Shown here: positions 1 to 40,589 of the stretch, in pieces
Position numbering within the stretch: position 1 is the first letter of the stretch
Layout: each line of letters starts with the position of its first letter
Assembly: GCA_007134465.1 (NCBI GenBank)
Contig: SLKS01000140.1
Span: forward strand, 1-40,589
Length of the DNA: 40,589 bases
Reading direction: 5' to 3'
Origin: Kiritimatiellia bacterium
GTDB taxonomy: Bacteria; Verrucomicrobiota; Kiritimatiellia; UBA8416; SLMC01
Program-made: the position numbers and the translations under genes
Notes under the pieces: generated by a model
The model's input: only the letters and a program-made list of their open reading frames with translations
Database searches by the model: none
What the model was told of the DNA's origin: nothing

Positions 1-1
1 T

Positions 2-106
2 AAGGACCGACAACTATCACGGCTGACCACCCTCGAATGCTTGGAGGCACAGTGCGATCCCATGCTCGATATCAAGGAGTCCGCCACCAAAATCATGGCC
101 GCTTAG
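2..106 (+). CDS. C-terminal fragment of an unidentified CDS truncated by the window edge (KDRQLSRLTTLECLEAQCDPMLDIKESATKIMAA*)
   Basis: Open frame from base 2 to a TAG at 104-106; no identifiable domain. Confidence 0.3.
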   Translation, partial: KDRQLSRLTTLECLEAQCDPMLDIKESATKIMAA

Positions 107-174
107 CTTAACACGTATGCCGTTCACGGGGGGGGCGTTTTTCGCACGGAACGCAACGGTTTTCCTCGCCATTT

Positions 175-2673
175 CTACGGCGCGGGCACCGCCGCCGTTT
201 TCTGCCGAAATTCGATGCGGTCGCGCTTCTTCACCGCCTGTACGGCTTCGTTCTCGGCCAGCTTCCCTTGCAGTATGTTTTCGGCCAACGGGTTTTCGAG
301 ATAGCGCTCGATGGTCCGGCGCAAAGGCCGGGCGCCCAGCGCCGGATCGAAGCCCTTGTCCAGCAGGAAGGTCTTCACCGCTTTGCCGACCTGAAGCTCG
401 ATGCCTTTGGCCGTCAACCGTTCCCGCACCTTGGCGAGTTCCAGGTCGAGAATGCCCCCCATGTCGGCGCGATCCAGTTGGCGGAAGACGAGCACATCGT
501 CGAAGCGGTTAAGCAATTCCGGCTTGAAGAATCTCTTGGCTTCCTCCAGCAAGCGGTCCTTGAGCTTGTCATGGCCGAGCGTTTCGCCCGTTTCGCCGAA
601 GCCCATGGCGCGCGCGCCGCGGGCGGAATCGAAGCCCATGTTGGATGTGAGAATCACCACCGTGTTCCGGAAATTGACATGGCGCCCGAAACTGTCGGTC
701 AACGTGCCTTCCTCGAGAATCTGCAGCAGCATGTGCATGACGTCGGGATGGGCCTTTTCGACCTCGTCGAACAGCACGACGGAATACGGACGGCGCCGCA
801 CCTTTTCGGTGAGCTGCCCGCCCTCGTCGTAGCCGACATATCCTGGCGGCGACCCGACCAAACGCGAGACGGCGAATTTTTCCATGTATTCGGACATGTC
901 GAACTGAACCAGAGCGTCGGCGTCGTTGAACATGAATTCGGCCAGCGCCTTGCCCAGCAGCGTTTTCCCGACGCCGGTCGGCCCCAGAAACACGAAGGAA
1001 CCGATGGGACGGTTTGGATCCTTGAGTTCGGCGCGCGAGCGGCGCAACGCCTTGGCCAAAGCTTCGATGGCATGCGTCTGTCCGACCACCCGTTTGGCCA
1101 GATTCTTCTCCATGCCCAGCAGCCGGTTGAGTTCGCGCCCTTCCATCTTGACCAGCGGCACGCCGGTCGCCTTCGAAACGATTTCCCGCATATGTTCGGC
1201 GGTGACGACAATCCGGCGCGCGTCCTCTTCGGCCTTCCATTTCCCGACCGTTTCCTCGAGCTGCTCTTTCGCTTTCTTCTCCTGGTCGCGCAAGCGGGCG
1301 GCATCCTCGAACTTCTGGTCGCGGATGGCCTGTTCCTTGTTCCGATGGATTTCGGCGATTTCGCTTTCCCGTTCGCGCAAGTCCGGCGGACGGGTTGACG
1401 CCTGTATGCGGACATGAGCGCCGGCTTCGTCCAGCGTATCGATCGCCTTGTCGGGCAGGAACCGGTCCGAAATGTAGCGGGCCGACAGCTTGGCGGCGGT
1501 TTCCAGCGCGTCGTCGGTGTACGAAACCTTGTGGTGCGCCTCGTAGCGATCCTTGAGCCCGTGCAGGATGCGCACGGTTTCGTCCACGGACGGTTCGTCC
1601 ACGCGCACAGGCTGAAACCGGCGCTCGAGCGCGGCGTCCTTTTCGATGTACTTGCGGTATTCCGTCAGGGTTGTGGCGCCGATGCACTGGATTTCGCCGC
1701 GGGCCAGAGCCGGCTTGATGATGTTGGACGCGTCCATGGCGCCCTCGGCGCCGCCGGCGCCGACGATCGTATGCAGCTCGTCCAGAAACACGATGACGTT
1801 CTTGCAGCGGCGCAGTTCGTCCAGCACGGCCTTGATGCGCTCTTCGAACTGGCCGCGATACTTCGTGCCCGCCACCATGAGCGCCATGTCCAGAGTCACC
1901 ACCTTCTTTTCGCGCATGATCTCGGGCACGTCGCCGGCGACCACCGCCCGGGCCAGCCCTTCCACCACGGCCGTCTTGCCTACGCCGGCTTCGCCCAGCA
2001 GAACCGGATTGTTCTTGTTGCGACGGCAAAGGATTTGTATGACGCGCTGCAGCTCGTTGGCGCGGCCGACAACGGGATCGAGTTCGTTCTTGCGGGCGAG
2101 TTCGGTCAAGTCGCGGCCGAAGGTGTTGAGCGCCGGCGTCTTGACCGCCTTGCCCTCGCCGCCTTTCGCGGGCTTGTGGGAAACAGGCCCTTCCTCGCCG
2201 TGTTCCTGGGCCTCGGCCTCGAAATCGAAGTCGGGCTCGAGCTCCTTCATGACTTCGATGCGCACGTTCTCGACGTCAATATCGAGGCGCGCGAAGATTT
2301 GGGCGGCCACGCCCTCGTCCTCGCGCAACAGGCCGAGCAGAATGTGTTCGGTGCCCACATAGGTATGGTGCAGCGCCTGCGCTTCTGCCATGGCCAAATG
2401 CAGCACTTTCTTGGAGCGCGGCGTGAACGGCGCATTGCCCACCGTCTTGGTTTCCGGTCCTTGTCCCACGGCCTTTTCCACTTCCAGCCGCACGCTTTCC
2501 AGGGAAATGCCCATGCGTTCCAGCACGTTCACCGCCACGCCTTCGCCGAGCGCGATCAGGCCCAGCAGCAAATGCTCCGTGCCCACGTAGGGATGGTTGA
2601 AGCGGTCGGCTTCCTTGCGCGCCAACTGGATGACCCGCTGCGCGCGCGGCGTAAAATTCGAAAAACCGTTCAT
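175..2673 (-). CDS. clpC: ATP-dependent Clp protease ATP-binding subunit ClpC
   Basis: [40 protein letters not shown]-domain, two AAA+ modules ([17 protein letters not shown]), UVR-like middle region. Start set at internal ATG 2673 rather than the ORF-track start. Confidence 0.96.
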
Positions 2674-3794
2674 GACGACTTCCTGGCGGGCATGGCGGAT
2701 CGCGCGCCGGCCGCGCGTCGGCCGCGCGCGCCTTTCAGCGTGGCGCTTCCAAGCATGTCCCGCGTCATGCGCGCGCGCCATTCGTCCCGTTCGTCCGGCG
2801 TTTTGACGGCGCCGGCCATCTTCTGCAAATGCGCCGGCTGCGTCAGCAGCAGCGCCTCGTTAATGCGCCCGACGGACAAGCGTCCGATCAGGCCCAGATC
2901 CACGCCCAGCCGCAGCGCCGACAGCAAATCCACCGCTTCCTGAAAGGACAGCATCGTCGCATGCCGCACAATGCCGAAGGCCCGTCCCACATGGTCGCGG
3001 AGCGACACGCCGCGGCTCTCCAGCGCGCGCGTGCGAGCGTTCTCCTCGTGCATCGCCATCTCCAAGCCGATCTTCAGCATTCGATCGAGCAGCGCTTCCT
3101 CGCTTTCGCCCAGCGTGGACTGGTTGGAAATCTGGTACAAATTGCCCCACGCCTCCGTGCCCTCGCCGTTCAGGCCTCGCACCGCCAGGCCCATCTTCTC
3201 CAACCCTTTGGCTGCCGGCCCCATTTCGTCCATGATTCTCAGGCCCGGCAGATGCATCATCACGCTCACGCGCAAGCCTGTGCCCACATTGCTCGGACAG
3301 GCCGTGAGATAGCCGAGCGCGGAACTGAACGCGTACTCGACCCGCTGCTCGATTTCCTCGTCCAGCTCGCGCAAGCGCGTCCAGGTGCGGCGAGCGTCCA
3401 TGCCCGAGCCGATGCCCTGGATGCGGAAATGGTCTTCCTCGTTGATCATGATGGCGATCTGCTCGTCTTCCGAGACCACCACGCCGCCGCCCTGCCCCTT
3501 GTCCTGCTCGACAAGCTCGAGGCTGATCAGGCGCCGTTCTTTCAGCGTTTCGCGGTCGAGCGCATCCAAGCTGTCCATGTTCAGGAAGAGCCCGTTGCGC
3601 AGCGCGGGGATGTCGCGCAGCGTTTCGAACAGGCGTTCGCGCAAGACGCGCCGGACGCCAACGCCGGCCCAGCCCGGGAACGGCTCCCCCTTGACATTCC
3701 GCGCCAGACGGATGCGATGGCTTAGCGCCACGCCCGTGTCGCGACCGGTCGCCAGCCAGGCGCCGGGATTCTTTACCAAATCGTCCAAGATCAT
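2670..3794 (-). CDS. mcsB: Protein-arginine kinase McsB
   Basis: Guanido-kinase-like motifs SHRIRLARN, NEEDHFRIQ, LTACPSNVGTGLRVSVMMHLP; adjacent to mcsA and clpC. Confidence 0.94.
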   Translation of the reverse strand: MILDDLVKNPGAWLATGRDTGVALSHRIRLARNVKGEPFPGWAGVGVRRVLRERLFETLRDIPALRNGLFLNMDSLDALDRETLKERRLISLELVEQDKGQGGGVVVSEDEQIAIMINEEDHFRIQGIGSGMDARRTWTRLRELDEEIEQRVEYAFSSALGYLTACPSNVGTGLRVSVMMHLPGLRIMDEMGPAAKGLEKMGLAVRGLNGEGTEAWGNLYQISNQSTLGESEEALLDRMLKIGLEMAMHEENARTRALESRGVSLRDHVGRAFGIVRHATMLSFQEAVDLLSALRLGVDLGLIGRLSVGRINEALLLTQPAHLQKMAGAVKTPDERDEWRARMTRDMLGSATLKGARGRRAAGARSAMPARKSS

Positions 3795-4264
3795 TGGGTC
3801 AACGCCTTAATCCGGTCGCGCAAGGCGGCCGCGTCCTCGAAACGCTGGCTGGCCACGGCGTCCTTCAACTGTTTGCGCAAGTTCCATACGTCGCGCCGAA
3901 TCCGTTCGGCCGCCGGCGCCCGGCCCTCGTGCCGCATGCCCTTGTGCATGGAACGCAGCAAAGGCGCGACCTCGTCGGAGAACGTCTCGTAGCATTCGCC
4001 GCAACCGAGCCGGGAACGTTTGCGGAATTCGCTCAACGGCATGCGACAGGCCGCGCACTGGCGCTCGCGCGCCGGCGCGCCGGCGCGCTTCGGCAGGCCC
4101 GCGTCCGGCCCGAACAGAAATTGCGAGAGCGACAACGGCGCCTGCATCGAAAAGCCCTGCGCCGCCGCGCATGCCTCGCATACGTACAGCTCCTTGACTT
4201 CCCCGTTGCTCATGTGCTTGAAATGCACATGCGCCTCGTTCTTGTGGCAAAGGTTGCATTTCAT
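3791..4264 (-). CDS. mcsA: McsA-like zinc-binding protein with C-terminal UVR motif
   Basis: MKCNLCHKNEAHVHF...CxxC pairs, then RKQLKDAVASQRFEDAAALRDRIKAL UVR motif; ATGA overlaps on both sides. Confidence 0.92.
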   Translation of the reverse strand: MKCNLCHKNEAHVHFKHMSNGEVKELYVCEACAAAQGFSMQAPLSLSQFLFGPDAGLPKRAGAPARERQCAACRMPLSEFRKRSRLGCGECYETFSDEVAPLLRSMHKGMRHEGRAPAAERIRRDVWNLRKQLKDAVASQRFEDAAALRDRIKALTQ

Positions 4265-5202
4265 GCGGAGGCGCCTCCGTCGCCGTCCACCGGATCGAGC
4301 CAGCCGTACGCATCCGGCGCCGCGCCCGACAGCAGGTCCATGTAGGCGGCCTGAATCTTCTCCGTGATCGGCCCGCGCCGACCGCTGCCCACCGGCAATC
4401 CGTCCACGCGCGCGATCGGAACAATCTCGGCCGCCGTCCCCGAAAAGAAAATTTCGTCGGCAACGTACAGCGCCTCTCTCGGGATGGCCTCCTCGCGCAC
4501 GGGCACGCCCTGCGCTTCGGCCAGCCTCAGCACGCAGTCGCGCGTGATCCCCGGCAGAATCGAGGAACTCGAAGGCGGCGTACGAACGATCCCGTCGCGC
4601 ACCACGAAGATGTTCTCGCCGGACCCTTCCGAAACGAAGCCGGCCGTGTCCAGCGCGATCGCCTCGTCCACGCCAATGCGCAGCGCCTCGATCTTCATCA
4701 GCTGCGAGTTCAAATAGTTGCCGCCGGCCTTGGCCAATGTCGGAAACGTGTCCGGCGCCGGTCGCCGCCAGGACGAAACCGATACGGAAACGCCGGCCTC
4801 GGCCGATTCCTCGCCCAGATAGCGGCCCCAGGACCAGACGGCGATCACGCAGCGAACAGGACACGGCAGCGGATTCAGACCCAGAACCTGCAGCCCGCGA
4901 AACACGAGCGGACGAACATAGCAGGATTTCAAACCATTGGCCCGGATCGTCTCCCGAATCGCCCGCTCGATGTCTTCCGGCGCGTAGGGAATCTCCATCC
5001 GATAGATTTTCGACGAATCGAACAGACGGCGGACATGATCCTTCAGTCGCAGAACGCAGGGGCGGCCTTGCACCTCGTAGCAGCGGATACCCTCGAACAC
5101 GGACGATCCGTAATGCAGCGCATGGCTCAGCACGTGGCAGGTGGCGTCGGCCCAGTCCACCAGCTTGCCGTCATACCAGATTTTTCCCTGTCCCCACGTC
5201 AT
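4261..5202 (-). CDS. ilvE: Branched-chain amino acid aminotransferase
   Basis: Class IV aminotransferase: HALHYGSSVFEGIRCYE, YVRPLVFRG, GSGENIFVV, SILPGITRD. Confidence 0.93.
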   Translation of the reverse strand: MTWGQGKIWYDGKLVDWADATCHVLSHALHYGSSVFEGIRCYEVQGRPCVLRLKDHVRRLFDSSKIYRMEIPYAPEDIERAIRETIRANGLKSCYVRPLVFRGLQVLGLNPLPCPVRCVIAVWSWGRYLGEESAEAGVSVSVSSWRRPAPDTFPTLAKAGGNYLNSQLMKIEALRIGVDEAIALDTAGFVSEGSGENIFVVRDGIVRTPPSSSSILPGITRDCVLRLAEAQGVPVREEAIPREALYVADEIFFSGTAAEIVPIARVDGLPVGSGRRGPITEKIQAAYMDLLSGAAPDAYGWLDPVDGDGGASA

Positions 5203-5321
5203 GACAAGACTCCGCGCCTGCGGCTCCGTAAAACTCCGTTCCTGATTCTTGCTTTCTTAGCGGAGGCGTCAGATCAAGGCGCTACCCTTCCCGCGCGCGG
5301 CAGGAAGCCGCCGGAAGGCGG

Positions 5322-5406
5322 TGCACCCGGAGGGATTCGAACCCCCACGGCCTCAACGGCCACAAGGACCTGAACCTTGCGTGTATGCCAATTTCACCAC
5401 GGGTGC
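5322..5406 (-). tRNA. tRNA-Leu(CAG)
   Basis: Minus strand GCACCCG...CGGGTGC acceptor stem, anticodon arm CAAGG-TTCAGGT-CCTTG, long variable arm, T-loop GGTTCGAATCC; 85 nt, no encoded CCA. Confidence 0.93.
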
Positions 5407-5587
5407 CTCAGCCGAAAGAAAACAAGCTACCCGAACCGGAACGATATGTCAACCTCCCATTTCGCGCCTTTTCTTGCCGGGAATATCCCCGCTTCACTGC
5501 GCAAACGCAACCAGCCGGGCGCGTCCGGAAACGGCGGTGGCATTTGGTTCGCGATCTTTCGCGCAAAATGGATTCTCGCCGCCGAAC

Positions 5588-5701
5588 ATGCCGGTGATCA
5601 ACTCGATACTGGGCCCGAAGAAAACACTGACGTTCATAGGGCTGGTGGTCGTCATGGCGGCGATCAGCGGGATCGTGTTCGGCATGATCATGGGATCATG
5701 A
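5588..5701 (+). pseudogene. 38-codon remnant resembling the C-terminal TM helix of a COG0701-type permease
   Basis: MPVINSILGPKKTLTFIGLVVVMAAISGIVFGMIMGS*; no upstream homologous coding sequence, since the tRNA sits there. Confidence 0.45.
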
Positions 5702-5794
5702 AAAAGGGGGATCGGTTAACGCGTACGGCGACGCTTACGGGCGACATAGCAAGGGAAATGAGAATAGGGGTATATTGGGCGACGAATGCGCGCT

Positions 5795-6988
5795 CTACCA
5801 CTTGGCGGTTGTGAATTCATCGACAAGCTCATCGATTTCCTTCGCCAGGCGCGCTGCCTCGATACGATCATAGTGAACCGCGCGCGCAGCATGCCGATGG
5901 CAATAGCGGCACTCGTCACAGAATGTTTCCGAGCATCGGACGGTCCGAAATCCATCGAGAAAATCCGACAGCGCTTCGTTATCGATGCAGACGTTAAGCG
6001 CAAGCAACTGTTGACGCAGTCTAAACATGCGCATCATGAGTCGCCGCTCGCTCGCATCGAAGTGCGTCAGGGTTTTCAGGCTCTGTTCCTCGATGTTCGG
6101 GTGGAATCCGCGTGGGTCGCCGAACATTTCGAGAGAAACGATATCGAGCAGGTTGCCGTCGTAACGACGGGAAGCATAGGCGTTTGCGGCGCGCAACAGC
6201 CATGCTGTCGAGCGTGAACGGTCTATGATCTTGAACTCGTCGTATCCCATTGCCTCGTAGACGTGCAGGTCTTCCGGCCGAATCCAGCGGCTCATCAGAA
6301 AAGCCTCTGGATGCAGCAGCCTGTGCCGGGTGCATTGCCACAGGTAGGAATCGAACATAGCCAGTTTCCCGTTGTTTCCCCCGTTCTCCTGGGAGGCATG
6401 CCCAACACTGCACGCATGTTCGGCAAGGCACTGACAATGGTAGATGCAGGAGATATTGGCGAACAGTACTGCCCCGCAGGAAATCTCGGCCCGAATACGT
6501 TCAAGAGCCGGAAAATCCCGGGTGAATTCGCTATAAGGGAGGATCAGCGGGTCAACTCCCATCGCTTCCTGTTGCTTCAGGCGGGGAAGACTGGTTGGCC
6601 AACTGAGCACGCTTCCCCGCACTCTCAGCTCGGGAAAGTTACGCCGCACCAGGGAGACAAGAGCCAGGTTAGAGATCGCCACATTGTCGACTCCAAGCCC
6701 CGCCAGTTTGCCCACAAAATCAAGGAGAAGTCCCTTGCCTTCCCTGGTCTGTTCAAGATTCGCCAGGCATGGTGCGTTGATCAGGTAGCTGAATTCCAAG
6801 TCTCGTTCGTGGGCCGCCTGGATATATGCCGCCGCCGTATCCCAATTTACGCCGGGGAGCACGGAACCGGCCCTGCCACCGCCGACAAGATCATACGGCA
6901 ATTTGGCATAGACAGAAGACACCTCGGGAATTAATGCCAAACCGTCAAGGAGTTCGAAATCCCAGTTGGCTGCGACGCTCAGCTTCAT
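5795..6988 (-). CDS. Peptidase U32-family-like protein with Cys-rich motifs (probable Fe-S protein)
   Basis: MKLSVAANWDFELLDGL...; CIYHCQCLAEHACSVGH core plus C-terminal CSETFCDECRYC; ATG overlaps the upstream methyltransferase stop (ATGA). Confidence 0.75.
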   Translation of the reverse strand: MKLSVAANWDFELLDGLALIPEVSSVYAKLPYDLVGGGRAGSVLPGVNWDTAAAYIQAAHERDLEFSYLINAPCLANLEQTREGKGLLLDFVGKLAGLGVDNVAISNLALVSLVRRNFPELRVRGSVLSWPTSLPRLKQQEAMGVDPLILPYSEFTRDFPALERIRAEISCGAVLFANISCIYHCQCLAEHACSVGHASQENGGNNGKLAMFDSYLWQCTRHRLLHPEAFLMSRWIRPEDLHVYEAMGYDEFKIIDRSRSTAWLLRAANAYASRRYDGNLLDIVSLEMFGDPRGFHPNIEEQSLKTLTHFDASERRLMMRMFRLRQQLLALNVCIDNEALSDFLDGFRTVRCSETFCDECRYCHRHAARAVHYDRIEAARLAKEIDELVDEFTTAKW

Positions 6989-7671
6989 CGTCGTCCGCCG
7001 CGTTGTTTGTGAAACGGCTTGAATCCGGTAATCCGCAAACCGAGAGCTGTTTCCGTGACGCCGCACCCTGCAAAGGCAGTCCTCCTTAGCAAATCTGTCG
7101 CCTCAACAGTGTTGTATGCGGCATTGATGGAGGCCACGAGGCTTTCCCGTACCGAATCGGAAAGCATCTGCTTTTGGAGAAAGTTGCGGGCGGAGCGGGG
7201 CAGGTCGCGGCGCAGATCGGAAAGGTATAACCTGCCTCCCGGCTTGAGAACTCTCAGGAATTCGGCAAGGATGGCGGATGGATCGAGCCACTCGTGCAGA
7301 GAGTTGCTTGAAAAGAGCGCATCAAAACTGGCGGTGTTGAACGGCATGGCCTCCGCGAAGCCGAGAACATATCGGGCCCGGTCGCCCAGCCCCAATTCCT
7401 CGGCATGCTTACAAGCCAGGTCAATCATTTCAGGATTCATATCAAGGCCGACTAGGCAAGTATCTGCTGTTCGCTGCAGCCACTCCAGTCCGAGATAGCC
7501 CGGACCGGATCCCACCTCAAGAACGGTTCCGCGCGTGATGCCGCTCTCCAGAATATCGCTGGTATTGAGCCAGCCGTTTTCTCGCAGCCTTCTCTGCATC
7601 CGGTCGTAGGCTTCCACATGGTCACGAGTCAGAGTCGGGCAGTTTGTCTCGGGAACTCTCGTTGGCAGCAT
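6985..7671 (-). CDS. Class I SAM-dependent methyltransferase
   Basis: VLEVGSGPGYLGLEW motif I, VGLDMNPEMI, LRVLKPGGRLYLSDL. Confidence 0.92.
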   Translation of the reverse strand: MLPTRVPETNCPTLTRDHVEAYDRMQRRLRENGWLNTSDILESGITRGTVLEVGSGPGYLGLEWLQRTADTCLVGLDMNPEMIDLACKHAEELGLGDRARYVLGFAEAMPFNTASFDALFSSNSLHEWLDPSAILAEFLRVLKPGGRLYLSDLRRDLPRSARNFLQKQMLSDSVRESLVASINAAYNTVEATDLLRRTAFAGCGVTETALGLRITGFKPFHKQRGGRR

Positions 7672-7791
7672 CTCTTCGTTCGCCCTCTAGCCTTAACAAA
7701 AAACAGGACGACTTGTCGGGCAACTGACGGCGGTGACCGATGGCAATCCCGCGCGCACCGTACCTGACGTTACAAAAGCGGCTTGACTAGA

Positions 7792-7941
7792 CGGCATCCG
7801 AAAAGGGTCGGCGATGCCTGTCATTCCGAGCCTGCGAGGATTCTCGCTTCGCGAAAACCCTTTGTTTAGCGGCGTTCCGCCGAGATCCCTCGCAAGCTCG
7901 GGATGACAACCAGTACAGGCAGACCCTTTTCGGACAGGCTC
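7792..7941. mobile_element. MITE-like non-coding element, about 150 bp, flanked by 8-bp direct repeats TGACTAGA (7784-7791 and 7942-7949)
   Basis: 12-bp perfect inverted arms CCGAAAAGGGTC (7798-7809) / GACCCTTTTCGG (7922-7933), inner arms ATTCCGAGC / GCTCGGGAT, candidate 8-bp target duplication. Confidence 0.7.
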
Positions 7942-7974
7942 TGACTAGAAAGGGTTTGTCCTGTTTGTGGCCTC

Positions 7975-8018
7975 TCAGCCAAATTGTCCCGGCCTTATGG
8001 CCGGGACAATTTGGCTGA
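7975..8018. terminator. Perfect 20-bp stem / 4-nt loop hairpin, possibly the terminator of the 8035..8718 gene
   Basis: TCAGCCAAATTGTCCCGGCC-TTAT-GGCCGGGACAATTTGGCTGA; no T-tract on either side, so terminator role is inferred from position. Confidence 0.55.
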
Positions 8019-8034
8019 TGACAACGAATGCCGC

Positions 8035-8718
8035 CTAGAACTTGAATGTTCCGCCAATGCTGAAAAAGGTGCGGTCTATATGAGTTGCCTCAACATACAC
8101 GGATATGTTGTCCGTGACGCTGTATGTGCCACCCAAAGCCACGGCCGGGTCGGTGTCGGAATTTGAATCGCTATAGGACTCTTGTCTCTCGACCCCGCGA
8201 AACTGCGCAGTGGAAGACCCTTTGAACTTGGTCTGCTGGTAGCTTATGCCAACGGCTCCGTACAAGCTGAACGTTTCACTAAGCGGCTTGCTTGCCAGCA
8301 AGGCGGCATTGATCGTCATCAGGTCCGTGTCGGTCTTCCATGATGAAGAGCCGTGCACCCACGAATGACTGCCCTTGTCGCTGAACCGCGCAAATCCAAA
8401 CGACATCCGCAAAGCCGCATCAAACGGCAGTTGAACAGGCAGCACATATTTGCCGCCGAGCAAGAAGTAGGGCTCCGCATCCATCCGGTCGAAATCAACC
8501 ATGCCGATGCCGCCGAAAACAGAGACTCCCTCCATGAACCCGTATTGAGCGCGAAGGCCATAAAGGTTGACGTCGCTTTCGATGGAAACTCCACCTGAAA
8601 CGCTCGTGTCTCCCTTGGAGACATTCGCGGTATCGGCATAGGGGACTCCCAGCCATGCGTGAGCTTGCGACCCCAGCAAGGCGGTTACGACAAAAAGGCT
8701 TGCAACAATTTTCTTCAT
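8035..8718 (-). CDS. Secreted outer-membrane beta-barrel-like protein
   Basis: Signal peptide MKKIVASLFVVTALLGSQAHA; alternating strands; ends in aromatic FSIGGTFKF*. Confidence 0.75.
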   Translation of the reverse strand: MKKIVASLFVVTALLGSQAHAWLGVPYADTANVSKGDTSVSGGVSIESDVNLYGLRAQYGFMEGVSVFGGIGMVDFDRMDAEPYFLLGGKYVLPVQLPFDAALRMSFGFARFSDKGSHSWVHGSSSWKTDTDLMTINAALLASKPLSETFSLYGAVGISYQQTKFKGSSTAQFRGVERQESYSDSNSDTDPAVALGGTYSVTDNISVYVEATHIDRTFFSIGGTFKF

Positions 8719-8871
8719 TGTGGATGTCCTTTCATAATGGATTGCTAGATGTTTCACCTGTTTCACATCATGCTGTACACGTGGTTTTTCTTGTGGCCCA
8801 CCTCCTCCATATCGTAAAGTAACCGAACGCCTTGCATGCGCGACCGCCAGCAACCCTCAATGCGCCAAGCT

Positions 8872-9084
8872 TCATTGACTGCCATCCCTGTTCAACTCCG
8901 CCCTGCCGGACTGGACGGCGCGCTTGACGACATCCGACACCAAGTCGGACGAGGTTGTGTTCAGCGCAACAGCAATCTGCTCAACTCGTTGCAAGAGAGA
9001 AGGCGGCAAATGAACTGTTTCATTGACTTTCGACCGGCTATTGACACACCCCTTGCCCATGGTTTTGGGTGCAGAGCAATGCAC
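8872..9084 (-). CDS. Ribbon-helix-helix-like small protein
   Basis: NETVHLPPSLLQRVEQIAVALNTTSSDLVSDVVKRAVQ, RHH-type pattern. Confidence 0.5.
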   Translation of the reverse strand: MHCSAPKTMGKGCVNSRSKVNETVHLPPSLLQRVEQIAVALNTTSSDLVSDVVKRAVQSGRAELNRDGSQ

Positions 9085-9319
9085 TACACTGTGTCAATAA
9101 AATATTTGTTGTTTTTCTTGGGATTTCAGTGGGAGGCGCTAGTCTATGAAGTGCGTTAGGTTCAGAAGCCCAATATCGTAAAGGACCCGCAGCGTCTGGA
9201 AGCGACGGATTTCGGTTCAGGAGTTGAGCAGAAAACGAGTGTGTTTACAGCGAAAGAGATGCGTCTCGGGTTACTCAACGGGAAAATGCGAGGAAGCGTC
9301 TCTTGCAAAAAGGCGAATC

Positions 9320-9583
9320 ATGAGGAAGGAAGCGGCTCTGCCTATTCGGCTGGATGCGGAAACCAAGGTAGCCCTGAACAAGATCGCGGAGACCACAGGC
9401 CTGTCCGTCTCCTCGCTCGTCCGCATGTTGGTCAAGTCGTTCGTCGAGGAATACGACCGCAGCGGCGGAACCGTGCGCATTCCGCCCCAATGGCAACGCA
9501 AACCGGAACCGCTCGCCTACAGGCCCGCGCGCAAAACGAAAACCTCCCTGCCCAAAGCCGCAGAAGCCCGAGCCGTCTATTAA
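9320..9583 (+). CDS. Ribbon-helix-helix (CopG/Arc-like) small protein
   Basis: MRKEAALPIRLDAETKVALNKIAETTGLSVSSLVRMLVKSFVEEY. Confidence 0.65.
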   Translation: MRKEAALPIRLDAETKVALNKIAETTGLSVSSLVRMLVKSFVEEYDRSGGTVRIPPQWQRKPEPLAYRPARKTKTSLPKAAEARAVY

Positions 9584-9917
9584 TACGCTAAACGCTTTTC
9601 ACGTTAGAATCTCTATTCGCGTTTTCACTCGCAGTCATGCCGAAGCTTCGTGACGAAGGCAGGTGTGCTAACAGCAGCTCATCATGCAGCGGGTCTGTCT
9701 TGCCGCGCGGCACCTTTGTTTCGGTGGCGCTTGCTTTGTCATCCGATATTGGTACGCGAAGCGATCGTTTTTCGTTGACGGCTCGGCAAGTTTCCCCGAG
9801 TGTTTCGCTTAACCGGCTATGCGAACAATGGCCAAGCGGCATGTTGTCGATCCTTCCATGGCAGTGGTTGCCCTGCAAACCGTTTCAGCAAGGTTGTTGA
9901 ACGACTTCAGATTTTCC

Positions 9918-12293
9918 ATGAACAGCGAACTCCAGAACATTGATGCGCGCGCGGCCGCCGAATGGCTGGCCGAGCCGCCCGGCCATGTTCACGGCATGGG
10001 CGCGTGCGGCGTGGGCATGGCCGGCGTGCTGGCGCATCTGCGCCGGCGCGGATGGACAGTGGACGGCTGCGACAGCGCGCCCAACCACAGGGCCGACTGG
10101 CTCGCGAGCCAAGGCATAGCGGTCCGGGCCGGGCACGGGCCCGAGCATATCGCCGAAACCGTATCGGCCGTTGTGCGCAGCGCCGCGACACCGGCCGATC
10201 ATCCGGAACTGGCGCAGGCGCGCGCGCGCGGCATTCCCGTCTTTTCGCGCGGCCAAGTTCTGGCCGCCCTGCTGACCGGGCCGGGCTCGGTCGCGGTCTG
10301 CGGCACGCATGGCAAGACGACAACCAGCTCTCTTCTGGTTCAGATTCTTAGACAAACCGGGCTCGACCCTTCCTGGTGCATAGGCGGAGAGACGGAAACG
10401 GCGGACGGCACGCTGGCGGCGGCCGGTTCTGGCGGCGGCGCGCCGTTCGTGGCGGAGGCCGACGAAAGCGACGGCACGCTGGCGCTGTACGCGCCCGACA
10501 TGACGGTGGTCGGTCCGATCGAGTTCGATCATATGGAGCATTTCTCCGGGCCGGCCGCGTTCGAAGCCTGTTTCCGGGCCGCCGCCGAACGCACGATCCG
10601 GCGCGTGTTCTTTTCGGCCGACGATGACGGCGCACGCCGGGTTGTCGGCGGCCTGCCGGGCGCGCGCGGGTTCGGATTCGCGGCCGACGCCGCCGTACGC
10701 GCGACCGCTGTTGCCGACAAGGATGAAGGCCAGACTTTCACGCTATGCGTGGACGGGATGCCTGTGGCGGAAGCGCAACTGCCGTTTCCCGGCCGGCATA
10801 ACGTGCGGAACGCGCTGGGCGCCATCGCGGTCGCCCTGGAACTGGGGGCGCCGCCCGACGCCGCCGCGCGCGCGCTGACTGCGGCCCGGCTTCCGCTGCG
10901 CCGCTTCCAGAAATACTTGGACCGCCCGGATTTGACGATCGTCTCCGACTACGCGCATCATCCCACGGAAATCGCCGCGCTGCTGCGCATGGCCGGGCCT
11001 CGCCGCCGCCTCGTCGTCTTTCAGCCGCACCGCTACACGCGCACATTGCGGCTGGCCGCCGATTTCGCGCCCGCCTTCGCCGAAGCGGACACCGTGATCC
11101 TGCTGCCTGTCTATGCCGCATCGGAAGCGCCGCTGCCCGGCGGCGCGCATTGGGACCTGTACGCGCGCCTGCGACAGGACGCCGAACAATCCGGCTGGTC
11201 CGGCCAAATGCGGCTGGCCATGAATTTCGAGCAGGCGCGGCACGAGCTGACCGCCGCTGTGCGACCGGGCGACATTCTGCTCGTGGTCGGCGCCGGCGAT
11301 GTCGAACGCCTGGCCGACTGGGCGGCAACACGCTTCCGCGAACCATTGTCGGCGGCGGACGACGGCAGCCCGCCTCCGCCCGCGCCTTTGCCGGAGCCCG
11401 GCGTTCTTTCGCCGGCCAGCGTTTGTCGCGCGCGCGAACCCTTGGCCGCCCGGACCACGCTGAAAGCGGGCGGCCACGCCGATCTGTGGGCGGTGGTCGG
11501 CAGCGAAGCGGATGCGCGCGCGCTGCTCGCGTTCTGCCAACGCGAACAGCTGCGCTGGCGCGTGCTGGGCGGCGGCAGCAACGTGCTGGTCGGCGATGCG
11601 GGCGTGGACGGGCTGGTCCTGCGCCTGGCCGCGCCCGGCTTCGGCACAGTGCGGCTCGCGCGCAACAGCGCGGGCGGCCACGACATCGTCTGCGGCGCCG
11701 CCGTGCCGCTGGCGCGGCTGCTCGCGTTTCTCGAAGCCGAAGAACTCGGCGGCCTGGAATTTCTCGAAGGCATCCCCGGCACGGTCGGCGGCGCGCTGGC
11801 CATGAACGCCGGCGCTGCCGGCGACGAGATCGGTCGGCACACGCTGTGGATTCGTTTCATGGAGGCGGATGGCCGCGTCGCGCACATCCGCGCTGCCGAT
11901 GCCGATTTCGCCTACCGGCATTGCGGCGGCCTGCAAGGTCGGCTCGCGCTCGAAGCCGCCTTCCGCACGGAGCCGAGCCGCCGCGAAACCATACGTGCCC
12001 GGCGAGAAACACTGGCACGCAAGCGCGCCTGGATGCGCGGCTTGCGGTCGGCCGGTTCGCTCTTCCTCAATCCGCCCGGCGACAAGGCCGGACGACTGCT
12101 GGACGCCGCCGGCTTGAAAGGGTTCCGCGTCGGCGGCGCGCGGCTAAGCGACGAACATGCCAATATCGCCGCGCTGGAACGCGGCGCGCGCGCTTCGGAT
12201 TTGCGCGCGCTCATGGAAGCGGCACGGACAACCGTGCGCCATCGGTTCGGTATCGCGCTCGAACCTGAAGTCGAATGCTGGGAGCGAACATGA
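9918..12293 (+). CDS. murC-murB: Bifunctional UDP-N-acetylmuramate--L-alanine ligase / UDP-N-acetylenolpyruvoylglucosamine reductase (MurC-MurB fusion)
   Basis: MurC: HGMGACGVGMAG, GTHGKTTTS, DYAHHPTEI. Pro-rich linker SAADDGSPPPPAPLPEPG. MurB: LGGGSNVLVGDAGVDG, GIPGTVGGALAMNAGA, SAGSLFLNP, GGARLSDEHANIAAL. Confidence 0.94.
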   Translation: MNSELQNIDARAAAEWLAEPPGHVHGMGACGVGMAGVLAHLRRRGWTVDGCDSAPNHRADWLASQGIAVRAGHGPEHIAETVSAVVRSAATPADHPELAQARARGIPVFSRGQVLAALLTGPGSVAVCGTHGKTTTSSLLVQILRQTGLDPSWCIGGETETADGTLAAAGSGGGAPFVAEADESDGTLALYAPDMTVVGPIEFDHMEHFSGPAAFEACFRAAAERTIRRVFFSADDDGARRVVGGLPGARGFGFAADAAVRATAVADKDEGQTFTLCVDGMPVAEAQLPFPGRHNVRNALGAIAVALELGAPPDAAARALTAARLPLRRFQKYLDRPDLTIVSDYAHHPTEIAALLRMAGPRRRLVVFQPHRYTRTLRLAADFAPAFAEADTVILLPVYAASEAPLPGGAHWDLYARLRQDAEQSGWSGQMRLAMNFEQARHELTAAVRPGDILLVVGAGDVERLADWAATRFREPLSAADDGSPPPPAPLPEPGVLSPASVCRAREPLAARTTLKAGGHADLWAVVGSEADARALLAFCQREQLRWRVLGGGSNVLVGDAGVDGLVLRLAAPGFGTVRLARNSAGGHDIVCGAAVPLARLLAFLEAEELGGLEFLEGIPGTVGGALAMNAGAAGDEIGRHTLWIRFMEADGRVAHIRAADADFAYRHCGGLQGRLALEAAFRTEPSRRETIRARRETLARKRAWMRGLRSAGSLFLNPPGDKAGRLLDAAGLKGFRVGGARLSDEHANIAALERGARASDLRALMEAARTTVRHRFGIALEPEVECWERT

Positions 12294-13186
12294 ACGACAA
12301 ACGTCCTTTCGACAAGGTGGCCGTGCTGATGGGCGGCGTCTCCGCCGAACGCGAAGTTTCGCTGCGCTCCGGCGCCGCCGTCGCGCGCGGCCTGGCCGAA
12401 GCCGGATACCAGGCGACCGCCGTGGACGTGACCGCGCCCGCGCTCGATCTGCCGGCGGGAACCGAAGCGGTGTTCATCGCCTTGCACGGCGAATTCGGCG
12501 AAGACGGCCAGGTCCAGGCCATGCTCGACCGAGCCGGCATCCCCTACACGGGCTCGGGCGCCGATGCCAGCCGCTGCGCGTTCGACAAGATTCTGTCCAA
12601 GACTCGCTTTGCCGAAGCCGGCATCCCCACGCCGGCCTGGGCCGTCGCGCCGCCCGGCCAGCCGCCGCCACGCCCGCTGCCGCTTGTCGTCAAGCCCGCG
12701 CGGCAAGGCTCGAGTTTCGGCGTGCATTGCGTGCGCGAGGCCGGGCAATGGCAAGCCGCCTTGCGCGACGCCGGCCAATACGGATGCGACGTTCTCGCGG
12801 AAGATTACGTGCCCGGTCGCGAGCTGACGGTCGGCATCGTCGGCGACACGGCCCTGCCCGTCATCGAGATTGTGGCGGAAAACGACTGGTACGACTACAC
12901 CGCCAAGTACACGAAAGGCCGCACCGCGTATCGGCCGCCGCCGGGCCTGGCGCCGGACGCGCAGGCCGACATCCAGCGCCTGGCGCTGGCGGCCTTTCAC
13001 GCGCTGGGCTGTCGCGGTTTCGGACGCGCCGATTTCCGCCTGACGCCCGACGGCCGCCCATACGCGCTGGAAATGAACACCGTTCCCGGCTTCACCGAAA
13101 CCAGCCTGCTGCCCAAGGCCGCAGCCTGGACCGGCCTCTCCTTCGCCGCCCTGTGCGACGCCATCCTGCGGCTCGCGACTGTTTAA
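12290..13186 (+). CDS. ddl: D-alanine--D-alanine ligase
   Basis: VAVLMGGVSAEREVSLRSG, ALHGEFGEDGQVQ, VVKPARQGSSFGV, EMNTVPGFTETS; ATGA overlap with murC-murB. Confidence 0.95.
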   Translation: MNDKRPFDKVAVLMGGVSAEREVSLRSGAAVARGLAEAGYQATAVDVTAPALDLPAGTEAVFIALHGEFGEDGQVQAMLDRAGIPYTGSGADASRCAFDKILSKTRFAEAGIPTPAWAVAPPGQPPPRPLPLVVKPARQGSSFGVHCVREAGQWQAALRDAGQYGCDVLAEDYVPGRELTVGIVGDTALPVIEIVAENDWYDYTAKYTKGRTAYRPPPGLAPDAQADIQRLALAAFHALGCRGFGRADFRLTPDGRPYALEMNTVPGFTETSLLPKAAAWTGLSFAALCDAILRLATV

Positions 13187-13241
13187 GCCGCATCCGCAGG
13201 CGTTGGCGTGCTCGCAGCAGAAAAACTCGCTTATTTTAGGG

Positions 13242-14903
13242 CTAGCGGGCCGGCAGCGTTTCGGCGATATTGAGGGCGTGATCCCTGATTTTGCGGTAGG
13301 CGTTGAGCATGTCCATGTAGATCAGGCTCTTGATCGGCGAAACCTCCTGTTTCTGGACCCGTTCGAGGTGCCTCTCGCGGTAGACCTTCATCTGGCGGGT
13401 CACTTCGTCGGCTCGGGCATGGAAATCGGCCTGATCAATCGGCTCGTCCTCGCGTACGGCCAGGTTGACTTCGCGCAGATACTGCGCAATCTGGTCGTGC
13501 AAAGCGAACAGATTCCGCAGCCCTTCCTCGGAAATGGCGAGCCCCGCCTTGCGCAACCGCAGGCTCAGCTTGAGCAGGCTTTCGATATAGTCGCTGACCG
13601 ATTCGTATTCGTCGGCCTGGCGGAGCTGGCGCCGGGCTTCGCGCGTGATCTCGCGCGGCACGGTGCCCGAAACCATTTGACTGAGAAACTCGACGATTTC
13701 CTTTTGAATCACATCCAGTATTTCCTCGCGCCGGAACAGGCGCGCGTTGCGGTCCGGATCCGGATCGCGGTCGTCCAACGCGGCTTTCAGCCACACGAGC
13801 ATCTTTTCGACGCTGTCGGCCATGCGCAGAATTTCTTCCTTCGACTGCTGCACGGCCATGGCGGGCATGGAGAGCATGCGCAGGTTCAGCGAACTAAGAT
13901 GCGGAGTTTCCTTTCCTTTGCGGTCCGGAACCAGCCATTTCACGGTTTTGGCCACCAATGGCAGCAGCGGCAAAAAGAGGGCGGTGTTGGCGATATTGAA
14001 AAACGAATGGACCATGGCGACGCCCTGCCGCATTTGATCCTCACCGACACCCGTAACGGCATCCGTGCCCATGATGCGGTAAATGAAAAGGATGTATACG
14101 GGAAACAGCGCCGTGATCCAGATGGACCCGAGCAAATTGAAGATCGTGTGCGACAGCGCCGCGCGGCGCGCGTTGCGCGTGGTGTTCAGCGAGGCGAGCA
14201 GCGCCGTGATCGTCGTGCCGACATTTTCGCCCAGCACCAGCGCCGCCGCGGTCGGAAACGGGATCATGCCCGCTTCGGCCAGCCCGATCGTTATGCCCAG
14301 CGTGGCCGACGACGACTGCACGATCATGGTCAGCACGCAGCCGGCGACAACGCATTTAATGATGCCGAAATAGCTGTCGGCCTGAAACACGGCGAACCAC
14401 GCCTTGAACTCGGGCATGCCGGCCAGCGGCTTGAACCCCTCGGCCATCAGTTCCAGCCCGAAAAAAATCATGCCCACGCCCATGACGGCCATGGCGGCAT
14501 AGCGCAGCTTTTCGCGACGAGCGAACAGATAGACCAACGCCATGACGCCGAGCAGAGGCAGCCCGTACTTGCCGATCTTGAGCACGAGAATCCAGCCGGT
14601 GATCGTCGTGCCGATGTTCGCGCCCATGATCACGCCGATCGCCTGCGTCAGCGTCATGAACCCGCTGTTGACCAGCCCAACCACCATCACCGTGGTCACG
14701 GAACTGGACTGGACCATGCAGGTGACGAGAGTCCCTACGCCGCAGGCCATGAACCGGTTGTTGGTCACGGCCGCAATCATCTTGCGCAAGCGGTCTCCGG
14801 CCACGGCCTGCATGCCTTCCGACATGTGCTTGATGCCCAGCAGGAAGATGCCCAGCCCGCCCACGACCTGAAACAATATTTTCAAGAACAACTCGACGTT
14901 CAC
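13242..14903 (-). CDS. Na+/phosphate cotransporter (NptA-like) with C-terminal PhoU-like domain
   Basis: LGIFLLGIKHMSEGMQ, two Na/Pi repeats (TCMVQSSSVTTVMVVG, MIVQSSSATLGITIG), PhoU-like helices; GTG start proposed at 14903. Confidence 0.9.
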   Translation of the reverse strand: MNVELFLKILFQVVGGLGIFLLGIKHMSEGMQAVAGDRLRKMIAAVTNNRFMACGVGTLVTCMVQSSSVTTVMVVGLVNSGFMTLTQAIGVIMGANIGTTITGWILVLKIGKYGLPLLGVMALVYLFARREKLRYAAMAVMGVGMIFFGLELMAEGFKPLAGMPEFKAWFAVFQADSYFGIIKCVVAGCVLTMIVQSSSATLGITIGLAEAGMIPFPTAAALVLGENVGTTITALLASLNTTRNARRAALSHTIFNLLGSIWITALFPVYILFIYRIMGTDAVTGVGEDQMRQGVAMVHSFFNIANTALFLPLLPLVAKTVKWLVPDRKGKETPHLSSLNLRMLSMPAMAVQQSKEEILRMADSVEKMLVWLKAALDDRDPDPDRNARLFRREEILDVIQKEIVEFLSQMVSGTVPREITREARRQLRQADEYESVSDYIESLLKLSLRLRKAGLAISEEGLRNLFALHDQIAQYLREVNLAVREDEPIDQADFHARADEVTRQMKVYRERHLERVQKQEVSPIKSLIYMDMLNAYRKIRDHALNIAETLPAR

Positions 14904-14997
14904 GCACCCTCGCCTTGTCTCGTGCCGAATTCGCCATGAAAAGACAATAGCGCTTAGCAAAAACGGCGAGGGGCGCCAAGCGTTTGTTGGGATTTTG

Positions 14998-16515
14998 TCA
15001 GCGGCGGTAGCGGATGGGAATATAGAGAAGGCGCAGGGTGCGGCGGGATTCGTCGCGCCGGTGCCCGATCAGCCCGAGCAGCACGGACCATGACCGGCTC
15101 GATTCGGGCTCTGTCTCCCGGGCGTAATGGAAAAGAGGAAACAGGGACAGCTTCCGCGCGCTGTCTTCGTCGCGCCGATAGCGAAACAGGCCCCAAAGCG
15201 CTTCGTCTTCCTTGACCGGCCCGAGCCGCTCGCGCGTGTACAGCGTCCAGAACGGCGCCCAGCTCCGCTCCAGCTGCGGCAGATCCTTGCCGGGCCACAG
15301 CTCGAGCATGCGCAGGCGCGATGCCGACCCGGCTCGCTGCCAGGAAAACAGCGGCCAGAGCTTGAAGCGGCGTTCCGTCACCGTCGGCTCCGGCTCCGAC
15401 GTTCCGTTTTCCGGCGTCTGCTCCGTTTCGCCCGCATTGACGGACGCCGGGCGGGTCGCGTGCCGATACTGAACAAAAGGCATAAGGTTGAAATGCCTGA
15501 CTTCTCCGCCTGCGCGCGGCAGTCGGCCGCCAGAGAGCAGAGGCCAGAACAGGAACCAGGAGTCCGTGTTCCATATCGTTTTCCGGCCCCAAACCGGCCA
15601 CAGATAAAGCTTGTCGGTCAGGCCGCTGCCGTACTGGACGAGCGGCCACGGGGCATGCACCGTGGTTTGCCTGTCCGCCCGGGTGAAGCGGAAAAGCGGC
15701 GGCAGAAACATCCAGGTCTTCTCGTTTTCGAGGTTCCCGCGCCAGAACAGCGGCCACAGCATGCGCACATGGCCTTCGGCGCCGGGGTAAAGGTAGCGGG
15801 CTTCGGTCCAGAACGGCCAGGCGATCGTGCGCTTTTCCCACCGGCCCTCCTTGACCGTGCGCGCATAGAACGGGCGAAAGCCGATATGGGACAAGTCAGA
15901 CGATTCGGCCCAACTGCCCATCGGCCACAGCACGTCGTGCCGGCGCTGATCGTTGATGGCCGAAAAGCTGTAGAGGGGAAAGAGAACGAACACGATACGG
16001 TCCCGACCCAGGTACTCGCGCAACGTGCCTCCGAACGGGAAGAGGGCGAAATAGCCGTCCCCATGCCGGTCTCGCCCCGTGAAAAGCAGCGGAAACACGA
16101 CGAACCGGTAGCGGGAACCGGGCGTAGTGTTGTCGAAGTCGTTGCCGTAGGCCAGCAGAAAACGCCAGTAGGTTTCCTTGCCGAGTGTCTTGTGCATGCC
16201 GACCGGCCAGAGAAATTCCGAAAGCACGCGATCCCGTTCGGGGTTGGCGGAGCGCGCGTACAACGGGCGAACGGCGGTGAACTGGCCGCCGTCGTCGCGT
16301 GTGCGCCGCTCATAGAGCGGACCCAGCGCGCGCGTGCGGACGTTCCCTTCCAGATCGCGGTCGCGCGAGGCGAGAAAGCCCAGATCGAATTCGCGGCGCG
16401 CCGCCGAGCCCGACGCGGCGCAGCCGCCCCCCCCCAGCCCGAGCGCCAGCGCGCCGGCGACGCAAAGAACGGCCTGCGCGAAGACCCGTGTGCAGCTATT
16501 CGGAGAGAGGCTCAT
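14998..16515 (-). CDS. Lipoprotein with repeated (L/P)WP(L/F) / FPL(F/Y) motifs, unknown function
   Basis: Lipobox-like ALGLGGGGC; repeated LWPMGSW, IAWPFW, LWPLFW, PWPLVQY, LWPVWG, FWPLLS, LWPLFSW, LFPLFHY. Chosen over the longer ORF, which overlaps pyrB. Confidence 0.8.
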   Translation of the reverse strand: MSLSPNSCTRVFAQAVLCVAGALALGLGGGGCAASGSAARREFDLGFLASRDRDLEGNVRTRALGPLYERRTRDDGGQFTAVRPLYARSANPERDRVLSEFLWPVGMHKTLGKETYWRFLLAYGNDFDNTTPGSRYRFVVFPLLFTGRDRHGDGYFALFPFGGTLREYLGRDRIVFVLFPLYSFSAINDQRRHDVLWPMGSWAESSDLSHIGFRPFYARTVKEGRWEKRTIAWPFWTEARYLYPGAEGHVRMLWPLFWRGNLENEKTWMFLPPLFRFTRADRQTTVHAPWPLVQYGSGLTDKLYLWPVWGRKTIWNTDSWFLFWPLLSGGRLPRAGGEVRHFNLMPFVQYRHATRPASVNAGETEQTPENGTSEPEPTVTERRFKLWPLFSWQRAGSASRLRMLELWPGKDLPQLERSWAPFWTLYTRERLGPVKEDEALWGLFRYRRDEDSARKLSLFPLFHYARETEPESSRSWSVLLGLIGHRRDESRRTLRLLYIPIRYRR

Positions 16516-17594
16516 TACCCGGCATAGCCCAGAATATCCTGATCGCGCCGGAACAGGCAGGCCATGAGCGCGGCCCGAATCCACATGCCGTTCCGCATCT
16601 GGCGCCAGTACATGGCGCGCGGATCGTGGTCCACCCCCGTTGCGATCTCGTTGCGGCGCGGGAGCGGGTGCATGAGAATCGCCGTCGGCTTGAGCAGGGG
16701 CAAATGTTTCTCGAGAAACCAGAATGCCGAAATGTCCAGGCGCGCGCTTTCGCCCTTTTCCCTGTCCCACTCGTCCTGCACGCGCGTCATGTAGATGGCA
16801 TCGGCTTCCGGTATGCTCGCCTCGAAACAATCGGTCCGCTCGTAGACGGTTCCCGCCGCGTCCAGCTCGTCGAGAATGTCCTGGCCGATTTGAAGAGGAT
16901 CGGGCGCGACAAACGTCATGCGAACATCCCGGTAGCGGGCCAGCAGCGAAGCGAGCGAGCGGACCGTGCGGCCGCGCTTCAGGTCGCCGACGAAAACGAT
17001 ACGCTTGCCGTCCACGCCGCCCTGCTTCTCGAAGCTGCGCTGCAGCGTGTAGATGTCCAGCAGCGCCTGGGTCGGATGCTGGTCCTTGCCGGAGCCGGCG
17101 TTGACGATGGGAACCGGCCGTTCGGAATGGGACAGGACCCAGGCCATGCGTTCGGCCAGACCCTGTTCCTGGGTCCGCATCACGATGCAGTCGAAATAGG
17201 AACTGAATGTGCGGACGGAATCCTCCTGCGATTCCCCTTTGAATTCGCTGGAGGTGGTGGAATCGCGCACGTCGCCGATGCCCATGCCCAGAATCTGACA
17301 TGCTCCGGAAAAGGACAGAAACGTGCGCGTGCTGGGCTGGGTGAAGTAGAGCATGGCCCGCTTGTGGGAAAGCAGGCTTGTCAAGAAGTCCGATCCGGCC
17401 TTGGTTTTGGCGACAAGCCGGATTTTCGACGCCAGCTCGCCGAGCGCGTCCAGCCGTTCGCGCGTGTATTGCTGGGCGAACAGCACGTGAAGATCTCTTC
17501 TGTCTTCCACCAGGCAGGCCGCCTTGTCCGGGAGCGATAACGCCTGGAACGTTTCCCAGTCGAGCGAAGTCAAGGTCATGCGCGTTCCTTTCAT
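16515..17594 (-). CDS. pyrB: Aspartate carbamoyltransferase catalytic subunit-like protein
   Basis: QPSTRTFLSF, SSEFKGESQEDSVRTFSSYFD, DQHPTQALLDIYTL, MHPLPRRNEI. Confidence 0.87.
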   Translation of the reverse strand: MKGTRMTLTSLDWETFQALSLPDKAACLVEDRRDLHVLFAQQYTRERLDALGELASKIRLVAKTKAGSDFLTSLLSHKRAMLYFTQPSTRTFLSFSGACQILGMGIGDVRDSTTSSEFKGESQEDSVRTFSSYFDCIVMRTQEQGLAERMAWVLSHSERPVPIVNAGSGKDQHPTQALLDIYTLQRSFEKQGGVDGKRIVFVGDLKRGRTVRSLASLLARYRDVRMTFVAPDPLQIGQDILDELDAAGTVYERTDCFEASIPEADAIYMTRVQDEWDREKGESARLDISAFWFLEKHLPLLKPTAILMHPLPRRNEIATGVDHDPRAMYWRQMRNGMWIRAALMACLFRRDQDILGYAG

Positions 17595-17598
17595 GCGG

Positions 17599-18624
17599 CT
17601 ATCGCGGCGCGAGACTTGCCGCGATCAGCGCCTTGATGGTATGCATGCGGTTTTCCGCCTGGTCGAACACTTTGGAAAAGGGCGCTTCGAAAACGTCGTC
17701 GGTCACTTCCAGCGCGCCGATATCGCGAGTCAGTTCGGTATGATGGTCGTGAAAGGCGGGCAGGCAGTGCAGGAAAATGACGCTGTCGTCGTCCAGGCGG
17801 CCGGTCCGGCGCATGGTTTCCATGTTGACCTGATAGGGCCAGAGCATATCCATGCGCTCTTCCCGTTTCGACTCTTCGCCCATGGAAACCCACACGTCGG
17901 TATAGACAGCCTGCGCATCGTGAACGGCGACGACAGGGTCGTTCACAATCGATATCTGCCCGCCGGTTCGGGCGGCGATCTCTTCGGCATGCGCGACAAG
18001 ATCGGCCCGCGGCGAAAGCTGGGGCGGCGAACAGTTCACGAACCGCATCCCGGCCTTGGCGCAGCCTTCCATGAGCGAATTGGCCACGTTGTTGCGGCCG
18101 TCGCCCAAATACGCCAGTTTCACGCCTTGCAGATTCCCGAACCGTTCCCGCACCGTCAGCAGGTCGGCCAGCGCCTGGGTGGGATGAAATTCGTCGGTCA
18201 GCCCGTTCCAGACCGGCACGCCGGAATGGTCCGCCAGCAGTTCCGCCGTGCGGTGCGCGAAACCGCGGAACATGATACCGTCGAACAGGCGCCCCAATAC
18301 GCGCGCAGTATCCTTGACCGATTCCTTCTTGCCCAAATGCATGTCGTTCGCCGACAGGTATTCGGAACGGCCTCCTTCGTCGGCAATGGCCACCGTCGTG
18401 GCCACACGGGTGCGCGTGGACGATTTCTCGAACGGAACGGCGATGTTGCGCCCGGAAAGCAGCCGCCCGCATCGGCCGGTTTGCCGGTCCTGTTTCAAGG
18501 CGGCGGCCAGATCGAGCAGAAGAAACATCTGTTTTTCGGTCAAATCGTAGAGGCGCAAAAGGCCCCGCTCGGGCAGGCAGGAATCCTGCAAGGCATTCAG
18601 CATCTCGGAAATAGCGGCGGCCAT
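17599..18624 (-). CDS. argF: Ornithine carbamoyltransferase
   Basis: FEKSSTRTRVA, NGLTDEFHPTQALADLLT, FLHCLPAFHDHHTE; start at ATG 18624. Confidence 0.93.
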   Translation of the reverse strand: MAAAISEMLNALQDSCLPERGLLRLYDLTEKQMFLLLDLAAALKQDRQTGRCGRLLSGRNIAVPFEKSSTRTRVATTVAIADEGGRSEYLSANDMHLGKKESVKDTARVLGRLFDGIMFRGFAHRTAELLADHSGVPVWNGLTDEFHPTQALADLLTVRERFGNLQGVKLAYLGDGRNNVANSLMEGCAKAGMRFVNCSPPQLSPRADLVAHAEEIAARTGGQISIVNDPVVAVHDAQAVYTDVWVSMGEESKREERMDMLWPYQVNMETMRRTGRLDDDSVIFLHCLPAFHDHHTELTRDIGALEVTDDVFEAPFSKVFDQAENRMHTIKALIAASLAPR

Positions 18625-18759
18625 GGTTCGTCCCTTTCGGTTCCCGTGCCAGACAAACAACCATGCCATACCCGATGCCAAAGGGAATGCCAAGAAAAAA
18701 CGCTTGCGCACGAAAGCCGAAGCGCACACTATGGCGAAAACATTAAGAAAGGACTCGCC

Positions 18760-19932
18760 ATGACAACCGCTCCCAGCCCCGTCCAGCGCCGCAAGCCGAA
18801 TCCGTCCGATCGTCCAAGGCCCGGCGCCTATACGCCGCGCGAACGCATGCTTCGCGCGCTGAACCACCAGAAGACGGACCGCCTGCCCATTTCGCCCTGC
18901 GGCTTGAGCCCGTATACATGGCATGCCGATTTCCCCGATTATTGGCCGATCCTTGACGTGGCGGAACGGCATTGCGAGTTCCTGTGCAAACTCGGCATTT
19001 CCACGGGCCACGGCTTGTCGAAAGCGGACGCGTGGAACATGAAAACCGAAAAGGAGACGCTGGGCGAACGCAAGACCGAGCGCATGGAACTGCCCACCCC
19101 GCGCGGCACGCTAACGCAAGTCCGCGTGCACGACCGCTCGGTGGGCAGTTGGGCCACCGCGAAAAGTTTGGTCAACGACATGGACGAGCTGGACGCGCGG
19201 GACAGCCTGCCCTTCGAGCCGCTGGACGCGCGCGTGGACGGCATCCGCGAATTCGAGGCGGAAATCGGCGATGCCGGCCTCGTCTATTGCAGCGGCATTC
19301 AGAACGCCTTGCTGAACGCCTGCTGGGGCATGAGCGAGGAATTCCGCACGGTCTTCTGCTTCACCGAACAGGAACGGCTGCGCCGCATGGTGGAAACCGC
19401 GCAGGAACGGCTGCTCGACTATACGACACGGCTGCTCGATGCCGGCGCCGGTCCCGTCTTCCGCTGGTACGCCATCGAGGATTTCGTGGAACCGATGATG
19501 CCTCCCAGCTTCGTGGACGAGTTCATCGTGCCCTACGACCGCGAAATCGTCCGCTTGATCCACGAGCGCGGCCATAAGGTCGTCATGCATTGCCACGGCC
19601 GGCTGGGCGCGCAGATCGAGCGCATGCTCGCCATCGGCGTGGACGGAGTGGACTGCGCCGAAAGCCCCCCGCAAAACGACATTGATTTGGCGGGCATGAT
19701 CGAAAAGGCCGAGGGCCGTCTCGCGATCTGGGGTTATATCCAGTACGAAGACCTGGCGCGCAAGACGGGCGACGAAATCGAAGCCATGGTGCGGGCGGCG
19801 GTCGAAGCGGGCGGAACCGAAGGCCGCTACATTCTAAGCCAGGCGGCCAGCCCCTGGACAGCCGAGATAGACGCGCGCACGCGCGACAACTGGATTCGCA
19901 TGATCGAAGCCGGCGTCCGCTATGGGGGGTAG
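18760..19932 (+). CDS. Uroporphyrinogen decarboxylase (URO-D)-family protein
   Basis: YTPRERMLRALNHQKTDRLPI start, VMHCHGRLGAQIERMLAIGVDGVDCAE, WGYIQ; resembles URO-D/corrinoid methyltransferase-like members rather than HemE. Confidence 0.82.
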   Translation: MTTAPSPVQRRKPNPSDRPRPGAYTPRERMLRALNHQKTDRLPISPCGLSPYTWHADFPDYWPILDVAERHCEFLCKLGISTGHGLSKADAWNMKTEKETLGERKTERMELPTPRGTLTQVRVHDRSVGSWATAKSLVNDMDELDARDSLPFEPLDARVDGIREFEAEIGDAGLVYCSGIQNALLNACWGMSEEFRTVFCFTEQERLRRMVETAQERLLDYTTRLLDAGAGPVFRWYAIEDFVEPMMPPSFVDEFIVPYDREIVRLIHERGHKVVMHCHGRLGAQIERMLAIGVDGVDCAESPPQNDIDLAGMIEKAEGRLAIWGYIQYEDLARKTGDEIEAMVRAAVEAGGTEGRYILSQAASPWTAEIDARTRDNWIRMIEAGVRYGG

Positions 19933-20015
19933 CGTGTCGGGTATGGCTTGTCGGGTGTCCGTCGGCGGGCGGGCGCGCAGCCCAGTAACCAGCAGCCACT
20001 GATCAGTCACGCTGA

Positions 20016-20166
20016 AGTTTACGGCAAAGGTGACGACGGAGTTTGAATCGGAGGAGTTTACGAGGCAGTTTGCGTTGGAAGAAGAGGCGTGGCGATTTCG
20101 TCTGTTCCGTAAACTATGCCGTCAACGGCATCGAAACTAACTCCATCGTGATCTTTGCCGTGAACT
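20016..20166. repeat. Inverted-repeat element (151 bp) with 28-nt terminal arms
   Basis: Left arm AGTTTACGGCAAAGGTGACGACGGAGTT (20016-20043) versus reverse complement of right arm AGTTCACGGCAAAGATCACGATGGAGTT (20139-20166), 24/28 matches; complementarity continues imperfectly inward. Confidence 0.65.
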
Positions 20167-20253
20167 GTTTCGATTGCGCTGTGCGAAGCGGGTGTTCAAA
20201 CAATCCCGAGACAAAAGATACGCGCAAAAACGTGTGTCTTCCCGAAAAAGCCT

Positions 20254-20748
20254 TCACGATTGCGGTTCGGCGATGGTGTGGCGGCCGGATTTCGCGTTGC
20301 GCCTCAGCAGGAGTTCGATTCGGGCCAATTCGGCTTTCCAGTCGTTCAAGACGCGGATACGCTCTTTCATTTCGGGATTCTCCGCAAGCTTGCCGTCCGC
20401 GAACTCCGCGTATTCCCGGTGCGCTTGCTGCACATTCTCGCGAGCCTGGACCATGGCCGGATCGCCATGGGGACGGCCTTCGGCGGCAAGTTTCTGAAAC
20501 GCTTGATTGGCGGCCTGCATTCGCGCGCGAGCCTGCGCGGCTTCCGGATCCCGGCGAACGGTTTCGCGCGCGATATGCAATTCGCGCTCGGCGGCTTCAA
20601 TGCGTTTCTTCAGTTCGGCACGCCGCTGCACAAGAACCAGCACGTCCTGATCGGCATCCTGGGGACGCCGGGCTTCCGCGCCCGCAGGACACAGGATCAG
20701 CGCCGCGACCAGCAAACTCCAGAACACGAACAAAGGAATTCTTTTCAT
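20254..20748 (-). CDS. Secreted helical/coiled-coil hypothetical protein
   Basis: Signal peptide MKRIPLFVFWSLLVAALILCPAGAEA followed by charged helical repeats. Confidence 0.7.
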   Translation of the reverse strand: MKRIPLFVFWSLLVAALILCPAGAEARRPQDADQDVLVLVQRRAELKKRIEAAERELHIARETVRRDPEAAQARARMQAANQAFQKLAAEGRPHGDPAMVQARENVQQAHREYAEFADGKLAENPEMKERIRVLNDWKAELARIELLLRRNAKSGRHTIAEPQS

Positions 20749-20848
20749 CGCCTTCTCCTATAGCAGAAATCGTTCTTCATGCTGGAAAACATACGAAATT
20801 CGTACAGCTTGGTCAAGGCGGAAAACCAGGCGCCCTCCCTCGCAACAT

Positions 20849-20913
20849 AAGGCAGTTCTGCGGGGCTTGGTCGTGAGAGCCTGTCTATAGCGTTCAGAAG
20901 CCGGGATGCGCCC
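20849..20913 (+). repeat. 65-bp dispersed repeat, copy 1
   Basis: AAGGCAGTTCTGCGGGGCTTGGTCGTGAGAGCCTGTCTATAGCGTTCAGAAGCCGGGATGCGCCC; 60/65 identical to 28467-28531. Confidence 0.9.
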
Positions 20914-20918
20914 CCTCC

Positions 20919-21572
20919 TCAAGACATATCCTCGCCAGGCGGAACGGCTCGCGCGAGCGACGCCAGCGTTTCGCCCCATTCCTGCCGGGCTGCGGCCAGA
21001 GCACGGCCGCGATGCGAAAGAGCGTTCTTCTCCGCCGGCGCCATCTCCGCAAACGTTTGCGCGAAGCCTGTCGGAACAAAAAGCGGATCGTAGCCGAAGC
21101 CATGGCCGCCCCGTTCCGCTTCGGCGATGATTCCCTCGCACGCGCCTTCCACCGTGCGCGCGGTGCCGTCGGGCGCGGCCAGGGCCAGAACGCAGCGGAA
21201 CCGCGCGCGCCGGGACGGCGCATGGTCCAGCGCGGTCAGCAGTTTCCGGTTGTTGGCCGCATAGTCGGGCGGCTCGCCCGCGTAGCGCGCGGAACGCACG
21301 CCCGGCGCGCCGCCCAGCGCCTCGACTTCCAGACCCGAATCGTCGGCCAACGCCCAACGCCCGGTCAAAGTCGCCAGCGTGACGGCTTTCTTGACGGCGT
21401 TCTCCTCGAACGTGACCCCGTCCTCCTCCACCTCCGGCAGCTCGGGGCTATCCGCCGCCGAGACAACGCGCAAACCGGGCACCGACAGCAAAGCGCGAAT
21501 TTCCTCGCACTTGTGGCGGTTGCGCGAAGCGATCAGCAACGCGTCGGCGCTCATGGCCGGTTCCTTTGTCAT
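20919..21572 (-). CDS. rdgB: XTP/dITP diphosphatase (RdgB/HAM1 family)
   Basis: LLIASRNRHKCEEI, WALADDSGLEVEALGGAPGVRSARYAG, GYDPLFVP, SHRGRAL. Confidence 0.93.
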   Translation of the reverse strand: MTKEPAMSADALLIASRNRHKCEEIRALLSVPGLRVVSAADSPELPEVEEDGVTFEENAVKKAVTLATLTGRWALADDSGLEVEALGGAPGVRSARYAGEPPDYAANNRKLLTALDHAPSRRARFRCVLALAAPDGTARTVEGACEGIIAEAERGGHGFGYDPLFVPTGFAQTFAEMAPAEKNALSHRGRALAAARQEWGETLASLARAVPPGEDMS

Positions 21573-21646
21573 TCGGCTCCTTCGCTCGGCGAATCGCTTG
21601 ACGCGCCCGTCGCGGCGCGGAACAATTCTGACCAAATCCTGCAGGT

Positions 21647-23224
21647 CTAGCGTTCCTTCATGCCGCCCGCATACGTGATCACAGCCATGGTTCGATATTG
21701 CTTGTGCGGACCGACATTGACGCCTGTGACTCGGAAATCGGGGTTGTAGATGTTGATGCGATGCCCGCGATCGGGAACCCCGTCGTCTATGATCAGTTGC
21801 AGCACGATCTCGCGCGCGGTCGAAAACCCGTAGGCGATGTTTTCGGCACATCGCTGTTGCCATTGGCCATGACGGGAAATGCGATCCGCAGGCCGACTCT
21901 TGTCGGATCCGTCATGGCCGACCATGCCTCTGGGGCCCGTGTCCCGAACATGGTCCGCCGCGGCGAGCGAAAGCCCTTTGGAAGGCGCAAGCGGCCGGAC
22001 CGGCCGGGCCTTATCGAGGAATGCGATGGCTTCGTCCACTGCCGCCACGCCTTCTTGCGTACGACGGCGGGTGCTGCCGGACACATGAATGTTCCCCTGA
22101 AATCCGCGCCGATAGGCGCGCGCGAATTCCGCGTAGGCGGCCGGTTTCGTACGCGCGAGATTCTGCTCCGCGACTATTTCCTTTTCGAGCCGCGTCAGGT
22201 AATCGGCGTCTATCCCTTCGACGGGCACAATGCCGCCGCCGGCAAACAGCGTTTCCGGGCTCAGCCGCCACAGCGCGAAGCTCTGGCGCGGCGCGCGCAA
22301 ACCGACAACCAGCCATTCCCCGTTCCGACTGACAGCCAAACACGTCGGTTCGGTAACGAACGGATCGAATCTGTGCAAGGGTTCCAGTGTCCGGCCGCAG
22401 TGCAGAAACACGATCCTGCCTTGTCCGGCGCTGGCCAGGATGCGGTTATCCCCGCTTAAGGCCAAGGCATTAATGCGGCCCCTGTGATGCCTTGCCGTCG
22501 CGGACGGCGTCTCGGGGTCGGCCGCCCACAGGGCCAGCCGGCCGTCGGAACCGGCCACGACAAGTCCTTGGCCCTGGTCCGTAAACGCCAGACCGGACAC
22601 TTGCCCGCCGCTGTGCGGAACCCTGCGCTCGATCGCCCCGCCTTCCGCATGCCAAACGAGCGCCTGCCGGCCGCCGGCGCCGGCCAGCCGCTTGCCGTCC
22701 GGCGAAAAAACAACCGTGGCCGATTCCCCGGCGCCTGTGGACAGACGCTCGGTTTCCGCCCATGTGTCCGTATCGAACAGACGGATCGTTCCGTCCGATC
22801 CGGCGGCGGCCAGCCGCTTGCCGTCCGGCGAAAAAGCCAACGCCACGATTCGCCGGGCATCGGTGTCCACAGCCCGGATCGGCTTTCCGGTCTCGCTGTC
22901 CCAGATGTACAGCCGATTGTATCCTCCCGCCACAAGATGACGACCGACAGGAGCGAATGCCACGGAAACGGCGGAACCGCCCGGAATCAGCAGCGCGTGC
23001 TTTTCGCTGCCGTCTTCCATCGCCAGCAGATGAACACGCCGATTCGAGCCCGCCAGCGCCAGCCGCGAACCGTCGGGACTGAAGGCGGCAGCCTGCACAG
23101 TCCCGTAGGCCCGACCCGTCGCCCGTTCGCTCGCCGCCTCCTCGCTCATGACAGGCGTGCGAAGCAACGCGAACGCCACAACCGCTAGACCCGCCCGCCT
23201 GAAACCGTCTATCGTCCTTTTCAT
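21647..23224 (-). CDS. Secreted WD40-like beta-propeller fused to C-terminal CAP/SCP-like domain
   Basis: Repeated FSPDGKRLAxAG(S/G) blades; C-terminal EQNLARTKPAAYAEF ... AADHVRDTGPRGMVGHDGSD ... CAENIAYG ... GHRINIYNPDFRVTGVNVG. Confidence 0.87.
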   Translation of the reverse strand: MKRTIDGFRRAGLAVVAFALLRTPVMSEEAASERATGRAYGTVQAAAFSPDGSRLALAGSNRRVHLLAMEDGSEKHALLIPGGSAVSVAFAPVGRHLVAGGYNRLYIWDSETGKPIRAVDTDARRIVALAFSPDGKRLAAAGSDGTIRLFDTDTWAETERLSTGAGESATVVFSPDGKRLAGAGGRQALVWHAEGGAIERRVPHSGGQVSGLAFTDQGQGLVVAGSDGRLALWAADPETPSATARHHRGRINALALSGDNRILASAGQGRIVFLHCGRTLEPLHRFDPFVTEPTCLAVSRNGEWLVVGLRAPRQSFALWRLSPETLFAGGGIVPVEGIDADYLTRLEKEIVAEQNLARTKPAAYAEFARAYRRGFQGNIHVSGSTRRRTQEGVAAVDEAIAFLDKARPVRPLAPSKGLSLAAADHVRDTGPRGMVGHDGSDKSRPADRISRHGQWQQRCAENIAYGFSTAREIVLQLIIDDGVPDRGHRINIYNPDFRVTGVNVGPHKQYRTMAVITYAGGMKER

Positions 23225-23359
23225 GTTTACACCTTCCCGGAGAACCGTTACGGTAGTTGCCCTGTTCTGTATCAAACGCTCGCCGAACAGGCAAGAACTA
23301 AGGGTTCGCGCAGAAATTAAGAAGAAACGCGCATCTTTACCGGAAAGGATTTGGCGCGC

Positions 23360-23998
23360 ATGCCCGGATTGCTGAGAGATATCGGCGATGACGACCCGCT
23401 GGACAGGCCCCGCGCGGGCGGGCTCTGGATCGGCGGCGATTTCTTTGCCAATGCGGCCGCGAAATTCTGGCAGGGCCTGCTGGACGAACTGACCGAATTC
23501 TTCCCGAACTGTTCGCTGATCGAACTCTCCGCTCCTTCTGTTGGGCGGCTCGAGCCCGATCTGCTGTTTCCCGAACGCGCCTTGCAACGGCAGCTTGACG
23601 ACCTGCAGTTCGCCGATCCGACCCTCGCGCTGGCGGATGCGCTCGCCGAACTGAATCTAATGGGCCCGCCTTCGCCGGTTCAGGCCAGGCTTTTCGAGGG
23701 CCGCGAAACGATCCTGTCTCGGACAATGCCTCCGGAAAGCCTGGACGCGGAAACTTTTTCCTATCTGCTTGCCTGGCAGTTCCAGTGGGCGGGCATTCCC
23801 GCCACACGCTGGAACGAGCTGCAATTGAGCGGCATCGTTCAGGGAAAAGCTCCGGATCGGGAGCGAATGTACCGCATGACGTTCAGCTTGGCAGGGAGGC
23901 CTTTATCCGAAGGCCTGATCGCCCGTTCGTTTTCACTCGTGCCCCGCGTCACCACCGCCACCCCTGCTAGCGTCGGCGGCGAGCGGAATAGACTTTAA
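23360..23998 (+). CDS. Hypothetical protein
   Basis: 213-codon ORF with a purine-rich upstream region; no recognised domain. Confidence 0.6.
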   Translation: MPGLLRDIGDDDPLDRPRAGGLWIGGDFFANAAAKFWQGLLDELTEFFPNCSLIELSAPSVGRLEPDLLFPERALQRQLDDLQFADPTLALADALAELNLMGPPSPVQARLFEGRETILSRTMPPESLDAETFSYLLAWQFQWAGIPATRWNELQLSGIVQGKAPDRERMYRMTFSLAGRPLSEGLIARSFSLVPRVTTATPASVGGERNRL

Positions 23999-24002
23999 GG
24001 CG

Positions 24003-24839
24003 CTACGCGTTCAGGCGGAAGATGCGGGCTATGCCGTACAAGGTCAGGTCGGGATCGAACACGAACGGCAGTTCGACCTGGCTCAGGACCCAGCGGGCGA
24101 AACCGCCTGTGGCGCACAGAGTCGCCTTCGGCGCCCGCAAATCGCGGCGGATGCCCGCCACGATGGCCGCCACCATGCCGCCGTAGCCAAGCCGCGCGCC
24201 AATGCGCATCGCCGCCTCCGTACTGCGCCCGATCGCGCCGCGCGCTCCGCCGGCCCTCAAAGCAATGCGCGGCAGCAACGCCGTCCGTTCGCAGAGATAG
24301 TCGGTCATCAACGGCAGGCCCGGCGCGATGACGCCGCCTGTGTAGGCGCCACGCGCGGATACGATGTCGAAGGTCACCGCCGTGCCGAAATCGGCCACGA
24401 TCGCCGGCGCGCCGTAACGGGCCAGGGCGGCGGACGCGTTGGCCAGACGGTCGGCGCCGATCGTGGCCGGTTTCGGATAATCCACCGTCACGCCCAGATC
24501 GAGCGTATGCCGAATCGGCAAGGGAGCCCGGCCGGTCGCCTTCTCCAGTTCCCGGCTCCACTGCGGCACGGCGGCGGGCACCACCGAACACAGCGCGGCG
24601 CCTGCGACGTCGGCGCCGGCCAGCGCCGACCGAATCGCCCGCGCTACGGCAGCCGACTTCTGTTCGCCGCCGGGCAAACGGACAACGCGGCCCGCGCGTT
24701 CGCCGCGCACCACGGCCAGCGAGACGCTCGTGTTGCCCACGTCCACGGCCAGGCACGCACGGGTATCGCCTCGGCTTGTGCCGGATTGAAGCGAAGAAAC
24801 ACGCGCCCGCTTCTTTCGGATATTCGGCTCTCTCTTCAT
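24003..24839 (-). CDS. coaX: Type III pantothenate kinase
   Basis: CLAVDVGNTSVSLAVV, VDYPKPATIGADRLANA, VADFGTAVTFDIVS, GGVIAPGLPL. Confidence 0.93.
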   Translation of the reverse strand: MKREPNIRKKRARVSSLQSGTSRGDTRACLAVDVGNTSVSLAVVRGERAGRVVRLPGGEQKSAAVARAIRSALAGADVAGAALCSVVPAAVPQWSRELEKATGRAPLPIRHTLDLGVTVDYPKPATIGADRLANASAALARYGAPAIVADFGTAVTFDIVSARGAYTGGVIAPGLPLMTDYLCERTALLPRIALRAGGARGAIGRSTEAAMRIGARLGYGGMVAAIVAGIRRDLRAPKATLCATGGFARWVLSQVELPFVFDPDLTLYGIARIFRLNA

Positions 24840-25471
24840 AGCATGGCTTCCGCGCAGTCCAGCCAGCGGTCCGCGAGCAGTTCGTGACCGGCGGGCGTGG
24901 GATGCACGCCGTCGTCGAGCCAATGCGCCGCGGGCGCTGCCTCGAGCGCGTGATTGATCGCCGCCTGAAACGGCACGAAACAAGCCCCGCTTTCCCTGGC
25001 CAAACGCGCGACAATCTCGCCGCGTCTCCGCACATCGTCCGCCCACGCCGATGTCACCTCGCCGCAAAGCGCGACGAACGGCTCGCACAGAACCAGCTTC
25101 GCCGCCGGCAATTCGCGGCGGGTCCAGTCGAGCAGCATGCGATAGACCGTTTCGTACCGGTCGAGGTCCACGCCGTTGCCGCGCGTGAATTCGTGCCAGG
25201 TGTCGTTGACACCCACGAGCAGGCTGATCAGGTCCGGACGCAGCCGGATGGCATCCGTTTTCCAGCGGGCATAGACATCCACGATGCGGTCGCCGCTCGC
25301 GCCCCGGTTGAAGAACGCCCATCCTTCGTTCGGCCGACGGCGCAGCAGGCGTCCGGCAATGCGCGTCGCGTAGCCATGGCCAAGCCCCTTGCTGCGATTC
25401 GGCTCCTCCACCGACCGGTCGCGGCCGGCATCGGTAATGGAATCGCCTTGAAACAGGATGCGACGCGCCAT
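24836..25471 (-). CDS. SGNH/GDSL-type hydrolase
   Basis: ILFQGDSITDAGRD, NRGASGDRI, VGVNDTWHE, DGVHPTPAGHELLA. Confidence 0.92.
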   Translation of the reverse strand: MARRILFQGDSITDAGRDRSVEEPNRSKGLGHGYATRIAGRLLRRRPNEGWAFFNRGASGDRIVDVYARWKTDAIRLRPDLISLLVGVNDTWHEFTRGNGVDLDRYETVYRMLLDWTRRELPAAKLVLCEPFVALCGEVTSAWADDVRRRGEIVARLARESGACFVPFQAAINHALEAAPAAHWLDDGVHPTPAGHELLADRWLDCAEAML

Positions 25472-25475
25472 GCGT

Positions 25476-26339
25476 TCACGCCTCCTTCTCGATTTCGAGA
25501 GACAGATCGGCGGCTGCCGCCGAATGGGTCAGGCAGCCGAGCGAAATGGCGTTCACTCCCGTTCGCGCGTAGGCCTCGACATTGTCCAGCGCAATGCCGC
25601 CCGACGCTTCCAGGCGGCTGCGTCCCGCGCATAGTTCCACGCAGCGCCGCAGCGCGTCCGGGGCCATGTTGTCGAGCAGAATCCAGTCGGGCGCCCCGTC
25701 CAGCGCATCGGTCAGCTCGGCTTCGTTCTCCACTTCGATCTCGATGGTTAGGCCGGGAAACGCCTGCCGGCAATGGCGCACGGCATCCGCCAGCCGCCGC
25801 CCTTCGCCGCCCGACCACAAAGCGCGATGGTTGTCCTTGATCAGAATCCGATCGTAGAGACCTTGGCGATGGTTTTCGCCGCCACCGCAGGATACGGCGT
25901 ATTTTTCGAGCGCGCGCAGACCGGGCGTCGTCTTGCGCGTATCGAGAATCGCCACGCCGTAGCGGCCGGCAACAGCAACGAAACGCCGGGTCAAGGTGGC
26001 AATGCCGGTCAGACGCTGCATGAAATTCAACGCTGTTCGTTCGGCCGTCAGAATGGCGCGCGCGCTGCCGCGCACGGTGAACAGCGCCTGGCCGGCCTCC
26101 GCGCGACCGCCATCCGGCACGAGCGTTTCGCACGCGAGACTCGGGTCCGTCTCCCGAAAGCACAAGGCCGCCACCGGCCCGCCCGCCACCGTCACCGGAT
26201 GCCGCGCCAGGATCGTCGCCCGCCGCCGGGCCGTCTCCGATACCAGCGCCAGCGTCGTCGCGTCGCCGGACCCGACGTCTTCCGCCAGCGCGCGCCGGAC
26301 CGTTTCCGCCACCGCTTCGTCCGCCAACCAGTCGCTCAT
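25476..26339 (-). CDS. nadC: Nicotinate-nucleotide pyrophosphorylase (carboxylating)
   Basis: EDVGSGDATT, ERTALNFMQRLTGIAT, DTRKTTPGLRALEKYAVSCGGGENHRQGL, IEVEVEN-type motif, ASGGIALDNV. Confidence 0.95.
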   Translation of the reverse strand: MSDWLADEAVAETVRRALAEDVGSGDATTLALVSETARRRATILARHPVTVAGGPVAALCFRETDPSLACETLVPDGGRAEAGQALFTVRGSARAILTAERTALNFMQRLTGIATLTRRFVAVAGRYGVAILDTRKTTPGLRALEKYAVSCGGGENHRQGLYDRILIKDNHRALWSGGEGRRLADAVRHCRQAFPGLTIEIEVENEAELTDALDGAPDWILLDNMAPDALRRCVELCAGRSRLEASGGIALDNVEAYARTGVNAISLGCLTHSAAAADLSLEIEKEA

Positions 26340-27532
26340 GGCTGCGCCCCGCTCCAGCGACAGGGCATGTAGCAGGGGCCTGCTGTCGCCTTGTCGGCTT
26401 CGACCGCGATCGGGAAACGATGGTCGAGCCGGTGATAGTTCGTCTTGTGATCCGGCGAATGAACGGAAAAGGAGAACAGGTACGCGCCCGTACCCAGGCA
26501 AAGCGGATGCAGCGTGAAACGCACGCGGCCTTCCCCTTCGGCCTGCGGCACGGCGAACCCTTCGATCTGCGTGTTGTTGCCGTACAGCAACCGCCCGTCG
26601 CGATCGGAAACGGAAAAACCGAACACCGGGTTTTCCACGCGCGTGGCCGCGCGCCAGCGAATCTCCGCCGTCAGGCTCTCCCCCCAGCGGAACGTGTCCG
26701 TCCGCGCGCCGGTCCCGTCGGAGAAGATCACATCCTCGATCCGGATTTCGCCCGTTCCCCATTCCCGCGCCTGTCCGGCGGCCGCCCCTTGCCGGGCCGC
26801 CAGCACGCGATAGCGGCCGACCATGCCCTCCGCGTCGCCAACGCCCAGAACCTTGCCCTGGTCGAGCAGCAGAATCCGGTCGCTGATGGCCTGGATCGCC
26901 GACAGATCGTGCGACACCATCAGCATTGTCTTGCCGCGCCGCTTGAACTCGCGCATCTTGTTCAGGCATTTGGCCTGGAAATCGGCATCTCCAACCGCCA
27001 GCGCCTCGTCCACGAGCAGAATGTCCGGGTCCACCTCCACCGCCACGGAAAAGCCGAGCCGCACAACCATGCCCGAGGAATAGTGGCGCACCGGCTGGTC
27101 TATATGGCTGGCAATCCCGGCGAAATCCACAATGGCGTCGAAGCGCCGAATCATGGTGCGGCGCGACAGACCCATGATCGCCCCGTAAAGAAACACATTC
27201 TCGCGCCCGGTCAGATCGGGATGGAAACCCGCTCCGAGTTCGAGCAGCGACGACACCGTGCCGCGCGCCGTCACCGTGCCGGAGGAGGGCGTCATGGCGC
27301 CGGCCGCAATGGACAGCAACGTGCTCTTGCCCGAGCCGTTCGCCCCGATAATGCCCAGCGTTTCGCCCGGCATCACGTCGAACGAAACCTTGTCCAGCGC
27401 GTGAAACACCCGGCGCCCGCGCCGGGAACGCACCCACTCCAACGCCAGCGCTTTCAGCGTGCGCCCTCCTTTCGGGCACAGCCGAAACGCCTTTGTCACT
27501 TCGCGCATCGTTATGGCAGGCTTGTCGCTCAT
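26336..27532 (-). CDS. wzt: ABC-type polysaccharide exporter ATP-binding protein with C-terminal Wzt-like domain
   Basis: IIGANGSGKSTLL, HYSSGMVVRLGFSVAVEVDPDILLVDEALAVGD; C-terminal beta domain. Confidence 0.9.
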   Translation of the reverse strand: MSDKPAITMREVTKAFRLCPKGGRTLKALALEWVRSRRGRRVFHALDKVSFDVMPGETLGIIGANGSGKSTLLSIAAGAMTPSSGTVTARGTVSSLLELGAGFHPDLTGRENVFLYGAIMGLSRRTMIRRFDAIVDFAGIASHIDQPVRHYSSGMVVRLGFSVAVEVDPDILLVDEALAVGDADFQAKCLNKMREFKRRGKTMLMVSHDLSAIQAISDRILLLDQGKVLGVGDAEGMVGRYRVLAARQGAAAGQAREWGTGEIRIEDVIFSDGTGARTDTFRWGESLTAEIRWRAATRVENPVFGFSVSDRDGRLLYGNNTQIEGFAVPQAEGEGRVRFTLHPLCLGTGAYLFSFSVHSPDHKTNYHRLDHRFPIAVEADKATAGPCYMPCRWSGAQP

Positions 27533-27539
27533 CGCAAGA

Positions 27540-28328
27540 TCACAGCTCGTCCGCAAACCGTTTTTCCGTCGCCCGAAACAGGCCCAGCCCCGCCGGCAAC
27601 AGCGCCCAGGCCACCGCGAACGACAGCCAGACGCTTTCCCCGCCCGCGATCGGTTCCGACATCAGCGCAAAGCGGTAGGCCGACAATATGCCGCTCATCG
27701 GATTCAAATACACGGCCGCGCTCAAGCGTTCGGGCAATATCGCCATCTGTAAGTCCATGGAATAGAAAACAGGACTCATAAAGAACCACGCCAGCAGACC
27801 CACCCCCACGGCATGCTCCGTATCCCGGAAAAACACGCTCGCGGCCGAAAACGCCAGCGCCAAGCCCAGGCACAGCGCCGCGTGCGTCGCCAAGACCAGC
27901 GGCAGCGTCCACAGCGCCTGAAAATCGGCTTTCACAATCAGCAGAAACACCAGCAGCACCGCGAAGGTGAGCAGGAAATTGACCCCGTTCGCCAGCACGG
28001 TCGAAACGGGCAGAATATGGCGGGGAAACGCGGTCTTCTTGATCAGGTTCGCATTGCCGCTGATCGCACTCAGCGAATCGTTCAGGCTCATGGCCAGATA
28101 CTGCCACACCACGATGCCCACCACCAGAAACGGGAGAAAATCCTCGCGACCCAGATTCCAGCGCATGATGCGCGCGAACACCGAATAGATCGCGATCATG
28201 AACAAGGGCGCCAGCAGCGTCCAGAAAAAGCCAAGCGCCGAATTCTTGTAGCGAATCTTGATGTTGCGCGCGATCAGGATCGCCAGCAACTCCTTGCGCT
28301 CGCAAAGCTCTCCGAAAAAACCGCGCAC
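27540..28328 (-). CDS. wzm: ABC-2 type polysaccharide exporter permease
   Basis: LLAILIARNIKIRYKNSALGFFWTLLAPLFMIAIYSVFARIM, YLNPMSGILSAYRFAL; GTG start proposed at 28328. Confidence 0.88.
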   Translation of the reverse strand: MRGFFGELCERKELLAILIARNIKIRYKNSALGFFWTLLAPLFMIAIYSVFARIMRWNLGREDFLPFLVVGIVVWQYLAMSLNDSLSAISGNANLIKKTAFPRHILPVSTVLANGVNFLLTFAVLLVFLLIVKADFQALWTLPLVLATHAALCLGLALAFSAASVFFRDTEHAVGVGLLAWFFMSPVFYSMDLQMAILPERLSAAVYLNPMSGILSAYRFALMSEPIAGGESVWLSFAVAWALLPAGLGLFRATEKRFADEL

Positions 28329-28466
28329 GCCCCCACCCTCTTCCCTGGAACAGGTTCCCGCCTTCAACAAGGCTTTAAACGAAACCCGACATTTCCAAAG
28401 CCGGCATGGGAATGCAAGGAAAAACGCGGCGCCCACCGTTCAGGCGCCTCGCATTCATTCGGGCGC

Positions 28467-28531
28467 AAGGCAGTTCTGCGGGGATTGGTCGTGAGAGCCT
28501 GCCTATGGTGTTCAGGAGCCGGGATGCGCCC
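28467..28531 (+). repeat. 65-bp dispersed repeat, copy 2
   Basis: AAGGCAGTTCTGCGGGGATTGGTCGTGAGAGCCTGCCTATGGTGTTCAGGAGCCGGGATGCGCCC; 60/65 to 20849-20913. Confidence 0.9.
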
Positions 28532-28747
28532 TGAAGCCCGAATGAGCCGCCTTCGCCCTGCGGGCTACGGCGGGACATGTGGGTGTTTCGGGTTTAGGAT
28601 TTGATTCTTAAGGTACACGCCATGGGATCATCAAGCAAGCGCTGATTCAAATAAAAGCCCGCATTCACATAGACGGCGCCGCCATTCATGTGACGGGCGC
28701 CAATTCTTTCTGTTGACTCTTCTCCCGGCAAATGACATTGTTGCCTT

Positions 28748-29188
28748 ATGAAAAAGAACGGAGATGCTTCCGAACATTCCGCGCAATCGGATCGGGAGAC
28801 TGTCGCCGGTCGGATTCAATCCGTTTTGCGCGACGAACCGGGGCTAAGGCTGGCCATGCTCTACGGATCGGCGGTCCATGACGCCTTGCGCGCCGATAGC
28901 GACGTAGATGTCGCCGTCCTGTTCGCGAACCCATTGACCGCCGAAGCCAAAATGGACTTGACGGCGCGTTTGGAACACGCGTTGCGCAGAACGGTGGACC
29001 TTGTCGACTTGTTCGCCGTTCGCGGAACGATTCTCAAGCAAATCCTGTGTCATGGACGCGTGCTGATCCGCAACAGCCCCGACGCTCTGGCCCGCCTGAT
29101 TGAAACCATGGTGTACAATCAAACGGACATGATGCCCTACGTTCGCCGAACGCTTGGCGAAAGACAAGAGAGGTTTGCCCATGGATAG
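28748..29188 (+). CDS. mntA: MntA-type nucleotidyltransferase antitoxin
   Basis: GSAVHDALRADSDVD fits GSX10DXD; overlaps hepT. Confidence 0.9.
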   Translation: MKKNGDASEHSAQSDRETVAGRIQSVLRDEPGLRLAMLYGSAVHDALRADSDVDVAVLFANPLTAEAKMDLTARLEHALRRTVDLVDLFAVRGTILKQILCHGRVLIRNSPDALARLIETMVYNQTDMMPYVRRTLGERQERFAHG

Positions 29189-29594
29189 GGATGTGGTCCT
29201 GAACAAACTCGAGAGTTTGCGCCGCTGCATCGGCCGCATCGTGGAAAAAACGCCGGCTTCCTCCGATGTGCTGGCCGACGATTACGATTTGCAGGACATT
29301 ATCGTGCTGAACCTGGAACGAGCCGTGCAAGCCTGCGTGGATATCGGACTTCACGTTGTCAGCGAAAAGGAAATCCCGGTCCCCGACACCATGGCGCGAA
29401 CATTCGAGGCGCTGAAACAGGCGAACATTCTGAATGAAACAACAGCCGTGCGCATGATCAAGGCTGTCGGGTTCAGGAATACGGCGGTTCATGCCTATCA
29501 GGATATTGACTGGGAGATCGTCTACCGCATCGCCACGGAGCATCTGGACGACTTTCGCGATTTTTCCCGCCAGATTCAGGCGGCAATCCAATAA
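29182..29594 (+). CDS. hepT: HepT-type (DUF86) HEPN RNase toxin
   Basis: RNTAVHAY fits RX4HXY; typical HepT length and order. Confidence 0.92.
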
Positions 29595-29661
29595 CAGTCG
29601 TTGCCGAGCGACCGGTTTTTTCCAGAGCGCATGGTGGCGAAAGATCCTGAGCTTACCGACG

Positions 29662-31125
29662 CTAAGCGTCGGCGCACACTGCGGATTCAACATCCCTCTC
29701 GGCTTGGGCCTCGCTCGAAGGTGCGGGCTCGGCGGAATTACGAGCCGGAGCCTTTTCTTTTTGCGAAACCTTGCCCAGATAGGAGGGCAGCTCGACGCCT
29801 GCCATAGCGGCGACGTCCTGCAGCGGCGGCAGGCTCTTGATCAGGCCTGAAACGAAATTGGCTGTGCTCGACTTGCCATCGCTGCCGCCACCGTCCCATA
29901 CCGTGATCTTGTCGATTTTCAAATTGCGGATGGCTTCGGTCTGCAGCGCCACGATCTCATTGATTTTCTCGACCATGAGCAGCGTGGCGGCCGAGCGTGC
30001 GTCCTGGTTGCAGCTTCCGACGAGCGAGGCGTATCCCAGCGCCTTGCTGTCGAGCACCTGCCGGATTCCCTTGGCTTCAGCCTCGTACTTCAGCAGAATG
30101 GCGTCCGCTTCGCCCTTGGCCTCGCGGCGCACGCGCTCCGCCTCGGCCTCGGCGGCAATCTCGATCTTGCGTTTCTCGATTTCCTTGCGGACCACTTCTT
30201 CCGCGTTCAAGCGTTCCTGTTCGGCTCGATACTGCGCCTTTTGAATCTCAACCTCGGCCTCGCGACGAGCCACCTCGGCAAGCTTTTTCGCGGCAGCCTC
30301 CTTGACGGCAAGCGTTGCCTCGTAGTCCGCGATGTTGGCCTTGGCCGTGTTTTCGCCGTCGACGGCCTCAGCTTCCTGCTGCTGAACATACACGCGCTGA
30401 TCGGCTTCGGCCTTCTTCTTGCCTTTCTCCGCCTGGGCGATATTGTCGGCCACGCGAATCGTCTTTTCGCGCACGGCGTCCGCTTCGCCAATCGCGCCGA
30501 TCTTGTCCTGCTCGGCGACATCCACTTTGGCACGGTTGATCGCTTCCGATGCCGCCTTTTTGCCGATGCTTTCAATATAGATCGATTCGTCCGTGATGTC
30601 CGTGATGTTCACGTTGATCAGGTACAGGCCGATCTTGTTGAGTTCCGGCTCCACGTTCTTGCGAATCGATTCCAGGAAACTCTCACGGTCCTGGTTGATT
30701 TGCTCGATGGTCAGTGAAGCCACGGTCAGACGCAGCTGACCGAAGATGATCTCCTTGGCCATGTCCTCGATTTCCTTGGCTTGCAGATTCAGCAGGCGCT
30801 CGGCGGCATTGTTCATGATCGCAGGATCCGTGCTGATGCCGACCGTGAAGGTGCTGGGCACGTTGATGCGGATATTCTGGAACGAAAGCGCGTTCTGCAG
30901 GGGAATGCTGATCGTCATCGGCGTGAGCCGCAGGTACGCGAAATCCTGGATCAGCGGCCACACGAACGCACCGCCGCCATGCAGACAGTGCGACGATCGG
31001 TTTCCGGCCACCTTGCCGTAGATCACCAGAATCTGGTCGGAAGGGCAGCGCCGGTAGCGCAGGGACACGAATAGGATTGTAGACACGATCAATACCGTAA
31101 ACGCAATGATCACGACGGGCCACAT
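29662..31125 (-). CDS. Flotillin-like SPFH protein
   Basis: N-terminal TM, CPSDQILVIYGKV, SPFH core, AEAEAERVRREAKGEADAIL helices. Confidence 0.92.
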   Translation of the reverse strand: MWPVVIIAFTVLIVSTILFVSLRYRRCPSDQILVIYGKVAGNRSSHCLHGGGAFVWPLIQDFAYLRLTPMTISIPLQNALSFQNIRINVPSTFTVGISTDPAIMNNAAERLLNLQAKEIEDMAKEIIFGQLRLTVASLTIEQINQDRESFLESIRKNVEPELNKIGLYLINVNITDITDESIYIESIGKKAASEAINRAKVDVAEQDKIGAIGEADAVREKTIRVADNIAQAEKGKKKAEADQRVYVQQQEAEAVDGENTAKANIADYEATLAVKEAAAKKLAEVARREAEVEIQKAQYRAEQERLNAEEVVRKEIEKRKIEIAAEAEAERVRREAKGEADAILLKYEAEAKGIRQVLDSKALGYASLVGSCNQDARSAATLLMVEKINEIVALQTEAIRNLKIDKITVWDGGGSDGKSSTANFVSGLIKSLPPLQDVAAMAGVELPSYLGKVSQKEKAPARNSAEPAPSSEAQAERDVESAVCADA

Positions 31126-31231
31126 GATTGCCTCCTTGGTTTCTCTGTTTTTCCTGCTGTGTATTGATCGCGGGCCGCGCCCGAATCGTTAAGGTCTGAT
31201 TTATATCACTTGGCCGTCGCCCGTTCTATTT

Positions 31232-31783
31232 CTATGAGCATGGTTCCACGTGCAAGGTTCGCTCTCCGGCCACCTTGCTTACCCTCACCTGGCTTCCGGT
31301 TTTCAGCGGAGTTTGCGAGGAGGATACGGCATCGAAAAGGCGAAGTTGCCCTTGCACGGCTACCCGCACCTGTCCAGCTTTTCCGGGATGAATGGTCAGG
31401 TAAACCTCGCCTGTCTGCCCCACTGCGTTTTCAATACGCAAGGTGCCATCGGATTGCAGTCGTTTCATTCCGATCAAAAGTTTCCCGATGAGCCAGGCCG
31501 TGCCCGCTCCGGCAGCCAGCCCTCCCGCGATCGCGACAGCATTGCCCACGCGATTCTGTGTCGACAACGCCAGCGCAACCAGGCCGAACATCATGAAAAA
31601 GGCGGTCAATCCCTGCAGCGAGAGAAACTGGAAACTGCTGTCGGAATCCGACAGGGCTCCGTCGCCTTCCTCATCCATGCCAAGAAACATCAGCAAGGTT
31701 CGGATGACGAAAAACAATCCTCCCAGCAAGGCGCACAATGCGAAAAAACGCTGCATCGTCGTCCATGCCGTAAACCAGTTCAT
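31232..31783 (-). CDS. NfeD/YuaF-like membrane protein
   Basis: TM helices then OB-like C-terminus VGQTGEVYLTIHPGKAGQVRVAVQG; upstream of flotillin as in yuaF-yuaG. Confidence 0.82.
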   Translation of the reverse strand: MNWFTAWTTMQRFFALCALLGGLFFVIRTLLMFLGMDEEGDGALSDSDSSFQFLSLQGLTAFFMMFGLVALALSTQNRVGNAVAIAGGLAAGAGTAWLIGKLLIGMKRLQSDGTLRIENAVGQTGEVYLTIHPGKAGQVRVAVQGQLRLFDAVSSSQTPLKTGSQVRVSKVAGERTLHVEPCS

Positions 31784-31922
31784 CGCCTGCCCCCCCCCTT
31801 TGCGTGTTGGCGTCAGAAAGAAACTACTTATTACCGGATTGCCAGCTTCGAGTTCAATGAAATATTGCGCGTTTTTTCACGAAACCTTAAACAAGGGGGC
31901 GTCCAATCAAGGCGTTTTCAAA

Positions 31923-32640
31923 AGGATCGAAATGCGGTTTTGGCCAGCGCAGACGTTTTTAGATAAGCGCGAAGCCCTTCAGCGCGTCCCTGGGCAGCCG
32001 CTTCTTGTGGCCGAGACTGATCAGGCGTTCGGCCACGGCGTCGGGATCGAGCCCGATGTCCTCGGCCCTGAGCTTGCGGGCCGCACGCCAGCGCCGCACG
32101 CCGGCCGAGGTCAACACGCCCTCGCGGGTCAGCAGATCGAGCATGGAGTTGTTGTCGTTCATAACAGGGTCCTTTCTTTTGGGTTTGATTACTGCACCGG
32201 TTTCCGGCAGGTTGGGTTTCGGTTTCCTGCACGGAGGAATCGCGAATGAAGGCTTCATTGATTGCGCTGGCGGCGTTGGTCTCGGCCTGCGCCGGGTTCG
32301 GTGTCCGAGCCTCTGCCGATGACGCCGGCTCTTCGGAGTTCCCCGAGCGGAGCCGGTCGGCGGGCGACTTCATTGCCGTTGACGTGTCGGCGGGGCCTGC
32401 CGCCACCAACTATCCTGTCCGCTATTTCGCCACGGCCGAAGATGTGCCCGGCGGCGTTACCAATGATCTGTACAAGACTGTGCACATACTGCTGCGCCGC
32501 ATCCCGGCGGGGTCGTTCGTCATGGGCTCGCCCGAGGGCGAGCCGGGGCGCTTCGCCAGTCGCGAAGCCCAGCGACAGGTGACGCTGGCGAAAGACTATT
32601 ACATGGGCGTGTTCCCCGTGACTCAGAAACAGTGGGAACG
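31923..32640 (+). repeat. Duplicated cassette copy A (small ORF, divergent promoter, 5' part of SUMF1 gene)
   Basis: Near-identical to 36573 onward, starting at AGGATCGAAATGCGGTTT; identity decays gradually inside the SUMF1 gene, so the right edge is approximate. Confidence 0.9.
31959..32162 (-). CDS. Conserved small protein (67 aa), unknown function, copy A
   Basis: MNDNNSMLDLLTREGVLTSAGVRRWRAARKLRAEDIGLDPDAVAERLISLGHKKRLPRDALKGFALI*; AAAGGA upstream of ATG; duplicated at 36609-36812. Confidence 0.7.
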   Translation of the reverse strand: MNDNNSMLDLLTREGVLTSAGVRRWRAARKLRAEDIGLDPDAVAERLISLGHKKRLPRDALKGFALI

Positions 32641-34420
32641 GGTGATGGGAAACTGGCCGAGCTGGTTCGGCAATCCGGCCTATCGCGACAGTCGGCCGGT
32701 GGAAAGAGTCAGTTACTTTGACATTCGGGAGAACCCCGACAACAGCGCCATCAGCCCGAACTGGCCGCAGTCGAGCCTCGTGCATGCGGACTCGTTCATG
32801 GGCAAGCTGCGAGCGAAGACGGGGCTCTCGACCTTGGACTTGCCGACGGAAGCGCAGTGGGAATACGCCTGCCGGGCGGGGACCGGCACGGCGTTGAACA
32901 GCGGCAAGAACCTGACAAACGTTGAAGCCTGCCCGAACATGTCGGAAGTCGGGCGCTATCGTCATAACCATCCGGGCGAGTATTCCGACTGTTCAAGCGC
33001 GAGCACGGCTGGCGGCACGGCCAAGGCGGGTTCGCATGCGCCCAATGCCTGGGGCTTGTACGACATGCACGGGAACGTGTGGGAGTGGTGTCTGGACTGG
33101 TACACGGCGGCGGCGCCGGAAACGACGGATCCTGCAGGTGCAGCTTCGGGGTCGAGCCGCATATTGCGGGGCGGTTGCTGGAACTACGCCGCGGTGTTTT
33201 GCCGCTCCGCATGCCGGGACGGCAACGTCCCGTCGAACCGCAACGACAACCGCATCGGTTTCCGCCTCGCCATGCCCCTGCCCGCCGAGCGGCACATGTT
33301 GACGGTATCCAACGGTACGGGCGGCGGCTCGCATGCCGCAGGTTCGGCCGTGAACGTGGTGGCGGAAGCCGCGCCCTCAGGCCATATTTTCGCCACGTGG
33401 CGGGTTGCCCCTGCCGACGCGGATATGGGCGAAAATTTCGACCCGATGGCCGCGTCCGCCACGCTAACCATGCCGGACCATGCCGCAAGCTTGACGGCAA
33501 CATACGTCCAGGACGCAGGCGATTACATGGTCATTGATCTCTCCGGCGGGCCGACAGCAACGAAGTATCCGGTGAGCTACACGAACGCGGCCCCGGCCGG
33601 CGGCTGGACCGACGAGTACAAGACCACCAAGCTGGTCATGCGCCGCATCCCGGCAGGCACGTTCATGATGGGCTCGCCCGAGAGCGAGCTGGGACGCTCC
33701 CGCAGCGAAGCCCGGCGGCAGGTGACGCTGACGAAGGATTTCTACATCGGTGTCTTTCCCGTGACGCAGAAACAATGGGAGCGCGTGACGGGAAACTGGC
33801 CGAGCCGCTATCGCAACCAAGCCCACCGAGAAGCCAAACCGGTCGAGTCAGTCACGTACTACGAAATTCGGGAAAACCCGCTGCCGGTCCTCGACGATTA
33901 CAGCAAAGGCAGCCCCATCGCGACGAACTGGCCGCAGTCGAGCCTCGTGCATGCGGACTCGTTCATGGGCAAGCTGCGGGCGAAGACGGGGCTCTCGGCC
34001 TTGGACTTGCCGACGGAAGCGCAGTGGGAATACGCCTGCCGCGCGGGAACGACAACGGCGCTCAACAGATGGAAAAACCTCACCCATCACGAAGAATGCA
34101 CGAATTTGTCCGAAGTCGCCAAGTACAGTCGCAATCGTATCGGGGGCTACGGTCCGGCCAAGGTAGGCTCTTTTCTTCCCAACGTTTGGGGACTCTACGA
34201 CATGCACGGAAATATCCTGGAGTGGTGCCTGGACTGGTATACGGAGGCGCCGCCCGGAACGACGGATCCTGTGGGACCGGCTTCGGGGGCGTGGCGCACG
34301 ATGCGGGGCGGGTCATGGGACCGCATCGCCAGATTCTGCCGTTCGGCCAGTCGGTGCGCCAGCTGCCCCTTCGATCCCCGCAACATCTTTGGCCTGCGCC
34401 TCGCCATGACCGTGCCATGA
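32246..34420 (+). CDS. Secreted protein with two SUMF1/FGE-sulfatase-fold domains separated by an InlB-B-like repeat
   Basis: Signal peptide MKASLIALAALVSACAGFGVRA; twice RRIPAG(S/T)F(V/M)MGSPE ... LPTEAQWEYACRAGT ... WGLYDMHGN(V/I)(W/L)EWCLDWY ... RGG(C/S)W; linker HMLTVSNGTGGGSHAAGSAVNVVAEAAPSGHIFATW. Confidence 0.93.
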   Translation: MKASLIALAALVSACAGFGVRASADDAGSSEFPERSRSAGDFIAVDVSAGPAATNYPVRYFATAEDVPGGVTNDLYKTVHILLRRIPAGSFVMGSPEGEPGRFASREAQRQVTLAKDYYMGVFPVTQKQWERVMGNWPSWFGNPAYRDSRPVERVSYFDIRENPDNSAISPNWPQSSLVHADSFMGKLRAKTGLSTLDLPTEAQWEYACRAGTGTALNSGKNLTNVEACPNMSEVGRYRHNHPGEYSDCSSASTAGGTAKAGSHAPNAWGLYDMHGNVWEWCLDWYTAAAPETTDPAGAASGSSRILRGGCWNYAAVFCRSACRDGNVPSNRNDNRIGFRLAMPLPAERHMLTVSNGTGGGSHAAGSAVNVVAEAAPSGHIFATWRVAPADADMGENFDPMAASATLTMPDHAASLTATYVQDAGDYMVIDLSGGPTATKYPVSYTNAAPAGGWTDEYKTTKLVMRRIPAGTFMMGSPESELGRSRSEARRQVTLTKDFYIGVFPVTQKQWERVTGNWPSRYRNQAHREAKPVESVTYYEIRENPLPVLDDYSKGSPIATNWPQSSLVHADSFMGKLRAKTGLSALDLPTEAQWEYACRAGTTTALNRWKNLTHHEECTNLSEVAKYSRNRIGGYGPAKVGSFLPNVWGLYDMHGNILEWCLDWYTEAPPGTTDPVGPASGAWRTMRGGSWDRIARFCRSASRCASCPFDPRNIFGLRLAMTVP

Positions 34421-34492
34421 TCATGCCACTGCGGACGGCGCGTGACGACGTATGAGAAGGCTGGAGGCTGATCCTGGCGCGCTTTTCTTGAC

Positions 34493-34981
34493 TTGGCCAT
34501 CCTCGCCAGTGTGTTCAAAGCGGCTCCGGTCGAAGAGGTCCAGAAATACGTCGCCTCCGCGCCGAGGGGCAAGTACGCCCGTCGACTGTGGTTTCTTTAC
34601 GAGATGCTCACCGGCTCATCGCTCCCTATGGAGGACCTGAAGACGGGCGGTTACATCGACCTGATCGAGCCCGCCGAGTACTACACGGTGGTCCAGCCTC
34701 GTCCGGTGCGCCGTCAGCGAATCAACGACAACCTGCTGGGAGACGGGCAATTCTGTCCGACAATTCGACGAACCGAAGCGTTGCGTGGATTTGAAAAGGC
34801 CGATCTGCCTGCACGGTGCCGGAAGATTGATCTCTTCATCCAGGCGTGCTTGCCGAACAACGGTCGGCTTTCCGCACGTAAACGCGCCAGCCATTTCGAA
34901 TTCCTGTCGGACGATGAACTGGCGCAAATGGAGGATGCCATTCGATCCGCCTACGGCAATCGCGAGACGCAGGAACCATAG
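34493..34981 (+). pseudogene. N-terminal (non-catalytic) region of a Fic-family-like protein; catalytic core absent and 5' end probably frameshifted
   Basis: GKYARRLWFLYEMLTGSSL ... GGYIDLIEPAEYY ... RRQRINDNLLGDGQFCPTIRRT ... FEFLSDDELAQMEDAIRSAYG; MRRLEADPGALFL in another frame directly upstream (34452). Confidence 0.6.
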
Positions 34982-35003
34982 GATTTCCTTCGGGCTCGGG
35001 TGT

Positions 35004-36248
35004 TCATTTCAGGCCCTGAAGGAATAAGGCCGCTCGCTCTTTAATGATGCCAGCCACGCGTTCCACCATGCCGGGGTCGTTGGCAGCGTTCAGAACGGCC
35101 TCGTCCCGCAGTCCATCGATGCACTTGCCGCACAGGTCCACGATCCGTTCACGCAGCATAGGCCAGCCCACGCGGCATTCCCCGGCCATCTTCTGCCAGT
35201 GCGCGGGTGTGATCGTCTCAATGGATTCGCTCTTTCCGATCTTCATGGCCGGAGTCTTGGACAGTTCGGGCCAAGCCAGCGTGCAGACCAGATCGTAGAA
35301 CGGCGCAAGCCTGCGGTCGGTCTTGCCGCAGAGGATCGAGTAGTTCTTGCCATGCGCGTCGGCATTCCCGATCAGCGCATTGAAAATCAACCCGTCCAGG
35401 AAGTCCCGGATGTCCAGCGCCGACAAGGTGGACCACTCCCGAAGCAGACCGATACAGTCGCGGAGCAGCGGTCCGCCTTCCTGTTGATACTTCCGCTCCG
35501 GGGGGAACCCCAGCGCTTGGCAGAAGTCCTCCTGGTGAACACGCGTGACCGAGCCGTTGGCGTCTATGGATCGGTCGTAGCGCTGAACGACAATGCACGG
35601 CTTGTTGCCGACCGGGCGGTTGGACACCCGAGGCACGTTCAGGCCGACCGATCTGGCCAGCGTCATGCAGAGAACCTCGTTGGCCACCAGTCCCGTGAAT
35701 CGCTCGGGCTCCGGTTTGATGATATGCGTGCTCGGCGTGTTGCCGAGAGGCAGCGAGAGGGTCGCATCCCGAATCAGGACCGGCAACTTCGACTGCGATC
35801 CAGCCAACGAAAGCCGCAACCCTTCGCGTCCCGCCATCAGAGGACGGCGGGGAAGTTCTGCGACAATATCCTCCAACTCGCTTTCGCTCAGTTCACGAGT
35901 ACGGGTCTCGCCTACGGTCGGAGCAGGCGCGTGCTCCGGTAGCAGGCTGACCGCTCCCGCGCATTCGCCGCCGATCCGTTCCAGCATGGCGAAGTCGTTG
36001 CGCTCGCTGATTCCGAGAATGGCGGCGATCTGTTGCCGGGGCCCCTCATCGGGGAGGATGCCGGCGAAGAAAGGGCGAGCATGCTTGCCTCGGAACAGTT
36101 CGCTCTGGAGCGGCAGCGACCGGGAAAGCGGGATGGCATCCGACCTGCCTTCCCATTCCGAATCATAGCGGAACTCGAGCAGCCCGCTGTCATCCTCGTC
36201 CAGAGCGCCGACCCGCTCGCCATTCAGGTAGACGATCAATCGCTTCAT
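35004..36248 (-). CDS. hipA: HipA-family Ser/Thr kinase toxin
   Basis: VYLNGERVGAL, SLAGSQSKLPV, THIIKPE, NALIGNADAHGKNYSIL, LAPFYDLVCT. Confidence 0.95.
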   Translation of the reverse strand: MKRLIVYLNGERVGALDEDDSGLLEFRYDSEWEGRSDAIPLSRSLPLQSELFRGKHARPFFAGILPDEGPRQQIAAILGISERNDFAMLERIGGECAGAVSLLPEHAPAPTVGETRTRELSESELEDIVAELPRRPLMAGREGLRLSLAGSQSKLPVLIRDATLSLPLGNTPSTHIIKPEPERFTGLVANEVLCMTLARSVGLNVPRVSNRPVGNKPCIVVQRYDRSIDANGSVTRVHQEDFCQALGFPPERKYQQEGGPLLRDCIGLLREWSTLSALDIRDFLDGLIFNALIGNADAHGKNYSILCGKTDRRLAPFYDLVCTLAWPELSKTPAMKIGKSESIETITPAHWQKMAGECRVGWPMLRERIVDLCGKCIDGLRDEAVLNAANDPGMVERVAGIIKERAALFLQGLK

Positions 36249-36484
36249 GGCTTCTTGCTTCCGGCATCATCGCCGCCGAGGGGCGTTATCTCGATGGCCA
36301 ATCCAAGCGCCTGCAATACCTGGAACGTCTTGCCAATCTGGCAGGTGGGCTTCCCCTTCTCCAGATCAACAATGAAGCGCAGCCCCGTGCCACAGGTCAT
36401 GGCCAGTTCCTTCTGGGTGATCTTCAGCCGCTTGCGCCGCGTTCGGATCGCCATGCCGATTTGTTCTGAAGCTTTCATTTTCAT
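36245..36484 (-). CDS. hipB: HipB-like HTH antitoxin
   Basis: IGMAIRTRRKRLKITQKELAMTCGTGLRFIVDLEKGKPTCQIGKTFQVLQALGL; ATGA overlap with hipA. Confidence 0.93.
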   Translation of the reverse strand: MKMKASEQIGMAIRTRRKRLKITQKELAMTCGTGLRFIVDLEKGKPTCQIGKTFQVLQALGLAIEITPLGGDDAGSKKP

Positions 36485-36485
36485 A

Positions 36486-36548
36486 GTTCCCGAGCGGTAA
36501 CATCGCACGCCGCAGTAGATTCGTCAACCGGTATTTTACCGTTCGGGA
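36486..36548. promoter_or_regulatory. Candidate HipB operator (inverted repeat) upstream of hipBA
   Basis: TTCCCGAGCGGTAA (36486-36499) versus TTACCGTTCGGGAA (36535-36548), 13/14 inverted matches. Confidence 0.65.
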
Positions 36549-36572
36549 ATGCCGTGGTTCAAACCCCCTCAT

Positions 36573-37290
36573 AGGATCGAAATGCGGTTTGGGCCAGCGC
36601 AGACGTTTTTAGATAAGCGCGAAGCCCTTCAGCGCGTCCCTGGGCATCCGCTTCTTGTGGCCGAGACTGATCAGGCGTTCGGCCACGGCGTCGGGATCGA
36701 GCCCGATGTCCTCGGCCCTGAGCTTGCGGGCCGCGCGCCAGCGCCGCACGCCGGCCGAGGCCAGCACGCCCTCGCGGGTCAGCAGATCGAGCATGGAGTT
36801 GTTGTCGGTCATAACGGAGTCCTTTCTCTTTTGAGTTTGCTTACTGCACCGGTTTCCGGCAGGTTGGGTTTCGGTTTCCTGCACGGAGGGATTTTGAATG
36901 AAGACTTCAGTGATTGCGTTGGCTGCGCTGGTCTCGGCCTGCGCCGGGTTCGGTGTCCGCGCCTCTGCCGATGACGCCGGATCTTCGGAGTCCCCCGAGC
37001 GGAGCCGGTCGGCCGGCGACTACATGGCCATAGACGTGTCGGCGGGTCCTGCCGCCACCAACTATCCCGTTCGGTATTTCGCCACAGGAGAAGACGTTCC
37101 CGGCGGCGTCACCAACGATCTGTACAAGACCACCCACATACTGATGCGCCGCATTCCGGCTGGCACGTTTACCATGGGTTCGCCCGAGGGCGAGTTGGGG
37201 CGCAATAGCGACGAAGCCCAGCGCGAGGTGACGCTGACGAAGGATTTCTACATCGGGGTGTTCCCGGTCACACAGCGGCAGTGGGAACGC
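36573..37290 (+). repeat. Duplicated cassette copy B
   Basis: AGGATCGAAATGCGGTTTGGGCCAGCGCAGACGTTTTTAGATAAGCGCGAAG... matches 31923 onward, including non-coding sequence; right edge approximate. Confidence 0.9.
36609..36812 (-). CDS. Conserved small protein (67 aa), unknown function, copy B
   Basis: MTDNNSMLDLLTREGVLASAGVRRWRAARKLRAEDIGLDPDAVAERLISLGHKKRMPRDALKGFALI*; 3 aa differences from copy A. Confidence 0.7.
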   Translation of the reverse strand: MTDNNSMLDLLTREGVLASAGVRRWRAARKLRAEDIGLDPDAVAERLISLGHKKRMPRDALKGFALI

Positions 37291-37941
37291 GTGGCGGGCA
37301 ACTGGCCGAGCTGGTTCAGGAACACGTCGTACCGCGACAGCCGTCCCGTGGAGCAGGTCAGCTACTTGAAAATCCGAGAGTGCCCGAACAACAACCCGAT
37401 CAGCCCGAACTGGCCAAAGTCGAGCCAGGTGCACGCGGACTCGTTCATGGGCAGGCTGCGGGCCAGGACAGGGCTTTCGACGCTGGACCTGCCGACGGAG
37501 GCGCAGTGGGAATACGCCTGCCGTGCGGGAACGACGACGGCACTGAACTCGGGCAAGAATCTGACAAATACGGAATCTTGTCCGAACATGGATGAGGCGG
37601 GACGGTATAGGCACAACCATCCCGGCGGGTATGATCCAATGTTCCCAACGAGCACGAACGCGGACGGGGGCACGGCGAAAGTGGGCTCGTATCTTCCCAA
37701 TGCCTGGGGACTGTACGACACGCACGGGAACGTGTTGGAGTGGTGCCTGGACCGGCATCTGGCCGAGGCGCCGTGGTCGGCGGATCCCGAGGATGCGGTT
37801 TTGGGGTCGTTCCGCACAACTCGGGGCGGGAGCTGGGGCTGCAACGCCAGGCACTGCCGCTCCGCGTACCGGCTCAGCGGCACCCCGGACTTTCGGCTCA
37901 GCAACTACGTCGGCTTTCGCATCGCCATGACCGTACCGTAA
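36898..37941 (+). CDS. Secreted single-domain SUMF1/FGE-sulfatase-fold protein
   Basis: Signal peptide MKTSVIALAALVSACAGFGVRA; RRIPAGTFTMGSPEGE, LPTEAQWEYACRAGTTTAL, WGLYDTHGNVLEWCLD, TRGGSWGCNARHCRSAYR. Confidence 0.93.
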   Translation: MKTSVIALAALVSACAGFGVRASADDAGSSESPERSRSAGDYMAIDVSAGPAATNYPVRYFATGEDVPGGVTNDLYKTTHILMRRIPAGTFTMGSPEGELGRNSDEAQREVTLTKDFYIGVFPVTQRQWERVAGNWPSWFRNTSYRDSRPVEQVSYLKIRECPNNNPISPNWPKSSQVHADSFMGRLRARTGLSTLDLPTEAQWEYACRAGTTTALNSGKNLTNTESCPNMDEAGRYRHNHPGGYDPMFPTSTNADGGTAKVGSYLPNAWGLYDTHGNVLEWCLDRHLAEAPWSADPEDAVLGSFRTTRGGSWGCNARHCRSAYRLSGTPDFRLSNYVGFRIAMTVP

Positions 37942-37951
37942 CACCACTTCC

Positions 37952-38098
37952 TCACGCCGCCATCCTCACGCTTGTACGCGCCATGTCGCGATGCCAGGCC
38001 CTGCAGGCTCCGGAGTGCGGGCAGCTCGGGCAGTAGAACGAGCCCTCGTTGGGCAGGAAATGCCCGGCCCGAACCACGGAAACAATGACGGCGGGCAT
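37952..38098 (-). CDS. 48-aa Cys-containing small protein, unknown function
   Basis: MPAVIVSVVRAGHFLPNEGSFYCPSCPHSGACRAWHRDMARTSVRMAA*; Shine-Dalgarno AAAGGAG six bases upstream of ATG; not in the supplied ORF track (below length cutoff). Confidence 0.6.
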   Translation of the reverse strand: MPAVIVSVVRAGHFLPNEGSFYCPSCPHSGACRAWHRDMARTSVRMAA

Positions 38099-38344
38099 GT
38101 GACACTCCTTTCGTTAAGGGGATGATGGGAAACCCCGGAACGGTTCCGGGCCGCGAATGCGGGACCTGGAGAAACTCGGAACGGGCGGCGGCGGCGAATC
38201 CGGAGCCCTTATGTTATGACCGTTTCCCGGCGGAAATTTAGTCGGGGATTGGGCTTGCTTAAGCTGCGGGTCTGCCGTACATTGCAGAGCGGTGGCGAGG
38301 GCCTGACTTCTGTAATGTCTCAAGGCTGACGTTGGCAGGGAAAC

Positions 38345-39412
38345 GTGATGAGAGATTTTCTAAGGGGGTTGACCGATCCGATGAATACCGAGGGATTCAC
38401 CCTCGGCGATCGTTCGGCCCTTGGCGCTGAAAAACGAAAAACCGGAGGAGGTCCGAGAATGTCACGCGACACGCTGAACGAATTGCGGGGTGAACACGCT
38501 GCACGGCAACTGAAGCGGATGAAGCTTCGGTTGCCTATCATAGCGGCTACGTTCGGAATTGCGTCTGTCTGTTTGCTTCCTGGCGTTATCCTTCTCCTTG
38601 GACAAGGCAATGCGATTGCGCTCATTGTTTCCGCTGTTGTGGCTGTTGCCGCTTCAGTCCTCTTGAACATGTCGGCGCAACTCCTCGCGGAATGGGATCG
38701 GGCGGTCGTCTTGAGAATGGGCCGCTTCGAACGGGTGGCCGGCCCAGGATTCTTTATGATCATGCCGGTCGTGCAGCATGTCTCGCGCGTGCTCGATACA
38801 AGAGTTCGTACGACATCGTTCTACGTTGAATCCATGCTCACGAAGGACACCGTGCCGATTTCGATCGAAGCCATTGCCTTCTGGCGTGTTCTCGATGCGC
38901 GGAAAACCGTATTGGAGGTCGAGGACTATTACCAGGCGATCACAATGGCCGTCCAAACGGCGCATCGCGACATTATGGGCGAGCATAATCTGACGGACAT
39001 CCTGGCGAAGCGCGAGGAAATTGTCCTTGAACTGAAGCAAGTACTGGAGGCGAAGGCGAACACATGGGGGATCGAGGTGGGGTCGATCGAGATTCGAGAC
39101 ATTACAATCCCGCAAAACCTCCAGCAGGCTCTATCCAAACAGGCACAGGCAGAACGAGAGCGGTTGGCGAGAGATATCTTGGGCGAAGCCGAAATGGATA
39201 TCGCCGACAAGTTCGCAAAAGCATCGGAAGCCTATCGAGACAACCCTATTGGCCTGCAACTCCGTGCAATGAATATTGTATACGAGGGACTCCGGTCCGG
39301 CACCTCCATGATGTTGGTACCGTCATCGGTGCTTGACACGATGAATCTGGGCTCGGTGGCCGCACTGGGCGAGTCCCTGCGTCCAAAACCGGTTGAGGCA
39401 AAACCGAAATGA
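38345..39412 (+). CDS. Stomatin/slipin-like SPFH protein (alternative start 38459)
   Basis: TM segment, EWDRAVVLRMGRFERVAGPGFFMIMPVVQ, DTRVRTTSFYVESMLTKDTVPISIEAIAFWRV, IRDITIPQNLQQALSKQAQAERER. Confidence 0.93.
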   Translation: MMRDFLRGLTDPMNTEGFTLGDRSALGAEKRKTGGGPRMSRDTLNELRGEHAARQLKRMKLRLPIIAATFGIASVCLLPGVILLLGQGNAIALIVSAVVAVAASVLLNMSAQLLAEWDRAVVLRMGRFERVAGPGFFMIMPVVQHVSRVLDTRVRTTSFYVESMLTKDTVPISIEAIAFWRVLDARKTVLEVEDYYQAITMAVQTAHRDIMGEHNLTDILAKREEIVLELKQVLEAKANTWGIEVGSIEIRDITIPQNLQQALSKQAQAERERLARDILGEAEMDIADKFAKASEAYRDNPIGLQLRAMNIVYEGLRSGTSMMLVPSSVLDTMNLGSVAALGESLRPKPVEAKPK

Positions 39413-39476
39413 GCGCCAACCAGCCCTCCGAGCATACGCGCTAAAGGCGAGCCGCTCAAGGGCCACGTTGGGCCGA

Positions 39477-40370
39477 ATGATGAAAACAAATCTCTTTACA
39501 ATAATCTGCGCTGTCGCGGCAATCGGATGCGCGCACTTGGGAATACGAGTGGGGTTCCGATATCTTGCGCTTGGCGGGATAACCCGTCTTCCCTCCGCAG
39601 AACAGCGAATTCAAAGCGTTCCTGTGCGCCTCGACGTGAGTCAGCCTGCTGACCGCACACATTATGTTGACCTGGGTTACGCATCTTTTTATACACCGGA
39701 ACAATTCGAATTAGAAGCTTGGCCCGCAGGTGACGGCACATGCCTTGTGCTAACCAACAATAGAATCCGTCTCCTGTTTCTTGCTCCGTTTTCAATAACA
39801 TCGTTTCGTGCCGATAGACTCAACGGAAACCCGATAACTCAAAATGCAAAAATGGAATATCCGAAACTCAGCAGACAAACAGAACTCATGTATGTCGATC
39901 CTGTTCAAGCAGAGATCGACATAGAATACACCCTCTACCCGAATTTCTGGCAGGTGCTGGCGTTAAACCGCGACGCTTTTACAGCCTTGAAGACACGCCT
40001 TATGCATAAAGCGGTGTACCAGCGGGGTCAAAACAAGGTGCTTTTGTACAAATCCGATCAAACCAAGGGTTTAGTTAGAATTGGAGACTTTCCCGACGAC
40101 CCTTCCGTCCTCTCCGGAATGATTGCATCCGTTCAGGGAGACTGTCTCGTCGGCTTTCATCTGTACAGGAAACACAAGGTTGAACAGGCTGTCGACGAGC
40201 TTCTGGTGACGATCCTTTCATCGTTTTCATTTGCGGTTGATGAGATTCCTGATCAAGCGCAACTCATCGACTTAATCGCCGCTACAGGAGTCAAGCACAG
40301 AAAACATAGCCAACAAGACGAGTCCGTACCATCGGAAGCCGCGCCGAGCGCGTATCCCGATGTTCGGTGA
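39477..40370 (+). CDS. Hypothetical membrane-anchored/secreted protein
   Basis: MMKTNLFTIICAVAAIGCAHLG hydrophobic N-terminus; no recognised domain. Confidence 0.65.
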   Translation: MMKTNLFTIICAVAAIGCAHLGIRVGFRYLALGGITRLPSAEQRIQSVPVRLDVSQPADRTHYVDLGYASFYTPEQFELEAWPAGDGTCLVLTNNRIRLLFLAPFSITSFRADRLNGNPITQNAKMEYPKLSRQTELMYVDPVQAEIDIEYTLYPNFWQVLALNRDAFTALKTRLMHKAVYQRGQNKVLLYKSDQTKGLVRIGDFPDDPSVLSGMIASVQGDCLVGFHLYRKHKVEQAVDELLVTILSSFSFAVDEIPDQAQLIDLIAATGVKHRKHSQQDESVPSEAAPSAYPDVR

Positions 40371-40396
40371 CCGGGCGTCACACCGCCCCGTACGGA

Positions 40397-40460
40397 GCGT
40401 TTCTGCCCCGAAACCGGCGGTTCGGCACCGGATTCGGAGGGTTTCGCACCCGATTCAGGA
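40397..40460. repeat. Three imperfect tandem 21-22 bp units
   Basis: GCGTTTCTGCCCCGAAACCGG / CGGTTCGGCACCGGATTCGGA / GGGTTTCGCACCCGATTCAGGA. Confidence 0.5.
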
Positions 40461-40589
40461 GTAGATTCCGGCGTTGATCAGGTGATCGAGGTGTCAACAA
40501 TAGACCCCTGACGGGAAGCCGACGCGATATTCATGCAGTGCTGCGGGCGTTGAGCGCCGGTGGCCGGGTGAACTTTCCACTAGTGGAAA

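What the first reader, a model, noticed from the sequence alone, without database searches (positions are those of the whole stretch)
37825..37941. DGR-like variable region at the C-terminus of the single-domain SUMF1 protein
Seen: from GGC GGG AGC TGG the codons run GGC TGC AAC GCC AGG CAC TGC CGC TCC GCG TAC CGG CTC AGC GGC ACC CCG GAC TTT CGG CTC AGC AAC TAC GTC GGC TTT CGC. A fixed frame (GGSW---AR-CRSA-R----P--R----VGFR) is interrupted by clusters that are nearly all NNC. Established: DGR target proteins use the C-type-lectin/FGE-sulfatase fold, and adenine-specific mutagenesis of AAC codons in the template repeat gives NNC codons in the variable region. Inference: this is a DGR variable region, or a fossil of one. 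Caveat: the genome is GC-rich, so C in third position is common anyway.
Basis: partly seen in the sequence, partly recalled or inferred. Interest (0 to 1): 0.75.

Follow-up and report, generated by a model that had tools for sequence, protein, structure and literature searches.

The report
Orphan DGR-type variable region, FGE protein
The end of this secreted lectin-fold protein carries the imprint of a diversity-generating retroelement, a genetic device that randomises chosen codons of a binding protein, but the device itself (reverse transcriptase and template) is not in the assembled genome, so this is an orphan target of a known kind of system.

Summary
ORF 36898-37941(+) is a single FGE-sulfatase-domain (PF03781) protein whose C-terminus has the fixed frame and NNC clusters described. 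The pattern exceeds what GC-richness gives. Two paralogous FGE domains lie nearby in one ORF (32246-34420). At the columns that are AAC in template repeats of related DGRs, gene A has 11/11 NNC codons (5.4 expected given its amino acids). First and second bases there are randomised between paralogs A and B (19/24 differ, against 106/666 elsewhere), while third bases hardly differ (1/12). Genomes of the same order carry complete DGRs with homologous targets (up to 58% identical). Their TRs encode GGSWNNNARNCRSANRNNN-P-NRNNNIGFR, exactly this frame, and their TR/VR pairs differ only at template adenines. So the segment was most likely written by a DGR, after the paralogs separated. The genome (85% complete, 409 contigs) has no RT and no TR by three kinds of search that find both in relatives. 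Genes A and B cannot have been copied recently from one TR, and none of A, B, C has the hairpin seen downstream of many verified DGR targets. It is an orphan: a remote target whose cassette is missing from the MAG, or a relic. Current activity is undetermined.

The parts
36898..37941 (+). Gene A: 347-aa protein with apparent N-terminal signal peptide and one FGE-sulfatase domain; putative DGR variable protein
   Evidence: Pfam PF03781 E=1.5e-36; PDB matches include DGR variable protein TvpA 2y3c (E=5.6e-16) and 5nxl (E=2.4e-16), besides FGE; signal peptide is by eye
37825..37920 (+). Variable region of gene A (GGSW...GFR, 32 codons)
   Evidence: Frame identical to translated TRs of same-order DGRs; 11/11 NNC at TR-AAC columns vs 5.4 expected
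37837..37845 (+). Variable codon cluster 1 (GGC TGC AAC), at the TR NNN after GGSW
   Evidence: Aligned with AAC AAC AAC of TRs in L052, L127, L128, L130, L138, L139
37873..37884 (+). Variable codon cluster 2 (CTC AGC GGC ACC)
   Evidence: Columns 334-337 of the A/B/C codon alignment, NNC in all three paralogs
37897..37908 (+). Variable codon cluster 3 (CTC AGC AAC TAC)
   Evidence: Columns 342-345, NNC in all three paralogs
32246..34420 (+). Genes B+C: one 724-aa ORF with two FGE-sulfatase domains (75% and 63% identical to gene A) separated by an InlB-like repeat (PF18998)
33170..33265 (+). Variable region B, internal in the two-domain protein
   Evidence: 10/11 NNC vs 6.7 expected
34307..34399 (+). 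Variable region C, C-terminal in the two-domain protein
   Evidence: 10/11 NNC vs 6.4 expected

Best explanation
The segment is a DGR-written variable region in an FGE-subtype C-type-lectin protein, probably a secreted binding protein and not an enzyme. An error-prone DGR reverse transcriptase copied an AAC-rich template repeat, misincorporated opposite its adenines, and the cDNA replaced the 3' end of the gene. This randomised about 12 codons, expected to be solvent-exposed, as NNC and left the fold-holding frame intact (mechanism established for DGRs; here inferred from its footprint). It happened after genes A and B duplicated. RT and TR are not in the assembled genome, so the gene is an orphan target: either remote from a cassette lost from the incomplete assembly, or a relic whose cassette was lost. 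I cannot decide between these, and lean slightly to a relic or intermittently served target for gene A.
For: NNC excess conditional on amino acid. A vs B first and second bases at TR-AAC columns 19/24 different, against 106/666 elsewhere (Fisher P=5e-11) and 10/42 at frame codons of the VR; third bases 1/12 different, against 71/230. Complete DGRs in the same order with 0 non-A mismatches over 60-nt windows and many A-substitutions. The closest, G022:C28 (L127), has a target 58% identical to gene A. L052 has a target about 50% identical plus an HRDC accessory gene and an IGNLTSQ/YMDD RT. TR translations in the order give this VR's frame. Homologs with no DGR signature show no excess (L153, L149, L078, L121). 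Sequence match to solved DGR variable proteins.
Against: No RVT_1, no match to a DGR RT at E<=10, no match to an 8-RT profile that finds three RTs in L052's genome, and no TR by synthetic-TR BLAST or by a TR pattern that finds 7 TRs in 5 order genomes. The one congener and the one other family genome also lack the RT. A and B differ at frame third bases, so they are not recent copies of one TR. No GRA-loop hairpin follows VR A, B or C, while about half of the verified targets have a significant one. The third-base constancy test is individually weak (P=0.08 for A-B, 0.008 for A-C, 0.13 for B-C).
Confidence: 0.8

Rival explanations
1. Still-active remote target: the DGR cassette sits in the ~15% of the genome missing from the assembly, or on an unbinned mobile element, and diversifies gene A in trans. 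(A sub-version of the best explanation.)
For: Genome 85% complete in 409 contigs. In relatives, RT cassettes often sit on short contigs or contig ends (L052 3.9 kb; G025:C61 RT at base 509; G022:C28 target cut by the contig end), so cassettes are easily lost. NNC third bases are little eroded. Remote and trans-acted targets are documented (PMC10907252, PMC4891356, PMC7517822).
Against: No downstream hairpin; A and B cannot share one TR; the 62% homolog in a 91%-complete genome (G015) is also without a DGR RT, its RT being PQGGPLSP type.
Confidence: 0.35
2. Relic: the DGR was lost and the VRs now evolve by ordinary mutation and selection. (The other sub-version of the best explanation.)
For: No RT/TR in own genome and no RT in congener or family genome; no hairpin; frame codons diverged at the ordinary rate. 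Target genes thought to be remnants in strains lacking a complete DGR are described in Treponema denticola (PMC4891356).
Against: Third bases of the 12 columns have barely drifted, and columns are randomised relative to the A-B split, so loss would have to be fairly recent.
Confidence: 0.45
3. Ordinary FGE-like protein under diversifying selection in a GC-rich genome; no retroelement was ever involved.
For: The amino-acid frame GGSW...CRSA.R...GFR also occurs in homologs with no NNC excess; GC3 is high.
Against: The amino-acid-conditioned NNC test controls for composition; first and second bases are saturated while third bases stay C; the positions coincide with TR AAC codons of homologous DGRs.
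Confidence: 0.12
4. Shuffling of pre-made VRs among paralogs by recombination.
For: Three paralogous VRs lie within 5 kb.
Against: Frame codons inside the VRs differ as much as the rest of the genes and no shared tracts are seen.
Confidence: 0.05

Closest known systems
Diversity-generating retroelements of the same bacterial order (e.g. G022:C28/L127) and of a Pontiellaceae MAG (L052)
   Same: Homologous FGE-sulfatase target (58% and about 50% identical), same VR frame, variable codons at the same places
   Different: There the RT and an AAC-rich TR lie next to the target with adenine-only differences; here neither is present in the assembly
Treponema denticola TvpA/DGR with remote and leftover targets (PMC4891356; structure 2y3c)
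   Same: FGE-subtype variable protein, several targets away from the RT, target genes in strains without a complete DGR
   Different: There the targets can be matched to a TR in the same species; here no TR is known
Thermus aquaticus TaqVP (PMC6328139) and Thiohalocapsa PB-PSB1 DGRs (PMC10907252)
   Same: FGE-type CLec fold with C-terminal VR; PB-PSB1 has multi-VR targets and remote or incomplete loci
   Different: Observed diversification or an identified RT in those systems; here only a sequence footprint

Membership tests
Diversity-generating retroelement (DGR), complete system | DGR-clade reverse transcriptase in the genome | tested here: not met
   RVT_1 none; L052 RT none at E<=10; 8-RT profile none while ringing 3x in L052's genome. 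Assembly 85% complete, so absence is not proof.
Diversity-generating retroelement (DGR), complete system | Template repeat near-identical to the VR except at adenines | tested here: not met
   Adenine-tolerant scan of the window: best 33 non-A mismatches; synthetic TR BLAST finds only VRs A and B above noise; TR pattern finds 7 TRs in 5 order genomes, none here, none with the reversed control.
DGR variable protein (target gene) | CLec/FGE fold with VR at or near the C-terminus | tested here: met
   PF03781; PDB relatives TvpA 2y3c and 5nxl by sequence; VR within the last 40 codons. VR B is internal. No structure model was obtained.
DGR variable protein (target gene) | Variation confined to positions derived from template adenines (first two bases of AAC codons) | tested here: inconclusive
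   Paralog comparison gives the expected footprint: 19/24 first/second bases differ at those columns vs 106/666 elsewhere, third bases 1/12. But frame codons also differ between paralogs, and without the TR the template adenines are inferred from relatives.
DGR variable protein (target gene) | IMH-like element: hairpin downstream of the VR | tested here: not met
   No significant short-loop hairpin within 130 nt of VR A, B or C (shuffle p 0.33, 0.71, 1); only about half of the verified VRs have one, so this is a weak criterion.
DGR variable protein (target gene) | Ongoing A-site polymorphism in a population | not testable with these tools
   No reads held.
Catalytic formylglycine-generating enzyme | Two active-site cysteines (C-x4-C after GGSY) | tested here: inconclusive
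   Gene A shows C-x4-C (GCNARHC) aligned with FGE, but the first Cys is a variable codon (TGC) absent from B and C; probably coincidence.

The most novel reading that the evidence does not exclude
FGE variable proteins of these PVC-type bacteria may form a large class of hypervariable proteins whose genomes usually hold no DGR RT. Of about fourteen genomes with a significant NNC signature and no adjacent cassette, only two had a recognisable DGR RT. They might be diversified in trans by RTs on mobile elements, or by an unrecognised enzyme.
Probability: 0.1. Interest if true: 0.75.

Novelty: new member of a known kind. Interest (0 to 1): 0.4.

Why it matters
It shows that DGR targets can be recognised without their RT or TR, from the codon footprint plus paralog comparison, which matters because surveys that need the RT next to the VR miss remote targets (stated in PMC8144416). 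It also points to a set of FGE variable proteins in rumen and anaerobic PVC-type bacteria whose diversifying machinery is missing from the assemblies.

Tried and rejected
(1) Avd lead: PF05635 has 11 hits in the genome, and contig C283 has two beside an FGE domain. No RT-like ORF was seen on C283, its FGE gene is cut by the contig end, and PF05635 covers ordinary four-helix proteins too, so this was dropped. (2) Synthetic-TR BLAST side hits (C66 and others) are 14-25 nt matches; C66 lies in an unrelated gene. (3) The RT of G015, the genome with the 62% homolog, is of the PQGGPLSP type, not DGR. (4) Other FGE genes of the genome (C304, C260, C294) lack the footprint by eye or by test; C264 is borderline. 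(5) Viral contigs: 78 loci, best 43% identity, three with a DGR-like RT motif, none close to the window's genes. (6) A structure prediction was submitted but did not finish. (7) Rfam found only a tRNA.

Full report
OBSERVATION. The codons quoted are present in frame at 37825-37941 at the end of ORF 36898-37941(+). The protein has one FGE-sulfatase domain (PF03781, E=1.5e-36) and what looks like a signal peptide. NNC codons make up 0.68 of the segment and 0.39 of the ORF.

The gene has close relatives in the window. ORF 32246-34420(+) contains two more FGE domains, B and C, 75% and 63% identical to gene A, with an InlB-like repeat between them. Their corresponding segments are 33170-33265 and 34307-34399.

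IS IT MORE THAN GC-RICHNESS? In the codon alignment of A, B and C, VR columns where all three residues differ are NNC in 34 of 36 codons. Given the amino acids and local codon usage 21.5 are expected (0 of 200,000 simulations reach the observed value). Columns of the same variability in the rest of the gene have 17 of 51, 19.4 expected. With columns fixed from template repeats of other genomes, gene A has 11/11 NNC (5.4 expected), the most extreme of 62 homologous segments and on a par with verified DGR targets L130, L139, L052 and L128. Homologs such as L153, L149, L078 and L121 show none. P-values in that table are not corrected for 62 tests.

Base by base, A and B differ at 19 of 24 first and second bases of the TR-AAC columns. 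They differ at 106 of 666 elsewhere (P=5e-11) and at 10 of 42 in the frame codons of the VR. Third bases of those columns differ once in 12, against 71/230 in same-residue codons outside the VR. First and second bases are thus effectively randomised since the duplication, while third bases stay C. This is the footprint of adenine-specific mutagenesis of AAC codons. The third-base part alone is weak (P=0.08, 0.008, 0.13 for the three pairs).

RELATIVES WITH THE MACHINERY. Locus L052 (a Pontiellaceae MAG) holds a homologous target, an HRDC-domain accessory ORF, an RT with IGNLTSQ/YMDD, and a TR whose differences from the VR fall at TR adenines. In the order of the window's genome, 12 of 31 genomes match that RT; the weaker matches include RTs of other kinds. 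Loci L127-L131, L139, L140 and L145 have TR/VR pairs with no non-adenine mismatch in 60-nt windows. Their TRs translate as GGSWNNNARNCRSANRNNN-P-NRNNNIGFR and close variants, the frame of the window segment with N at its variable positions. The nearest complete system is G022:C28 (L127), with a target 58% identical to gene A.

THE MACHINERY IS NOT HERE. The own genome (3.99 Mb, 409 contigs, 85% complete) has no RVT_1 match, no match to the L052 RT at E<=10, and none to a profile of eight DGR RTs that finds three in L052's genome. A synthetic TR finds only VRs A and B above noise. A TR pattern that recovers seven TRs in five genomes of the order, and nothing with the reversed control, finds none here. 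The one congener and the one other genome of the family also have no such RT.

Frame codons of A and B differ at third bases as elsewhere, so both were not written recently from one TR. About half of the verified targets have a strong short-loop hairpin (often a GGA or GAA loop) a few dozen bases downstream of the VR; A, B and C have none.

INTERPRETATION. Shown: the codon footprint, its place, homologous complete DGRs in the order, and absence of RT and TR from the assembly. Inferred: a DGR wrote these VRs after A and B separated. Not decided: whether the cassette is missing from the assembly (remote, perhaps active target; cassettes in relatives often lie on short contigs or contig ends) or truly lost (relic). 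Both situations are described in other bacteria (PMC10907252, PMC4891356, PMC7517822). The absent hairpin and the independent frames lean towards a relic; the little-eroded third bases lean towards recent writing.

FUNCTION. By homology to TvpA and the Thermus aquaticus protein (PMC6328139) the variable residues are expected to line a solvent-exposed ligand-binding site (established for those proteins, inferred here). Catalytic FGE activity is unlikely: the cysteine of gene A that aligns with one FGE cysteine is encoded by a variable codon and is absent from B and C.

NOVELTY. New member of a known kind. What is moderately interesting is the wider set: many homologs in related bacteria have the same codon footprint, some in tandem repeats with internal VRs, while only about two of fourteen such genomes held a recognisable DGR RT. 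Incompleteness of the assemblies may explain part of this.

Noticed in passing
L047:12839-14130: Two internal VR-like segments in one long ORF, each followed by the same perfect 12-bp hairpin TCAAATTCAAAA-GGA-TTTTGAATTTGA inside coding sequence, like a downstream target hairpin; no DGR RT found in that genome.
   Followed up: partly
L099:142-1830: Three tandem FGE repeats, each with a VR-like segment (NNC 0.52-0.75 against about 0.2 upstream); no DGR RT in that genome.
   Followed up: partly
32246-34420: Two FGE domains with an internal and a C-terminal VR in one protein, joined by an InlB-like repeat (PF18998); internal VRs are unusual.
   Followed up: partly
35004-36248: HipA-like kinase (PF13657 + PF07804) on the minus strand between the two FGE genes, possibly a toxin-antitoxin locus.
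   Followed up: no
29662-31125 and 38345-39412: Two SPFH/Band 7 (flotillin-like) genes flank the FGE gene region on either side, on opposite strands.
   Followed up: no
L199, L200, L246: IMG/VR viral contigs with an FGE homolog and a DGR-like RT (I-G-x-L-T-S-Q / YMDD); L199 and L246 also have TR/VR pairs, L246 with a GAA-loop hairpin.
   Followed up: partly
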